Of a DNA stretch of 45,178 nucleotides, positions 1 to 45,178 are shown in pieces. A model generated the notes under the pieces. It saw only the letters and a program-made list of their open reading frames with translations. It made no database searches and was not told the origin of the DNA. The translations under genes and the position numbers were made by a program. This DNA is from Clostridia bacterium (GTDB lineage: Bacteria > Bacillota > Clostridia > Christensenellales > CAG-138). How positions within the stretch are numbered: the stretch's first letter is position 1; each line of letters starts with the position of its first letter. The stretch covers positions 1 through 45,178 of the forward strand of contig JAUNJX010000013.1 in assembly GCA_030533005.1 (NCBI GenBank), in the 5' to 3' direction.

Positions 1-98
1 CAAATACCATAGTACACTCCAAATTCAATAAAATCCGCGATGCAGGAACGCCTATTACACCACGATGGATAATTATAGCATGTTTTGCGTGCCTATGC

Positions 99-111
99 TA
101 TAATACTGTGC
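99..111 (+). promoter_or_regulatory. -10 box abutting the CPBP start codon
   Basis: A perfect TATAAT lies at 99-104 and the ATG of the next gene is at 112, so transcription would begin at or next to the start codon. No Shine-Dalgarno sequence precedes the ATG. The -35 region is weak (TTATAG at 74-79 with a long spacer). The predicted mRNA is therefore leaderless. This is an inference from spacing only. Confidence 0.5.
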
Positions 112-960
112 ATGAAAAAAATTATATCCGCCTTGGCGAAGGCTATTTGCTATACGCTCCTTTTTGTCGTGGGACAAATCTTTGCAGCCTTCGTATCGGC
201 AGCCGCCTATGCGGTGTGGGCGAGCATAGGCCCCTTCAACGCGCAGGGCGTGTCGCCTGATTTTGATCTTCTTTTGCAGGCCACCATGGATTTCACCCTA
301 CGCTATGCGACGATGATCGGCACGGCGGGCGGCGCGTGCGCGCTTTTTGTCCTTTGGGCTTTTTTCCGCATACGCGGCAAACGGCTTGCGGTGGAAACGG
401 GCTGGCGGCCAAACGGTGCCCGGCAAAACCTGCGCGCCGCGCTTTGCGGCGCTTGCTGTGCCTTTGCCGTGTGCGCGGCGATGCAGATGCTGCCTATACC
501 CGAAAGCATGCTGCAAAGCTATGAGGAGGCTTCTGCGGAGGCGCTGGGCGCGTATCATCCGCTGATCTTTGCGTGCACGGTATTTCTCGCGCCCGTCATG
601 GAGGAGGTCATTTTCCGCGGCCTTGTGTATACGCGTTTGCGGCAGGCCATGCCGCAATGGATCGCCATGCTTTTGAGCGCGCTGCTGTTTGGCCTCATGC
701 ACGGCGACCCTCTATGGATCGCCTACGCTTTCTTGCTGGGCTGCGTCATGGCTTTTATTTACGAAAAGAGCGGCAGCTTATGGGGCAGCATCCTTTTTCA
801 TGGCGTATTCAACCTTTTCGGCTCCTATGTGCCCATCCCGCTGGAAGGGGCTTCGGCAGCGGGGATAGCCCTGTTGGCGATAAGCCTGCTGGGCGGCGCT
901 GTGCTGCTTTGGCGCATGCGCGCCGCGGCAAAAACGCCCTGCGTTTCCACAGAGGCGTAA
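112..960 (+). CDS. CPBP family intramembrane metalloprotease
   Basis: This is a multi-pass membrane protein of about 282 residues with the hallmarks of the CPBP (CAAX protease / bacteriocin-processing) family. It has an EEVIFRG motif (the EExxxR signature), a later FGLMHGD segment and a HGVFN segment, which supply the Glu and His residues expected to form the active site in the membrane. Hydrophobic helices run through the N-terminal half and the C-terminus. An upstream in-frame TTG at 85 would add nine residues, but it lies upstream of a TATAAT box, so the ATG at 112 is chosen. In Firmicutes these proteins are linked to peptide maturation, self-immunity or prenyl-protein cleavage; the substrate here is unknown. 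It has no operon partner on the same strand before the next promoter. Confidence 0.85.
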   Translation: MKKIISALAKAICYTLLFVVGQIFAAFVSAAAYAVWASIGPFNAQGVSPDFDLLLQATMDFTLRYATMIGTAGGACALFVLWAFFRIRGKRLAVETGWRPNGARQNLRAALCGACCAFAVCAAMQMLPIPESMLQSYEEASAEALGAYHPLIFACTVFLAPVMEEVIFRGLVYTRLRQAMPQWIAMLLSALLFGLMHGDPLWIAYAFLLGCVMAFIYEKSGSLWGSILFHGVFNLFGSYVPIPLEGASAAGIALLAISLLGGAVLLWRMRAAAKTPCVSTEA

Positions 961-999
961 AGTGCCCTCTTTACGGGGCGCAGCCGGTATGATACATTA

Positions 1000-1005
1000 T
1001 ATAAT
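1000..1005 (+). promoter_or_regulatory. -10 box for the DUF1269-like gene
   Basis: TATAAT at 1000-1005 lies 52 nt before the ATG at 1058. No good -35 is visible at the usual spacing (GGCGCA at 977-982), so this is a modest promoter call. Confidence 0.4.
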
Positions 1006-1057
1006 GTGTAAGAGGACATTTTTAGAAATCAATCATCGTAGATCGAAGGAGGGTATC

Positions 1058-1654
1058 ATGGAAAACATCGTGCTTGTGACCTTTACAGAGGAGAGTCAGG
1101 CGTATCAGGCATTTTCTCAGATCAAGAATGCGCCGGCCTGCGACGGATGCACCATTTCGCAGCTTGCGCTTTTGCAAAAGCAGGGCGGTAAGCTTTCCGC
1201 CAAGGAATACTTCGACAGCGGCGTGCAGACCTCGGACGATACCCTGACGGGCGGCCTTGTGGGCGCGCTGGCAGGTATTCTCGGCGGCCCCGTCGGCATG
1301 CTGCTGGGCGCCAGCATGGGTATGCTCATAGGCTCCATCGTGGATCTGAACGACGCGGATAAGGAAGCTTCCTATCTTGAAAAAGCAACCGTTAAGATCA
1401 CGGACGGCACAACGGCGCTGGTAGCGTTGGCGATCGAATCGGACGAGGCGGCGCTGGACGCGCAGCTTGCCCCCTTCCACGCCTCCGTGACCCGCTTTGA
1501 GGCCGCCGTCATGCAGGAGGAGGTAGAGGAAGCCATTCGCATGCAGGACGATCTGGCGGCGCAGGTGCGCGAGGATATCCGGCAGGAGAAATCCGCCGCG
1601 CGTAAGGCGCGCATCGCGGAATTAAAGGAAAAAGCGAAGGCACGCTTTCAATAA
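1058..1654 (+). CDS. DUF1269-like membrane protein
   Basis: This 198-residue protein resembles the DUF1269 group of small membrane-associated proteins. The N-terminal part (about residues 1-60) looks like a ferredoxin-fold domain. A Gly-rich hydrophobic hairpin follows at about 65-90 (repeated GxxxG spacing: GGLVGALAG, GGPVGMLLG). The remainder is an acidic then strongly basic alpha-helical C-terminus (about 150-198) likely to form a coiled coil. The start is set by an AAGGAGGG Shine-Dalgarno sequence 6-7 nt upstream of ATG 1058; the open frame extends upstream to 962 without any ribosome site. Function is unknown; family members are often annotated as general stress or cell-envelope proteins. 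It is monocistronic, ending at a hairpin terminator. Confidence 0.7.
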   Translation: MENIVLVTFTEESQAYQAFSQIKNAPACDGCTISQLALLQKQGGKLSAKEYFDSGVQTSDDTLTGGLVGALAGILGGPVGMLLGASMGMLIGSIVDLNDADKEASYLEKATVKITDGTTALVALAIESDEAALDAQLAPFHASVTRFEAAVMQEEVEEAIRMQDDLAAQVREDIRQEKSAARKARIAELKEKAKARFQ

Positions 1655-1681
1655 CCGATTTTCTACTGTTTTACAAAGAAA

Positions 1682-1722
1682 AGGGGCTGCGCTGTAACCA
1701 TACAGGGCAGTCCCTCGTTTTT
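1682..1722. terminator. Bidirectional terminator between the DUF1269-like gene and cotJC
   Basis: The arms AGGGGCTGC (1682-1690) and GCAGTCCCT (1707-1715) form a nine-pair stem with one G-U, with an inner CTGT/ACAG helix. A T-rich tract follows on the plus strand at 1717-1722, and A-rich sequence before the stem (1672-1681) gives a U tract on the minus strand. It lies between convergent genes. Confidence 0.8.
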
Positions 1723-1742
1723 AGCGGCCTAAGCCGCGCCCT

Positions 1743-2357
1743 TTACTGACAGCGGGGCGTTCCGCCAAACGTGCCCATGCGCGAATAGCGAAGCCCGGCG
1801 TTGCCGACTAGCTCGTTTACGATGTTCAAACACTCGCCAAAGCGCTGATAGTGCACGATCTCCCTCTCCCGCAAAAAACGCAGGGGATTGAGCAGCGCAG
1901 GATCGTCCGTGAGGTTCATCAGATGCTCGTAGGTGGCGCGCGCCTTTTGTTCTGCTGCCAAATCCTCTGTCAGATCCGCGACGGGATCGCCGGTACACTG
2001 GATATAGGCGGTGGTGAAGGGAACGCCGTTGGGGTCGCAGGGGAACACGCCATGGTCGTGTATGGTATAGTACCCGATCAGGCCGGCCGCCTTGATATCC
2101 TCCAGGCTCGCGCCGCGCATGCACTGGTAGATCATGGTGCCGATCATTTCCCAGTGACCCATTTCTTCCGTCCCGATATCGTTACAAGTAGCCTTGCAGC
2201 GCGCGTCCGGCATGGAAAAGCGCTGGGTGAGGTAGCGCGTGCCCGCGGCAAGCTCGCTGTCCGGGCCGCCGTATTGCGCCATGAGCGCCTTGGCCATGGG
2301 CAGGTTGGGCTGCTGGATGTTCACGGGGTATTCAAGCTTCTTCATATAGATCCACAT
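1743..2357 (-). CDS. cotJC: Spore coat protein CotJC, manganese-catalase-like
   Basis: This 204-residue protein is a CotJC homologue, a member of the manganese catalase (ferritin-like) superfamily that is deposited in the inner layers of the spore coat. The helical di-metal fold is suggested by a Glu-rich EEMGHWEMIG segment and a later REREIVHYQRFGE segment, which carry the Glu and His ligands expected for the Mn pair. It is the last gene of a tight cotJA-cotJB-cotJC operon, 12 nt after cotJB, with a good AAGGAGGAG ribosome site. In Bacillus subtilis cotJ is transcribed by sigma-E in the mother cell. Whether this copy has catalase activity cannot be told from the sequence alone. Confidence 0.93.
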   Translation of the reverse strand: MWIYMKKLEYPVNIQQPNLPMAKALMAQYGGPDSELAAGTRYLTQRFSMPDARCKATCNDIGTEEMGHWEMIGTMIYQCMRGASLEDIKAAGLIGYYTIHDHGVFPCDPNGVPFTTAYIQCTGDPVADLTEDLAAEQKARATYEHLMNLTDDPALLNPLRFLREREIVHYQRFGECLNIVNELVGNAGLRYSRMGTFGGTPRCQ

Positions 2358-2369
2358 AAGTTCTCCTCC

Positions 2370-2609
2370 TTAATCCCACGGCCATGCGTCGTTGACGTAA
2401 CATCCGGTATCTGTAGGCGAATGGCCAAAGTTCATCAGCGGACCGTAGAGCGTTTCATACTCGCTGATGGCAGCTTTGAGCGCCTCGCCGTAGCAAAGGT
2501 AGTCGTTCTTTGCCGCCATGTCTGTGGGGTTGGTGTCCAGATACAGGTTGAGCTCTACACACACGAATTGCAGCTGGCTGATCTTGTTCAATAATTCATT
2601 CTGCGGCAT
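2370..2609 (-). CDS. cotJB: Spore coat protein CotJB
   Basis: This is a small 79-residue protein matching CotJB in size and position. It has the family's helical N-terminal half (LLNKISQLQFVCVELNLYLDT) and a C-terminal segment ending in a Tyr/Trp-rich tail (YVNDAWPWD), which is typical of CotJB. It sits 12 nt downstream of cotJA and 12 nt upstream of cotJC. It is thought to be required for coat assembly together with CotJA and CotJC. An AGGAGG ribosome site lies just upstream of ATG 2609. Confidence 0.93.
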   Translation of the reverse strand: MPQNELLNKISQLQFVCVELNLYLDTNPTDMAAKNDYLCYGEALKAAISEYETLYGPLMNFGHSPTDTGCYVNDAWPWD

Positions 2610-2621
2610 ATGCTTCCTCCT

Positions 2622-2864
2622 CTAGTTCACAAGCTCCGGGAACATGGTTCCCTGCTCAAGCGCTTCTTCCGGGCCGAAGCCGTAGGTGTACACCTGCTCG
2701 GTGATATGGGTCTGCGGCAGCGACGAGGATTCTATGGCCGGCGTGTTGCCGATGTCGCCCATCCCGTCCATCACGGCGCAGACGTCGCCTGCAGGGATCA
2801 TCACGGCTTCCGCGCTGTCCTCTCGGGCGCAGCGGTTCATATTGGTGATGCAATACACTTTCAT
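2622..2864 (-). CDS. cotJA: Spore coat associated protein CotJA
   Basis: This is an 80-residue protein. Its C-terminal half carries the CotJA signature (EQVYTYGFGPEEALEQGT followed by MFPEL), while the N-terminal ~45 residues form a less conserved extension that includes a Pro/Asp-rich stretch. It is the first gene of the cotJ operon. The AAGGAGGA ribosome site is unusually close to ATG 2864 (about 1-2 nt after GGAGG), so translation may be weak or the start may differ. No convincing sigma-E promoter could be fixed in the 180 bp separating it from the divergent tig gene, although near matches such as CATACTGT occur on the minus strand. Confidence 0.88.
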   Translation of the reverse strand: MKVYCITNMNRCAREDSAEAVMIPAGDVCAVMDGMGDIGNTPAIESSSLPQTHITEQVYTYGFGPEEALEQGTMFPELVN

Positions 2865-2965
2865 TCCTCCTTATATAAGGCATAGGTTGTTGTTCTGTAT
2901 ACTATGCACAGTATGGCGAAGGTGTGAAAAAGGCAAGAAACAGGGTGTTGAATCAGGAAAATACG

Positions 2966-2999
2966 TTGCAAAAAAGGAGCCCTTGTGATAATCTATACT
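2966..2999 (+). promoter_or_regulatory. Probable tig promoter
   Basis: TTGCAA at 2966-2971 is followed 15 nt later by GATAAT (2987-2992), preceded by an extended -10 TGn; a second -10 candidate, TATACT, is at 2994-2999. Either would give a leader of about 40-50 nt before tig. Confidence 0.4.
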
Positions 3000-3046
3000 G
3001 ACGGCTGCTCAGACGCGGCCTAGAAGTATTTATTGGAGGAAACACC

Positions 3047-4519
3047 ATGGCAACGATGGAAAAAATCCCGGGCAGCAAGGTTAAGCTGACGATCGAGGTC
3101 GATCCCGCGAAGTTCGAGGAAGCAACGCAAAAGGCGTATATCAAAACCGCCAAAAAGTATAATGTCCCCGGCTTCCGCAAGGGTAAGGCTCCCAGAAAGG
3201 TCATCGAGAGCATGTACGGGCCATTGGTGTTCTTTGACGATGCGTTCGATATCGTATATCCCGAGGTATACGAAGCGGCGCTGGATGAACACAAGATCGA
3301 GCCGGTGGGTCGTCCTGACGTTTCCATCATCGAGCTGGGGTCGCTGGGTGAAAACAAGCCTGTCGTTTTTGCGGCGGAGGTTCCCGTGTATCCCGAGATC
3401 AAGCTGGGCAAGTACAAGGGTATAGAAGTCACCAAGCCCGAGTATAATGTTACGGACGATATGGTGGAAGAAAAGATACAGCAGGAACGCGAAAAGATCG
3501 CCCGTTTCGTGGATGTGGAGCGTCCCGTGGAGAACGGCGACGAGGTGAATCTGGATTACTCCGGCACGGTGGACGGCGTGAAGTTCGACGGCGGCACGGC
3601 GCAGGATCAGAGCCTTCTGATCGGCTCGGGTTCCTTTATTCCCGGGTTTGAGGAGGGCATGGTCGGCATGCAGCTGGGTGAGGAAAAGGATATCACCGTC
3701 ACCTTCCCCACGGAATATCATGCAAAGGAGCTTGCCGGCAAGGACGCCGTGTTCCATGTTAAGGTCAACGGCGTGCGCGTCAAGGAGCTGCCCGAGCTGG
3801 ACGATGAATTCGCCAAGGATGTTTCTGAATTTGATACGCTCAAGGCGCTGCGCGACGCCAAAAAAGCCGAGATCGAAAAGCAGTTTATCGAGCAGGGCAA
3901 CGTGCAGAAGGAAAACGAGGCCGTTGCAAAGATCGTGGAGGGGTGCGAAATGGAAGTGCCCGAATCCATGGTGGAACGCCAGACCGATTATATGTTGCAG
4001 GATATCGCGTATCGCTTGAGCATGCAGGGCATGCGGCTGGAGGATTACTGCAAGTTCACGGGCAACACCATCGATTCCTTGCGCCTGCAGATGCACGACG
4101 ATGCGCTTAACCGTGTCAAGAGCCAGATCGTGCTGGGCGAGATCACCAAGGCCGAGAAGATCGAGGCCGTACAGGAGGAGATTGACGCCAAGATCGCTGA
4201 ATATGCCGAGCAGCTTCATAAGAGCGCAGAGGAGATCAAGAAGGATCTCAAGCCGGACGATCTGAAGTATTTCGAGGATCAGATCGTGCTGGATAAGACC
4301 CTTAAGGTCATCATGGACAGCGTCAAGGAGGTCAAGGCAAAGAAGCCCGCAAAGAAAGCGGATACGGAGGCGGCGGAGGAGATCGCGCCCAAGCCCAAGA
4401 AGGCGCCGGCCAAGAAAGCGGCGGCGAAGGCTGAAACAGCCGATACGACGGAAGAAGCAAAACCCGCCAAAAAGCCCGCTGCGAAAAAAACCACGAAGAA
4501 GAAAGAGGACGCCGAATAA
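3047..4519 (+). CDS. tig: Trigger factor, ribosome-associated chaperone/PPIase
   Basis: This 490-residue protein has the full trigger factor layout. The N-terminal ribosome-binding domain contains the loop VPGFRKGKAP (about residues 40-49). A central FKBP-type peptidyl-prolyl isomerase domain (about 155-250) contains DEVNLDYSGTVDG and GSGSFIPGFEEGM. A helical C-terminal chaperone domain runs to about 430. It binds nascent chains at the ribosome exit tunnel. The odd part is the last ~60 residues, a Lys/Ala/Pro/Glu-rich low-complexity tail with repeated KKPAKK and AKKAAAK motifs, which ordinary trigger factors of about 430 residues lack. An SD of GGAGG precedes ATG 3047. It is followed by clpP after 30 nt, the classic tig-clpP-clpX order. 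Confidence 0.95.
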   Translation: MATMEKIPGSKVKLTIEVDPAKFEEATQKAYIKTAKKYNVPGFRKGKAPRKVIESMYGPLVFFDDAFDIVYPEVYEAALDEHKIEPVGRPDVSIIELGSLGENKPVVFAAEVPVYPEIKLGKYKGIEVTKPEYNVTDDMVEEKIQQEREKIARFVDVERPVENGDEVNLDYSGTVDGVKFDGGTAQDQSLLIGSGSFIPGFEEGMVGMQLGEEKDITVTFPTEYHAKELAGKDAVFHVKVNGVRVKELPELDDEFAKDVSEFDTLKALRDAKKAEIEKQFIEQGNVQKENEAVAKIVEGCEMEVPESMVERQTDYMLQDIAYRLSMQGMRLEDYCKFTGNTIDSLRLQMHDDALNRVKSQIVLGEITKAEKIEAVQEEIDAKIAEYAEQLHKSAEEIKKDLKPDDLKYFEDQIVLDKTLKVIMDSVKEVKAKKPAKKADTEAAEEIAPKPKKAPAKKAAAKAETADTTEEAKPAKKPAAKKTTKKKEDAE

Positions 4520-4549
4520 CACCGGCATTTCCACACAAGGAGGACGTTT

Positions 4550-5134
4550 ATGAATTTGATACCCATGGTCGTGGAGCAGAGCAACCGCGGCGAACGATCC
4601 TATGACATTTATTCCCGCTTGCTTAAGGACAGGATCGTGTTCTTGGGCGGCGAGATCGACGACGATACGGCGAATCTGGTCGTTGCGCAGCTGCTGTTTC
4701 TGGAAGCGGACGATCCCGACAAGGATATCAGCCTCTATATCAACAGCCCCGGCGGCAGCGTCACGGCGGGCATGGCGATTTACGATACCATGCAGTATAT
4801 CAAGTGCGACGTAGCCACCATCTGCGTGGGGTTGGCTGCCAGCATGGGCGCGTTTTTGCTGACGGCGGGCGTCAAGGGCAAGCGCCGTGCGCTTCCCAAC
4901 AGCGAGATCATGATCCATCAGCCCTTGGGCGGTGCCCGCGGGCAGGCTACGGACGTGGCGATACATGCCGAGCAGCTTATCAAAACGCGCAAGCGCATGA
5001 ACGAGATACTCTCCGCCCGCACAGGCCAGCCCTTGGAGCGGGTGCAGGCGGACACGGAGCGCGATAACTTCATGGACGCGCAGGCGGCGCTGGATTACGG
5101 CATCGTAGACGAAATCATTCCTCCAAGGAGGTAG
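4550..5134 (+). CDS. clpP: ATP-dependent Clp protease proteolytic subunit ClpP
   Basis: This is the 194-residue serine protease subunit of the Clp system, of usual length. The catalytic triad is visible: Ser98 in GLAASMGAF, His123 in MIHQPLGG and Asp172 in ERDNFM. It assembles into a double heptameric barrel in the cytosol and degrades substrates unfolded by ClpX or ClpC. AAGGAGG precedes ATG 4550. It sits 30 nt after tig and only 5 nt before clpX, so all three are almost certainly cotranscribed. Confidence 0.98.
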
Positions 5135-5139
5135 AAAAA

Positions 5140-6402
5140 ATGGTAAAAAACAGTGGAGACGACAAGGGTCAGGTGCGCTGCTCCTTCTGCGGCAAGTCGC
5201 AGGATGAGGTGCATCGCGTCATCGCGGGCCCGGGCGTGTATATCTGCAACGAGTGCGTGGAGCTGTGTCAGGAGATCATCGACGAATACACAGGCGGCGC
5301 GCAGCTTGATTTGACGGACATACCCAAGCCGCAGGAAATCGTAGATACGCTGGATCAGTATGTCATAGGGCAAAGAGCCGCCAAGCGGGCGCTTGCCGTG
5401 GCGGTCTACAATCACTATAAGCGCATCAATTCCGATGTAAAGTCGGACGATGTGGAGCTGAACAAGAGCAACATCATCATGCTGGGGCCTACGGGCTGCG
5501 GCAAGACGATGCTGGCGCAAACCTTAGCGAAAATACTCAACGTTCCCTTTGCGGTGGCGGATGCTACGTCGCTGACCGAGGCGGGCTATGTGGGCGAGGA
5601 TGTGGAAAACATACTTCTCAAGCTCATTCAGGCCGCCGATTATGATGTGGAGCGCGCGGAAAAGGGTATCGTCTACATCGACGAGATCGATAAGATCGCC
5701 CGCAAGAGCGAAAATCCCTCCATCACCCGCGACGTCAGCGGCGAGGGCGTGCAGCAGGCGCTTTTGAAGATCATCGAGGGCACGGTCGCAAGCGTGCCGC
5801 CGCAGGGCGGGCGCAAGCATCCGCATCAGGAGTTCATCCAGATCGACACCACCAATGTGCTCTTTATTTGCGGCGGCGCTTTTGGCGGCATTGAGGATAT
5901 CATTTCCAAGCGCGTCGGCAAGAAGATCATGGGCTTTGGCGCGGATGTGCAGTCCCAGCAGGAGAAGGATATCGGCAAGTTGCTCTCGCAGATACTGCCC
6001 GAGGATCTTCTTAAATACGGCCTGATCCCCGAGATGGTAGGTCGTGTGCCCGTGATCGTGACGCTGCATCAGCTTGACGAACAGGCGTTGATCGATATCC
6101 TTACCAAGCCCAAGAACGCGCTGGTACGTCAGTACAAGAAGCTTTTGGAGATGGACGGCGTGGAGCTTGATTTTGAAACTGACGCGCTGGTGGATGTTGC
6201 GCATAAGGCGATCACGCGCAATACGGGCGCGCGCGGCTTGCGCGCCATCATGGAGGACGCGATGCAGGACGTCATGTTCGAGCTGCCCTCCCGGGACGAT
6301 GTGGCCAAGTGCCTTATCACCAAGGCCGTGATCGAAAAGGAAGGCCAGCCGGTCTACACGCTCAAGGAGCCGCAGCTGGCGCTGCCCGAGGCTGCAAGCT
6401 AG
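5140..6402 (+). CDS. clpX: ATP-dependent Clp protease ATP-binding subunit ClpX
   Basis: This 420-residue AAA+ unfoldase is of typical length. The N-terminal zinc-binding domain is intact, with CSFCGK (residues 12-15) and CNECVELC further on providing the four cysteines. The AAA+ core has Walker A GPTGCGKT and Walker [11 protein letters not shown], followed by the sensor and arginine-finger regions and the C-terminal small domain. ClpX recognises degradation tags and feeds substrates to ClpP. It overlaps the clpP ribosome-site spacing (5-nt gap), consistent with translational coupling, and is followed by a hairpin terminator that separates it from lonB. Confidence 0.98.
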
Positions 6403-6427
6403 GCAGCATTTCCCATAACAGGCATAG

Positions 6428-6461
6428 AACCGCATGGCGATGCAGCCGTGCGGTTTCTTTA
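6428..6461 (+). terminator. Terminator after clpX
   Basis: The arms AACCGCA (6428-6434) and TGCGGTT (6449-6455) form a stem with further inner GG/CC pairs, followed by TCTTTATT. It ends the tig-clpP-clpX transcript 25 nt after the clpX stop codon. Confidence 0.75.
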
Positions 6462-6552
6462 TTGGACGCACAGCCAAAAGTTACATCCGCTATTTTCTTT
6501 GCCTGCGCCGCATACTAGAGGAGCAGTGATCAAGTAGTACGGAGGGAAATGT

Positions 6553-8217
6553 ATGACGATGTGGATTTGGCTTGTGGTGCAGGTCTTGTTTTTTGTGGCG
6601 CTCTGGTATTGGTCAAGCTACCGGCGGCGACCCGCAAAGCGCGCGCCCGCGAAGCGAAGCATGAGCGGCAGCGAAAGCCGGGAGCTGATGGACTTAAAGC
6701 GCATGCGGGCGCGTTCGTTGAGCCTGCCGCTTTCCGAAAAGACGCGTCCTGTCTCTATGGAGGATATCATCGGGCAGGCGGAGGGCGTGAAGGCGCTGCG
6801 CGCCGCCATGTGCGGCCCTAATCCGCAGCATGTCATCATCTATGGCCCGCCGGGCTGCGGCAAGACGTGCGCGGCGAGGCTGGTGCTGGAGGAGGCCAAA
6901 AAGCGGGAGGATTCTCCCTTTGATGAGCGCTCCCTGTTCGTGGAGGTGGACGCGACCTGCGTGCGCTTTGACGAGCGTGCCATCGCCGATCCGCTGATGG
7001 GCTCCGTGCACGACCCCATCTATCAGGGCGCGGGTGCGTTGGGCAATCAGGGCGTGCCGCAGCCCAAGCCGGGCGCTGTGAGCCGCGCGCACTGCGGCGT
7101 GCTTTTTCTTGACGAGATCGGCGAGCTGCACCCGCTGCAAATGAACAAGCTGCTCAAGGTCTTGGAGGATCGGCGGGTGTATTTCGACAGCGCCTACTAC
7201 AGTAAGGACAATCCCAGCATACCGCCGCATATCCACGATATTTTCCAAAATGGCCTGCCCGCCGACTTTCGTCTGGTGGGCGCGACGACCCGCAGCCCGG
7301 AGGATATGCCGCCCGCGCTCCGTTCCCGCTGCATGGAGCTGCACTTTCGCGCGCTGAGCCAAAGCGAGCTGGAGATCGTGGTGCAAAACGCCGCAAAGCG
7401 TCTAGGCTTTGCCATGGACAAGGAAACGGTGCGCTGCTGCGCAAGCTACTGCCAAAGCGGGCGGGACGCTGTGAATATCGTGCAGCTTGCGGGCGGCGTT
7501 GCCTACGGAGAGAGCCGAAAGCGTATCCAGCAGGAGGATATCGCATGGGTGGCGCGCGTGACGCATCTGACGCGCTGCATGCTGCCGCATATTCCGGCGG
7601 AGGCCAAGGCGGGCGTATGCTGCGGGCTGGCCGTGACGGGGATGGGACAGGGCATGATCATAGAGATAGAATGTACCGTAACGCCCGCAAGGCAGGGGCT
7701 TGGGACGCTCGAGATCGGCGGCGCTGTGTGTGAGGAGGAGCTGGATATGCGCCAGAAGAAGCTGCGCCGCAAGAGCACTGCATGCACGTCCGTGGAGAAT
7801 GTGCGCGACGCTTTCCGCGTCTGCTTTGGCGTAGACTGTGCAGCCTACGATATCCGCTTCAACGTGCCTGGCGGCATGCCTATGGATGGGCCGAGCGCGG
7901 GTATCGCGTTTGCGGCTGTACTCATGAGCGCGCTGTGCAAAAAAGCGCCCATGGCAGGACTTGCGCTGACGGGTGAGATCACGGTGCAGGGGGAGGTTCG
8001 CCCCGTGGGCGGCGTGCGGGAAAAGGTGGAGGCCGCGATCAACGCTGGCGCAAAAACCATCGTCATTCCCGAAGCGAACTGGGAGGACGCCTATGCCGCG
8101 TTAAGCGCCAACGTCGTGCCGGTGGGGCATATCGTGCAGGTCATGCGCATCGCCTTTGGCGTTGAGAGCGACGAGGAGATCACGCGGGATATCCTTCCGT
8201 TTGTGTGCAGCGCCTGA
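6553..8217 (+). CDS. lonB: ATP-dependent protease LonB
   Basis: This 554-residue protein matches the size and layout of the Firmicute LonB. An N-terminal transmembrane helix (residues 2-19) is followed by a basic linker. The AAA+ domain has Walker A GPPGCGKT and Walker B VLFLDEIGEL. The C-terminal Lon-type protease domain has the Ser/Lys dyad: Ser448 in DGPSAGIAF and Lys491 in VREKVEAAI. Unlike LonA it lacks the long N-terminal substrate-recognition domain. In Bacillus subtilis lonB neighbours clpX and is expressed in the forespore under sigma-F. The location next to clpX here is the same. A GGAGGG ribosome site precedes ATG 6553. A convincing sigma-F promoter could not be assigned in the gap. 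Confidence 0.95.
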   Translation: MTMWIWLVVQVLFFVALWYWSSYRRRPAKRAPAKRSMSGSESRELMDLKRMRARSLSLPLSEKTRPVSMEDIIGQAEGVKALRAAMCGPNPQHVIIYGPPGCGKTCAARLVLEEAKKREDSPFDERSLFVEVDATCVRFDERAIADPLMGSVHDPIYQGAGALGNQGVPQPKPGAVSRAHCGVLFLDEIGELHPLQMNKLLKVLEDRRVYFDSAYYSKDNPSIPPHIHDIFQNGLPADFRLVGATTRSPEDMPPALRSRCMELHFRALSQSELEIVVQNAAKRLGFAMDKETVRCCASYCQSGRDAVNIVQLAGGVAYGESRKRIQQEDIAWVARVTHLTRCMLPHIPAEAKAGVCCGLAVTGMGQGMIIEIECTVTPARQGLGTLEIGGAVCEEELDMRQKKLRRKSTACTSVENVRDAFRVCFGVDCAAYDIRFNVPGGMPMDGPSAGIAFAAVLMSALCKKAPMAGLALTGEITVQGEVRPVGGVREKVEAAINAGAKTIVIPEANWEDAYAALSANVVPVGHIVQVMRIAFGVESDEEITRDILPFVCSA

Positions 8218-8251
8218 ACCATAAAAATTTAGTGAAAAACAGAATTACATC

Positions 8252-8280
8252 TTGCCTTTTTCCTCCCGATGTTGTAAACT
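8252..8280 (+). promoter_or_regulatory. tRNA-Val promoter
   Basis: TTGCCT (8252-8257), a 17-nt spacer and TAAACT (8275-8280) lie 13 nt before the first base of the mature tRNA. This is suitable for a sigma-70 type promoter with a short 5' leader. Confidence 0.55.
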
Positions 8281-8293
8281 AAAACCTGCGTTT

Positions 8294-8370
8294 GGGGATG
8301 TAGCCCAGCTGGTTAGAGCGCCTCGTTCACATCGAGGAGGTCACAGGTTCGAGCCCTGTTATCCCCACCA
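8294..8370 (+). tRNA. tRNA-Val (anticodon CAC)
   Basis: This 77-nt tRNA has its CCA end encoded. The acceptor arm pairs GGGGATG with TATCCCC. The anticodon arm CCTCG-TTCACAT-CGAGG presents CAC, which reads GTG valine codons. The T arm is ACAGG-TTCGAGC-CCTGT. The D stem has a C-A mismatch at its third pair (GCCC against GAGC), where most such tRNAs have a T-A pair. The terminator that follows is immediate, so this is a single-tRNA transcript. Confidence 0.96.
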
Positions 8371-8372
8371 AT

Positions 8373-8400
8373 AAAAAAGCACCCGTAGGGGTGTTTTTTT
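8373..8400 (+). terminator. Terminator of the tRNA-Val transcript
   Basis: AAAAAAGCACCC, a short GTAG-type loop, then GGGTGTTTTTTT: a CACCC/GGGTG core flanked by A and T tracts, starting 2 nt after the tRNA CCA. The symmetry makes it usable in both directions. Confidence 0.9.
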
Positions 8401-8452
8401 ATTGGTGGGGTATTTAGATTGGAAGGGCTCGAAGCCCCGGCAGCTTTGCTGC

Positions 8453-8477
8453 AAAAACGCTCCGGTGGAGCGTTTTT
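8453..8477. terminator. Second perfect hairpin in the tRNA-csaA gap
   Basis: AAAAACGCTCC (8453-8463), a 3-nt GGT loop and GGAGCGTTTTT (8467-8477) form a perfect 11-bp stem with U tracts possible on both strands. It lies inside the repeat-rich stretch after the tRNA and acts at least formally as a bidirectional terminator. Confidence 0.6.
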
Positions 8478-8546
8478 AGGGGCCGCGGAGCGCAGCCGCC
8501 CATGGTCGCGCAGTCTGGAAGACAAGCGGCGGGCGGATAAGCGGAG

Positions 8547-8563
8547 GAGCCCTGTTATCCCCA
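8547..8563 (+). repeat. 17-bp exact copy of the tRNA-Val 3' end
   Basis: GAGCCCTGTTATCCCCA at 8547-8563 is identical to bases 8351-8367 of the tRNA (T loop to discriminator). The two copies are 196 bp apart in the same orientation. Exact copies of tRNA 3' ends are typical of attachment-site remnants, but no integrase or element genes lie between them. Confidence 0.75.
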
Positions 8564-8620
8564 TCCAGCCCGCCGTGCGCGGCGCGAAGCGCAAGCAAGG
8601 CGGAATAACGACGTCCGATT

Positions 8621-8633
8621 TTCGAGCCCTGTT
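8621..8633 (+). repeat. 13-bp partial copy of the tRNA-Val T arm
   Basis: TTCGAGCCCTGTT at 8621-8633 equals tRNA bases 8348-8360. It is the third occurrence of the T-arm sequence in the same orientation within 300 bp. A shorter inverted match (AGGGCTCGAA, around 8424-8433) also occurs. The 8401-8690 gap otherwise holds no credible gene. Confidence 0.6.
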
Positions 8634-8712
8634 TTTTATGGAACACCGCTTGCCACGCACCGCGAATACAATTATACTTTTCCTATTAAAAGCTTACGGA
8701 AGGATAACATCT

Positions 8713-9042
8713 ATGGCTACCTTTGATGATTTTATGAAGCTGGATATCCGCGTGGGGACGATCACGCACGCCAAGGTATTTGAAAAAGCAAGAAAGCCCG
8801 CCTACCAGCTGGAGGTGGACTTTGGAGCAGAGATCGGCGTCAAACGCTCCTCCGCACAGATCACGGAGCACTATGCGCCAGACGAGCTGATCGGCAAGCA
8901 GGTGTTGGCGGTGGTCAATTTCCCGCCAAGGCAGATCGCGGACTTCATGTCCGAGGTGTTGGTGCTGGGTACCTACAGCGCGGGCGGCGTGGTGCTGATC
9001 ACGCCGGATAAGCCGGTGCAAAACGGCGATAAGCTGGGATAA
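8713..9042 (+). CDS. csaA: tRNA-binding domain protein, CsaA-like
   Basis: This 109-residue protein consists of a single EMAP/tRNA-binding OB-fold domain, as in CsaA and the C-terminus of bacterial methionyl-tRNA synthetase. Recognisable segments are FMKLDIRVGTI (N-terminus), YQLEVDFG, the RSSAQITEHY segment and VNFPPRQIADFMSEVLVLG. CsaA proteins are cytosolic dimers credited with chaperone-like or tRNA-binding activity. The frame is open upstream to 8419 but that extension crosses tRNA-derived repeats and is not credible. ATG 8713 has an AGGATAA ribosome site. It converges with the regulator gene ending at 9048. Confidence 0.88.
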   Translation: MATFDDFMKLDIRVGTITHAKVFEKARKPAYQLEVDFGAEIGVKRSSAQITEHYAPDELIGKQVLAVVNFPPRQIADFMSEVLVLGTYSAGGVVLITPDKPVQNGDKLG

Positions 9043-9047
9043 GCGTT

Positions 9048-9617
9048 TTATCCCGCGTATCGTATCACCATGTACAGGCGCACGGTTTTTTTGCCGTGGT
9101 TGGCATAAGCATGCGGCTGATCGCCGCTATAGCGGATGGAGTGCCCGGCGGGCACGGCATAGTCCTCCTCGCCCACCGTAAGCGCCAAGGTGCCCTCATA
9201 CACCATGGCGAATTCCTCCGTGCCGCGCTCGTGCGGGTCGGAAAGGGATGCTGTGCCGGGATCCAGTTCGATGTAGAGGATCTCCAGGCCCCGCCCCGCT
9301 TCGGCGGGGAAGACGGGATAAAGGCGAAAGCCCGGCTGACCGCTGCCAAGCGGCGCAAGCGCCTTATCCTCCACGATTTTGGCCGTGGGGCGTTCCTCGC
9401 TCATGAGCGTTGTAAAAGGAATTTTCAACCCTGTGCTGATCTTCCAAAGCGTTGCCACGGACAGGCCGCACTCGCCACGCTCGATCTGCCCCAGCATGCT
9501 TTTGCTGACGCCCGTGGCCTCCGCCACCTCGTCCAGCGTGATATTGCGTTTGCGCCTTAATTCCCGAAGATTCCCCGCAATGATTTGGTTCAAATCCTCC
9601 GCCGAAGCTGCCGCCAT
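9048..9617 (-). CDS. XRE-family regulator with C-terminal cupin domain
   Basis: This 189-residue transcription factor has an N-terminal XRE helix-turn-helix (about residues 10-65: NLRELRRKRN, LDEVAEATGVSKSMLGQIER) and a C-terminal double-stranded beta-helix cupin (about 110-185, with HERGTEEFAMVYEG and a later PAGHSIRYSGDQPHAY segment). This layout is common in regulators that sense a small metabolite. The start is ATG 9617, chosen for the GGAAGG ribosome site; the frame extends upstream to 9707 into the activase gene. It follows the glycyl radical enzyme and its activase by 38 nt on the same strand, so it is probably the operon's own regulator. The ligand is not known. Confidence 0.88.
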   Translation of the reverse strand: MAAASAEDLNQIIAGNLRELRRKRNITLDEVAEATGVSKSMLGQIERGECGLSVATLWKISTGLKIPFTTLMSEERPTAKIVEDKALAPLGSGQPGFRLYPVFPAEAGRGLEILYIELDPGTASLSDPHERGTEEFAMVYEGTLALTVGEEDYAVPAGHSIRYSGDQPHAYANHGKKTVRLYMVIRYAG

Positions 9618-9655
9618 ACTTTTATCCTTCCATTCTTTCCAATATGATGCGATCG

Positions 9656-10396
9656 TTATAGATAGCTTGCTACATCGATACCCATGCTGCGGGCCATATC
9701 CTGCCAATGTGAAAGCTGCTCGCTTGTCGGTATGCCAAAGCCCGCGTCGGGTGGAGGCATGCCAAGCTCTTTGTACTTTTCCTCGCCAAAACGGTGATAG
9801 GGGAGCAGCTCCAGCGAAGCGTGCGGCGCTTGAGCGCGTAAAAAGGCGAAGGCGCGGGACATGCTGTCGTCATCCGCATTGACGCCGAGAATGACGGGGA
9901 TGCGCACCACCGTGGGCACGCCCAATTCGCCCGTTCTTTGGATGTTCTCCAGGATGAGGCGGTTATCCACGCCCGTAAACCTGCGATGCTGCGCCGGATC
10001 GATGTGCTTGAGGTCGATGAAGATAAGCTCCATCTTTTTGAGCGTCTCCGCAAGCGCGTCAAAGTCAAATTGCCCGCAGGTCTCGATGGCAAGATCGAAG
10101 CCCTCGTCATAAAGCGCGTCCGCAAGCTCCCCTAAGAATGCCGGCTGCGCCGTAGCCTCCCCGCCCGAAAAGGTCACCCCGCCGCCCGAAAAGCGGTAAA
10201 AGATGGCCTGCCGCCGCATCTCCCTGAGGATTTCTTCGGTTTCCACCCAGCGGGTCATGGGGTTTTGCAGCGTCTGCCCTTCGGGATTGGCGCACCACGC
10301 GCAGCGCAGCGGGCAACCGGCCATGAAGATGATGGTGCGGATGCCTTCGCCGTCGTTGACCGAAAAATGCTGTAGCTGCATGATGTAGCCGCCCAT
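9656..10396 (-). CDS. Glycyl radical enzyme activase (radical SAM)
   Basis: This 246-residue radical SAM protein resembles pyruvate formate-lyase activating enzymes. The [4Fe-4S] cluster motif is CPLRCAWC (Cys28, Cys32, Cys35), followed by the family's FSGGEA segment for SAM binding. The length corresponds to the short PflA type, with no extra ferredoxin-like cluster insert that many dehydratase activases carry. It would abstract hydrogen from Gly764 of the neighbouring enzyme to create the radical under anaerobic conditions. The gene begins 24 nt after the glycyl radical enzyme stop codon with a GGGAGG ribosome site, in a three-gene minus-strand operon. The activase is strongly supported; its partner is inferred from adjacency. 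Confidence 0.93.
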   Translation of the reverse strand: MGGYIMQLQHFSVNDGEGIRTIIFMAGCPLRCAWCANPEGQTLQNPMTRWVETEEILREMRRQAIFYRFSGGGVTFSGGEATAQPAFLGELADALYDEGFDLAIETCGQFDFDALAETLKKMELIFIDLKHIDPAQHRRFTGVDNRLILENIQRTGELGVPTVVRIPVILGVNADDDSMSRAFAFLRAQAPHASLELLPYHRFGEEKYKELGMPPPDAGFGIPTSEQLSHWQDMARSMGIDVASYL

Positions 10397-10420
10397 AAAG
10401 TGTCCTCCCGGATGATGGTA

Positions 10421-12787
10421 TTAGAGGCTGTGCTCCGTCCTTGCGATGATGGCGTCCTGCATGGATTTGGAGAGGTTGACAAACTGTGTGGAATAGCCCG
10501 CCACGCGAACCAGCAGATCCTTGTAGTTTTCCGGGTGTGCCTGCGCGTCCCGCAGCGTTTCCGACGAGATGCAGTTGAACTGCACATGGAATGCGCCCAG
10601 CGAGAACAGCGTCTGGATCATCGCGCCAAGATTGGCCTGCCCGCGCTTGGTGGCGACAAGCTCCGGGTTCAAGCGAAGGTTCAGCAGCGTACCGCCCGAG
10701 TGTATCTCCTGATTGACCTTGGCGGTGGAGCGCATGGCGGCAAGCGGCGTTGATGTATCCGTGCCTACATAGGGGGATACGCCTTCGCTTGAGGGTTCGC
10801 CGTTTTTGCGGCCGTCCGGCGTGGCGCCCAGCACCCTGCCCATGGGGATATAGTTGGAAATGCCCATGAACGCGGTCAAAAACGGAGAGCCGAAGATATC
10901 CTTATATTGGTGAATCTCATCGTAAAAGTGATTGGCGATCTCTATGGCGACGTCGTCTGCGTAATCGTCGTCATTGCCGTATTTGGGACAATCCTGCGCC
11001 TGCCTGCGCAAATCCTCGAAGCCTTCCCAGTTGGCTTGCAGAGCCTTCACGAGCGTTTCCATGGTGCAGACCTTATCCTCGAACACCAGCTTTTTGATCG
11101 CCGCGAGGGAGTTGGCGACGACGGCAAGGCCGATGCCCGTGATGACGGGGCCGATGTTGTATTTTGCGCCGCCATGGGACAGGTCGCGGCCCGTATCCAT
11201 GCAGTTTTCGATGCAGGAGGAGAGGAAGGGGCGCGGCACCATTTCCTTATGCAGCCGCTGCGCCTCCACCGTGAGGATGATGGAATGCCTGCAAAGGTTG
11301 TCGAACTGCTTGAAAAAGGCGGCCTTGCATTCTTCATAGGACGCGAAGGATGCGGCGGGCTTTTCCTCCAAGCCCATCCTTTCTCCCGTCATAAGGCTCA
11401 CGCCCTGATTGAGCGCATATTCCAGCGCCGAACCAAAGTTGACGTTGACGGCGGCTGTCCATTCGCCCGTTTTGCGGTAATGGGGGACGACGCAGCCGCA
11501 GTTGTTCCAGTCCCGCGCGTCCTCGGGTTCGTAGCCGGCGTTGATAAGCATCTGGTAGCCCACGCTGTCGCTGTGGATGGCGGGGAAGCCGGTGCCCTTG
11601 GAGACAAGGTGCGTTACGGCGTCCAAAAATTCCTTGGGGCAATCCGCCTGCACGCGCACGGACAGACCCGGCTGGTGCGTTTTTGCTTCCTCCGTGGCCT
11701 TTAGCGCCATATAGGTAACGGCGTTGGTGCCGTCCTTGCCATCCCGCTTCTTGCCGCCCACGGTCAGGTTTTGGAACTGGTTATAGCCCGCGAAATAATC
11801 GGCGGTGTTGGCCGAGATCGTCCACACCCATTCGGAATATTTCAGCCACAGCGCCTCGATCAGCTCCTGCGCCGCGTCCTCCGTGATGGCGCCTTTTGCG
11901 AGGTCTGCTTCAAAATATGGGTTCATATACTGGTCAAAGCGGCCGGGGTTCAAGGACAGCGGATTTTCCGAGAGTATGCCGCCCACCTGTACGAACCAGA
12001 GGAATTGTATGGCCTCATAGAAGCTTTCGGGCGGGTTTTCCGGCACCCTGCGGCAGTTTTGGGCGATGACGCGCAGCTCGCGCGCACGCACATCGTCTTT
12101 TTCCGTCGCGGCCAGGCGCTCCGCCTCCTCCGCATAGCGGTGCGCATAGCGGATGATGCCCTTGGACGTCCAAAGGATGGAGGTGTAGAAATCCCTCTTA
12201 TCCTCGTCCTCCGGCTTTGTGGGGTCAAGGCTTGCTATATGCGCCTCCGCCTCGCGGATGACGCCGCCAAAGCCTTTTTTGAACAATACATCCTGATAAT
12301 CCGGCGTGATCTCGCCCACGGCCTGCCGCCACTTGGAATCATTGTCGATAATGCCCGTATCCACGCCGATATGGCGGGTATCCTCCGGCAGACGCGCCAG
12401 GAACGCCTCCTCCAAAGACTTGCCCTTCCAATAAGGGAAGATGCTTTCCCGCACGAAAGCCCGCTGTTCATCCGTCATGATATAGGGATCCTGCGGGCGG
12501 GTCGCAAACGTGTCCATTTCCTTGTCTACCCAAAGCCAGGAGAATTCCGGCGTCAGGATGCCGCACTTGCGGAATTCGCCTATCGCGCCCACCACAAGCT
12601 CACCCTCAAAAATATGTACGCCAAGCTGATCGCAGCAGTCGTAAAACGCCCGGGCGCGGCGGATGCACACGGGCAGACCCTCCGTTTCCTTATGGGATTG
12701 CGTCCAAATGAGCGCGCGCTCACAGGAGATTTCCGGCTTGGCCCCGACATAGTTCTGGCGTATCTTTTCTATTCGCTCGCTCACCAT
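10421..12787 (-). CDS. Glycyl radical enzyme of the PFL-like superfamily, substrate unknown
   Basis: This 788-residue protein has the two defining features of a glycyl radical enzyme. The C-terminal glycyl loop is RVAGYS, with Gly764. The cysteine loop is NNCGCVVPHY, with Cys432 expected as the thiyl residue. The length and the positions of both residues are very like trans-4-hydroxyproline dehydratase and other dehydratase-like members. However, the residue two after the Cys is Val434, whereas those members (choline lyase, glycerol/propanediol/hydroxyproline dehydratases) have GCVE. Other family segments present include GRFDQYM and LGATPDGR. It is followed by its activase (24-nt gap) and an XRE-cupin regulator. 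An AAGGAG ribosome site precedes ATG 12787. The reaction cannot be assigned: the Glu-to-Val change argues against a textbook dehydratase. Confidence 0.9.
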   Translation of the reverse strand: MVSERIEKIRQNYVGAKPEISCERALIWTQSHKETEGLPVCIRRARAFYDCCDQLGVHIFEGELVVGAIGEFRKCGILTPEFSWLWVDKEMDTFATRPQDPYIMTDEQRAFVRESIFPYWKGKSLEEAFLARLPEDTRHIGVDTGIIDNDSKWRQAVGEITPDYQDVLFKKGFGGVIREAEAHIASLDPTKPEDEDKRDFYTSILWTSKGIIRYAHRYAEEAERLAATEKDDVRARELRVIAQNCRRVPENPPESFYEAIQFLWFVQVGGILSENPLSLNPGRFDQYMNPYFEADLAKGAITEDAAQELIEALWLKYSEWVWTISANTADYFAGYNQFQNLTVGGKKRDGKDGTNAVTYMALKATEEAKTHQPGLSVRVQADCPKEFLDAVTHLVSKGTGFPAIHSDSVGYQMLINAGYEPEDARDWNNCGCVVPHYRKTGEWTAAVNVNFGSALEYALNQGVSLMTGERMGLEEKPAASFASYEECKAAFFKQFDNLCRHSIILTVEAQRLHKEMVPRPFLSSCIENCMDTGRDLSHGGAKYNIGPVITGIGLAVVANSLAAIKKLVFEDKVCTMETLVKALQANWEGFEDLRRQAQDCPKYGNDDDYADDVAIEIANHFYDEIHQYKDIFGSPFLTAFMGISNYIPMGRVLGATPDGRKNGEPSSEGVSPYVGTDTSTPLAAMRSTAKVNQEIHSGGTLLNLRLNPELVATKRGQANLGAMIQTLFSLGAFHVQFNCISSETLRDAQAHPENYKDLLVRVAGYSTQFVNLSKSMQDAIIARTEHSL

Positions 12788-12867
12788 ATTCGACAGTCTC
12801 CTTTGATTTAGTATTCCGCACTTTTGTGCGCTATTTCATACACAAAGCGTAGCATACTATATGCGCG

Positions 12868-12897
12868 TAGTCAAGGGCGCGTGATGTATGTTATAAT
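12868..12897 (+). promoter_or_regulatory. Antiporter promoter, extended -10
   Basis: TAGTCA (12868-12873), an 18-nt spacer and TATAAT (12892-12897) preceded by TGT, an extended -10. It drives the antiporter, starting 53 nt downstream, and is divergent from the glycyl radical operon. Confidence 0.55.
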
Positions 12898-12949
12898 TCC
12901 TTAAGGTATTTCTTATCTTGGCGCACGGCGCAAAAACGAAAGCGAGGGC

Positions 12950-14560
12950 ATGGACGGGTTGGCTTCTTATTTGCTTATGGCGGCGGCGGTGATCGTCGCA
13001 TGCGTGATCTTTAACAGGATATCCTCCAAGCTGGGTATTCCTACGCTGCTTGCCTTTATCCTGCTGGGCATGTTCTTTGGCGCGGATGGCGTCATCAAGA
13101 TCCAGTTTGACGATTACGCCTTTGCGGAGCAGATATGCTCCATTGCGTTGATCTTCATCATGTTTTACGGCGGCTTTGGCACCAAATGGAGCGCCGCGCA
13201 GCCGATCGTTGTAAAGGCGGTGCTGCTCTCCTCGCTGGGGACGATCATCACGGCGGGGCTTGTGGGGCTGTTTTGCCGCTTCGTTCTTAAGATCGCGCTG
13301 TTGGAAAGCTTTTTGATCGGCGCTGTCATATGCTCCACGGATGCAGCGTCCGTGTTCTCCATCCTCCGCTCCAAACGCCTGAACCTTCGCTATCACACGG
13401 CTTCGCTGCTGGAGGTGGAGAGCGGCAGCAACGATCCCTTTTCCTATATGCTTACCGTCGTCGTGCTTTCCATCATGGATGGTAAGGTCGCGGGCGGCGC
13501 TTTTGCGTACATGCTGTTTGCGCAGGTCGCCTACGGGGTCGCCTTTGGCGCCGCGATCGCGGTCGTGTCCATGTTTTTCCTGCGGAAATTCCGCTTTTCC
13601 ACCGCGGGCTTCGACGCCATCTTCATGGTGGCTGTGGCCATCATATCCTATGCCGCGCCTACCTATTTCGGCGGCAACGGGTATTTGAGCGCCTACATCG
13701 TGGGCATTGTGCTGGGCAACCAGCGGATAGAGCAAAAGCGGGCGCTGGTGAATTTCTTCGACGCGACCACGGGGCTTATGCAGATGGTGCTTTTCTTCCT
13801 GCTGGGCTTGATCGCCCTCCCCTCGCAGCTGCCCGGCGTGGCGCTCACGGGGCTGTGGGTCGCGCTGTTTTTGACCTTTGTGGCGCGGCCTGCTGCGGTG
13901 TTTGCCATACTGTCTCCGTTTAAGAGTAATTTGAACCAACAAATACTCGTTTCGTGGGCGGGCATGCGCGGCGCGGCCTCCATCGTTTTTGCCATTATGG
14001 CGGTGATCGATCCGGCGGTGATCAAGCACGACATATTCCATATCGTGTTTTTTATCGTGCTGTTCTCCATACTTTTCCAAGGCACGCTGATACCCTTCGC
14101 GGCGAAAGCCCTGCGCATGACCGACGACGAATCCGACGTTATGAAAACCTTTACGGATTATGTGGACGAGGTGCCCATTCAGTTTATCCAGTCCACGGTG
14201 TCCGCTTCGCATCCATGGGTGGGTCTGGAGGTGCGAGAGCTCGTATTGCCGCCTGAATCCCTCTTGGTGCTGCTCATCCGCGGCAGCAGAAAGATCGTGC
14301 CCAACGGCAAGACCGTATTGACCAAAGGCGACACGCTGGTTTTAAGCGGCAAGGCCACCAATCGCATCGACGGCGTGCGCCTGTACGAGAGGGTCATCTC
14401 CAAGGGGGACGATTGGGCGAACAAGACGCTCTCCGAAATCCCGTCCGGCCAGGATCTCATCATCATGATACGGCGCGGCGAGGAGATCCTCATACCCAAG
14501 GGGAATACAAGGCTTTTGGAGCGCGACACGCTGGTCATCAACGGGACGACGGCGGGTTAA
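12950..14560 (+). CDS. Cation/proton antiporter, CPA1 (NhaP2-like) with TrkA-C domains
   Basis: This 536-residue protein joins a CPA1-type sodium or potassium/proton antiporter to a cytosolic regulatory tail. About 12 hydrophobic helices occupy residues 5-395. They include the STDAASVFSIL and GSNDPFSYML segments that carry the ion-binding ND pair. The C-terminal ~130 residues (about 405-535) hold TrkA-C-like repeats (VGLEVRELVLP, LLVLLIRG, KGDTLVLSG) typical of NhaP2/CvrA. It exchanges cytosolic cations for protons and helps pH and ion homeostasis. It starts at ATG 12950 with a weak GCGAGGG site. Whether it prefers Na+ or K+ cannot be told. Confidence 0.9.
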   Translation: MDGLASYLLMAAAVIVACVIFNRISSKLGIPTLLAFILLGMFFGADGVIKIQFDDYAFAEQICSIALIFIMFYGGFGTKWSAAQPIVVKAVLLSSLGTIITAGLVGLFCRFVLKIALLESFLIGAVICSTDAASVFSILRSKRLNLRYHTASLLEVESGSNDPFSYMLTVVVLSIMDGKVAGGAFAYMLFAQVAYGVAFGAAIAVVSMFFLRKFRFSTAGFDAIFMVAVAIISYAAPTYFGGNGYLSAYIVGIVLGNQRIEQKRALVNFFDATTGLMQMVLFFLLGLIALPSQLPGVALTGLWVALFLTFVARPAAVFAILSPFKSNLNQQILVSWAGMRGAASIVFAIMAVIDPAVIKHDIFHIVFFIVLFSILFQGTLIPFAAKALRMTDDESDVMKTFTDYVDEVPIQFIQSTVSASHPWVGLEVRELVLPPESLLVLLIRGSRKIVPNGKTVLTKGDTLVLSGKATNRIDGVRLYERVISKGDDWANKTLSEIPSGQDLIIMIRRGEEILIPKGNTRLLERDTLVINGTTAG

Positions 14561-14610
14561 TCCGCAATTTCGTATTAAAATATAAAAAATGCGCTTGCGT
14601 TGCACAACAC

Positions 14611-14638
14611 TTGCTGATACCATCAGAATGTATAAAAT
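14611..14638 (+). promoter_or_regulatory. nagB promoter
   Basis: TTGCTG (14611-14616), 16 nt, TAAAAT (14633-14638). The predicted start is about 10 nt before the GGGAGG ribosome site of nagB. Confidence 0.4.
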
Positions 14639-14654
14639 AGTGGGAGGATTGGAA

Positions 14655-15404
14655 ATGCTATACACAAAGATATACAAAGCGAAGGATCCTGAGGCGGCCG
14701 GAAAAATCGCTGCCGATCAGTTTGAGGCCGTTATTAAAGAAAAGCCCGCGTGCGTGATCGGCCTTGCGACAGGCTCCTCGCCGCTGCCGCTTTACCGTGA
14801 GCTGATCGCGCGCGAACAGTGCGGTGCGATCGATTTTTCCCGTGTGCGCTCCGCCAATTTGGATGAATACAAAGGGCTTCCCGCTGATCATCCGCAGAGC
14901 TATCGCTTCTTCATGCAGGAAAATCTGTTCGATCATATCTCCATTCGTCCGGAAAACACCATCGTGCCCGATGGCCTTGCAAGCGATGTGGAGGCCATGT
15001 GCATGGCCTATGAACGCAGGATCGAGGATTGGGGCGGCGTGGATATCCAGCTCTTGGGCATAGGCCACGACGGGCATATCGGCTTTAACGAGCCCTGCGA
15101 TCATTTTCCGCTGTGGACGCATGAGGTCGCGCTTACCGAGATGACCCGCAATGCCAACAAGCGCTTTTTCGATTCCCTTGACGATGTGCCGACGGCCGCG
15201 TTTACCATGGGAATTGGCACCGTGATGGCGGCGCGCAAGATCGTGATGATCATCACGGGCGCGGATAAGGCGGAGATTCTGTATCGCGCTTTCTTTGGCC
15301 CTGTCACGCCGGAGATACCGGCTTCCGTTTTACAGCTGCATCCCGACGTCGTGCTGGTTTGCGACGATGCGGCGTTTTCCCTTGCCGCACAAAAGACCGT
15401 ATAA
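14655..15404 (+). CDS. nagB: Glucosamine-6-phosphate deaminase
   Basis: This 249-residue enzyme converts glucosamine 6-phosphate to fructose 6-phosphate and ammonia, feeding amino sugars into glycolysis. Motifs seen are LATGSSPLPLYREL (phosphate-binding loop), NLDEYKGL (the catalytic Asp region) and LGIGHDGHIGFNEP (the His active site). It uses ATG 14655, 7 nt after GGGAGG; the frame is open upstream to 14589 without support. No nagA or other amino-sugar gene neighbours it. The neighbouring ROK regulator (convergent, 15508-16719) belongs to a family that includes NagC, but the two genes are separated by a bidirectional terminator and no functional link is shown. Confidence 0.96.
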   Translation: MLYTKIYKAKDPEAAGKIAADQFEAVIKEKPACVIGLATGSSPLPLYRELIAREQCGAIDFSRVRSANLDEYKGLPADHPQSYRFFMQENLFDHISIRPENTIVPDGLASDVEAMCMAYERRIEDWGGVDIQLLGIGHDGHIGFNEPCDHFPLWTHEVALTEMTRNANKRFFDSLDDVPTAAFTMGIGTVMAARKIVMIITGADKAEILYRAFFGPVTPEIPASVLQLHPDVVLVCDDAAFSLAAQKTV

Positions 15405-15454
15405 GCGGCGACGATCGGTCGATTTCTGTCAACAGATCATCAACAGGTCATATG

Positions 15455-15496
15455 AAAAAAGTGTGCATTGGAAGAAAATCCGATGCACACTTTTTT
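15455..15496. terminator. Bidirectional terminator between nagB and the ROK gene
   Basis: GTGTGCAT (15461-15468) pairs with ATGCACAC (15483-15490), extended inside by GGA/TCC. An A tract precedes the stem and a T tract (15491-15496) follows. It sits between convergent genes. Confidence 0.9.
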
Positions 15497-15507
15497 GCCG
15501 TTAGGGA

Positions 15508-16719
15508 TCAATTTGCGGCGCGCTGCGCCTCTCCGAAGCGCTTGAGCTGCTCCGGAGAGGAGAGGAAGCGGTCGATGGCGAGATTGGCGGCGGAAAGCAG
15601 GTCGGGATTTTTGTCGATGGAGGAGGTGATGATGTCCACCGGATGCCCGCATTTGATCAGCTTTCTTTCGGATAAAAGCCTGCGGATGCAGGATAGCAGC
15701 AGCTCCGGCCGGTAGGTGATATCGCGGCCGTTGACGATGATCGCCTCCACGTCCAGCATATTGATCGTGTTGACGATCAGCGTGGTGAGGTAAAACGCCT
15801 CGCGTTCCACCACCTGCCTGGCTTCCGGCATGCCGTCGTTGGCAAAATCCACGATGGTGCGCCAGTTGGTAAAACGGCTGTCTATGGTCATGGCGTATGC
15901 AGTGATGCTCGCAAGCGTAGCATACAGCTCCGCGCAGCCGATATTGCCGCACTTGCAGCGCTTGCCGTTGATGTCGATGGTGGTGTGCCCCAGCTCGCTG
16001 CCGTTTCCAAGCTGGCTTTCGTTCAAATGGCGGTTGAGCACAAGCCCCCCGCCAAGGCCGCCGGTGACCTCCAGCACAAGAAAGCTGTCATAGCGATCCT
16101 TCACGCCGTAAAAAAGCTCGCTGAGCGCGTGCGTGCACGCGTCGTTTTTCAACGTCACAGGGCAGTGATAGCGCTCAGAAAGCAGGCTGACGACCGGCGA
16201 GTGCTCGAACGCGATCAGGTTGGGTGGGTCGTCTATGGTGCCCGCCTCCACATTGATAGGCCCCGGCGCGCCCACGCCGATGCCGATGAACGTGCCGGCG
16301 GGCTTTACCTGCGCGATGGCGTTATCGATCATGCTAAACAGCTTGGCATACGCCGTTTCGCGGGTATCGTAGGGGGCGACAAGGTCGACATGCTCACAGG
16401 CAAGCTCGTTTCCGCAGAAATCGAAAAGACCGGCGGCAAAATAGTCGCGGCGGATGGCGACGCCGACGCAGTAGCATGCGCTGCCGTTGAGCTTTAAGGC
16501 GATGGAGGAGCGTCCGCTCGATTTGAGCGCGATGGAGGAGCCCTCCACAAGCAAGCCTTGGTTGAGCAGCGCATCCACCTGCAGGCTGATGGCGGCGCGC
16601 GTAAGACCCATTCTTCGCGCAAGCTCGGAACGCGAGATGGATTCGATGCGCAGCTCCTCGATCAGCCTGCGGTAGTTGGAGTATTTCATGGTTTCTGCAT
16701 TGAGCGCTTTTTTCTTCAT
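15508..16719 (-). CDS. ROK family transcriptional repressor (first of two)
   Basis: This 403-residue regulator has an N-terminal winged helix (residues ~15-70: SRSELARRMGLTRAAIS, then LQVDALLNQGLL) and a C-terminal ROK sugar-sensing domain. The ROK zinc motif is present as CKCGNIGC. ROK repressors such as NagC, Mlc and XylR bind operators unless a sugar or sugar phosphate is bound. It is the last gene on the minus strand of the sugar locus and is separated from the VOC gene operon by a terminator. GAGGTG precedes ATG 16719. Its promoter lies in a 50-bp element (16739-16790) also found before the second ROK gene, suggesting shared control. The sugar is unknown. Confidence 0.92.
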   Translation of the reverse strand: MKKKALNAETMKYSNYRRLIEELRIESISRSELARRMGLTRAAISLQVDALLNQGLLVEGSSIALKSSGRSSIALKLNGSACYCVGVAIRRDYFAAGLFDFCGNELACEHVDLVAPYDTRETAYAKLFSMIDNAIAQVKPAGTFIGIGVGAPGPINVEAGTIDDPPNLIAFEHSPVVSLLSERYHCPVTLKNDACTHALSELFYGVKDRYDSFLVLEVTGGLGGGLVLNRHLNESQLGNGSELGHTTIDINGKRCKCGNIGCAELYATLASITAYAMTIDSRFTNWRTIVDFANDGMPEARQVVEREAFYLTTLIVNTINMLDVEAIIVNGRDITYRPELLLSCIRRLLSERKLIKCGHPVDIITSSIDKNPDLLSAANLAIDRFLSSPEQLKRFGEAQRAAN

Positions 16720-16738
16720 AACGGTAACACCTCAATAT

Positions 16739-16790
16739 TGCAATTCTAACATAAAAAAGCGGATTTGATTAGTTGAAATTTTATTCCTTA
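16739..16790 (-). promoter_or_regulatory. Shared ~50-bp promoter element, copy A
   Basis: This segment is nearly identical to 20519-20570. Both sit upstream of a ROK gene on the minus strand. Read on the minus strand it contains an extended -10 (TGT then TAGAAT, plus-strand ATTCTA at 16743-16748), and the -35 region overlaps a TTAGTTGA core (TTAGCTAA in copy B). It places the start about 17 nt before the ROK gene's ATG. Confidence 0.65.
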
Positions 16791-16791
16791 T

Positions 16792-16841
16792 AAAAAGCAA
16801 GATGGGTCGGACGCCTTGGTGCGGTATCCTGCCCATCTTGC
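16792..16841 (-). terminator. Terminator of the SDR-ADH-VOC operon
   Basis: On the minus strand GCAAGATGGG (rc of 16832-16841) pairs perfectly over 10 bp with CCCATCTTGC (rc of 16797-16806), followed by a T tract (plus-strand A's at 16792-16796). The stem encloses a roughly 25-nt loop that can itself pair in part. It lies 72 nt after the VOC gene. Confidence 0.85.
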
Positions 16842-16912
16842 ATTTGCTGTGGTTTTCAATGAGGAAATCTCCCAAAGCCTCTAACGCCGTGCCGCTTCGA
16901 GCGAAAAGCGGC

Positions 16913-17299
16913 TTACAGGAACTGGCTGAATTCCACCTTTTCCTTATTCGGCCCTTCGATCGTGAAAAAACGCACCCCATTTGCCCAGAACGGGAGGAAA
17001 TGTATCTGGTCATGGGTGTTGTTGAGCGCATTTTCGTTGATATATTGGTACACCGCATCCACATCCGCCACGTCGATCGCCACATGATCGATCGCGCCGA
17101 TTTTCATCGCGGGCGCGTCGCTTTCATATGCTTCGATCACCAAGGTTTTGAGCTTTAAAAACACAACCCTGCTGCCGTCATTCAGCGTTTCATAGGCCGT
17201 TTCAAAGCCCAGCTTCTGATAAAAAGCCAGCGTTGCTTCCATATTGCCCGTGGGTATGCCTACATGCTGGATACCCGTTGCGTAGTTCTTCAAATCCAC
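16913..17299 (-). CDS. VOC (glyoxalase-like) superfamily protein
   Basis: This 128-residue protein has the vicinal-oxygen-chelate fold, with two beta-alpha-beta-beta-beta halves: GIQHVGIPTGNMEATLAFY near the N-terminus and AIDHVAIDVADVDAVYQY in the middle. The histidines HVG and DHVA and the Glu in KEKVEF are the usual metal-binding positions. The start is a GTG at 17299 with a GGGGGA ribosome site. It is the last gene of the SDR-dehydrogenase-VOC operon (30-nt gap after the dehydrogenase). The family includes glyoxalases, dioxygenases and sugar-related isomerases. The actual reaction here is unknown; association with sugar oxidation is inferred from position. Confidence 0.8.
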   Translation of the reverse strand: MDLKNYATGIQHVGIPTGNMEATLAFYQKLGFETAYETLNDGSRVVFLKLKTLVIEAYESDAPAMKIGAIDHVAIDVADVDAVYQYINENALNNTHDQIHFLPFWANGVRFFTIEGPNKEKVEFSQFL

Positions 17300-17329
17300 T
17301 TTTCATTCCCCCGCTTATCGCTTTATGGC

Positions 17330-18367
17330 TTATTGATCCAAGTCCACCAGTACCTTCATGGTGGTTTCCTGATTGGCCTCGATGTACTTATAGGCGTCCA
17401 AATACTCCTTAAAGGCAAAGTGCTTGCTCATGAGAGGCTTTAGCTGTATGCGCCCCTCGCTTACCAGCCGGATGGCGTCCAGATAGTCCTCATGCCTGTA
17501 CATCATGGTGGTGTTGAGATCAATCTCATGGTCGTTGAGCACCGCGAGGTCAACGCTAGCCATCTTGGCAAATACCGCCACGAGTATGATGGTGCTGCCC
17601 TTTCGCGCATAGTGGATCGCCTGCCCCATCGTCGCGTCGTTGCCGGCGCAGTCGTATATGACGTCCGCCTTGTCGGGGCCGAAGGCTTCGAGCATGGCGG
17701 TGTTGAGGTCGGTTTTGCCTGCTAAAAAGACATGATCCGCCCCAAGGCTTTTGGCAAGCGCAATGCGATATTCCGAAACGTCGCTTACCGCCACAGACGC
17801 GGCGCCCAGCGCCTTCACGGTCTGCATAAGCAGTATGCCGATGGGGCCGCAGCCAAGGATGGCTACCTTGGCGCCGGTGAGATCGCCGTAACGCTTGGCC
17901 GCGTGCACGGTAACGGCCAGCGGCTCGATCATGGCGCCCTCGTCATAATCCATGGTCGGGGGCAGCAGATCTACCTTGGAGGCGTCCACCGCAAAATAGG
18001 TGCTCGCAGCGCCGGTGGTCTGAAAGCCCATGACCTTAAGCTCCTCGCAGAGGTTATACTTGCCGTGGGTGCAGGGATAGCACTTGCCGCAGAATACCTG
18101 CGGTTCGATGGTCACCTTGTCGCCGACCTTGAAGCCGGTGACGCCCGCGCCCAGCTTTTCCACACAGCCGGATACCTCGTGGCCTTGGGTGACGGGATAC
18201 TTCGTAAAGGGGTGTTTGCCGTGATATACATGGATGTCAGAGCCGCATATGCCAAGGCGCATCATCCTGATAAGAAGCTGACCCGCCGCGGGCTCCGGCA
18301 TAGGCAGCTCCCGGAAGGCGATCTCGCCGGGCGCGGTCATGACCTGCTGCAACATGGTTTCTTTCAT
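17330..18367 (-). CDS. Zinc-dependent alcohol/polyol dehydrogenase (MDR family)
   Basis: This 345-residue medium-chain dehydrogenase resembles sorbitol and threonine dehydrogenases. It has the catalytic zinc segment CGSDIHVYHG, the GHEVSG motif, and the structural zinc Cys cluster in FCGKCYPCTHGKYNLC. The NAD-binding Rossmann loop is ILGCGPIGILLM. It probably oxidises a polyol hydroxyl to a keto group using NAD. The start is ATG 18367 with an AGGAAG site; an upstream in-frame extension to 18466 overlaps the SDR gene and is rejected. It lies 28 nt after the SDR gene and 30 nt before the VOC gene. The substrate is not determined. Confidence 0.92.
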   Translation of the reverse strand: MKETMLQQVMTAPGEIAFRELPMPEPAAGQLLIRMMRLGICGSDIHVYHGKHPFTKYPVTQGHEVSGCVEKLGAGVTGFKVGDKVTIEPQVFCGKCYPCTHGKYNLCEELKVMGFQTTGAASTYFAVDASKVDLLPPTMDYDEGAMIEPLAVTVHAAKRYGDLTGAKVAILGCGPIGILLMQTVKALGAASVAVSDVSEYRIALAKSLGADHVFLAGKTDLNTAMLEAFGPDKADVIYDCAGNDATMGQAIHYARKGSTIILVAVFAKMASVDLAVLNDHEIDLNTTMMYRHEDYLDAIRLVSEGRIQLKPLMSKHFAFKEYLDAYKYIEANQETTMKVLVDLDQ

Positions 18368-18395
18368 AATCGTACTTCCTTCCCTCGAAAAAGCG

Positions 18396-19163
18396 TTAGC
18401 GGCAGCTATAGGCGCCGTCCACGATGATATCCGAACCCGTGGTGTAGCCGGAAGCGTCGCACGCAAGATAGATGACCGCGGGGATCAGCTCCTCAGGGGT
18501 GCCCATGCGATGCAGCGGCATCAGCGGCGTCCACGCATCCTTAAGCTCCTGCGGCGTATCCACGGACATGGGGGTGGCGATATAGCCGGGGCTGAGGCTG
18601 TTTACCCGGATGCCGTAATCCGCCCATTCGATGGCCAGGGACTTCGTCATATGCATAACGCCCGCCTTGGAGGCGTTGTAGGAACACTGCCATTGGGGAA
18701 TATTGACGATGCTGCCCGACATGGAGGCCATGTTGATGATGCTGCCCTTGATGTTATTTTCCTTCATGAGCTTACCCGCCGCGCGCGCCACGATGTATTC
18801 GCCGGTGAGGTTCACGTCCAGGACGTTCCGGAATTCCTCGATGGTGGCGTCGAAGGTGTCCTTATGCAGGCATATGCCCGCGTTGTTGAACACCACATCC
18901 ACGCTGCCATAGGTATCCATGATCTTTTGCATGGCCGCGTCAACGCTTTCCTCCTTGGTGACGTCGGTGGAGATAAACATGGCTTCGCCGCCCGCCTCTC
19001 GAATCTTGGCAAGGGTCTCGTCCGCGTTGCTTCTTGCAAGGATGACGACCTTCGCCCCGGCCTTGGCTAAGCCTATAGCGACCACCTGCCCGATACCGCG
19101 CCCGCCGCCGGTCACCACCGCGACCTTCCCGGTCAAGCCAAACAATTCATCCAAATACATCAT
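18396..19163 (-). CDS. Short-chain dehydrogenase/reductase (SDR)
   Basis: This 255-residue SDR has the cofactor loop TGGGRGIGQ, the NNAG motif (VVFNNAGI), and the YNASK active site (Tyr, Lys) with a Ser in the preceding MSGSIVN stretch. It resembles gluconate 5-dehydrogenase and similar sugar/polyol SDRs that use NAD(P). It is the first gene of the three-gene minus-strand operon SDR-ADH-VOC. GAGAGG precedes ATG 19163. Two dehydrogenases in a row suggest that two oxidations, or an oxidation and an epimerising redox step, act on the same sugar or polyol. Confidence 0.92.
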   Translation of the reverse strand: MMYLDELFGLTGKVAVVTGGGRGIGQVVAIGLAKAGAKVVILARSNADETLAKIREAGGEAMFISTDVTKEESVDAAMQKIMDTYGSVDVVFNNAGICLHKDTFDATIEEFRNVLDVNLTGEYIVARAAGKLMKENNIKGSIINMASMSGSIVNIPQWQCSYNASKAGVMHMTKSLAIEWADYGIRVNSLSPGYIATPMSVDTPQELKDAWTPLMPLHRMGTPEELIPAVIYLACDASGYTTGSDIIVDGAYSCR

Positions 19164-19234
19164 GATTTCCTCTCTTTCTTTTATGATTATGAAGTCGATG
19201 CGGTTCTGTTTGTTTGATACTTTAATAAATCTAT

Positions 19235-19242
19235 TTAACTAA
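19235..19242 (-). promoter_or_regulatory. TTAACTAA palindrome in the SDR promoter region
   Basis: TTAACTAA at 19235-19242, with AATAA and TTATT on its flanks, lies about 70 bp upstream of the SDR start. A related core occurs in copies A (TTAGTTGA) and B (TTAGCTAA) of the ROK promoter element. It may be a ROK operator. The 19164-19319 gap otherwise holds only this AT-rich region. Confidence 0.4.
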
Positions 19243-19319
19243 TTATTGCATCAGCCTTCCCGTTTGTCAATATCGTTTTTGTATGCCGGTTTCGTTCGGC
19301 TTGTTTGGGAACGCCGCGC

Positions 19320-20447
19320 CTAGATCTGCGCGATAAACGGTTCAATAAACAGAAGCGCCGCGCCCACGGCGGAAGGCTCGTGCTGAAAGGTCGCCGCCTT
19401 GATATAGGAAGCGTCTTGAGAAAAGGTGTTGCGCCGTCCCGCCATACCCCGCAGCGCGTCTATGTAAGGCTCGATGTATTCGCCTATATAGCCGCCGAGG
19501 ATGACCGGGCAGTCAAAGGCCATGCGCAGGTTGTTGATGAGTATGGACAGGTTTTGAAGATACGCCTGCCAACTCTCGTTTGCGGCCGCGTGGTTTTGCC
19601 GCAGCAGGGCAAAGAAAGCGTCCAGCTTTCCGTCCGTCAGGGAAGAAAGGGAGGATGCGGAGCAGTATGCGTCCGCGCATCCCCGCTTACCGCAGTAACA
19701 GGGCTTTCCCCCGTCCACGAGGGTCATATGGCCGAACTCGCCTGCAAGCTGATTTCCCCCCGTATACAGCACATCGTTGATGATGACGGCGCCGCCCACA
19801 GAATCGCTGACGGAGAGGTAGACAGCCGTGCCGATGGAATGGTTATTCCATAGCTCCGCCAAGGCCGCGGCGTTGGCGTCGTTGCAAAAGCGGCAGGGGA
19901 AGGGAAGGTATGCTTCCAGCTCGGCACAGAGCATATCGCTTTCATTGAGAACGTGGGAATACAAGAGGGTGCGGGAATCGCCGGAAAGTCTGCCGGGTAC
20001 TGAAACGCCAACGCCCAGTATCAACGCGGGATCGATGCCGTGCGATAGCATGCAGCCGTCTATGAAGCGGGCGAGAAACGCGTAGTATTCTCCTGTTCTT
20101 TCAAAGGGGATGGCGGTTTTTTGTTTAAAAATAGCCGCGCCCTTCATATCCACGAATACCACGCTGATATGGTGCAGGGTGATATCTATGCCCACGGACA
20201 GGCGCGCACGCGTGTTGCAAGCGAGCGTCACCGCCTTGCGTCCGCCGTTGGATTCGGCGGCGCCGGCCTCATATACGAAGCCGTCGTCCATGAGGGATTT
20301 GACGATATTGATGACCGTAGGCATGCTTAGATTGAGGGAATGGGCGATTTCGGAGCGTGTGGTCAGGTCGTGGCGCAATATATATTGAAAAACGCGATTC
20401 CTGTTCGCGCGATATACCTTATGATTGTTAACCTGCCGCATCTCCAT
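19320..20447 (-). CDS. ROK family transcriptional repressor (second)
   Basis: This 375-residue ROK regulator has an N-terminal winged helix (about 15-65: TRSEIAHSLNLSMPTVINIV) and a sugar-kinase-like ROK domain with the cysteine cluster CYCGKRGC. It is homologous in layout to the first ROK gene but divergent in sequence. An AGG-rich site (GAGG) precedes ATG 20447. It is divergently oriented from the pfkB-FGGY-ABC operon and upstream of the SDR operon, so it probably controls both. Its leader contains copy B of the shared element. The effector sugar is unknown. Confidence 0.92.
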   Translation of the reverse strand: MEMRQVNNHKVYRANRNRVFQYILRHDLTTRSEIAHSLNLSMPTVINIVKSLMDDGFVYEAGAAESNGGRKAVTLACNTRARLSVGIDITLHHISVVFVDMKGAAIFKQKTAIPFERTGEYYAFLARFIDGCMLSHGIDPALILGVGVSVPGRLSGDSRTLLYSHVLNESDMLCAELEAYLPFPCRFCNDANAAALAELWNNHSIGTAVYLSVSDSVGGAVIINDVLYTGGNQLAGEFGHMTLVDGGKPCYCGKRGCADAYCSASSLSSLTDGKLDAFFALLRQNHAAANESWQAYLQNLSILINNLRMAFDCPVILGGYIGEYIEPYIDALRGMAGRRNTFSQDASYIKAATFQHEPSAVGAALLFIEPFIAQI

Positions 20448-20518
20448 TGCTTTTTCCTCGCCGCATCGTGATCGTTGCCGTATGGCGCGTTTTGCGTATG
20501 CCGTGACGCACCGTTTAC

Positions 20519-20570
20519 TGCAATTCTAACATAAAAACGCGGGTTTGATTAGCTAAAAAATTATTCTTTT
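20519..20570 (-). promoter_or_regulatory. Shared ~50-bp promoter element, copy B
   Basis: This near-copy of 16739-16790 lies 72-123 bp upstream of the second ROK gene. On the minus strand it holds TGT-TAGAAT (plus-strand ATTCTA at 20523-20528). A palindromic TTAGCTAA (20539-20546) overlaps the -35 position. Confidence 0.65.
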
Positions 20571-20578
20571 CTTTTTTT

Positions 20579-20593
20579 GTCAACCCACTTGAC
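20579..20593 (+). promoter_or_regulatory. Operator 1 overlapping the pfkB promoter -35
   Basis: GTCAA-CCCAC-TTGAC at 20579-20593 is a perfect inverted repeat of 5-bp arms with a 5-nt centre. Its right arm overlaps the -35 TTGACG, so a bound repressor would occlude RNA polymerase. A related site lies 54 bp downstream. Confidence 0.7.
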
Positions 20594-20617
20594 GATATAT
20601 GATGTGCGTAGTATAAT
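20589..20617 (+). promoter_or_regulatory. Consensus promoter of the pfkB-FGGY-ABC operon
   Basis: TTGACG (20589-20594), a 17-nt spacer and a perfect TATAAT (20612-20617). Transcription should start near 20624, leaving a leader of about 125 nt before pfkB. Confidence 0.85.
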
Positions 20618-20632
20618 AAATACATCGAATAT

Positions 20633-20647
20633 GTCAACTCACTTAAC
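20633..20647 (+). promoter_or_regulatory. Operator 2 downstream of the pfkB start site
   Basis: GTCAA-CTCAC-TTAAC at 20633-20647 has the same arms as operator 1 with one change, in the same orientation. The two centres are 54 bp apart, near five helical turns, which would suit cooperative binding or looping. Confidence 0.65.
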
Positions 20648-20749
20648 AAATTGTCGGCGACGACATTTCCCCCTGCAAAAGAACGCTTTGACCGCCGCGA
20701 CTGCGGCACGAATTTGTATAATCCATGCTTACATGAGGTAATTGGAAAA

Positions 20750-21730
20750 ATGGCCAGATTGATTTGTGCCGGACATGCGTCCTGCGACCTTCCCTTCACG
20801 CCTGTGGACAGGGACGTGTTCGATAAGGATACCCACTTTGTCAAAGACGCAAAGGTGCTTACCGGCGGCGACGCCTTGAACAGCTCCGTGTCGCTTGCCA
20901 GGATGGGGATGGGCGAGGATATCAGGTTCGTAAGCGTAGTGGGCGACGATGTTTTCGGCAAAATAACGACGGACTATCTTCTTGCGCACGGCATAGCCAC
21001 AGACTATATCCGCGTAGACCCTGCGGCGCACTCCCTTGTCACCGTGGTGCTCATCGACAGCTTTAACGAGCGGCATTTCGTCTGCTACGGCGATGCGGCC
21101 AGAAAGCTCACCACAAAAGACGTGCTTTCCAATATCGGGGAGGATACGAAGTATCTTCATATCGGCTCCTTCATGTCGCTGGATATGCTTGAGGGCGATA
21201 ACCATAGGGATATGTTCCGATTCGCAAGGGAAAAGGGCATCCACACCAGCTTTGACGTGAATTTTGATAACGAAGGAAAGTGGATCAAGAAGGTAGAGAA
21301 GGGTCTGCCCTATACCGATTTGATGTTTGCAAGCTATGACGAAGCGGTCGCCTTGAGCGGCTTGCGGGATCCGGAGGAGATGGGCGCGTTTTTCCAAAGC
21401 AAAGGCGTCGGCAGCTTTGTGCTGAAGCTGGGCTCCAAGGGCTGCTATGCTACTGATTTCAAGACCAAGTATTTTATACCCACCTATACCGATATGCCTG
21501 TGGTGGATACGACAGGCGCGGGCGACGCTTTTGTTGCGGGATACCTTTACGGCCTGATGAACGGCTTTTCCATGGAGGCGTGCTGCATACTCGGCAATGT
21601 GCAGGGCACGCTTGCGGTGGGCGAGCTTGGGTCGCATTCCGGCACGGGGGATATGCAAGCCGTGCGGAACTTTATAAAAAAACACGGCGCCCTTACCGAG
21701 AATGGCGCAAAACTGTTGGCGAATCTGTAG
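20750..21730 (+). CDS. PfkB family carbohydrate kinase (first)
   Basis: This 326-residue ribokinase-fold kinase begins at ATG 20750, just after the promoter and operators. An earlier in-frame start at 20651 would lie right next to the operator and has no ribosome site. It has the substrate Gly-Gly segment (LTGGDALNSSVSLARMG) near the N-terminus and the anion-hole/catalytic-base motif DTTGAGDAFVAGYLYG near the C-terminus. Family members phosphorylate sugars or nucleosides with ATP. It leads the operon with the FGGY kinase and the ABC transporter. Which hydroxyl and which sugar it uses cannot be told. Confidence 0.9.
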   Translation: MARLICAGHASCDLPFTPVDRDVFDKDTHFVKDAKVLTGGDALNSSVSLARMGMGEDIRFVSVVGDDVFGKITTDYLLAHGIATDYIRVDPAAHSLVTVVLIDSFNERHFVCYGDAARKLTTKDVLSNIGEDTKYLHIGSFMSLDMLEGDNHRDMFRFAREKGIHTSFDVNFDNEGKWIKKVEKGLPYTDLMFASYDEAVALSGLRDPEEMGAFFQSKGVGSFVLKLGSKGCYATDFKTKYFIPTYTDMPVVDTTGAGDAFVAGYLYGLMNGFSMEACCILGNVQGTLAVGELGSHSGTGDMQAVRNFIKKHGALTENGAKLLANL

Positions 21731-21785
21731 CGGATGCCATTCCAACTGGCGCAGCTGCGACTGACCGAAATGCGAGGAGACTGAA

Positions 21786-23291
21786 ATGCCGTATTTGATG
21801 GGGATCGATCTGGGAACGTCCAGCCTCAAGACGATGATCGTGGATGAAGCGGGCAAAGCGATGGCAATCGCTTCGCGCGACTATATGATCGAATCGCCTG
21901 TGGCGGGCTTTGCCGAACAGACGCCCCAGGTTTGGTGGGACGCATGCGTGGCAACGTGTCGGCAGGCGATCGCGCAAAGCGGCGTGGACGTTTCTTTGAT
22001 CAAGGGCGTCGGCTTTTCCGGCCAGATGCACGGCATGGTGCCGCTGGATGAAAATTATGAGGTGGTTCGCCCCGCCATTTTGCATTGCGACGCGCGTTCA
22101 TGCGAACAGGTGCAGATGATTTGTGAAACGCTGGGCGCGCAAAGGATCCGCGAATTGACCGGCAACCCGATCTATACAGGCTTTCTTTTGACCTCGCTTC
22201 TTTGGGTGCGGGACAACGAGCCTGAAAATTATCGCAGGATACGCCATGTGTGCCTGCCCAAGGATTATATCAAGTACAAGCTGTGCGGCCTGCTTTCCTC
22301 GGATTACTCCGACGCGTCCGCAACTCTGGCGTTCGATTTGGAGAACAACTGCTGGTCAAAGCAGCTGTTGGACATCTTCTCCTTGCCGGCGGATATTTTC
22401 CCCGCCTGCTTCGACGCGTTTGCGCCGGTGGGCTGTGTGACGGAGGCGGCGGCGCTGGAAACGGGGCTTTGCGAGGGTACGACGGTCGTTGCGGGCGGCG
22501 CCGATCAGGTCATGCAGGGCTTGGGCAACGGCGCGATCGGCTTTGATACCGCGACGGTCAACATCGGCAGCAGCGGGCAGGTCAGCTTTCAAAGCGCAAT
22601 GCCGCTTGTGAATCCCGCGCTTTGCACCAATACCTTTGCCGGCTATCAAAAGGGGCGCTGGATCGTGATGGGCGCGATCATGCACGCGGGGCTTGCCCTC
22701 AAATGGTTTAAGAACCTTCTGGATATCAAGAGCTACGCGCAGCTGGACGCGCTGGCCGCATCCGTGCGTCCCGGCAGCGGCGGCGTGCTGTTTCTGCCCT
22801 ATCTAAATGGCGAACGGACGCCGCACATCAATCCGGCGCTGAGCGCCTCCTTCTTCGGCTGCACGATGCAGACCGGCAAGGCGGAAATGGCTCGCGCGGT
22901 GATGGAGGGCGTTGCCTTTGCACTCATGCAGTGCATGGAGGTCTGCGGGGACATCGGGCTTTCTGCGAGCGAGGTCATCGCCTCTGGCGGCGGCGCAAGA
23001 AGCGAGCTGTGGCTGCAAATCCAATCCGATATCTACGGCCTGCCGCTCAAGGTAGCGGAGAGCGCGGAGCAGGCGTGTCTGGGCGCCGCGATCGTTGCGG
23101 GCGTGGGCTGCGGCGTTTATGAGGATGTGGCGCAAGGGTGCGCCGCGGCAGTCCGCTATCAGGACAAGGTGATCCTGCCGGATATGAAAAACCACGCGAT
23201 ATACATGGAATACTATCGGCTCTTTAAGGACAGCTATCAGGCGGGGCGCGACATTTTCACGCGGGCAACACGGCTGGGCCGCGAATCATAA
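21786..23291 (+). CDS. FGGY family sugar kinase, xylulokinase-like
   Basis: This 501-residue kinase resembles xylulokinase. It has the N-terminal phosphate-binding segment MGIDLGTSSLKTMIVD, the GQMHGMVPLD substrate loop, the catalytic-Asp region GGADQVMQGLGNG, and the C-terminal ATP-binding SGGGARSELW segment. FGGY kinases phosphorylate ketoses or polyols at the terminal hydroxyl. It follows the PfkB kinase by 55 nt with a GAGGAG site. The presence of two kinases from different families in one operon suggests either successive phosphorylation or use of two related sugars. The substrate is not assigned. Confidence 0.92.
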   Translation: MPYLMGIDLGTSSLKTMIVDEAGKAMAIASRDYMIESPVAGFAEQTPQVWWDACVATCRQAIAQSGVDVSLIKGVGFSGQMHGMVPLDENYEVVRPAILHCDARSCEQVQMICETLGAQRIRELTGNPIYTGFLLTSLLWVRDNEPENYRRIRHVCLPKDYIKYKLCGLLSSDYSDASATLAFDLENNCWSKQLLDIFSLPADIFPACFDAFAPVGCVTEAAALETGLCEGTTVVAGGADQVMQGLGNGAIGFDTATVNIGSSGQVSFQSAMPLVNPALCTNTFAGYQKGRWIVMGAIMHAGLALKWFKNLLDIKSYAQLDALAASVRPGSGGVLFLPYLNGERTPHINPALSASFFGCTMQTGKAEMARAVMEGVAFALMQCMEVCGDIGLSASEVIASGGGARSELWLQIQSDIYGLPLKVAESAEQACLGAAIVAGVGCGVYEDVAQGCAAAVRYQDKVILPDMKNHAIYMEYYRLFKDSYQAGRDIFTRATRLGRES

Positions 23292-23351
23292 TTGGGATTG
23301 ATCCGAAGCGCAGGCTTCGATCCGATAAAATTGGCTTGGGAGGTGAATCGA

Positions 23352-24872
23352 TTGGACGATATGCTGAATCGAAGCGATTATATTCTGAATGTCGACGGCG
23401 TTTCAAAGGCTTTCGGCGGAACGCAGGCATTGAAGGATGTACAGCTTCATGTGAAAAAGGGCGAGGTGCATGCGCTTCTTGGTGAAAACGGCGCGGGCAA
23501 ATCGACGCTGATGAACATCATCATAGGTCTGCTGCAAAAGGACGCGGGCACCATTGAATTTGAAGGGAAGCCCTATCATGTGAAAAGTCCGGTGGAAGCG
23601 ATGAATCTTGGCATCACCATGATCCATCAGGAGCTGAATCCGGAACCCAACATGACGGTTGCGGAGAACCTGTTCCTGCATCGTGAGAGCATGAAGGGCA
23701 AGTCGTTTTTCCTGGATAAAAAGGCGCAGAACAAGCGCGCGGAGGAATTGCTTTCCAAGTTCTCCACGCCCTACGGCCCCAAGACCATGATGAAGGATAT
23801 GACGCTGGCGCAGGTGCAGATGTCCGAGATTATCAAGGCAGTGTCCTGCGACGCGCGCCTGATCATCATGGACGAGCCGACCTCGTCGCTGGATTCCAAT
23901 GAAACGGATCATCTTTTCAATACCATTCGAGAGCTGAAGGCGCGCGGCGTTTCCATCATCTACATTTCGCACCGCATGGAGGAGATTTTTGAGATTTGCG
24001 ACCGCGTATCCGTTTTCCGCGACGGCACCTATGTCGGCGCCCGGGACATGGACGGCGTTACCCGTGAGGAGCTGATTCACCTGATGGTCGGCCGGAAGGT
24101 CACAAGCGTTTTTCCCAAGGTGGACTGCCCCATAGGCGACGAGGTTTTCCGCGTGGAGGGGCTGTGCGGCAACGGCTTTGAAGATATCAGCTTTACCGTG
24201 CATGCCGGTGAGATCGTGGGTCTTTCGGGTCTTGTCGGCTCCGGACGGAGCGAGACCGTGCGCGCGATCTTCGGGCTTGACCCCATCAAAAAGGGCAAGA
24301 TGTTTTTAAACGGCAAGGAGATCAACATCAAAAACCCGCGCAGCGCTATCAAAAAGGACATCTGCATGGTGAATGAGGATCGCAAGGCTTACGGCCTTTG
24401 CCTGTTCCGTTCCCTGCGCGAAAACATATCCCTTCCCACGCTGCCGGATCGCCAGAGGAAGCCGCTGATCAACCAGCAGCGCGAAAAAGAGGAGGTTGCC
24501 ACGGTCGCGGAAAAGCTGACGGTCAAGGCTGCCAGCATGGAGCACAACGCTTACTCGCTTTCGGGCGGCAACCAGCAAAAGGTGGTTTTGGCCAAGTGGG
24601 TCATGGCCTCTCCCAAGTTCCTGATTCTGGATGAACCGACACGCGGCGTCGACGTGGGCGCCAAGTCGGAAATTCATACGCTTATGAGCCAGTTCGCCTC
24701 CCAAGGCATGGCGATCCTGATGATTTCCTCCGAATTGCCGGAGATTATGGGCATGAGCGACAGGATTTTGATCTATCACGAGGGAAGGCTCAACGGTGAG
24801 TTTTCCCGACAGGATATCTTGGACGCACATGTGACGCAGAATGATATCCTCGCAAAAGAATTCGGGCAATAA
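23352..24872 (+). CDS. Sugar ABC transporter ATP-binding protein (tandem NBD, RbsA-like)
   Basis: This ~506-residue protein has two nucleotide-binding domains as in RbsA/XylG-type importers. The first domain has Walker A LLGENGAGKST and Walker B RLIIMDEPTSS. The second has a degenerate Walker A (SGLVGSGRSETV) but a full LSGGNQQK signature and FLILDEPTRG. It energises import of a ribose-like sugar with the permease and binding protein that follow. I choose the TTG at 23352 because GGGAGG lies 8 nt upstream; the frame extends to 23292, and an ATG at 23361 is possible. Confidence 0.93.
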   Translation: MDDMLNRSDYILNVDGVSKAFGGTQALKDVQLHVKKGEVHALLGENGAGKSTLMNIIIGLLQKDAGTIEFEGKPYHVKSPVEAMNLGITMIHQELNPEPNMTVAENLFLHRESMKGKSFFLDKKAQNKRAEELLSKFSTPYGPKTMMKDMTLAQVQMSEIIKAVSCDARLIIMDEPTSSLDSNETDHLFNTIRELKARGVSIIYISHRMEEIFEICDRVSVFRDGTYVGARDMDGVTREELIHLMVGRKVTSVFPKVDCPIGDEVFRVEGLCGNGFEDISFTVHAGEIVGLSGLVGSGRSETVRAIFGLDPIKKGKMFLNGKEINIKNPRSAIKKDICMVNEDRKAYGLCLFRSLRENISLPTLPDRQRKPLINQQREKEEVATVAEKLTVKAASMEHNAYSLSGGNQQKVVLAKWVMASPKFLILDEPTRGVDVGAKSEIHTLMSQFASQGMAILMISSELPEIMGMSDRILIYHEGRLNGEFSRQDILDAHVTQNDILAKEFGQ

Positions 24873-24887
24873 CAGGAGGGAACCATT

Positions 24888-25865
24888 ATGGAAATGAAGT
24901 CGGTGGAAAAGAAGTCCTTTTTCAAAACGGATGAATTCAAGCTCTTTATGGGGAAGTACGGCATTGGCGTTATCCTTTTCGGGATGCTGGTGATCCTGTG
25001 CATCGTGGAACCGTCTTTCCGCAGCACCAGAAACTTTATCAACATTGCCAAGCAGGTCGCCATCAACGGCATGATCGCTTACGGCATGTGTCTTGTCATC
25101 ACCTCGGGCGGTATCGATCTGACCGTGGGCGCGCAGCTTGCGCTCGCGGCGTGTCTCTTGGGCGAGTTCATTATGAAGCGGGAAATGGCAATCCTGCCCG
25201 CATGCATATTTACGCTTGCGATCACGACCTTCCTGGGCATGTGCAACGGGCTATTGATCGCCAAGTTCAACATGTTCCCGTTCGTGGTGACGCTATCCAT
25301 GCAATTGGTCATACGAGGGCTTGCGCAGGTCATCAGTAACGCGCAGGCGATCTCCATGACCAAAGAGGCGTTCAAAAATATCTATTCCGGTTTTGTGGGA
25401 CCCATCCCCGTGCCCGTGATCCTGTTTTTGATCGTGACCGTTATCATGTATCTTCTTCTTCATTGGACGAAGCTGGGCAGGTACATCCTCGCAACCGGCG
25501 GCAATGAGAAGGCTGCCGTCGCCTCCGGCGTCAACGTATTCTGGACCAAGGTGCTGGCGTATACCATCAGCGGCTTCCTCTCCGGCTTGGCGGGCATCAT
25601 ATTGACGGCCAAGACGAGCTCGGCGCAGTCCAATCTAGGTATAGGCTATGAGACAGACGCCATCGCGGCGTGCGTCATCGGCGGCACCTCCTTCTTGGGC
25701 GGCGTTGCGACGGTTCCCGGCGTGTTTATCGGCATCTTCATCATCGGCTGTATCTATAACGGCATGAACCTCATCGGCGTCAGCTCCTATTATCAGACCA
25801 TCGTCAAGGGCGCCATGATCATCGCCGCCGTTCTCTTTGATAAGATGATGAACCAAAGAACATAA
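24888..25865 (+). CDS. Sugar ABC transporter permease, RbsC-like
   Basis: This 325-residue integral membrane protein of the RbsC/XylH/BPD family has about nine or ten hydrophobic segments. It carries the EAA-like region AVASGVNVFWTKVLAYTISG, which contacts the ATPase, and a conserved LTVGAQLALAACL early helix. A GGAGGG site precedes ATG 24888. It is 15 nt after the ATPase and likely forms a homodimer in the membrane. Its position between ATPase and binding protein completes the importer. Confidence 0.94.
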   Translation: MEMKSVEKKSFFKTDEFKLFMGKYGIGVILFGMLVILCIVEPSFRSTRNFINIAKQVAINGMIAYGMCLVITSGGIDLTVGAQLALAACLLGEFIMKREMAILPACIFTLAITTFLGMCNGLLIAKFNMFPFVVTLSMQLVIRGLAQVISNAQAISMTKEAFKNIYSGFVGPIPVPVILFLIVTVIMYLLLHWTKLGRYILATGGNEKAAVASGVNVFWTKVLAYTISGFLSGLAGIILTAKTSSAQSNLGIGYETDAIAACVIGGTSFLGGVATVPGVFIGIFIIGCIYNGMNLIGVSSYYQTIVKGAMIIAAVLFDKMMNQRT

Positions 25866-25883
25866 GGCTTTCACACGTTGTAT

Positions 25884-25897
25884 ACCGCATCAGCGGT
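25884..25897 (+). other. Short hairpin before the binding protein gene
   Basis: ACCGC, loop ATCA, GCGGT at 25884-25897 forms a small stem in the 61-nt gap between permease and binding protein. Such stems often raise the stability of binding-protein mRNA compared with the membrane genes. It is not followed by a U tract, so termination is unlikely. Confidence 0.4.
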
Positions 25898-25926
25898 TTA
25901 CATAAAAAAACTTAGGAGGAACAACT

Positions 25927-26916
25927 ATGAAAAAACTCTTGGCACTACTTCTGACCATGGCGATGGTACTCTCCCTGGTTGCTTGCGCAGCCCCCGCCCC
26001 CGCAGCTCCCGCTGCCCGCGCCGGCGATGTAAACGGCGATGGCAAGTTCGTCGTTGGCTACATTTCCAAGAACACCACCGACACCTTCCATGGCCCCATC
26101 AACGCCCATGCGACCGCTACGCTGGACGCACTGGTAGCCGATGGCACCATCGACGAGTGGACTGGCATCCTGGATGGCCTGACCGACCCCGGCAAGCAGT
26201 GCGACCTCGCTGACGACTGCATCACCAAGGGCTGCGACGCCGTCATCATTCTGCCCGCAGAGGCCGAAGGTGCCGCCCCCGCCGTCCAGAACCTCACCGA
26301 TAACGGCGTTGCCGTCGTCGTCGTGAACTCCAAGACCACCAACACCGATGAGCTCGCCGCTACCTATTGCGGTTCTGACGATGTGTATGCCGGCACCCTG
26401 CTTGCACAGCACGTTGTTGACAATTGCCCCAATGGCGGCAAGTACATCCACATTCAGGGCGTTCTGGGCAACTCCGCACAGATTCAGCGCGGCGAAGGCA
26501 TGCACAGCATCATGGACGCGCTCACCAACTTCGAGATGGTTGAGGAAATGACCGGTAACTGGCTGTCCGACGAAGCGCAGCGTATCGCTACCGATGCTCT
26601 GAACAAGTACGGCGATGAGCTCGTTGCCATCATCTGCGACAACGACGACATGTCCTCCGGCGCACAGGGCGTTTGCAACGAGGCTGGCCGCTCCGACATC
26701 GTCTGCATCGGCGTTGACGGCAACAACTATCCTCTGTCCATGGTCAAGGCTGGCACCATGCTCGCCACCGTGCTGCAGGATGGCGTTGGCCAGATCCAGG
26801 CCGGTATCGACGCAGTCGTCGCCATCTCCAAGGGCGAGACCGTTGAGAAGCTCTATGACGTTCCCTTCGTGCTCGTTACCTCCGCGAACGTCGATCAGTA
26901 CTACACTGGCGAATAA
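25927..26916 (+). CDS. Sugar ABC transporter substrate-binding lipoprotein, RbsB-like
   Basis: This 329-residue lipoprotein has a signal peptide (MKKLLALLLTMAMVLSLVAC) with lipobox LVAC (Cys20), then an Ala/Pro-rich linker and a type I periplasmic binding fold (peripla_BP_4, as in ribose and galactose binding proteins). Motifs include VGYISKNTTDTFHG near the start and GVDGNNYPLSMV late in the fold. It captures the sugar outside the cell and passes it to the permease. The gene uses a codon set richer in CTG, ACC and GCC than its neighbours, as expected for a highly expressed solute-binding protein. AGGAGG precedes ATG 25927. A strong hairpin follows. Confidence 0.93.
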   Translation: MKKLLALLLTMAMVLSLVACAAPAPAAPAARAGDVNGDGKFVVGYISKNTTDTFHGPINAHATATLDALVADGTIDEWTGILDGLTDPGKQCDLADDCITKGCDAVIILPAEAEGAAPAVQNLTDNGVAVVVVNSKTTNTDELAATYCGSDDVYAGTLLAQHVVDNCPNGGKYIHIQGVLGNSAQIQRGEGMHSIMDALTNFEMVEEMTGNWLSDEAQRIATDALNKYGDELVAIICDNDDMSSGAQGVCNEAGRSDIVCIGVDGNNYPLSMVKAGTMLATVLQDGVGQIQAGIDAVVAISKGETVEKLYDVPFVLVTSANVDQYYTGE

Positions 26917-26934
26917 TCACAGGTAAATGAAAAA

Positions 26935-26978
26935 GGGGTCTCCAGCCGGACGTTTCGGGCCGGAGACCCCCTCTCTTT
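26935..26978 (+). terminator. Hairpin after the binding protein gene
   Basis: GGGGTCTCC (26935-26943) pairs with GGAGACCCC (26962-26970) with a further inner GCC/GGC helix; a CT-rich run follows, but a long U tract is absent. It probably ends the importer operon, or weakens read-through into the aldolase gene. Confidence 0.7.
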
Positions 26979-27088
26979 AAAGCTGGGAATCCTACCGGGC
27001 GCGCACGCCCGTTGATCATGCAAGATATAGGCAACGAATCTGTGCGCTTTATATGGCAAACTTGAAGATAAAAAAGAGGTAAGCGATT

Positions 27089-27967
27089 ATGCTGATGAAT
27101 ATGAAAGAACTGCTCGCGGTGGCAAAGGAACACAATTTCGCCATTCCGGCTTTTAATATCGGAACAGGAGAGATTCTAAAGGGCGTGATGGAGAGCTGCG
27201 AGAAATTGCAGGCGCCGGTCATTCTGGCGATCCATCCGTTGGAACTGGATTTTCAGGGGGATAGCTTTGTGCAAAGCTGCCGGTATCTGGCGAGCACCTC
27301 CAAGGTGCCCTGCTGCATCCATCTGGATCATGCGGGCGAGAGCGATATTTACAGGGCTGTGCGCGACGGCTTCACTTCGGTGATGATCGACGCGTCGCAT
27401 ATGCCTTTCGATGAGAATGTGGCGATCACCAAGAAGATCGTCGATTTCTGTCACCCGCTGGGTGTCACGGTAGAGGGTGAGCTGGGCACGATCGGCAGCA
27501 CGGAGGGGGATGTGGAAACGGTCGGCACCGACATTATCTACACCAAGCCCGAGGACGCCAAAAAGTTCGTGGAGCTTACGGGTGTAGACGCGCTTGCCAT
27601 CGCCATCGGCACGGCGCACGGCATCTATCCCAAGGGCTTCAAGCCCCAGCTCAAGCTTGATCTGCTCGATGCGATCAAGGCGCAGGTGGATGTACCCTTG
27701 GTGCTTCACGGCGGCTCCTCCAATCCGGACGATGAGATCGCCGAGTGCGCAAGGCGCGGCGTCAACAAGATCAATATCTCCTCCGACATCAAGAAGCCGC
27801 TGTTCCAGAGCCTTAGGAAAGTGCTCAACGAACATGACGAAAACTTCCGCGAACCCTTCTTGGTGCTTGTCGAGCCCGTGCAGGAGATGAAAAAGGTCGT
27901 CGAGCAGAAGATCAAGCTGTTCAATGACGACGATAAGATGAAGTATTACACGCTTTCAGCGCTGTAG
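27089..27967 (+). CDS. Class II aldolase, fructose/tagatose-bisphosphate type
   Basis: This 292-residue zinc aldolase has the family's IPAFNIGTGE N-terminal motif, zinc ligands in HLDHAGES, EGELGTIGS, AIGTAHG and LHGGSSN, and a late phosphate-binding NISSDIKK segment. These enzymes cleave ketose phosphates to DHAP plus an aldehyde or glyceraldehyde 3-phosphate. GatY/KbaY-like features (HGGSS rather than the HGAS of FBA) are visible, so it may act on tagatose or another ketose phosphate rather than fructose bisphosphate. It has its own leader and terminator but follows the importer operon, so it is probably the splitting step of the pathway. GAGGT precedes ATG 27089. Confidence 0.9.
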   Translation: MLMNMKELLAVAKEHNFAIPAFNIGTGEILKGVMESCEKLQAPVILAIHPLELDFQGDSFVQSCRYLASTSKVPCCIHLDHAGESDIYRAVRDGFTSVMIDASHMPFDENVAITKKIVDFCHPLGVTVEGELGTIGSTEGDVETVGTDIIYTKPEDAKKFVELTGVDALAIAIGTAHGIYPKGFKPQLKLDLLDAIKAQVDVPLVLHGGSSNPDDEIAECARRGVNKINISSDIKKPLFQSLRKVLNEHDENFREPFLVLVEPVQEMKKVVEQKIKLFNDDDKMKYYTLSAL

Positions 27968-27987
27968 ACGAGATCGTTTTTCCTCCG

Positions 27988-28040
27988 ACTGTTGCGGTGA
28001 CGAGCAAATAGAGAAATACCCGTTGCCGCAACAGTTTTAT
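27988..28040 (+). terminator. Terminator after the aldolase gene
   Basis: ACTGTTGCGG (27988-27997) and CCGCAACAGT (28026-28035) form a perfect 10-bp stem, followed by TTTATT. The 28-nt loop is long for a terminator, but it sits just after the stop codon. Confidence 0.8.
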
Positions 28041-28143
28041 TGTACGGTGCGTTTTTCCTGTTATGCTGTGAACAACGGCAAAAAAATGCTGAAAACGCCG
28101 CAGGGCGCAAGCCGTGCGGGTGAAGAATCGTGGGGGGGCTTTT

Positions 28144-29094
28144 ATGCGATATGATATCGTGGCGATGGGCGAGCTGCTGATCGACTTTACGGAAGCGGGC
28201 TTTTCACCCGCAAAGCAGAGGTTGTTTGAACAAAATCCGGGCGGTGCGGTTGCAAACGTTGCCTGTGGTGCTGCACGGCTGGGGCTGCACACCGCCTTTA
28301 TCGGCAAGGTCGGCAACGACATGCACGGCCGCTATCTTAGGGATGTGCTGCAACAGGCGAACGTGAATACGGACGGGCTGCTTCTTTCCGACGAGGTGTT
28401 TACCACCTTGGCGTTCGTGTCGCTGTCCCCCACGGGGGAGCGCGAATTTTCTTTCGCGCGAAAGCCGGGTGCGGATACCTGTCTGTACGCGGAGGAGCTT
28501 TTGGACGCGCAGCTTACAAATTGCGCCATTTTCCATGTGGGGTCGCTTTCCATGACGGACGAGCCGGTGCGAAGCGCTACCCTGTATGCCGTGCAAAGGG
28601 CGAAGGCGGCGGGGGCGGTTATTTCCTATGATCCCAATTACCGTGCGCCGCTGTGGAAAAGCGTGGAAGAAGCGAAGACGCAGATGCGCGCCTTGCTGCC
28701 TTATGCGGATCTTGTCAAGCTGTCGGATGAGGAAACCGAGCTTTTGACGGATGAAACGCAGCCGGAAGCCGCGCTGGATCGTCTGCTGGCGGCGGGCGCG
28801 AAATGCGCCGTCGTGACGCTGGGAAAGCGCGGCGCGATGCTGGGTTTTGGCGGCGCGCGCACGCATTTCCCCACCATACCCGGCTTGACGGTGATGGATA
28901 CAACGGGCGCGGGGGACGCGTTTTGGTCTGCGTTTTTAAGCCGCGTTGTAAAGGGCGGGCTGCTGAGTGGCCTGAGCGAGGAAAGCGCTGCTCGCTATGT
29001 GCGTTTTGCAAACGCCGCCGCGGGGTACTGCGTCGGCAGGCGCGGCGCGATCCCTTCCATGCCTACCGAGGCGGAGGTGCAAAGCTTGCTTTGA
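28144..29094 (+). CDS. PfkB family carbohydrate kinase (second), fructokinase-like
   Basis: This 316-residue kinase of the ribokinase fold resembles fructokinases. It has the N-terminal substrate motif NPGGAVANVACGAARLG and the C-terminal motif DTTGAGDAFWSAFLSR. It begins at ATG 28144 after a G-rich ribosome site; the upstream frame to 28114 has no support. It follows the aldolase after a terminator, so it has its own promoter somewhere in 28041-28143. It is distinct in sequence from the first PfkB protein, suggesting a different substrate. In context it may prime a ketohexose for cleavage by the aldolase. Confidence 0.9.
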   Translation: MRYDIVAMGELLIDFTEAGFSPAKQRLFEQNPGGAVANVACGAARLGLHTAFIGKVGNDMHGRYLRDVLQQANVNTDGLLLSDEVFTTLAFVSLSPTGEREFSFARKPGADTCLYAEELLDAQLTNCAIFHVGSLSMTDEPVRSATLYAVQRAKAAGAVISYDPNYRAPLWKSVEEAKTQMRALLPYADLVKLSDEETELLTDETQPEAALDRLLAAGAKCAVVTLGKRGAMLGFGGARTHFPTIPGLTVMDTTGAGDAFWSAFLSRVVKGGLLSGLSEESAARYVRFANAAAGYCVGRRGAIPSMPTEAEVQSLL

Positions 29095-29119
29095 AGTATA
29101 GGCAAGACCATGCTATACT
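29091..29119 (+). promoter_or_regulatory. Promoter of the C_GCAxxG_C_C-CoA-disulfide reductase operon
   Basis: TTGAAG (29091-29096) overlaps the end of the fructokinase gene; after 17 nt comes TATACT (29114-29119) preceded by TGC (extended -10). Transcription should start near 29126. Confidence 0.65.
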
Positions 29120-29160
29120 GTCAGAAAAGGTCATGCAATATGACAAAGGGAGGATTTTCC

Positions 29161-29559
29161 ATGAAAAACGACGCATATTCTTACTTCATCGAACAAGACT
29201 ACAACTGTGCGGAATCCGTTGTGCGCGTGGCAAACGACAGGTTTGGCATGCAGCTTCCCGAGGAGGGCATGCAGCTCTTGAGCGGCTTTGGTGGCGGCAT
29301 GTGCTGCGGAAAAGCCTGCGGCGCTATATGCGGCGCACTGGCGATCGTCAGCAAAAATGTGGTAGAGGGCAGAGCCCACGCAACGGAGGGGTTTAAGGAC
29401 AAGTGCGCGGGGATCGTGGAGCGGATGGAAAATGAGTTTGGTTCCCTGAACTGCGCCGACATCAAGCCCAAGTATTTTAAGGAAGACACCCGTTGCCTCG
29501 AGGTCGTGGAAAAGGCGTCGGACATTTTGGAAGCGTATATGAAGGAGCTGTCCGAATAA
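29161..29559 (+). CDS. C_GCAxxG_C_C family redox protein
   Basis: This 132-residue protein matches the small family named for its cysteine pattern. The N-terminus contains FIEQDYNCAESVVRVAN, and a Gly/Cys-rich core follows: GFGGGMCCGKACGAICGAL. More cysteines come later (DKCAG, LNCADI, TRCLEV). These proteins are thought to act in electron transfer or redox sensing, often beside oxidoreductases. Here it is 43 nt upstream of a CoA-disulfide reductase fusion, in the same orientation. Its exact role is not known. A GGGAGG site precedes ATG 29161. The upstream frame to 29110 is unlikely because it starts before the predicted start of transcription. Confidence 0.85.
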   Translation: MKNDAYSYFIEQDYNCAESVVRVANDRFGMQLPEEGMQLLSGFGGGMCCGKACGAICGALAIVSKNVVEGRAHATEGFKDKCAGIVERMENEFGSLNCADIKPKYFKEDTRCLEVVEKASDILEAYMKELSE

Positions 29560-29602
29560 GCTGCGCTTGCACCCATGCTATGACACGGAAAGGAAACAAA
29601 AG

Positions 29603-31303
29603 ATGAAGGTCGTTATTGTAGGCGGCGTGGCGGGCGGAGCCTCCGCTGCGGCGCGTATCCGTCGTTTGGATAACCATGCGACGATCGTGATGTTTGAACG
29701 CGGCGCGCATGTGTCCTTTTCCAACTGTGCGCTGCCCTATTATGTGGGCGGCGCTGTGGAAAGCAGCGATGCGCTCATTATGATGACGCCCGCGTCCTTC
29801 AAGGCGCGCCACGATATCGATGTGCGCGTGATGAGCGAGGTCATCGCTATTTTGCGCGAAGAAAAATGCGTGCTTGTGCGGGAAACGGACACCGGCAGGG
29901 AATATAAGGAAAGCTATGACAAGCTTGTGCTCGCGCCGGGCGCGAACGCCGTCAAACCCAAAAGCATTACAGGCGTCAACAGCAAGAATGTATTCACCGT
30001 GCGCAATGTGACGGACGTTTGCAGGCTTAAGGCGTATGTCGATGAGGTCGGCGCACAAAACATCGTCGTTGCGGGCGGCGGCTTTGTCGGTATGGAGCTT
30101 GCCGAAAATTTTGTCAAGGCCGGGAAAAGCGTAAGTCTGATCGAGGGCGCGGAGCAGGTCATGGCGCCGTTTGATCAGGATATGGCGCAGATACTCCATA
30201 AGGAAATGGCGGATAACGGCGTCCGGCTTTATCTTGGCAGCATGGTGCGGGAAATTACGGATACCAGCGTCAAGGCGACAAAGGACGGTAAGGAGATCGA
30301 GGTTCCCGCAGAGGCGGTCGTTCTTGCCATCGGCGTTGCGCCGGAAACCGCGCTTGCGGTGCAAGCGGGCTTGGAGATCGGCGAAAGCCGCGGTATCAAG
30401 ATAAACCACAATTATCAAACCAGCGACCCCAATATCTATGCCGTGGGCGACGCGATCGAGACCTTTGACCGGATGGGAAGGAAGTACGGCAGCCTGCCGC
30501 TTGCAGGACCCGCGCAGCGACAGGCGCGCGCGGCGGCGGATCATATTTGCGGCATGCAGCACAACAACAATGGCTTTATCGGCACCGCCTGCCTGCGCAT
30601 GTTCGGGCAGAACGCAGCCTGTACCGGCATGAACGAAAAGGCGGCGCAAAAAGCCGGAATCCCCTATGACGTTGCCTATGTGCTGCCATCGGATAAGGTG
30701 GGCATCATGCCGGACGCGCACTATATGGCGTTCAAGCTGCTTTTTGAGGTGCCGACGGGTCGCGTTCTGGGGGCGCAGGCGATCGGCAAGGGGGATGTGA
30801 CCCGGCGCATCGACGTGATCGCAACGATGATCACGATGGGCGGCACGCTGGAGGATCTTAAGGAATTGGAGCTTTGCTATTCTCCCGTATACGGCACGGC
30901 CAAGGACGTCGTCAACATCGCGGCGCTGGTGGGGCTGAACCTTTTGTACGGCAGAATCCGCCAGGTGCGTGTATCCGATGTGCGCGCGCTGGTGGAAAGC
31001 GGCGCGTACATCATCGATGTGCGCGAGGAGAAGGAGTATGAACGCGGCCATATCAAGGGCGCAAAAAATATTCCGCTCTCCCAGTTTAAAGAGCGCATGC
31101 ATGAGGTGCCCAGGGACATTCCGGTATATCTGCATTGCAGGACTTCGCAGCGCAGCTATTATGCGCTGTGTGAGCTGCTGGGCAACGGCTACGACAACGC
31201 CGCAAACATCAGCGGCTCCTTTTTGGGCATTTGCCTGTACGAGTATTTCAAGGATCAAAGCGAGGGCCGCGAGCCTATCGTAACGGCGTATAATTTTAAC
31301 TGA
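29603..31303 (+). CDS. FAD-dependent CoA-disulfide reductase with C-terminal rhodanese domain
   Basis: This 566-residue fusion joins a pyridine nucleotide-disulfide oxidoreductase to a rhodanese. The FAD-binding motif is VVIVGGVAGGASAA (residues 3-16). The redox cysteine, Cys42 in SFSNCALPYY, matches the single cysteine of CoA-disulfide reductases. A NAD-binding loop (VVAGGGFVGMELAENF) and the FAD-end motif IYAVGDAIE follow. The C-terminal ~100 residues form a rhodanese with catalytic Cys512 in LHCRTSQRS. Enzymes of this layout reduce CoA or polysulfide species and can transfer sulfane sulfur. It is co-operonic with the cysteine-rich protein upstream. The natural substrate is not fixed by sequence. 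Confidence 0.92.
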   Translation: MKVVIVGGVAGGASAAARIRRLDNHATIVMFERGAHVSFSNCALPYYVGGAVESSDALIMMTPASFKARHDIDVRVMSEVIAILREEKCVLVRETDTGREYKESYDKLVLAPGANAVKPKSITGVNSKNVFTVRNVTDVCRLKAYVDEVGAQNIVVAGGGFVGMELAENFVKAGKSVSLIEGAEQVMAPFDQDMAQILHKEMADNGVRLYLGSMVREITDTSVKATKDGKEIEVPAEAVVLAIGVAPETALAVQAGLEIGESRGIKINHNYQTSDPNIYAVGDAIETFDRMGRKYGSLPLAGPAQRQARAAADHICGMQHNNNGFIGTACLRMFGQNAACTGMNEKAAQKAGIPYDVAYVLPSDKVGIMPDAHYMAFKLLFEVPTGRVLGAQAIGKGDVTRRIDVIATMITMGGTLEDLKELELCYSPVYGTAKDVVNIAALVGLNLLYGRIRQVRVSDVRALVESGAYIIDVREEKEYERGHIKGAKNIPLSQFKERMHEVPRDIPVYLHCRTSQRSYYALCELLGNGYDNAANISGSFLGICLYEYFKDQSEGREPIVTAYNFN

Positions 31304-31324
31304 TAAGCGAAGTGATGCAGCATC

Positions 31325-31360
31325 AAAGCGGAGGAGCCGAAAAGACGGCGCCTCCGCTTT
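31325..31360. terminator. Bidirectional terminator between convergent genes
   Basis: AAAGCGGAGG (31325-31334) pairs with CCTCCGCTTT (31351-31360), extended inside by GCC/GGC. It separates the plus-strand CoA-disulfide reductase from the minus-strand deacetylase. Confidence 0.85.
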
Positions 31361-31380
31361 TGAATCGGCGGTGCAAAGCG

Positions 31381-32199
31381 TCACGCCGCCTTTTGCATAC
31401 CATTTACATCGATGATGGTTTCGCCCTCCAGCAGCAGCTTATCGACGGTCACAAAGGTATATCCCTCCGCTTGCGCCGTTTCCAGCAGCGTGGGCAGATA
31501 TTCCTTGATCTGGTAGCCGTTGTTGTGACAAAGAATGATGCTGCCCGGCTTCAGCGCGGGCAGCACGGTGTCAAGGATATCCTGCGCGCTGCGCTCCTCG
31601 CGCCAGTCTACCGTATCTACATCCCACTGCACAACCTCATAGCCTAGGCTGCGTGCGGTCAGGATCACGGTATCGTTGTATTCGCCATAGGGCGCGCGAA
31701 AAAGGGTGGTGCGCGCGCCAATGAGGGGCTCGACGACCTTTTCAAAGGCGGCAAGCTCTTTTTCGATGGCGCCGGCCTGCATGCTCGCCATATGCGGGTG
31801 CGTGGCGGAGTGATTGCCGACCACATGGCCGTCCTGCACCATGGCGCGCACTTTGTCCGGGTATTTTTCGGCCCAGAAGCCGCAAAGGAAAAAGGTGGCT
31901 TTCACATCATGCTTCTTTAGCGTTTCCAGTATAAAATCGGTCTTGTCGTCCTCGAACGCCGCGTCGATGGTAAGGGCAATGACCTTGTCCGTGCGCTCTA
32001 CACAATAGACGGGGACTTCCTTTTTGCGCCCCGCCAGCACGACGCGTTCATAGTTGTCGCCATAAGCGGAGGCCGAGGTGCTCACGGCTGTGGCGCTGCC
32101 GTCGAGAAAGAACAGCCAGACGATCAGGACAAGCAGGATCACGCAAAGAACGCATGCGGCGATGATAAGGGACTTTTTGGTAATGACGAATATACGCAA
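31381..32199 (-). CDS. Membrane-anchored polysaccharide deacetylase, PdaB-like
   Basis: This ~272-residue protein has a short basic N-terminus, a transmembrane helix (about residues 8-33) and an extracellular NodB-type deacetylase domain. The conserved motifs are TIDAAFEDDKT (where typical enzymes have TFDDGP), GNHSATHPH (metal-binding His pair), RAPYGEYND and CHNNGY at the end. The first motif keeps one Asp and has Ala in place of the second, as seen in sporulation PdaB-type proteins. It likely deacetylates peptidoglycan or another surface polymer. The start is a TTG at 32199, 9 nt after GGGGG; the frame extends upstream to 32313 into the recD2 promoter and is rejected. It is divergent from recD2. 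Confidence 0.87.
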   Translation of the reverse strand: MRIFVITKKSLIIAACVLCVILLVLIVWLFFLDGSATAVSTSASAYGDNYERVVLAGRKKEVPVYCVERTDKVIALTIDAAFEDDKTDFILETLKKHDVKATFFLCGFWAEKYPDKVRAMVQDGHVVGNHSATHPHMASMQAGAIEKELAAFEKVVEPLIGARTTLFRAPYGEYNDTVILTARSLGYEVVQWDVDTVDWREERSAQDILDTVLPALKPGSIILCHNNGYQIKEYLPTLLETAQAEGYTFVTVDKLLLEGETIIDVNGMQKAA

Positions 32200-32263
32200 C
32201 GCAGGATACCCCCTTGTTTTTCTTGTAGAAATATATGCGGGCATGGCGCGCGACTTTCGGATA

Positions 32264-32278
32264 TGGTAAAATAAAACC
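32264..32278 (+). promoter_or_regulatory. Extended -10 abutting the recD2 start codon
   Basis: TGG-TAAAAT (32264-32272) is an extended -10 whose last base is 6 nt before ATG 32279. No ribosome binding site is present. The -35 region (ATGGCG at 32243-32248) is weak. Transcription would start at or beside the start codon. Confidence 0.5.
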
Positions 32279-34471
32279 ATGGAAGAAATACGGGGCGAGA
32301 TCAAACGGATCATCTATCGGAATGAGGAAAACGGCTTTACCGTGATGGAGCTTGTGGACGGCGACGGCGACGAGATCACGGCGGTAGGGTCTTTGCCGCT
32401 GTGCAGCGTGGGCGAGCGGGTGGAGCTTAGCGGCACATGGACGGCGCACAAGACCTATGGAAGACAGTTCAAGGCGGAGGGCAGCAAGACGCTTGCGCCG
32501 GCTACCCTGCACGCCATCGTCAACTATCTTGGCGGGGGGCTTATCAAGGGCGTGGGGGAGAGCACCGCGCGCGCCATCGTGCAAACCTTTGGGATGGATA
32601 CGTTGACCATAATGGAAGAAACGCCGGAGCGACTGACGGAGGTGCCGGGTATAGGCCGCATGCGCGCGCAGACGATTGCGGATTCGTACGCTGTGCAAAA
32701 GGACATGCGGGACATCATGATGGCGCTGCAGGAATACGGCGTCACCGTTACGCAGGCCATCAAGCTTTATAAGATATACGGGCCGCTTTGCCTTGGCAAG
32801 ATACGGGAGAATCCCTATTGCCTGATCGCGGATGTGGAGAGCATCGGCTTCAAGACGGCGGATAAAATCGCGGCTGCGGCGGGGATTGAGCACGATTCCT
32901 CCTTCCGCCTGCATGCGGGCGTGGTGTATACGCTGCAATGGGCTTCCAGAGAGGGGCACACCTGCTTGCCGCGCCAAAAGCTGTTGGAGGTCGCGCAAGG
33001 GTTGCTCGAAACGGAGCTGCTGCCTGTCGAGCGGGCGGTGGACCAGATGATCCTCAATAAAGAACTCGAATATAAGCTCGTGGATGGGACGGACATGGTG
33101 TTTTTGCCCCTGTTTGCCTATTTGGAGCAAGATTGCGCGCAGCGCCTGCTGCGCTTTGCGCAGATGCCGGAGACGCTCATGCTTGGCCTGCCCGCGCAGA
33201 TACAGTATCTGGAAAAGGAGCTTAACATAGAGCTTGCCAAGCAGCAGCGGGAGGCTGTGCTGCTCGCCATGCGAAGCGGCGTGCTGGTGATCACGGGCGG
33301 GCCGGGCACGGGAAAGACGACCATATTGCAATTCATCATCAAGCTGGCGGACAGGCTGGGGCTGACATGCGAGCTTTGTGCGCCAACGGGACGTGCCGCC
33401 AAGCGCATGAGCGAGGCGACGGGGTGCGAAGCGCGCACCATCCACCGGCTGCTTGAATACGGCTACAATAACGGCAGCGGCTTTCAGAAGAACGAGGAGG
33501 ATCCTGTACTGGCGGATTTTTTGATTGCGGATGAGATGAGCATGGTGGATGTGCCGCTTATGCACGCGTTTTTGAAGGCCGCGGCGCACGGGACGCGGCT
33601 CATCCTTGTGGGGGACGCCGACCAGCTTCCCTCCGTGGGGCCGGGCAATGTGCTAAGGGATATCATCGCAAGCGGGCGCGTGCCCGTGGTGCGGCTAACG
33701 GAGATATACAGGCAGAGCGAGCGCAGCACCATCGTGCTGAACGCGCATGCCGTCAACGCGGGCAAAGGCGTGGATCTATCCAATAAACAGGATTTCGGCT
33801 TTGAGCAGCTCAATGATACGGACGCGGTGATCGCGCGCCTGATTGCCCTTTACAGCGGGCGTACCAATCGTCTTGACACGCGCGATCCGCTCAAGGATGT
33901 GCAGATACTTTCCCCCATGAAGAAGGGGGCTTTGGGGGTCTATAACCTCAACGCCCGCTTGCAGGCGGCGCTCAACCCGCCGCAGAGAGGGAAGCTTGAG
34001 CGCCAGTTTGGCGATACCTGCTTCCGCGAGGGCGACAAGGTCATGCAGATCAAAAACGACTACCGCCTGGGCTGGACGCGGCGGCAGGGCAAGGTGATCG
34101 AACAGGGTGAGGGCGTCTATAACGGCGACCTTGGCACCATCATGAAGATCGATACGGCGGAGCAGACCATATGCGTGCTTTTTGACGACGCGCGGGAGGC
34201 GCTCTACGAATACACGATGCTGGAGGAATTGGAGCTTGCCTACTGCATCTCCATCCATAAAAGCCAGGGAAGCGAGTTTCCCGTGGTGATGCTGCCGCTT
34301 GCGGGCGGTCCGCCCATGCTGATGACGCGCAACCTTCTTTATACCGCCATCACGCGCGCGCGGCGGCAGGTGATGATCATAGGCAACGAACAAAGCGTGC
34401 TGCGCATGGTGCAAAACGCGCAGGTGCGCGCCCGCTACAGCGCGCTCAAGGCGTTCTTGGAGCAAGGATGA
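32279..34471 (+). CDS. recD2: SF1B DNA helicase RecD2
   Basis: This 730-residue helicase is of RecD2 type, present in many Firmicutes that lack RecBCD. The N-terminus (about 1-300) contains an OB-like domain and a helix-hairpin-helix segment (VPGIGRMRAQTIADSY). The helicase core has Walker A GGPGTGKTT, DEMSMVD (motif II), a VRLTEIYRQSE motif and a late SIHKSQGSEFP motif. It unwinds DNA 5'->3' and acts in replication and repair. Its mRNA appears leaderless. It overlaps comF by 4 nt (ATGA), so the two are translationally coupled. Confidence 0.95.
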   Translation: MEEIRGEIKRIIYRNEENGFTVMELVDGDGDEITAVGSLPLCSVGERVELSGTWTAHKTYGRQFKAEGSKTLAPATLHAIVNYLGGGLIKGVGESTARAIVQTFGMDTLTIMEETPERLTEVPGIGRMRAQTIADSYAVQKDMRDIMMALQEYGVTVTQAIKLYKIYGPLCLGKIRENPYCLIADVESIGFKTADKIAAAAGIEHDSSFRLHAGVVYTLQWASREGHTCLPRQKLLEVAQGLLETELLPVERAVDQMILNKELEYKLVDGTDMVFLPLFAYLEQDCAQRLLRFAQMPETLMLGLPAQIQYLEKELNIELAKQQREAVLLAMRSGVLVITGGPGTGKTTILQFIIKLADRLGLTCELCAPTGRAAKRMSEATGCEARTIHRLLEYGYNNGSGFQKNEEDPVLADFLIADEMSMVDVPLMHAFLKAAAHGTRLILVGDADQLPSVGPGNVLRDIIASGRVPVVRLTEIYRQSERSTIVLNAHAVNAGKGVDLSNKQDFGFEQLNDTDAVIARLIALYSGRTNRLDTRDPLKDVQILSPMKKGALGVYNLNARLQAALNPPQRGKLERQFGDTCFREGDKVMQIKNDYRLGWTRRQGKVIEQGEGVYNGDLGTIMKIDTAEQTICVLFDDAREALYEYTMLEELELAYCISIHKSQGSEFPVVMLPLAGGPPMLMTRNLLYTAITRARRQVMIIGNEQSVLRMVQNAQVRARYSALKAFLEQG

Positions 34472-35124
34472 CGCGCGTTTTTGAAGCCCTGCTCGATCTG
34501 CTCTATCCGCGCGGCTGCGTTTGCACGCTTTGCGGGCGGGAGGCGATCACACACGGGGAGGTTTGCGACGCTTGCGCGCCCGCTGTCCGTCCCTGTACGG
34601 AAATCGCGCCGCCGCAAGGAACCGTTGGCTTTCGTGCGGGGCTATGCTATACCCCGCCTGTGCGCGGTGCGCTGCATCGCTTTAAATACGGGCGGCAGAT
34701 CTATCTTGCGGATTTTTTCGCGGCGCATATGACGATTCCAGAGGATTGGCGCATCGACGCCATACTGCCCGTGCCGCTGCATCCCAAGCGGCTGCGACGG
34801 CGTGGTTTCAACCAAAGCGAGCTGCTATGCGGCCGCTTGGGTATGCGATATGCTATTCCGGTGAGAACGGATATCCTTTGCCGCGTGCGGCAGACGCCCA
34901 CACAGACCGCGCTTGGCGTGGAGGAACGCAAACAAAATGTGCAGGGCGCGTTCGCGGCGAAGGGCTGTGAAGGGCTCCACCTGCTGCTGATTGACGACGT
35001 TTGCACTACGGGCAGCACGCTTTCCGCCTGCGCGGAGGCGCTTACAAAGGCAGGCGCTGCGAGCGTCTATGCGATGACGGCGATCCGCCGGGAAAGACGG
35101 GCTGACCGGATCGATATGGAATAG
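34468..35124 (+). CDS. comF: ComF family protein (phosphoribosyltransferase-like)
   Basis: This 218-residue protein has an N-terminal four-cysteine zinc segment (CVCTLCGRE and GEVCDACAP) and a C-terminal phosphoribosyltransferase domain with the PRPP motif LLIDDVCTTGSTLSACAEAL. ComF proteins are needed for DNA uptake in Bacillus and Haemophilus and couple to single-stranded DNA handling. The start codon overlaps the recD2 stop. The next gene downstream is spoIIID, whose leader holds a hairpin that would lie at the end of any recD2-comF read-through transcript. Confidence 0.94.
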   Translation: MTRVFEALLDLLYPRGCVCTLCGREAITHGEVCDACAPAVRPCTEIAPPQGTVGFRAGLCYTPPVRGALHRFKYGRQIYLADFFAAHMTIPEDWRIDAILPVPLHPKRLRRRGFNQSELLCGRLGMRYAIPVRTDILCRVRQTPTQTALGVEERKQNVQGAFAAKGCEGLHLLLIDDVCTTGSTLSACAEALTKAGAASVYAMTAIRRERRADRIDME

Positions 35125-35130
35125 ATACGG

Positions 35131-35160
35131 CACATTTTTACGCCCCTTCGGACATACATT
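35131..35160 (+). promoter_or_regulatory. Putative sigma-E promoter of spoIIID
   Basis: CATACATT at 35153-35160 is an exact match to the sigma-E -10 consensus (CATACAnT). An AT-rich -35 candidate, CACATTT, is at 35131-35137 with a 15-nt spacer. In Bacillus spoIIID is a sigma-E gene. The start would fall at about 35166-35168. Confidence 0.65.
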
Positions 35161-35186
35161 GTTACAAAGCATGTTCGAAAGGGGCG
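35141..35186 (+). promoter_or_regulatory. Hairpin that can sequester the spoIIID ribosome site
   Basis: CGCCCCTTCGGACAT (35141-35155) pairs with ATGTTCGAAAGGGGCG (35171-35186): 15 bp with one bulged A and one G-U, loop of 15 nt. The right arm contains the AAAGGGGC ribosome site of spoIIID (ATG 35190). A transcript started at the sigma-E promoter (~35167) lacks the left arm, so only read-through from recD2-comF would form the stem. No U tract follows, so it is not a good terminator. Confidence 0.7.
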
Positions 35187-35189
35187 TTT

Positions 35190-35438
35190 ATGTATACACA
35201 TATCGAGGAACGCGTGATGGACGTGGCGTGGTATATCGTGGAGAAGGAAGCGACGGTGCGGGCGGCGGCCAAAACCTTTGGCGTAAGTAAATCCACCGTG
35301 CACAAGGATATGACCCAGCGGCTGTTGGCGCTGGATGCGAATCTTGCCAAGCAGGTACAGCGGATACTGCTCAAAAACAAGGCGGAGCGGCATATCCGCG
35401 GCGGGCAGGCGACCCGGCGGAAGTATAGGGGCGAATAG
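35190..35438 (+). CDS. spoIIID: Sporulation transcription factor SpoIIID
   Basis: This 82-residue protein matches SpoIIID in length and pattern. An N-terminal helical segment (MYTHIEERVMDVAWYIVE) is followed by a helix-turn-helix (TVRAAAKTFGVSKSTVHKDM) and a basic C-terminus (KNKAERHIRGGQATRRKYRG). It is a DNA-binding regulator of the mother-cell line of gene expression that switches the sigma-E regulon towards sigma-K genes. It starts at ATG 35190 with an AAAGGGGC site buried in a hairpin on longer transcripts. Its location after comF rather than by spoIID differs from Bacillus. Confidence 0.95.
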   Translation: MYTHIEERVMDVAWYIVEKEATVRAAAKTFGVSKSTVHKDMTQRLLALDANLAKQVQRILLKNKAERHIRGGQATRRKYRGE

Positions 35439-35441
35439 CGC

Positions 35442-35476
35442 TTGCGGGTAAAGGGCGCATCGCGTATACTAAGGCC
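35442..35476 (+). promoter_or_regulatory. Promoter abutting the tcdA start codon
   Basis: TTGCGG (35442-35447), an exact 17-nt spacer and TATACT (35465-35470); the ATG is at 35477, 6 nt later. There is no usable ribosome site (AAGG lies only 2 nt from the ATG). This predicts a leaderless mRNA, with the same -10-to-ATG spacing as recD2. Confidence 0.65.
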
Positions 35477-36181
35477 ATGGAAGAAAACAGCGGACAATTT
35501 GCAAGAACGGCGCGGCTCTTGGGCGCAGACGCGGTAGGGCGGTTACAAAAGAGCTGTGTGGCCGTATTCGGCTTGGGCGGCGTGGGCAGCTTTGCGGCAG
35601 AAGCATTGGCGCGCGCGGGCGTGGGTCGCCTGATTTTGGTGGACTGCGATACGGTGAGCGAAAGCAACCTCAATCGGCAGCTAATCGCGCTGCACTCCAC
35701 GCTGGGGCTTGCGAAGGCCTCCGTTATGGCCGCGCGCGTGCTGGACATCCATCCCGCCGCCGTGGTGACGCCCTATGTGCTGCGCTACGGCTCGGATACG
35801 GAAGCGGCGGTCGATCTTTCCGGCTGCGATTATATCATAGACGCGGTGGATTCTGTCACTGCGAAGCTCATGCTTGTGGAACGCGCCAAGCGGGAGGGCA
35901 TTCCCATCATCTGCTGCATGGGCACGGGAAACAAGCTGGACGCCGCCGCCTTTCGCGTGACGGATATTGCAAAGACCGACGTCTGCCCGCTGGCACGGGT
36001 GATGCGGCGCGAGCTGAAAGCGCGCAATATCACGGACGTCAAGGTGGTTTATTCGACGGAGCCGCCTACGACGCCCGAGGGGGGCGGAAGACTTCCCGCA
36101 AGCGTTCCCTTTGTCCCGCCCGTTGCCGGGATGCTGCTCGCGGGCGAGGCGATCAAGCACATTGCGGGCTTGAAAAAATAA
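35477..36181 (+). CDS. tcdA: tRNA threonylcarbamoyladenosine dehydratase-like (TcdA/CsdL)
   Basis: This 234-residue E1-like ATP-dependent enzyme has the Rossmann loop VFGLGGVGSFAAEALARAG, the DCDTVSESNLNRQ segment with the conserved Asp and Arg, and a later IIDAVDSVTAK. TcdA forms the cyclic form of threonylcarbamoyladenosine in tRNA position 37. Other E1-like sulfur-transfer enzymes (MoeB, ThiF) are related, but the length and motifs favour TcdA. The mRNA appears leaderless. It converges with the next gene, with 8 nt between the stops. Confidence 0.85.
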   Translation: MEENSGQFARTARLLGADAVGRLQKSCVAVFGLGGVGSFAAEALARAGVGRLILVDCDTVSESNLNRQLIALHSTLGLAKASVMAARVLDIHPAAVVTPYVLRYGSDTEAAVDLSGCDYIIDAVDSVTAKLMLVERAKREGIPIICCMGTGNKLDAAAFRVTDIAKTDVCPLARVMRRELKARNITDVKVVYSTEPPTTPEGGGRLPASVPFVPPVAGMLLAGEAIKHIAGLKK

Positions 36182-36189
36182 GCTGATAG

Positions 36190-36660
36190 CTATGCGTGTA
36201 CCTTGCAGGAAAGCGCTGTGATGGAAAGCCGCATGATGGCGGTGTGGGACAAGGCCTCTGCGGGGAACGCCCAGTCCGCGCGATCGGTATAATGCGCCAT
36301 GATGCAATTGAGCGCGCGCGCTTTTTCGTCCGCGTCCTCCACCAGCGCGATATCGCCCTGCCCCATCACGCTTTGGAAGCCGAAGGAAAAACCGCAGGCG
36401 GCGCTCGCCGTGTTGAGCGTGTGGTGCGTGTCCATTTCAAAGCTTACATGGGGCTGCGCTTTGATAAGGTCGATCTTTTTTCCCTCGGCAGCGCCGTGAA
36501 AATACAGCACCCAAGGTGCGGCGTCCTGTGCAAAGCCGAAATTCAGCGGCAGGATATACGCGCCCGCATCGTCAACAAATCCCAGCCTGCAACAGTCGCA
36601 CGCCTGTATGATCGCGGCGATGGCCGCCCGCTCCGTAACCTCTCTGTCCGATCTTCGCAT
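36190..36660 (-). CDS. Pyridoxamine 5'-phosphate oxidase-fold protein, NimA-like
   Basis: This 156-residue split-barrel flavin-binding protein resembles the nitroimidazole-resistance (NimA) group of the PNPOx-like superfamily. It has an N-terminal CRLGFVDDAGAYILPLNFGF segment and a middle LYFHGAAEGKKIDLI segment. These proteins bind FMN or heme and may reduce nitro compounds, but many have unknown roles. A CGGAGG site precedes ATG 36660. It is monocistronic and divergent from the HPt gene. Confidence 0.85.
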   Translation of the reverse strand: MRRSDREVTERAAIAAIIQACDCCRLGFVDDAGAYILPLNFGFAQDAAPWVLYFHGAAEGKKIDLIKAQPHVSFEMDTHHTLNTASAACGFSFGFQSVMGQGDIALVEDADEKARALNCIMAHYTDRADWAFPAEALSHTAIMRLSITALSCKVHA

Positions 36661-36815
36661 AACAACGCCTCCGTTTTTATTGTGAGCATATCATTTTCCT
36701 GCGCCTGTGGCAAGCTATGGCTTTTGTTCATGCAAAACGCCCTGAACCCACTAGCGCTTTTGGACGACATGCGGTATCATAGACATGTAATGGATGCAGG
36801 AAGCGAGGAGAAAAT

Positions 36816-37175
36816 ATGAATGTGGAAATTCTCAAAAACGCGGGGATCGATTATGATCATGCGGTGAAGCGCTTCATGGGCAAAGCCTCCATCTATGAGA
36901 AGGTGCTTGGCGACTTCCTGAACGATACGGCTTTGGATCGAGCGCTTGTGGCCTTTGACGCGGGGGATACGCAGGGGCTTTTCAGCTGCGCCCATGAGAT
37001 CAAGGGCGTCAGCGGCAACATGGACATAACGCGTCTTTATGACGCCACCTGTGAACTGGTGGAGCTGCTGCGCGGCGGCAAATTTTCGGACGATGCGCTT
37101 AAGGCCGCTTTTCTATCCTTCCAGTCCGCCTACATGAACGCAAAAATGGCGGTATGGGAAGCCATGCAGGAATAG
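36816..37175 (+). CDS. Stand-alone HPt (histidine phosphotransfer) protein
   Basis: This 119-residue helical protein has an HPt domain with the phospho-acceptor His60 in CAHEIKGVSGN. HPt proteins relay phosphate between sensor kinases and response regulators. No kinase or regulator gene lies next to it. It precedes selA by 54 nt on the same strand, which could put it in the selA-selB-LysR transcript, though this may be chance. A GAGGAG site precedes ATG 36816. The partner is unknown. Confidence 0.85.
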   Translation: MNVEILKNAGIDYDHAVKRFMGKASIYEKVLGDFLNDTALDRALVAFDAGDTQGLFSCAHEIKGVSGNMDITRLYDATCELVELLRGGKFSDDALKAAFLSFQSAYMNAKMAVWEAMQE

Positions 37176-37229
37176 GCGTTATCATCAAGACGCGGAGAAA
37201 AATCAACGAAAACGGAGTGCGTGATACAC

Positions 37230-38612
37230 ATGGACAATCAACTGCTGCGAAACATCCCCAAGGTGGACGAGCTGCTAAGGACGATCGAACAATGCGGCTG
37301 CTGCGCGGATGCGCCCTTGCAAACGGTGACGGAGGCCGTGCGTGAAGCCTTGGAGGAACTGCGTACGGGGCTTAAGGATGGAAGCCTTCAGGCGCTGCCG
37401 GATGCCGACGCCCTTTGTGCGCGCATTGCAGCACTTGTGCGGCAGGCGCGGCTGCCGTCGCTGCGGGGTGTAATCAACGGCACCGGCGTGGTGCTGCATA
37501 CCAATCTTGGCAGAGCCTGTCTTTCGGAGCGGGCTGTGGCGGCGGTGAACGATGCGGCGCGCAATTATTCTACCCTTGAATACGATGTGCAAAACGGCTG
37601 CAGGGGCAAGCGCTATGCGCATGTGGAGGGTCTGCTTTGTAAGCTTACGGGGGCAGAGAGCGCCTTGGTCGTCAACAACAACGCGGCGGCGGTGCTGCTG
37701 ATCCTTTCCGCCATGGCGGCGGGGGGAGAGGTCGTGGTTTCCCGCGGGGAGTTGGTGGAGATCGGCGGATCCTTCCGCATACCCGAGATCATGGAAAGCT
37801 GCGGCTGCAAGCTGCATGAGGTGGGCGCCACCAACAAGACGCATCTTGGGGATTACGAGCGCGGGATCAATGAGAATACGCGGGCGCTGTTAAAGGTACA
37901 CACCAGCAATTATAAAATCATGGGCTTTACAAAAAACGTGGAGCTGGACGAGATGGTAGCCCTGGGGCGGGAGCGGGAGCTCCCCGTCATACAGGATCTT
38001 GGCAGCGGGCTGCTCTTGGATTTAAGCCCGCTAGGCATACAGGACGAGCCCACCGTGCAGGAATCCATCCGCGCGGGCGTGGACGTGGTGTCCTTCTCGG
38101 GCGATAAGCTGCTGGGCGGCCCGCAGGCGGGCATTATCGTCGGCAAAAAATGCTATATCGATCTTTTGAAAAAGCATCCGCTGCATAGAGCCATGCGGGT
38201 GGATAAGATGACGCTAAGCGCTTTGGAGGTCACGCTCCGAAGCTACGCGGAGGGTACGGCGCTACAGGAGATCCCCACGCTTTCCATGCTTGCGGCGCAA
38301 GCCCTGAACCTGCGGGAGCGGGCGGAGCGCTTCCAGCGCGCGCTGCTTGACGCTAACATAGAGGCTGAGGTCGTGGCGGAATGGGATCAGGTGGGCGGCG
38401 GTTCCGCGCCCACGCAGCTCTTGCCTACCTATGCCGTGGCCTTACGGCCCAAAGATGGCAGCGTTGACGGGCTGGAGAGAGCCATGCGCATACGCGAGCG
38501 ACCCGTGATCGGGCGGATTGCCCACGACGCGTATCTGTTGGATATGCGCACGCTGCGGGAGGATGAGCTGCCTTGCGTGCAGCAGGCGTTGAAGGAGAGC
38601 GGACTGGTATGA
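37230..38612 (+). CDS. selA: L-seryl-tRNA(Sec) selenium transferase SelA
   Basis: This ~460-residue pyridoxal phosphate enzyme converts seryl-tRNA(Sec) to selenocysteyl-tRNA using selenophosphate. The PLP lysine is Lys293 in SFSGDKLLGG. Other family segments are INGTGVVLHTNLGRA near residue 85 and SALVVNNNAAAVLLIL. The ATG at 37230 is used; a GTG at 37221 would sit too close to the GGAG site. It overlaps selB by 4 nt (ATGA), so the two are translationally coupled. Neither selC (tRNA-Sec) nor selD was seen in the window. Confidence 0.97.
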   Translation: MDNQLLRNIPKVDELLRTIEQCGCCADAPLQTVTEAVREALEELRTGLKDGSLQALPDADALCARIAALVRQARLPSLRGVINGTGVVLHTNLGRACLSERAVAAVNDAARNYSTLEYDVQNGCRGKRYAHVEGLLCKLTGAESALVVNNNAAAVLLILSAMAAGGEVVVSRGELVEIGGSFRIPEIMESCGCKLHEVGATNKTHLGDYERGINENTRALLKVHTSNYKIMGFTKNVELDEMVALGRERELPVIQDLGSGLLLDLSPLGIQDEPTVQESIRAGVDVVSFSGDKLLGGPQAGIIVGKKCYIDLLKKHPLHRAMRVDKMTLSALEVTLRSYAEGTALQEIPTLSMLAAQALNLRERAERFQRALLDANIEAEVVAEWDQVGGGSAPTQLLPTYAVALRPKDGSVDGLERAMRIRERPVIGRIAHDAYLLDMRTLREDELPCVQQALKESGLV

Positions 38613-40519
38613 AACATGTCATCATCGGCACGGCGGGTCATGTGGATCACGGAAAGACCATGCTGGTACAGGCATTGACCGGCATTTTCACGGATCGGCT
38701 GGAGGAGGAAAAGCGGCGCGGCATCACCATCGAGCTGGGCTTTGCGCATCTGGATTTTGAGGATGGGCTGCAGGCGGGCATCGTGGATGTGCCGGGTCAT
38801 GAGAAATTCATCAAAAACATGCTTGCGGGCGCGGGCGGCATCGACCTTTGCATGCTGGTCGTGGCGGCGGACGAAGGGTTTATGCCGCAGACCGTGGAAC
38901 ATTTGGATATCGTATCCTTGCTTGGCATACAGGACGGGCTGATCGTGCTGACCAAGAAGGACATGGTGGACGAGGAATGGCTGGAAATGGTGCGCGACGA
39001 GGCCGCGGAGCGCGTCAAGGGCACCTTCTTGGAGGACAAGCCCATTCTGGCCGTTTCCGCGCAAACGGGAGAAGGCATTGACGAGCTGCGGGCGTGTTTG
39101 CACGAGCTTGTGAGCAAGCAGGCGGATAAAAACAGCCGCATACCCTTCCGGCTTCCCATCGACCGCGTGTTTTCCGTGGACGGCTTTGGCACGGTGGTCA
39201 CGGGCACGCTCATCGAGGGATGCATGAACGAAGGGGAAGCGGCGCAGCTTGCGCCCTCTGGCGCGGAAACACGGATTCGCAATTTGCAGGTGCACGGCAA
39301 GGATGTGGAAACAGCCTATGCCGGGCAGAGGGTGGCGGTCAACCTTGCGGGGCTTCGCAAAACGGATATCCAGCGGGGCGATCTGGTCGCCAAGCCCGGC
39401 AGCGTGCGCGTTTCCTATATGCTGGACGTGCGCTTGCAAAATCTGGCGGATTCCAACCGCGTCATTCAAAACAATTCGCAGGTGCACCTTTACCATGGCG
39501 CGGCGGTGCTCTTGACCAAGGTGATCCTGCTGGACAGGGACGAGCTGCATCCGGGTGAGAGCTGCTATGCGCAGCTTCGCATGAGCGAGCCTATCGCCAG
39601 CAAAAACGGGGATCATTTCGTGATCCGCTTCTATTCGCCGCTGGAGACCATCGGCGGCGGCGTGATACTGGACGACGCGCCGCAGCGGCATAAGCGGCAT
39701 GTACCCGCTGTGCTGGAGGCGCTCAAGATCAAGGAGAGCGGGTCGGAAGGGGATATGCTCTATCAGATCATGGCGGAATTCGGCGCCACGCTTCCCGCGC
39801 AAGCGCAGATCGCCGCCAAGCTGACGCTGGATAACGAAGCCTTGGAGCGCGAGCTGCAAGCGTTGCTGGAGACGGGGCGGATTGCCGAGCCCTTGCCCGG
39901 CCGTTTTGTTGCCGCAAAGGTGCTGGACGACTTGGGCGCTGCCTGCTGCGGGATACTGGGGGAATACCATAAGAAGAACCCCTTGCACGCGGGCATGAAG
40001 GCTGCCGAGCTTAGGCAGAAGCTGTTTAAGGGCATGGAGCAGGCTGCTGCGGACGCTTTGCTTGGCGAGCTGTGCCGGGGCGGACGCATACAGCGCCATG
40101 GCGAACGCTATGCGCTTGCGGATTTTCAGGTGCATTTTACCAAAAAGCAGACCGTCCTTAAGGACAAGCTGCTGCAATATTTCCAAAAAGCGGATATTGA
40201 GCCGGACAGCGTAGAGGATGTGCTTGCGACCTTCCCGCAAAACGAGCGGACAGACTGCAAGCAGGTTTTGGACAGTCTCTTTACGGGCGGCGAGCTTGTG
40301 CTGCTTTCCCCGCAGATATGCTATCATAAGGACGCCTTTGATAAGGCTTGCCAGGCCGTGTACCGGCATTTCGAGGATCATGAGCTCATTACGCTGGCGG
40401 AATTCCGCGATGCGCTGGGCACCTCCCGCAAGTATGCCATGGCGGTGTTGGAGTATTTGGACAGCAGCCGCGTTACCAAAAAGGAAGGGGATGCGCGACG
40501 GTTGCTCAAGCGCCCGTGA
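38609..40519 (+). CDS. selB: Selenocysteine-specific elongation factor SelB
   Basis: This 636-residue GTPase delivers Sec-tRNA to the ribosome at UGA codons that have a SECIS hairpin. The GTP motifs are [11 protein letters not shown] (G1), DVPGHEKF (G3) and LTKKDM (G4), in the first 170 residues. Three beta-barrel domains follow. The C-terminal ~230 residues are winged-helix domains that bind the SECIS RNA. It overlaps selA by 4 nt and is followed after 30 nt by the LysR gene. It must read the UGA in grdB in this window. Confidence 0.97.
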
Positions 40520-40549
40520 TGCATTTTTCGTTTCGCAAGGAGGAGCAGT

Positions 40550-41467
40550 ATGGATTTAGCCAAGCTTGAAGCGTTTGTTTGCGTCATGGAGTGCCGCAGC
40601 TTTTCGCAGGCTGCGGCGCGGATGTATATGAGCCAGCCCACCGTCAGCGCCCATGTGGCGGCGTTGGAGCGGGAGCTTGGCGTGAAGCTTATCATCCGTA
40701 CCACCAAGGAGATCTACCCTTCCGAGGCGGGCAATATCCTCTACGATTACGCGCTGCGCATGCTCAAGCTCCGGCGGGACGCCGTGGAGGCCATACGCAA
40801 TTATGCCTGCGATATGAGCGGTTATGTGACGGTAGCCGCATCCAGCATTCCTGTGCGGGAGTTTTTGCCGGGGTTACTCAAAAGCTTCCACGCGCGCTAT
40901 CCCAAGATCGAAGTGGAATTGCATGAGGTGGACAGCAAGGCGGCTGTGGCGGAGGTGATGGAGCGCGAGGCAGAGGTGGGCTTTTGCGGCACGCGCTTAC
41001 GCGTTGCAAAGTGCATTTTTGAGGAGATCGGCGAGGACAAGCTTGTGATGATCGCGCCCGACGTGCCCAAATACAGAAAATATAAAAAGGCGGGCTTTCC
41101 CGTGCGCCAGCTTGAGAAAGAGCACTTCATCAGCCGTGAGAAGGGCAGCGGCACCCGCAGGGAGATGGAGGCTTTTCTTAAGGAAATGGGTGTGGACGCC
41201 GCCAAATTGCAGATCGTTGCGCAGAGTGATTCCAACGAACGGATCAAGGAATGGGTGCGGGAAGGAAAGGGCGTCGCGGTGCTATCGCAAAGTGTAATGG
41301 AAGATCCACTTGACAAGGATCTGCTGTCCTTTGATTTCAACAGCACGCGGCTGCGCCGGAAATTGTTTATCCTCCGGCACAAGGCCAGCGACCTCTCGCC
41401 TGCGGCGCAGACGTTTTACGCCTATTCCAAAGCCTTTTGCGCACCTAAAACGGGAAATGGCCGATAA
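40550..41467 (+). CDS. LysR-type regulator linked to selenium metabolism
   Basis: This 305-residue LysR protein has an N-terminal winged helix (FVCVMECRSFSQAAARMYM, then SQPTVSAHV) and a periplasmic-binding-like sensing domain. Its position directly downstream of selA-selB matches the LysR group named for selenium metabolism that is often found next to sel or selenoprotein genes in clostridia. It may regulate the sel genes or the grd operon that follows. The DNA sites and effector are not known. GGAGG precedes ATG 40550, 30 nt after selB. Confidence 0.9.
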   Translation: MDLAKLEAFVCVMECRSFSQAAARMYMSQPTVSAHVAALERELGVKLIIRTTKEIYPSEAGNILYDYALRMLKLRRDAVEAIRNYACDMSGYVTVAASSIPVREFLPGLLKSFHARYPKIEVELHEVDSKAAVAEVMEREAEVGFCGTRLRVAKCIFEEIGEDKLVMIAPDVPKYRKYKKAGFPVRQLEKEHFISREKGSGTRREMEAFLKEMGVDAAKLQIVAQSDSNERIKEWVREGKGVAVLSQSVMEDPLDKDLLSFDFNSTRLRRKLFILRHKASDLSPAAQTFYAYSKAFCAPKTGNGR

Positions 41468-41524
41468 TAATATTCAGTGGAAAATATCTATTTATTTAAA
41501 AAGCAAATAAACGCGACTTTTGCT

Positions 41525-41553
41525 TTGTTCTAACAGGGGTATTAGGTTATATT
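41525..41553 (+). promoter_or_regulatory. Promoter of the grd operon
   Basis: TTGTTC (41525-41530), a 17-nt spacer and TATATT (41548-41553); overlapping alternatives TATTAT and TATACA follow. It places the start at about 41560, before the riboswitch. Confidence 0.45.
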
Positions 41554-41608
41554 ATACATAGTCAGAAAAAGGAAAACGCAACTGACACAATTGCATATCG
41601 TGGAAGAA

Positions 41609-41774
41609 GGATGCAGGAGATCTTGGAGGAAGAGCCGAAGGAATAAGCGTAACGCCTTGCCGACGCAGCGCGAACATCTCAGGCAAATGGACTGCTTCCC
41701 GACACAACTCTGGAAAGCGAAAGCACCGAAGGAGCAACCTATAATAGGGGAATCTCTCAGGTTCATATACAGAG
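41609..41774 (+). ncRNA. Tandem glycine riboswitch (two aptamers)
   Basis: Aptamer 1 is closed by GGATGCAG (41609-41616) and CTGCTTCC (41692-41699). It contains the conserved GGAGAT, GCCGAAGGAATAAG and ATCTCAGGCAAATGGAC segments. Aptamer 2 is closed by CTCTG (41708-41712) and CAGAG (41770-41774), with GCACCGAAGGAGCAA and TCTCTCAGG. Both match the gcvT-type glycine riboswitch. A terminator begins inside the closing helix of aptamer 2, so glycine binding should prevent termination and turn on the grd genes. Confidence 0.93.
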
Positions 41775-41820
41775 GGCAGGCTGCATGGATTTATCATGTT
41801 GTACGCCCCCTGTTTTTTTT
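41769..41820 (+). terminator. Riboswitch-controlled terminator
   Basis: ACAGAGGGC (41769-41777) pairs with GCCCCCTGT (41805-41813) with one A-C mismatch, followed by an eight-base T run ending at 41820. Its 5' arm contains CAGAG, the 3' strand of the second aptamer's P1, so the two helices are mutually exclusive. Confidence 0.9.
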
Positions 41821-41854
41821 CTCAACGCGGGACGTGGGCCGAAGGAGGAACTGG

Positions 41855-42292
41855 ATGCGGCGCGGTACGGACTATTTGATACTGACCAACAACCCGTTGG
41901 CGGTACAATGCATGGAAGAATGGTATAGCATCGACTATTTGGAGGAAGGCTCATACCGGGATGTATTGGTGCGGGTACGGGATCTGGTCTATGCGGGGCA
42001 CACGCTATTTACGCATCCGCTTGCAGGCAGCGTAAAGCCCAATGAAACGCCCTATCGATCCGTGGTGGTTTCCCGCGCACCGCACGCTTTCTCCGCAGAA
42101 CAGGCGGAGATCGTCTCCAACAGCCTGACGGCCTTCGACAAATTCCCTAAGAAGGATAGGCAATGGAGCGAAAGGGTTCTTTCGGATTTTCAACTGGTGG
42201 ACTATACCTTGCTCGCTGGCGCCATGGATTTTGACGCTGCGGCAGGTTTAGATAAGGCACGGAATAAGATTCCAGACAAAAACAAAAAATAA
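41855..42292 (+). CDS. grdX: GrdX family protein
   Basis: This 145-residue protein belongs to the GrdX family, which regularly precedes glycine reductase genes in clostridia. It opens with DYLILTNNPLAV and has no known catalytic motif. Its role is not established. It follows the riboswitch terminator and has a GGAGG site 6 nt before ATG 41855. It is followed by grdE after 23 nt, so it is the first gene of the operon. Confidence 0.9.
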   Translation: MRRGTDYLILTNNPLAVQCMEEWYSIDYLEEGSYRDVLVRVRDLVYAGHTLFTHPLAGSVKPNETPYRSVVVSRAPHAFSAEQAEIVSNSLTAFDKFPKKDRQWSERVLSDFQLVDYTLLAGAMDFDAAAGLDKARNKIPDKNKK

Positions 42293-42315
42293 AAGGAAAG
42301 AAGGAGGTGTTCGCT

Positions 42316-43608
42316 TTGAAATTGGAACTTGGTTTGATTCAAATTAAGGACATTCAGTTTTCAAAGGAATGTAAGGTGGAAAACGGAACGCTTTTCGTCA
42401 ACGCGGACGAGGTAAAGACCTTTGTCTTCGGCGACGACGACGTCAAGGCTTGTGTGAAGGACGCACATTTTGACATCGCAAAGCCCGGCGAGAGCGTACG
42501 CATTACCCCGGTCAAGGACGTCATTGAGCCCCGCGTTAAGGTGGAGGGCCCCGGCGGCGAATTCCCCGGCGTGATCGCAAAGGTAGACACCGTTGGCACT
42601 GGCAAGACCCATGTTCTTAAGGGCATGGCCGTCGTTACCGCCGGCAAGATCGTAGGTTTCCAGGAGGGCGTTATCGACATGTCCGGCCCGGGCGCTGCCT
42701 ACACCGATTTTTCCAAGCTGCTCAACCTCGTCTTGGTGTGCGATCCCGTAGAGGGCGTGCATCAGCATGAATATGAGCATGCCGTACGCATGGCGGGTCT
42801 TCGCGCGGCTTCCTTCGTGGGCGAGCTGGCGCGCAACGTCAAGCCTGACGAGGTCAAGACCTATGAGACCTACGGCATCAAGGAAGGCATGGAGAAGTTC
42901 CCCAATCTGCCGCGCGTGGCGTATGTCCACATGCTCCAGAGCCAGGGTTTGCTGCATGACACCTATGTTTACGGCGTAGACGCCAAGAAATCGCTCACCA
43001 CCATCATCAACCCCACCGAGGTCATGGATGGCGCGATCATCAGCGGCAACTGCGTGTCCGCTTGCGACAAGAATACCACCTATCACCACCAGAACAACCC
43101 CGTGGTGGAGGATCTTTTCGCGGAGCACGGCAAGACGCTCAACTACGTCTGCAACATCATCACCAACGAGAACGTGTACTTGGCTGACAAGATGCGTTCC
43201 TCCGACTGGACGGCAAAGCTGTGCCGCCTGCTCGATTTGGACGGCGTCGTCGTGTCGCAGGAAGGCTTCGGCAATCCCGATACCGACCTCATCATGAACA
43301 CCAAGAAGATCGAGCTTGCGGGCATCAAGACCACCATCATCACCGACGAATACGCCGGTCAGGATGGCAAGTCCCAGTCTCTGGCGGATGCTGATCCCCT
43401 GGCGGACGCGGTCGTCACCGGCGGCAATGCCAACGAGGTCATTATCCTGCCTAAGATGGACAAGGTCATCGGCACGCTCGATTATGTTGACAAGATCGCC
43501 GGCGGTCATGCGGGTTCCCTGCGTGCTGACGGTACGATCGAAGCGGAAATACAGGTCATTACCGGTGCAACCAATGAGATGGGCTTTGGCCGTCTCAGCG
43601 CCAGGTAA
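42316..43608 (+). CDS. grdE: Glycine reductase component B proprotein GrdE
   Basis: This 430-residue proprotein is cleaved between Asn245 and Cys246 (SGNCVSACDKN) to give two subunits and a pyruvoyl group made from Cys246. The pyruvoyl form binds glycine as a Schiff base. I choose the TTG start at 42316 because it is 8 nt after GGAGG and gives the family's MKLELG start; a GTG at 42307 lies inside the ribosome site. It works with GrdB in component B of the glycine reductase complex, which yields acetyl phosphate. Confidence 0.96.
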   Translation: MKLELGLIQIKDIQFSKECKVENGTLFVNADEVKTFVFGDDDVKACVKDAHFDIAKPGESVRITPVKDVIEPRVKVEGPGGEFPGVIAKVDTVGTGKTHVLKGMAVVTAGKIVGFQEGVIDMSGPGAAYTDFSKLLNLVLVCDPVEGVHQHEYEHAVRMAGLRAASFVGELARNVKPDEVKTYETYGIKEGMEKFPNLPRVAYVHMLQSQGLLHDTYVYGVDAKKSLTTIINPTEVMDGAIISGNCVSACDKNTTYHHQNNPVVEDLFAEHGKTLNYVCNIITNENVYLADKMRSSDWTAKLCRLLDLDGVVVSQEGFGNPDTDLIMNTKKIELAGIKTTIITDEYAGQDGKSQSLADADPLADAVVTGGNANEVIILPKMDKVIGTLDYVDKIAGGHAGSLRADGTIEAEIQVITGATNEMGFGRLSAR

Positions 43609-43626
43609 GGGAAGGAGGCATTGAGC

Positions 43627-44931
43627 ATGAGTTATCGTGTCGTACATTATATTAACCAGTTCTTCGCCAACATTGGCGGCGAGGAAATGGCGCATGTGCC
43701 TCCCGAGCTTCGGGAAGGCGCTGTCGGCCCCGGCATGGCGTTCAATCAGGAATGGAAGGGCGAAGCGGAGATCGTAAAGACCATCGTTTGCGGCGACTCC
43801 TATTTTGCTGAGCATGAAAAAGACGCCAAGGCTAAGGTACTTGAATGGGTCAAGGCTGAAAAGCCGGATATGTTTGTCGCTGGCCCCGCCTTCAACGCTG
43901 GCCGTTACGGCTATGCGTGCGCCAACATCGCGTTGGCCGTGAAGGAAGAACTCGGCATCCCGGTACTCACCGGCATGTATGAGGAGAATCCCGGCGCGGA
44001 CATGAAGGATAAGGTATTGATCGTAGCCACCACCAACAGTGCCGCGGGCATGCGCAAGGCTGCTCCCGTCATGGCAAAGCTGGCTATGAAGCTGATGAAG
44101 GGCGAAAAGCTGGGCGCTTCCTGTGAGGAAGGCTATATGCCCAACGGTATCCGCTGCAACTTCTTTGAGAAAGAGCGCGGCTCCAAGCGTGCCGTGAATA
44201 TGCTGCTCAAGAAGCTCGCGGGCGAACCCTTCACCACGGAATATCCCATGCCTACCTTTGACCGCGTAGCCCCCAATCCCGCCATCAAGGATATGAGCAA
44301 GGCCGTTGTCGCGCTTTGCACCTCCGGCGGTATTGTGCCCAAGGGCAACCCGGATCATATCGAGTCTTCCTCCGCGTCCCATTACGGCGAATATTGCCTG
44401 GATGGCGTGGATGTGCTGACCGAGGCCACCTACGAGACCGCCCACGGCGGTTACGACCCCGTCTATGCCAACCAGGATCCCAACCGCGTACTGCCCGTTG
44501 ACGTCATGCGCGAGTTTGAGAAGGAAGGTAAGATCGGCAAGCTGCATAACTATTTCTACACCACCGTTGGTAACGGCACCGCCGTTGCTTCCGCGCGCGC
44601 CTTTGCAAAGGAATATGCGCAGAAGCTGCTCAAGGCAGGCGTGAATGCTGTTATCATGACCTCTACCTGAGGAACCTGCACACGTTGCGGCGCAACGATG
44701 GTAAAAGAAATCGAAAGAGCAGGCATCCCCGTTGTACATATGTGCACGGTAACGCCTATTTCCATGACGGTCGGCGCGAACAGAATCGTTCCGACGATCG
44801 CAATCCCGCACCCGCTGGGCAATCCCGCTCTGACCCACGACGAAGAGTATGCCCTGCGTAAGAAGCTGGTGACGCGCGCTCTGGAAGCTCTGACCACCGA
44901 GGTTCAGGATCAGACGATCTTTGAGGTCTAA
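43627..44931 (+). CDS. grdB: Glycine reductase component B selenoprotein GrdB (UGA as Sec)
   Basis: The frame runs 435 codons from ATG 43627 to TAA 44929-44931 and has one in-frame TGA at 44668-44670 (codon 348). Translating it as selenocysteine gives STUGTCTRCGATM, the typical GrdB active site with a U-x-x-C-x-x-C pattern. GrdB is the selenoprotein subunit of component B and passes the glycine carbon to GrdA as carboxymethyl-selenide. The start is ATG 43627 (8 nt after GGAGG). The 3' part (44671-44931) is not a separate gene. grdA, grdC and grdD should lie beyond the window's end. Confidence 0.96.
44668..44703 (+). promoter_or_regulatory. bSECIS hairpin of grdB
   Basis: UGA is followed by a hairpin CGTTGC (44683-44688)-GGC-GCAACG (44692-44697), with the loop 18 nt after the UGA, in the range for bacterial SECIS elements. 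The outer bases (ACC and GGT) may add pairs. SelB, encoded upstream, would bind here. Confidence 0.8.
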
Positions 44932-44942
44932 GTCATCACTGT

Positions 44943-44972
44943 GTTTCCTTCCGGCTTTTGCCGGAAGGAAAC
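44943..44972 (+). other. Perfect 13-bp hairpin after grdB
   Basis: GTTTCCTTCCGGC, loop TTTT, GCCGGAAGGAAAC at 44943-44972 forms a perfect 13-bp stem but is not followed by a U tract. It is more likely an mRNA 3' stabiliser or processing site than a full terminator. Confidence 0.65.
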
Positions 44973-45004
44973 CTATTGGCATAAGACCTGTGTACTGTTT
45001 ACAC

Positions 45005-45044
45005 AATCAATGCGGTATTCTTGTAGAAGCCGCACATTGATTTT
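45005..45044 (+). terminator. Possible terminator before trxB
   Basis: AATCAATG-CGG (45005-45015) pairs with CCG-CA-CATTGATT (45030-45042), a stem with a 2-nt bulge, followed by only a short TTTT run. The call is weak. Confidence 0.4.
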
Positions 45045-45070
45045 GGGCATGTATCTATTTATGATAATAT
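45043..45070 (+). promoter_or_regulatory. Possible trxB promoter
   Basis: TTGGGC (45043-45048), 16 nt, then TGA-TAATAT (extended -10; TAATAT 45065-45070). It leaves a leader of about 50 nt before trxB, which has a GGGAGAG ribosome site. Confidence 0.4.
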
Positions 45071-45125
45071 CAAAATGTGCGTGCCTTTATGTAACAAAAG
45101 AGGTCAATAAAAGGGAGAGATGCCT

Positions 45126-45178
45126 ATGAGCAAAATCTATGATGTCATCATTCTGGGCGCAGGCCCTGCGGGATTGGC
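45126..45178 (+). CDS. trxB: Thioredoxin reductase (5' end only)
   Basis: Only the first 17 codons are in the window, but MSKIYDVIILGAGPAGL shows the FAD-binding GxGxxG/A motif of a thioredoxin or ferredoxin-type disulfide reductase. Position after grdE-grdB matches the usual trxB of glycine reductase loci, where it recycles the thioredoxin that drives the reductase. The rest lies past the edge. Confidence 0.85.
   Translation, partial: MSKIYDVIILGAGPAGL

What the first reader, a model, noticed from the sequence alone, without database searches (positions are those of the whole stretch)
10421..12787. Glycyl radical enzyme with Val in place of the catalytic-loop Glu
The Cys432 loop reads GCVVPH instead of the GCVE found in choline lyase and the known diol and hydroxyproline dehydratases, while Gly764 and overall length match. 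The change removes the residue thought to act as a base in those enzymes, so the reaction may differ. Activase and XRE-cupin regulator are adjacent; no substrate gene (microcompartment, transporter) is beside them to guide a guess.
Basis: partly seen in the sequence, partly recalled or inferred. Interest (0 to 1): 0.62.

Follow-up and report, generated by a model that had tools for sequence, protein, structure and literature searches.

The report
Glycyl radical enzyme missing its glutamate
This gene encodes an oxygen-sensitive radical enzyme from a large, uncharacterised family of anaerobic bacteria in which a catalytic glutamate shared by its known relatives is always valine, so it probably carries out chemistry on a still unknown, probably amino-acid-like, substrate.

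Summary
Window 10421-12787 (-) encodes a 788-aa glycyl radical enzyme (GRE) with Cys432 and Gly764, and the Cys loop reads NNCGCVVPH. It is not a one-off: all 80 relatives fetched (63-89% identity, several phyla) have GCVVP, as do further members at 60-62%. The next GRE in 299 sampled genomes is at 41% or less. No characterised enzyme I could read has this loop, and every NCBIfam equivalog scores below its cut-off. The nearest known enzymes, choline lyase (CutC) and N-methyl-cis-4-hydroxy-L-proline dehydratase (PDB 8id1), keep the Glu. The family has instead an invariant Glu159 at the beta1 position that is Asp216 in CutC and His160 in HypD. I favour a relocated acid/base over loss of acid-base chemistry. 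Invariant Lys152/Arg154, recurrent M20 peptidase/DUF5058 neighbours and one amino-acid carrier under the same operator suggest an amino-acid-type substrate. The module is GRE, activase and XRE-cupin regulator. Substrate and reaction remain unproven. A second finding: the activase lost its ferredoxin domain several times within this family.

The parts
10421..12787 (-). Glycyl radical enzyme, 788 aa, CXV family
   Evidence: PF02901 720 bits, PF01228 110 bits; 80 relatives
11480..11500 (-). Cys loop codons 430-436 (CGCVVPH): radical Cys432 at 11492-11494, Val434 in place of the CXE Glu at 11486-11488
   Evidence: Alignment to CutC; GCVVP invariant in the family
12311..12313 (-). Codon of invariant Glu159, at the CutC Asp216 / HypD His160 position
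10496..10498 (-). Codon of Gly764, the glycyl radical residue
9656..10396 (-). Radical SAM activase, 246 aa, CxxxCxxC, no ferredoxin domain
   Evidence: PF04055, TIGR02494 over cut-off; comparison with relatives
9048..9707 (-). XRE-cupin transcriptional regulator (the TTG start overlaps the activase; the true start is probably further inside)
   Evidence: PF01381, PF07883; 45 of 81 loci carry it
12823..12842 (-). Putative operator of the regulator, degenerate copy of TGTRYGTTATAACGYAYAAA, 36-55 nt before the GRE start

Best explanation
This is a member of an uncharacterised, apparently isofunctional GRE family ('CXV family'). Shown: GRE domains and residues, adjacent activase, clade-wide loss of the CXE Glu, clade-wide Glu159. 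Inferred: the adjacent radical SAM activase makes a glycyl radical on Gly764, which makes a thiyl radical on Cys432. The thiyl removes a hydrogen atom from a small amino-acid-type carboxylate held by Lys152/Arg154. A leaving group is then expelled in a 1,2-elimination in which Glu159, on strand beta1, does the acid/base work that the CXE Glu does in other eliminases. The product needs no dedicated pathway gene and enters general amino-acid metabolism. The XRE-cupin protein controls the operon through the TTATAAC palindrome in response to substrate or product.
For: Closest relatives are eliminases: CutC and the N-methyl-hydroxyproline dehydratases. Glu159 is invariant and lies at the site giving CutC Asp216, HypD His160, IslA Gln193 (PMC8473560), 2.5 A from the CXE Glu in HypD (PMC7077986). 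8id1-type enzymes have Glu at both sites, a plausible stepping stone; L106/L187 have Glu159 with Gln at the CXE place. Lys152 and Arg154 are invariant, and HypD and IslA also use a beta1 Arg near an anionic group. Amino-acid hints: M20 peptidase/DUF5058 cassette beside the GRE in several lineages, absent from 30 control stretches, and in two genomes the genome's only DUF5058 gene; D-serine, threonine or diaminopropionate ammonia-lyase next to it in L044, L004, L007/L008; operator in front of an amino acid carrier in S. hydroxybenzoicus.
Against: No activity data. Co-variation of Glu159 with CXE loss rests on too few independent changes to be significant, and L181 and L171 lost the Glu without gaining Glu159. 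Most loci have no amino-acid gene beside the GRE, and the window genome has no DUF5058 gene. The carrier link is not conserved in 71-86% identical orthologues. The predicted structure is poor at the active site.
Confidence: 0.4

Rival explanations
1. A non-eliminase GRE: with no base next to the thiyl radical, the enzyme carries out a purely radical step such as decarboxylation, C-C cleavage (PFL-like, perhaps using the Cys430-Gly-Cys432 pair) or a rearrangement of an amino or oxo acid.
For: The CXE motif is described for eliminases only (PMC7077986); the PFL-type row L073_oth has Ser at that place; Cys430 is invariant.
Against: Nearest relatives by sequence and tree are eliminases, PFL is only 19% identical; the 8id1-type dehydratases also have the Cys at -2 (NPCGCVE), so it is not diagnostic.
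Confidence: 0.3
2. An amine or betaine lyase/dehydratase close in function to CutC or to the N-methyl-hydroxyproline dehydratases, with a quaternary or tertiary amine substrate.
For: Best profile matches are CutC and 8id1; Phe332 and Phe338, the CutC Phe389/Phe395 positions, are invariant.
Against: CutC Tyr208, Asp216 and Tyr506 are Ser151, Glu159 and Asn448; score 702 against a cut-off of 1050; no cut genes or methyltransferase seen beside the loci.
Confidence: 0.15
3. A catalytically dead or purely regulatory GRE homologue.
For: It lacks a residue that is essential in HypD (E436Q inactive, PMC7077986).
Against: Cys432, Gly764 and about 270 other positions are near-invariant across several phyla; an activase is beside the gene in 78 of 81 loci (the 80 relatives plus the window's own) and an operator is kept upstream.
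Confidence: 0.03

Closest known systems
Choline trimethylamine-lyase CutC (PDB 5fau, 5a0u)
   Same: Fold, length, Cys and Gly loops, Phe389/Phe395 and Thr502 positions; 36-37% identity
   Different: No CXE Glu; choline-cage Tyr208 and Tyr506 are Ser and Asn; Asp216 is Glu; no cut gene cluster; 702 bits against a cut-off of 1050
N-methyl-cis-4-hydroxy-L-proline dehydratase (PDB 8id1, I. bartlettii)
   Same: WNxCGCV loop start, Lys152, Glu159 and His734 positions; 36-41% identity
   Different: Keeps the CXE Glu (NPCGCVETN); differs at Asp150, Trp153, Arg154, Phe332, Val434, Asn448; separate clade
trans-4-hydroxy-L-proline dehydratase HypD (PDB 6vxc)
   Same: GRE eliminase fold; small, locally organised gene set
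   Different: HypD Asp278, Ser334, Glu436 and His160 are Leu277, Phe332, Val434 and Glu159; 570 bits against 1100
Pyruvate formate-lyase
   Same: No Glu in the Cys loop of the PFL-type row L073_oth; PflA-length activase without ferredoxin domain in the window's clade
   Different: 19% identity; no adjacent Cys-Cys pair; 147 bits against 994

Membership tests
Glycyl radical enzyme superfamily | Glycine radical domain with RVxG[FWY] motif, a Cys in the mid-protein loop, and a radical SAM activase nearby | tested here: met
CXE GRE eliminases | CXE motif in the Cys loop | tested here: not met
   CVV in the window protein and in all relatives
CXE GRE eliminases | Catalyses an elimination | not testable with these tools
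   Needs an enzyme assay
CutC | NCBIfam TIGR04394 cut-off of 1050 bits | tested here: not met
   702.5 bits
CutC | Substrate residues Tyr208, Asp216, Glu491, Tyr506 | tested here: not met
   Ser151, Glu159, Val434, Asn448
HypD | NF043068 cut-off of 1100 bits; Asp278 and Glu436 | tested here: not met
   569.8 bits; Leu277 and Val434 against HypD-like rows
N-methyl-cis-4-hydroxy-L-proline dehydratase (8id1) | Membership of the 8id1 clade with the CVETN loop | tested here: not met
   36-41% identity, CVVPH loop, separate clade
Pyruvate formate-lyase | TIGR01255 cut-off; adjacent Cys-Cys | tested here: not met
   147.2 against 994.2 bits; Cys-Gly-Cys instead
Aminoacyl radical enzymes (PMC11528403) | Ala, Ser or Thr in place of the radical Gly | tested here: not met
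   Gly764, invariant in the family (definition)

The most novel reading that the evidence does not exclude
The family catalyses a radical reaction not yet known for any GRE, on an amino-acid-type substrate, using either no general base or a base relocated to strand beta1; it would be a widespread, unassigned step of anaerobic amino-acid catabolism.
Probability: 0.45. Interest if true: 0.75.

Novelty: new variant of a known kind. Interest (0 to 1): 0.52.

Why it matters
GREs carry out central chemistry of gut and other anaerobes (TMA, H2S, skatole, hydroxyproline use), and the CXE Glu is treated as a conserved residue of the eliminases. A clade found in several phyla that always lacks it, and always has Glu at the neighbouring beta1 site, offers a direct natural test of how far that Glu is needed and whether the base can move. 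It also marks an unassigned catabolic enzyme in amino-acid-fermenting gut and rumen bacteria such as Evtepia, Eubacterium pyruvativorans and Megasphaera. The repeated loss of the activase ferredoxin domain within one family is a natural experiment on what those extra clusters do.

Tried and rejected
(1) Assignment by NCBIfam equivalogs: all below cut-off. (2) A conserved pathway gene: all-against-all clustering of neighbours over 81 loci found only activase and XRE-cupin as general neighbours. (3) A purine or uric-acid link (adenine deaminase, purine permeases, DpaL in single loci): not recurrent by BLAST, dropped. (4) Regulon through the operator: outside the GRE operons most exact sites that I opened fall inside ORFs; only the AGCS carrier of S. 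hydroxybenzoicus is a good promoter site, and it is not conserved in orthologues. The window genome has a borderline site (13.5 bits; the highest shuffled score was 13.6) upstream of one of its two AGCS genes. (5) Tree test of Glu159/CXE co-variation: too few independent changes. (6) Glycine-reductase co-occurrence: 21 of 41 family genomes against 93 of 299 in the phylum, a modest and phylogenetically confounded excess, not used as proof. (8) Literature: no paper in the held library described this family in the searches made; subscription papers with GRE similarity networks could not be checked. (9) The Cys-loop residues of BSS, HplG and HPA decarboxylase were not read directly.

Full report
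Observation. The minus-strand ORF 10421-12787 is a full-length GRE with Pfam PFL-like and Gly_radical domains. The Cys loop is DWNNCGCVVPHYRKTGEW with Cys432, and the radical motif is VRVAGYS with Gly764. Aligned to D. alaskensis CutC, Val434 replaces Glu491.

It is a family, not a mutation. A genome-contig scan returned 80 loci at 63-89% identity in Oscillospiraceae, Lachnospiraceae, Clostridium, Sedimentibacter, Tissierella, Megasphaera, Synergistaceae, Treponema, Propionibacteriaceae and Alphaproteobacteria. All read GCVVP. A sample of 299 genomes of the phylum gave members at 72, 64 and 60%, then a gap down to 41%. On a tree of 60 GREs, built without the columns of interest, the family is one clade (SH-aLRT 100) next to CutC plus the 8id1 type (94, not starred). 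No NCBIfam equivalog reaches its cut-off. The closest solved structures include CutC, N-methyl-cis-4-hydroxy-L-proline dehydratase 8id1 and N-methyl-cis-4-hydroxy-D-proline dehydratase 8iof.

Active site. The CXE Glu is described as conserved in GRE eliminases and is essential in HypD (PMC7077986, PMC8473560). Here it is Val in every member. Across 77 full-length members Asp150, Ser151, Lys152, Trp153, Arg154, Glu159, Phe332, Phe338, Cys430, Cys432, Val434, Pro435, Thr444, Asn448 and His734 are invariant or nearly so. Glu159 occupies the beta1 site that contributes CutC Asp216, HypD His160 and IslA Gln193, and HypD His160 is 2.5 A from its CXE Glu. Among 152 GREs tabulated, 8id1-type rows have Glu at both sites. 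The only other GREs with Glu159, L106 and L187, have Gln at the CXE position. Three rows lack the CXE Glu without Glu159: L181, L171 and the PFL-type L073_oth. On the tree this is too few independent changes to be significant. I therefore propose, as an inference, that the carboxylate moved from the Cys loop to beta1.

Surroundings. The general module is GRE, activase (78 of 81 loci) and XRE-cupin regulator (45 of 81 loci in the main cluster). Upstream of the GRE or of the regulator lies a palindrome, TGTRYGTTATAACGYAYAAA. It scores above the 99th percentile of shuffled sequences in 25 of 47 upstream regions, with the caveat that the matrix was trained on those regions. The window copy is at 12823-12842. 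In Clostridium sp. MD294 (genome of L056) an exact core stands 21 bp before the regulator gene.

Substrate hints from relatives. In L001, L009, L075 and L044 the GRE-activase pair is followed on the same strand by genes of one cassette: a DUF5058 membrane protein in all four, a second small membrane protein and an M20 peptidase of the glutamate-carboxypeptidase/deacylase type in L001, L009 and L044, and an HTH regulator in L001, L009 and L075. L145 has the regulator and the membrane pair in the opposite direction, next to an amidohydrolase of the D-aminoacylase kind. L035 has the M20, the regulator, an enolase-superfamily enzyme and an alanine racemase downstream. L015 has two M20 genes upstream. 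In genomes G118 and G491 the only DUF5058 gene of the genome lies within 10 kb of the GRE; 30 control stretches contain none. The L044 operon ends in D-serine ammonia-lyase; L007/L008 have diaminopropionate ammonia-lyase and L004 threonine ammonia-lyase after the activase. One operator outside the GRE operons lies 56 bp before an AGCS amino acid carrier in S. hydroxybenzoicus. These hints point to an amino-acid-type substrate but are patchy, and most loci have none.

Activase. The window's activase (246 aa) lacks the domain with two ferredoxin-type Cys clusters that the more distant family members carry. On the family tree presence or absence needs at least five changes, which is best read as repeated loss.

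Verdict. This is a real, discrete, uncharacterised GRE family that breaks the CXE rule. It is best filed as a new variant of the eliminase-like GREs. The reaction is unknown. Elimination from an amino-acid-type substrate with Glu159 as acid/base is my leading proposal at 0.4, with a non-eliminase reaction close behind at 0.3.

Noticed in passing
window 9656-10396; activases of L040, L043, L044, L048, L065 against L031-L039 and L053-L079: The GRE activase lacks its ferredoxin domain (two Cys clusters) in the window's clade and in several separate lineages of the same family; at least five changes on the family tree.
   Followed up: partly
L106, L187 (GCTQP, GCIQP), L181 (GCVQP), L171 (GCNSP): Other unassigned GREs that also lack the CXE Glu; L106 and L187 share Glu159 with this family, L181 and L171 do not.
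   Followed up: no
window 12823-12842; L009, L031-L048, L058, L069, L076 upstream of the GRE: Palindromic TTATAAC operator, sometimes in two copies about 19-24 bp apart, probably bound by the XRE-cupin regulator.
   Followed up: partly
L233:6638-8046 (Sedimentibacter hydroxybenzoicus): The same palindrome lies 56 bp before an AGCS amino acid carrier gene, the one good site found outside the GRE operons.
   Followed up: partly
window 37221-40519 and 42307 to about 44940: SelA, SelB and glycine/sarcosine/betaine reductase genes; the ORF after the component B subunit reads through an in-frame TGA (selenocysteine) at 44668-44670, so the host is probably a Stickland fermenter.
   Followed up: partly
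L063:12376-13278 (Intestinibacter bartlettii) and L070:9995-12367 (Terrisporobacter petrolearius): The activase is split into two ORFs in L063 and the GRE into two in L070: pseudogenes or sequencing errors.
   Followed up: no
L150:6892-16472: An 8id1-type GRE lies between a branched-chain amino acid ABC transporter and a second GRE (HypD-like) with a proline-racemase-like gene, judged from the sequences by eye.
   Followed up: no
L044:13348-17688; L009:13175-18097; L145:2104-5007: A DUF5058 protein, a second small membrane protein without Pfam or NCBIfam match and, variously, M20 peptidases and a 450-aa HTH regulator recur together and look like an undescribed transport/deacylation cassette.
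   Followed up: partly
window 8294-8370: tRNA-Val (cac) upstream of the tRNA-binding-domain gene.
   Followed up: no

Follow-up and report, generated by a model that had tools for sequence, protein, structure and literature searches.

For several genes, hiding of the ribosome site on RNA arriving from elsewhere has been described or proposed. In fold-back inhibition of IS10, external read-through transposase RNA masks the ribosome site, and RNA started at the promoter of the element itself leaves it open; IS10 differs from the case considered here in being a mobile element. At T4 gene e (lysozyme) and in I-TevI leaders, long RNAs from upstream promoters fold a stem over the ribosome site, whereas late-promoter RNA lacks the 5′ strand and is well translated (PMC3014915, PMC2988022). 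The long gene e RNAs are reported to yield about 100-fold less lysozyme (PMC3014915). In Bacillus subtilis, a hairpin of 20 or more pairs, which RNA started at the sigG promoter cannot make, was proposed to block translation of sigG (spoIIIG) RNA that reads through from the spoIIG promoter (PMC5942855, citing Masuda 1988 and Sun 1991). Finally, at B. subtilis spoIIID itself, usd, a sequence upstream of spoIIID and downstream of the sigma-E promoter, is needed for spoIIID translation (PMC4474612).

The clostridial spoIIID leader analysed here resembles each of these in part. As at T4 gene e, the Shine-Dalgarno (SD) sequence lies in the 3′ arm of a stem that is stable on long RNA; the T4 systems differ in using a phage late promoter, in serving lysis and homing genes, and in having an effect proven by experiment, where that at spoIIID is a prediction. 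As proposed at sigG, a sporulation regulator would carry a promoter-dependent SD hairpin; however, sigG encodes a forespore sigma factor and follows a sporulation operon, whereas spoIIID encodes a mother-cell regulator, lies behind various genes, and has a stem that recurs across families and is linked to the orientation of the neighbouring gene. The usd case concerns the same gene and likewise a leader-based control of translation, but the promoter predicted here is enclosed by the stem. Mechanisms of this kind are already known from T4 and, as a proposal, from sigG; what the present case adds is a probable occurrence at spoIIID, in many families of Clostridia, and the link to neighbour orientation. 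Among the matches listed by a literature search whose coverage lay mostly outside subscription journals, there was no earlier report of a read-through hairpin at spoIIID.

A hairpin built around the predicted spoIIID promoter

The window, a stretch of 45,178 nucleotides from a Clostridia bacterium, encodes on its + strand, in order, recD2, a comF-like gene, and spoIIID. The recD2 helicase gene (32279..34471, + strand; TIGR01448, 844.7 bits against a cut-off of 500) lies upstream of the comF-like ORF (34468..35124, + strand), whose top NCBIfam models, ComF and GntX, both score below their curated cut-offs. The spoIIID gene (35190..35438, + strand; 82 amino acids) matches TIGR02844 at 119.4 bits (cut-off 111.5). 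All run in the same direction, and 65 bases separate the comF stop (35124) from the spoIIID ATG (35190). The terminator scan, limited to loops of at most 8 bases, lists no terminator in this gap, and recD2 and comF are the presumed source of read-through RNA into spoIIID. An Rfam covariance-model search of positions 34900-35500 gave no matches at E ≤ 1.

RNA folding places two complementary arms within the gap: the left arm ACGCCCCTTCGGACAT (35140..35155, + strand) and the right arm ATGTTCGA(A)AGGGGCGT (35171..35187, + strand). Residues 35140-35155 pair with 35171-35178 and 35180-35187, leaving A35179 bulged and including one G-U pair (35151/35175). The hairpin first predicted is thus present, although with 16 pairs and a bulge instead of 15 pairs; eight of its pairs, A/U-rich or mixed, lie outside the C/G run. 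The right arm includes the spoIIID SD, AAAGGGGC (35178..35185, + strand; computed pairing energy −11.2 kcal/mol), and excludes the ATG. Arms, fold, and SD within the right arm were all found, so the arrangement of hairpin and ribosome site is real. RNA spanning 35138-35190 has a minimum free energy of −24.2 kcal/mol (z −5.2; none of 200 dinucleotide shuffles as good); for the longer stretch 35120-35260, z is −2.5 and 4 of 200 shuffles are equal or better.

The left arm consists of the spacer of a predicted promoter plus the first three bases of its −10 element. The predicted sigma-E −35, CACATTTT (35131..35138, + strand), sits where the −35 appears in stacked leaders (below) and where sequence identity with a congener begins; the predicted −10, CATACATT (35153..35160, + strand), corresponds to CATANNNT, the most frequent form at this place in relatives. 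As originally predicted, the −10 occupies the left arm and the loop, with three bases in the arm and the rest in the loop. Transcription would start at 35166..35168 (+ strand), 6-8 nt past the −10, an offset that is A-rich and conserved in relatives, and RNA started at about 35166 is predicted to omit the left arm. (A usd-like ORF in this leader was ruled out, because the predicted sigma-E leader of about 23 nt leaves no room for one.) The predicted probability that the SD is unpaired is 0.10 in the long RNA versus 0.53 in the sigma-E RNA; for the congener, these values are 0.03 versus 0.51.

This geometry suggests a model, which we regard as probable, in which the spoIIID leader is a read-through insulator around its own promoter: the SD is masked in long RNA, and the sigma-E RNA is exempt. 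Polymerase entering from recD2 and comF would make RNA with both arms; the arms would form the 16-bp hairpin and bury the SD; and little SpoIIID would be translated during growth, or in the wrong compartment. Initiation by sigma-E near 35166, within the hairpin loop, would instead produce RNA with the right arm only and an open SD, allowing SpoIIID to be made in the mother cell once sigma-E is active. In this model the position of the start, the presence of read-through RNA, and the effect on translation are inferred; the step from geometry to lowered translation would hold by analogy with T4 gene e and sigG.

How unusual is such a stem? Raw folding energy is ordinary: the DNA is G+C-rich, and either strand of the 45-kb window has dozens of 53-base segments whose folds match or exceed this one, for which reason this measure of surprise was dropped. 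Stems were scored instead by the strongest duplex that the SD segment can form within the 50 bases preceding it. The spoIIID leader of the window scores −26.3 kcal/mol (z −6.2). The same genome supplied 177 SD-bearing starts of ORFs of at least 100 amino acids (from the window plus 20 other stretches, which sum to 343 kb or some 15% of the genome), with nine at p<0.05, two at p≤0.01, and a lowest z of −5.2. The two at p≤0.01 are sigG and window position 8419, where a stem resembling a terminator precedes an ORF start that is doubtful. The single start of comparable energy (−26.5) is of this terminator-like, doubtful sort. A stem of such strength aimed at the SD is not ordinary in this genome.

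Separately, positions 8340-8419 of the window hold nested inverted repeats that fold strongly and carry seven T in a row (CCCCACCAATAAAAAAGCACCCGTAGGGGTGTTTTTTTATTGGTGGGG), among the strongest folds of the window and probably a terminator.

Leaders in related Clostridia

A survey gathered 239 spoIIID loci. One (L237) without a usable start and 15 duplicate leaders were dropped, leaving 223; five more, with no SD or too little upstream length, were set aside, leaving 218 scored leaders. Genes in these loci were called naively, as longest ORFs. Record titles served to assign loci to Lachnospiraceae and Peptostreptococcaceae, and 29 unrelated named records share a single stratum (class 'otherC').

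Stems on the SD are frequent at spoIIID: 81 of the 218 leaders (37%) at p<0.05 and 50 (23%) at p≤0.01, compared with 26 (9.5%) and 11 (4.0%) of 275 controls, which are other genes of these loci and of the window. When only leaders whose SD reaches −6 kcal/mol are counted, the figures are 77/206 and 47/206 (47 versus 11 controls at p≤0.01: odds ratio 7.1, p 4e-10). The excess is if anything too small, because some of the scoring controls are themselves spoIIQ-like genes. Leaders with p<0.05 and an energy of −12 or lower were called stem-bearing. By this definition 140 of the 218 have no stem, and 78 qualify, drawn from 14 of the 25 numbered families of the order and from all four named groups; in the family of the window, 16 of 37 leaders bear a stem and 21 are stemless. 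The 78 leaders contain 72 distinct right-arm strings, and pairing is kept between arms of unrelated letters (examples are L220, L183, L141, L196, L091, and L099).

The closest comparison is a congener whose SpoIIID is 91% identical. Its leader is the same from about 35132 onward, its upstream DNA is unrelated, and both arms are retained; loss of the arms in this close relative, which would have counted against the original prediction, is not observed. Since the same leader follows other DNA, and not comF, the upstream partner gene is not fixed. In the congener an inverted repeat, AAGGGAGACG...CGTCTCCCTT (L031:2090-2140), lies about 300 bases before spoIIID, past a short ORF; the window has comF there.

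Do the arms pair with each other, and as RNA? RNAalifold found no consensus pairs when 14 leaders of the family were aligned with MAFFT, because left arms slide relative to right arms and so are misaligned; own-versus-swapped pairing and shuffles were adopted for this reason. Overall, right arms pair better with their own left region than with one from another locus (−13.3 versus −10.0 kcal/mol). Within families, the difference is significant in three of six (the family of the window, p 8e-5; Lachnospiraceae, p 0.002; f19, p 0.02) and not significant in f14, f23, or Peptostreptococcaceae. In a search giving G-T and A-C mismatches equal scores, 136 of the 187 such positions (0.73) were G-T, compared with a share of 0.62 for shuffled leaders (p 0.0016, and p 0.009 and 0.010 under two stricter cut-offs; these values are optimistic because the loci are related). 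The excess of G-U over A-C leans toward pairing in the sense RNA.

Promoter-like elements recur as well. Leaders were stacked on their best CATANNNT −10, and on that element alone; a GTCATATT-like −35 then emerges at −22 to −15, 14 nt upstream of the −10, in stem-bearing and stemless leaders alike. This spacing fits the consensus of a sigma-E promoter. A −10 above the cut-off is present in 55 of the 78 stem-bearing leaders and lacking in 23. The match is suggestive and not strict, because the lenient cut-off is also reached by 20% of their shuffles and 104 of the 275 control genes. In 53 of the 55, the predicted start falls between the two arms, with all of the left arm before it and all of the right arm after it, a geometry favoured by the search layout, since the left segment is drawn from upstream of the right one. 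Mean predicted SD openness in the 78 stem-bearing leaders is 0.13 for the long RNA and 0.43 for the sigma-E RNA; in the other 140, these values are 0.35 and 0.50. A gain in openness above 0.3 is found in 39 of the 78 and in 32 of the 140.

Upstream neighbours and alternative readings

If the hairpin serves against read-through, stems are expected where the upstream gene points into spoIIID. Neighbours were classed at 213 loci with at least 500 bases upstream, five of them without a gene. Stems occur at 41/75 loci with a co-directional neighbour and no terminator, at 20/67 with a co-directional neighbour plus terminator, and at 13/66 with a gene on the opposite strand. The contrast of 41/75 with 13/66 is significant (Fisher, p 2.5e-5; family-stratified p 0.0026, odds ratio 4.2). 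It holds under five stem definitions (family-stratified p 0.0006 to 0.017); with one locus per genus and Peptostreptococcaceae left out (26/54 exposed versus 9/42 opposite, p 0.010); on removal of any one of six groups; and at three other gene-length cut-offs (34-37 of 62-69 versus 9-10 of 51-56; within-family permutation p 0.003-0.007), a stricter gene-call test that leaves out 41-55 of the 223 loci. The locus of the window belongs to the exposed class; the congener, without comF upstream, falls in the opposite class, yet has kept the arms. Upstream of stem-bearing spoIIID genes, ComF is found in four members of the window's family; elsewhere, six upstream products were tried, giving HD-domain, ACT-domain, class II aldolase-like, and aminotransferase-like proteins, while the remaining two matched nothing above the gathering score.

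Peptostreptococcaceae loci (L034, L037, L039, L044-L067, and others) have a strong terminator-like hairpin and T-run before spoIIID. In those with this upstream hairpin, the SD stem is mostly weak or absent.

The interpretation offered in the original prediction is accordingly supported in part, from four sides: the predicted sigma-E-type promoter, the arm geometry, the recurrence with different letters, and the exposure link. It does not stand as a new kind of mechanism. Counting against it are the 140 stemless leaders, the three groups without a significant swap test, the arms kept by the congener despite the absence of comF, the lenient −10 cut-off, the lack of RNAalifold pairs, an SD that is predicted to be no more than about half open even in the sigma-E RNA, and the sigG locus described below, where nearby read-through is not evident.

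The alternative that survives best, though we think it unlikely, is that the hairpin is mainly an intrinsic terminator for read-through polymerase, which the sigma-E RNA, without the left arm, would pass. In this layout, the U-run sits between the SD and the start codon, and read-through RNA stops before spoIIID; termination and SD masking could also act together. At least five of the 8 bases past the stem are U in 26 of the 78 stem-bearing leaders versus 8.4% of the 275 controls, whose tails were counted after the SD core, a place not exactly equivalent. The share of T in the last 8 bases is 0.42 in stem-bearing leaders, 0.25 in stemless ones, and 0.30 in controls, and some right arms are near-textbook terminators: GGGAGGTTTTTTT-ATG (L141) and GGAGGTTTTT-ATG (L171). 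The stem in the window is G+C-rich, as in an intrinsic terminator. However, two thirds of the stem-bearing leaders have no U-rich tail; the tail in the window, UUAUGUAU, has five U of eight but is interrupted; and the terminator scan omits the window hairpin, though it allows loops only up to 8. Some of the U beside the stem could also reflect end pairing with upstream A.

Chance, or a side effect of C-rich promoter spacers complementing G-rich SDs, is very improbable as the main explanation. Swapped pairs do also pair, at a mean of −10.0 kcal/mol, with C-rich spacers adjoining G-rich SDs, and 63% of leaders have no stem at p<0.05. But composition is kept in the shuffles, and still there is an excess over controls, a gap between own and swapped partners, and the exposure link; in the window, moreover, pairing continues for eight A/U-rich or mixed pairs past the C/G run. 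The chance reading is refuted in part.

Equally improbable is the reading in which the dyad serves a dimeric regulator, or SpoIIID itself, as a DNA operator overlapping the −10, with RNA pairing incidental: a palindrome across a −10 is a common operator layout, and the inner part AAGCTTTACAAAGCTT is itself palindromic in several family members (L003, L143), but the retention of pairing through 72 right-arm strings among 78 leaders disfavours a fixed operator, the G-U lean speaks for RNA, and a sporulation operator does not predict a link to upstream-gene orientation.

Similar leaders at other sporulation genes

In the genome of the window, the sigG leader (L244:8700-8863; C67, about 28700-28863) contains GACGCACCCTTCGG, which can pair with CGGAGGGGGTC across the SD. 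This hairpin surrounds a possible sigma-F/G −10, a design like that proposed for B. subtilis sigG. The gene matches NF006071 at 428.6 bits (cut-off 372) and TIGR02850 at 426.4 bits, below the cut-off of 457. Upstream of it lie two tRNA-Ser genes transcribed in the other direction, so it has no evident nearby source of read-through.

A further example comes from M23-peptidase genes upstream of spoIIID in other loci (L033, L045, L069, L080, and L032), which we take to be spoIIQ-like. Their leaders have stems of the type CTCCATGTATAttgtt...aacaataATATATGGAGG, which extend over the SD and hold a sigma-F-like promoter between their arms. Among 26 M23-gene leaders, 12 score at p<0.05 and 7 at p≤0.01; the Pfam M23 match is above the cut-off for L033 and below it for L045.

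These cases raise a broader hypothesis, to which we give somewhat less than even weight: that promoter-inside-hairpin leaders are a general insulator of spore formers for compartment- or stage-critical genes (spoIIID, sigG, and some clostridial spoIIQ-like M23 genes). At spoIIID, such leaders may have been kept or re-formed many times, being present where read-through exposes the gene, scarcer behind a terminator or an opposite-strand neighbour, and partly doubling as terminators that act on read-through RNA only. Because SpoIIID redirects mother-cell transcription, leaky expression of its gene in growing cells or in forespores would carry a high cost.

If the model is correct, a single leader would serve both as promoter and as barrier to leaked RNA, without a regulator protein, and its promoter-in-hairpin layout would be a signature that annotators could recognise. 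The comparison across families also makes it possible to ask whether RNA insulators evolve at genes whose silence is essential once a neighbouring gene exposes them to read-through.
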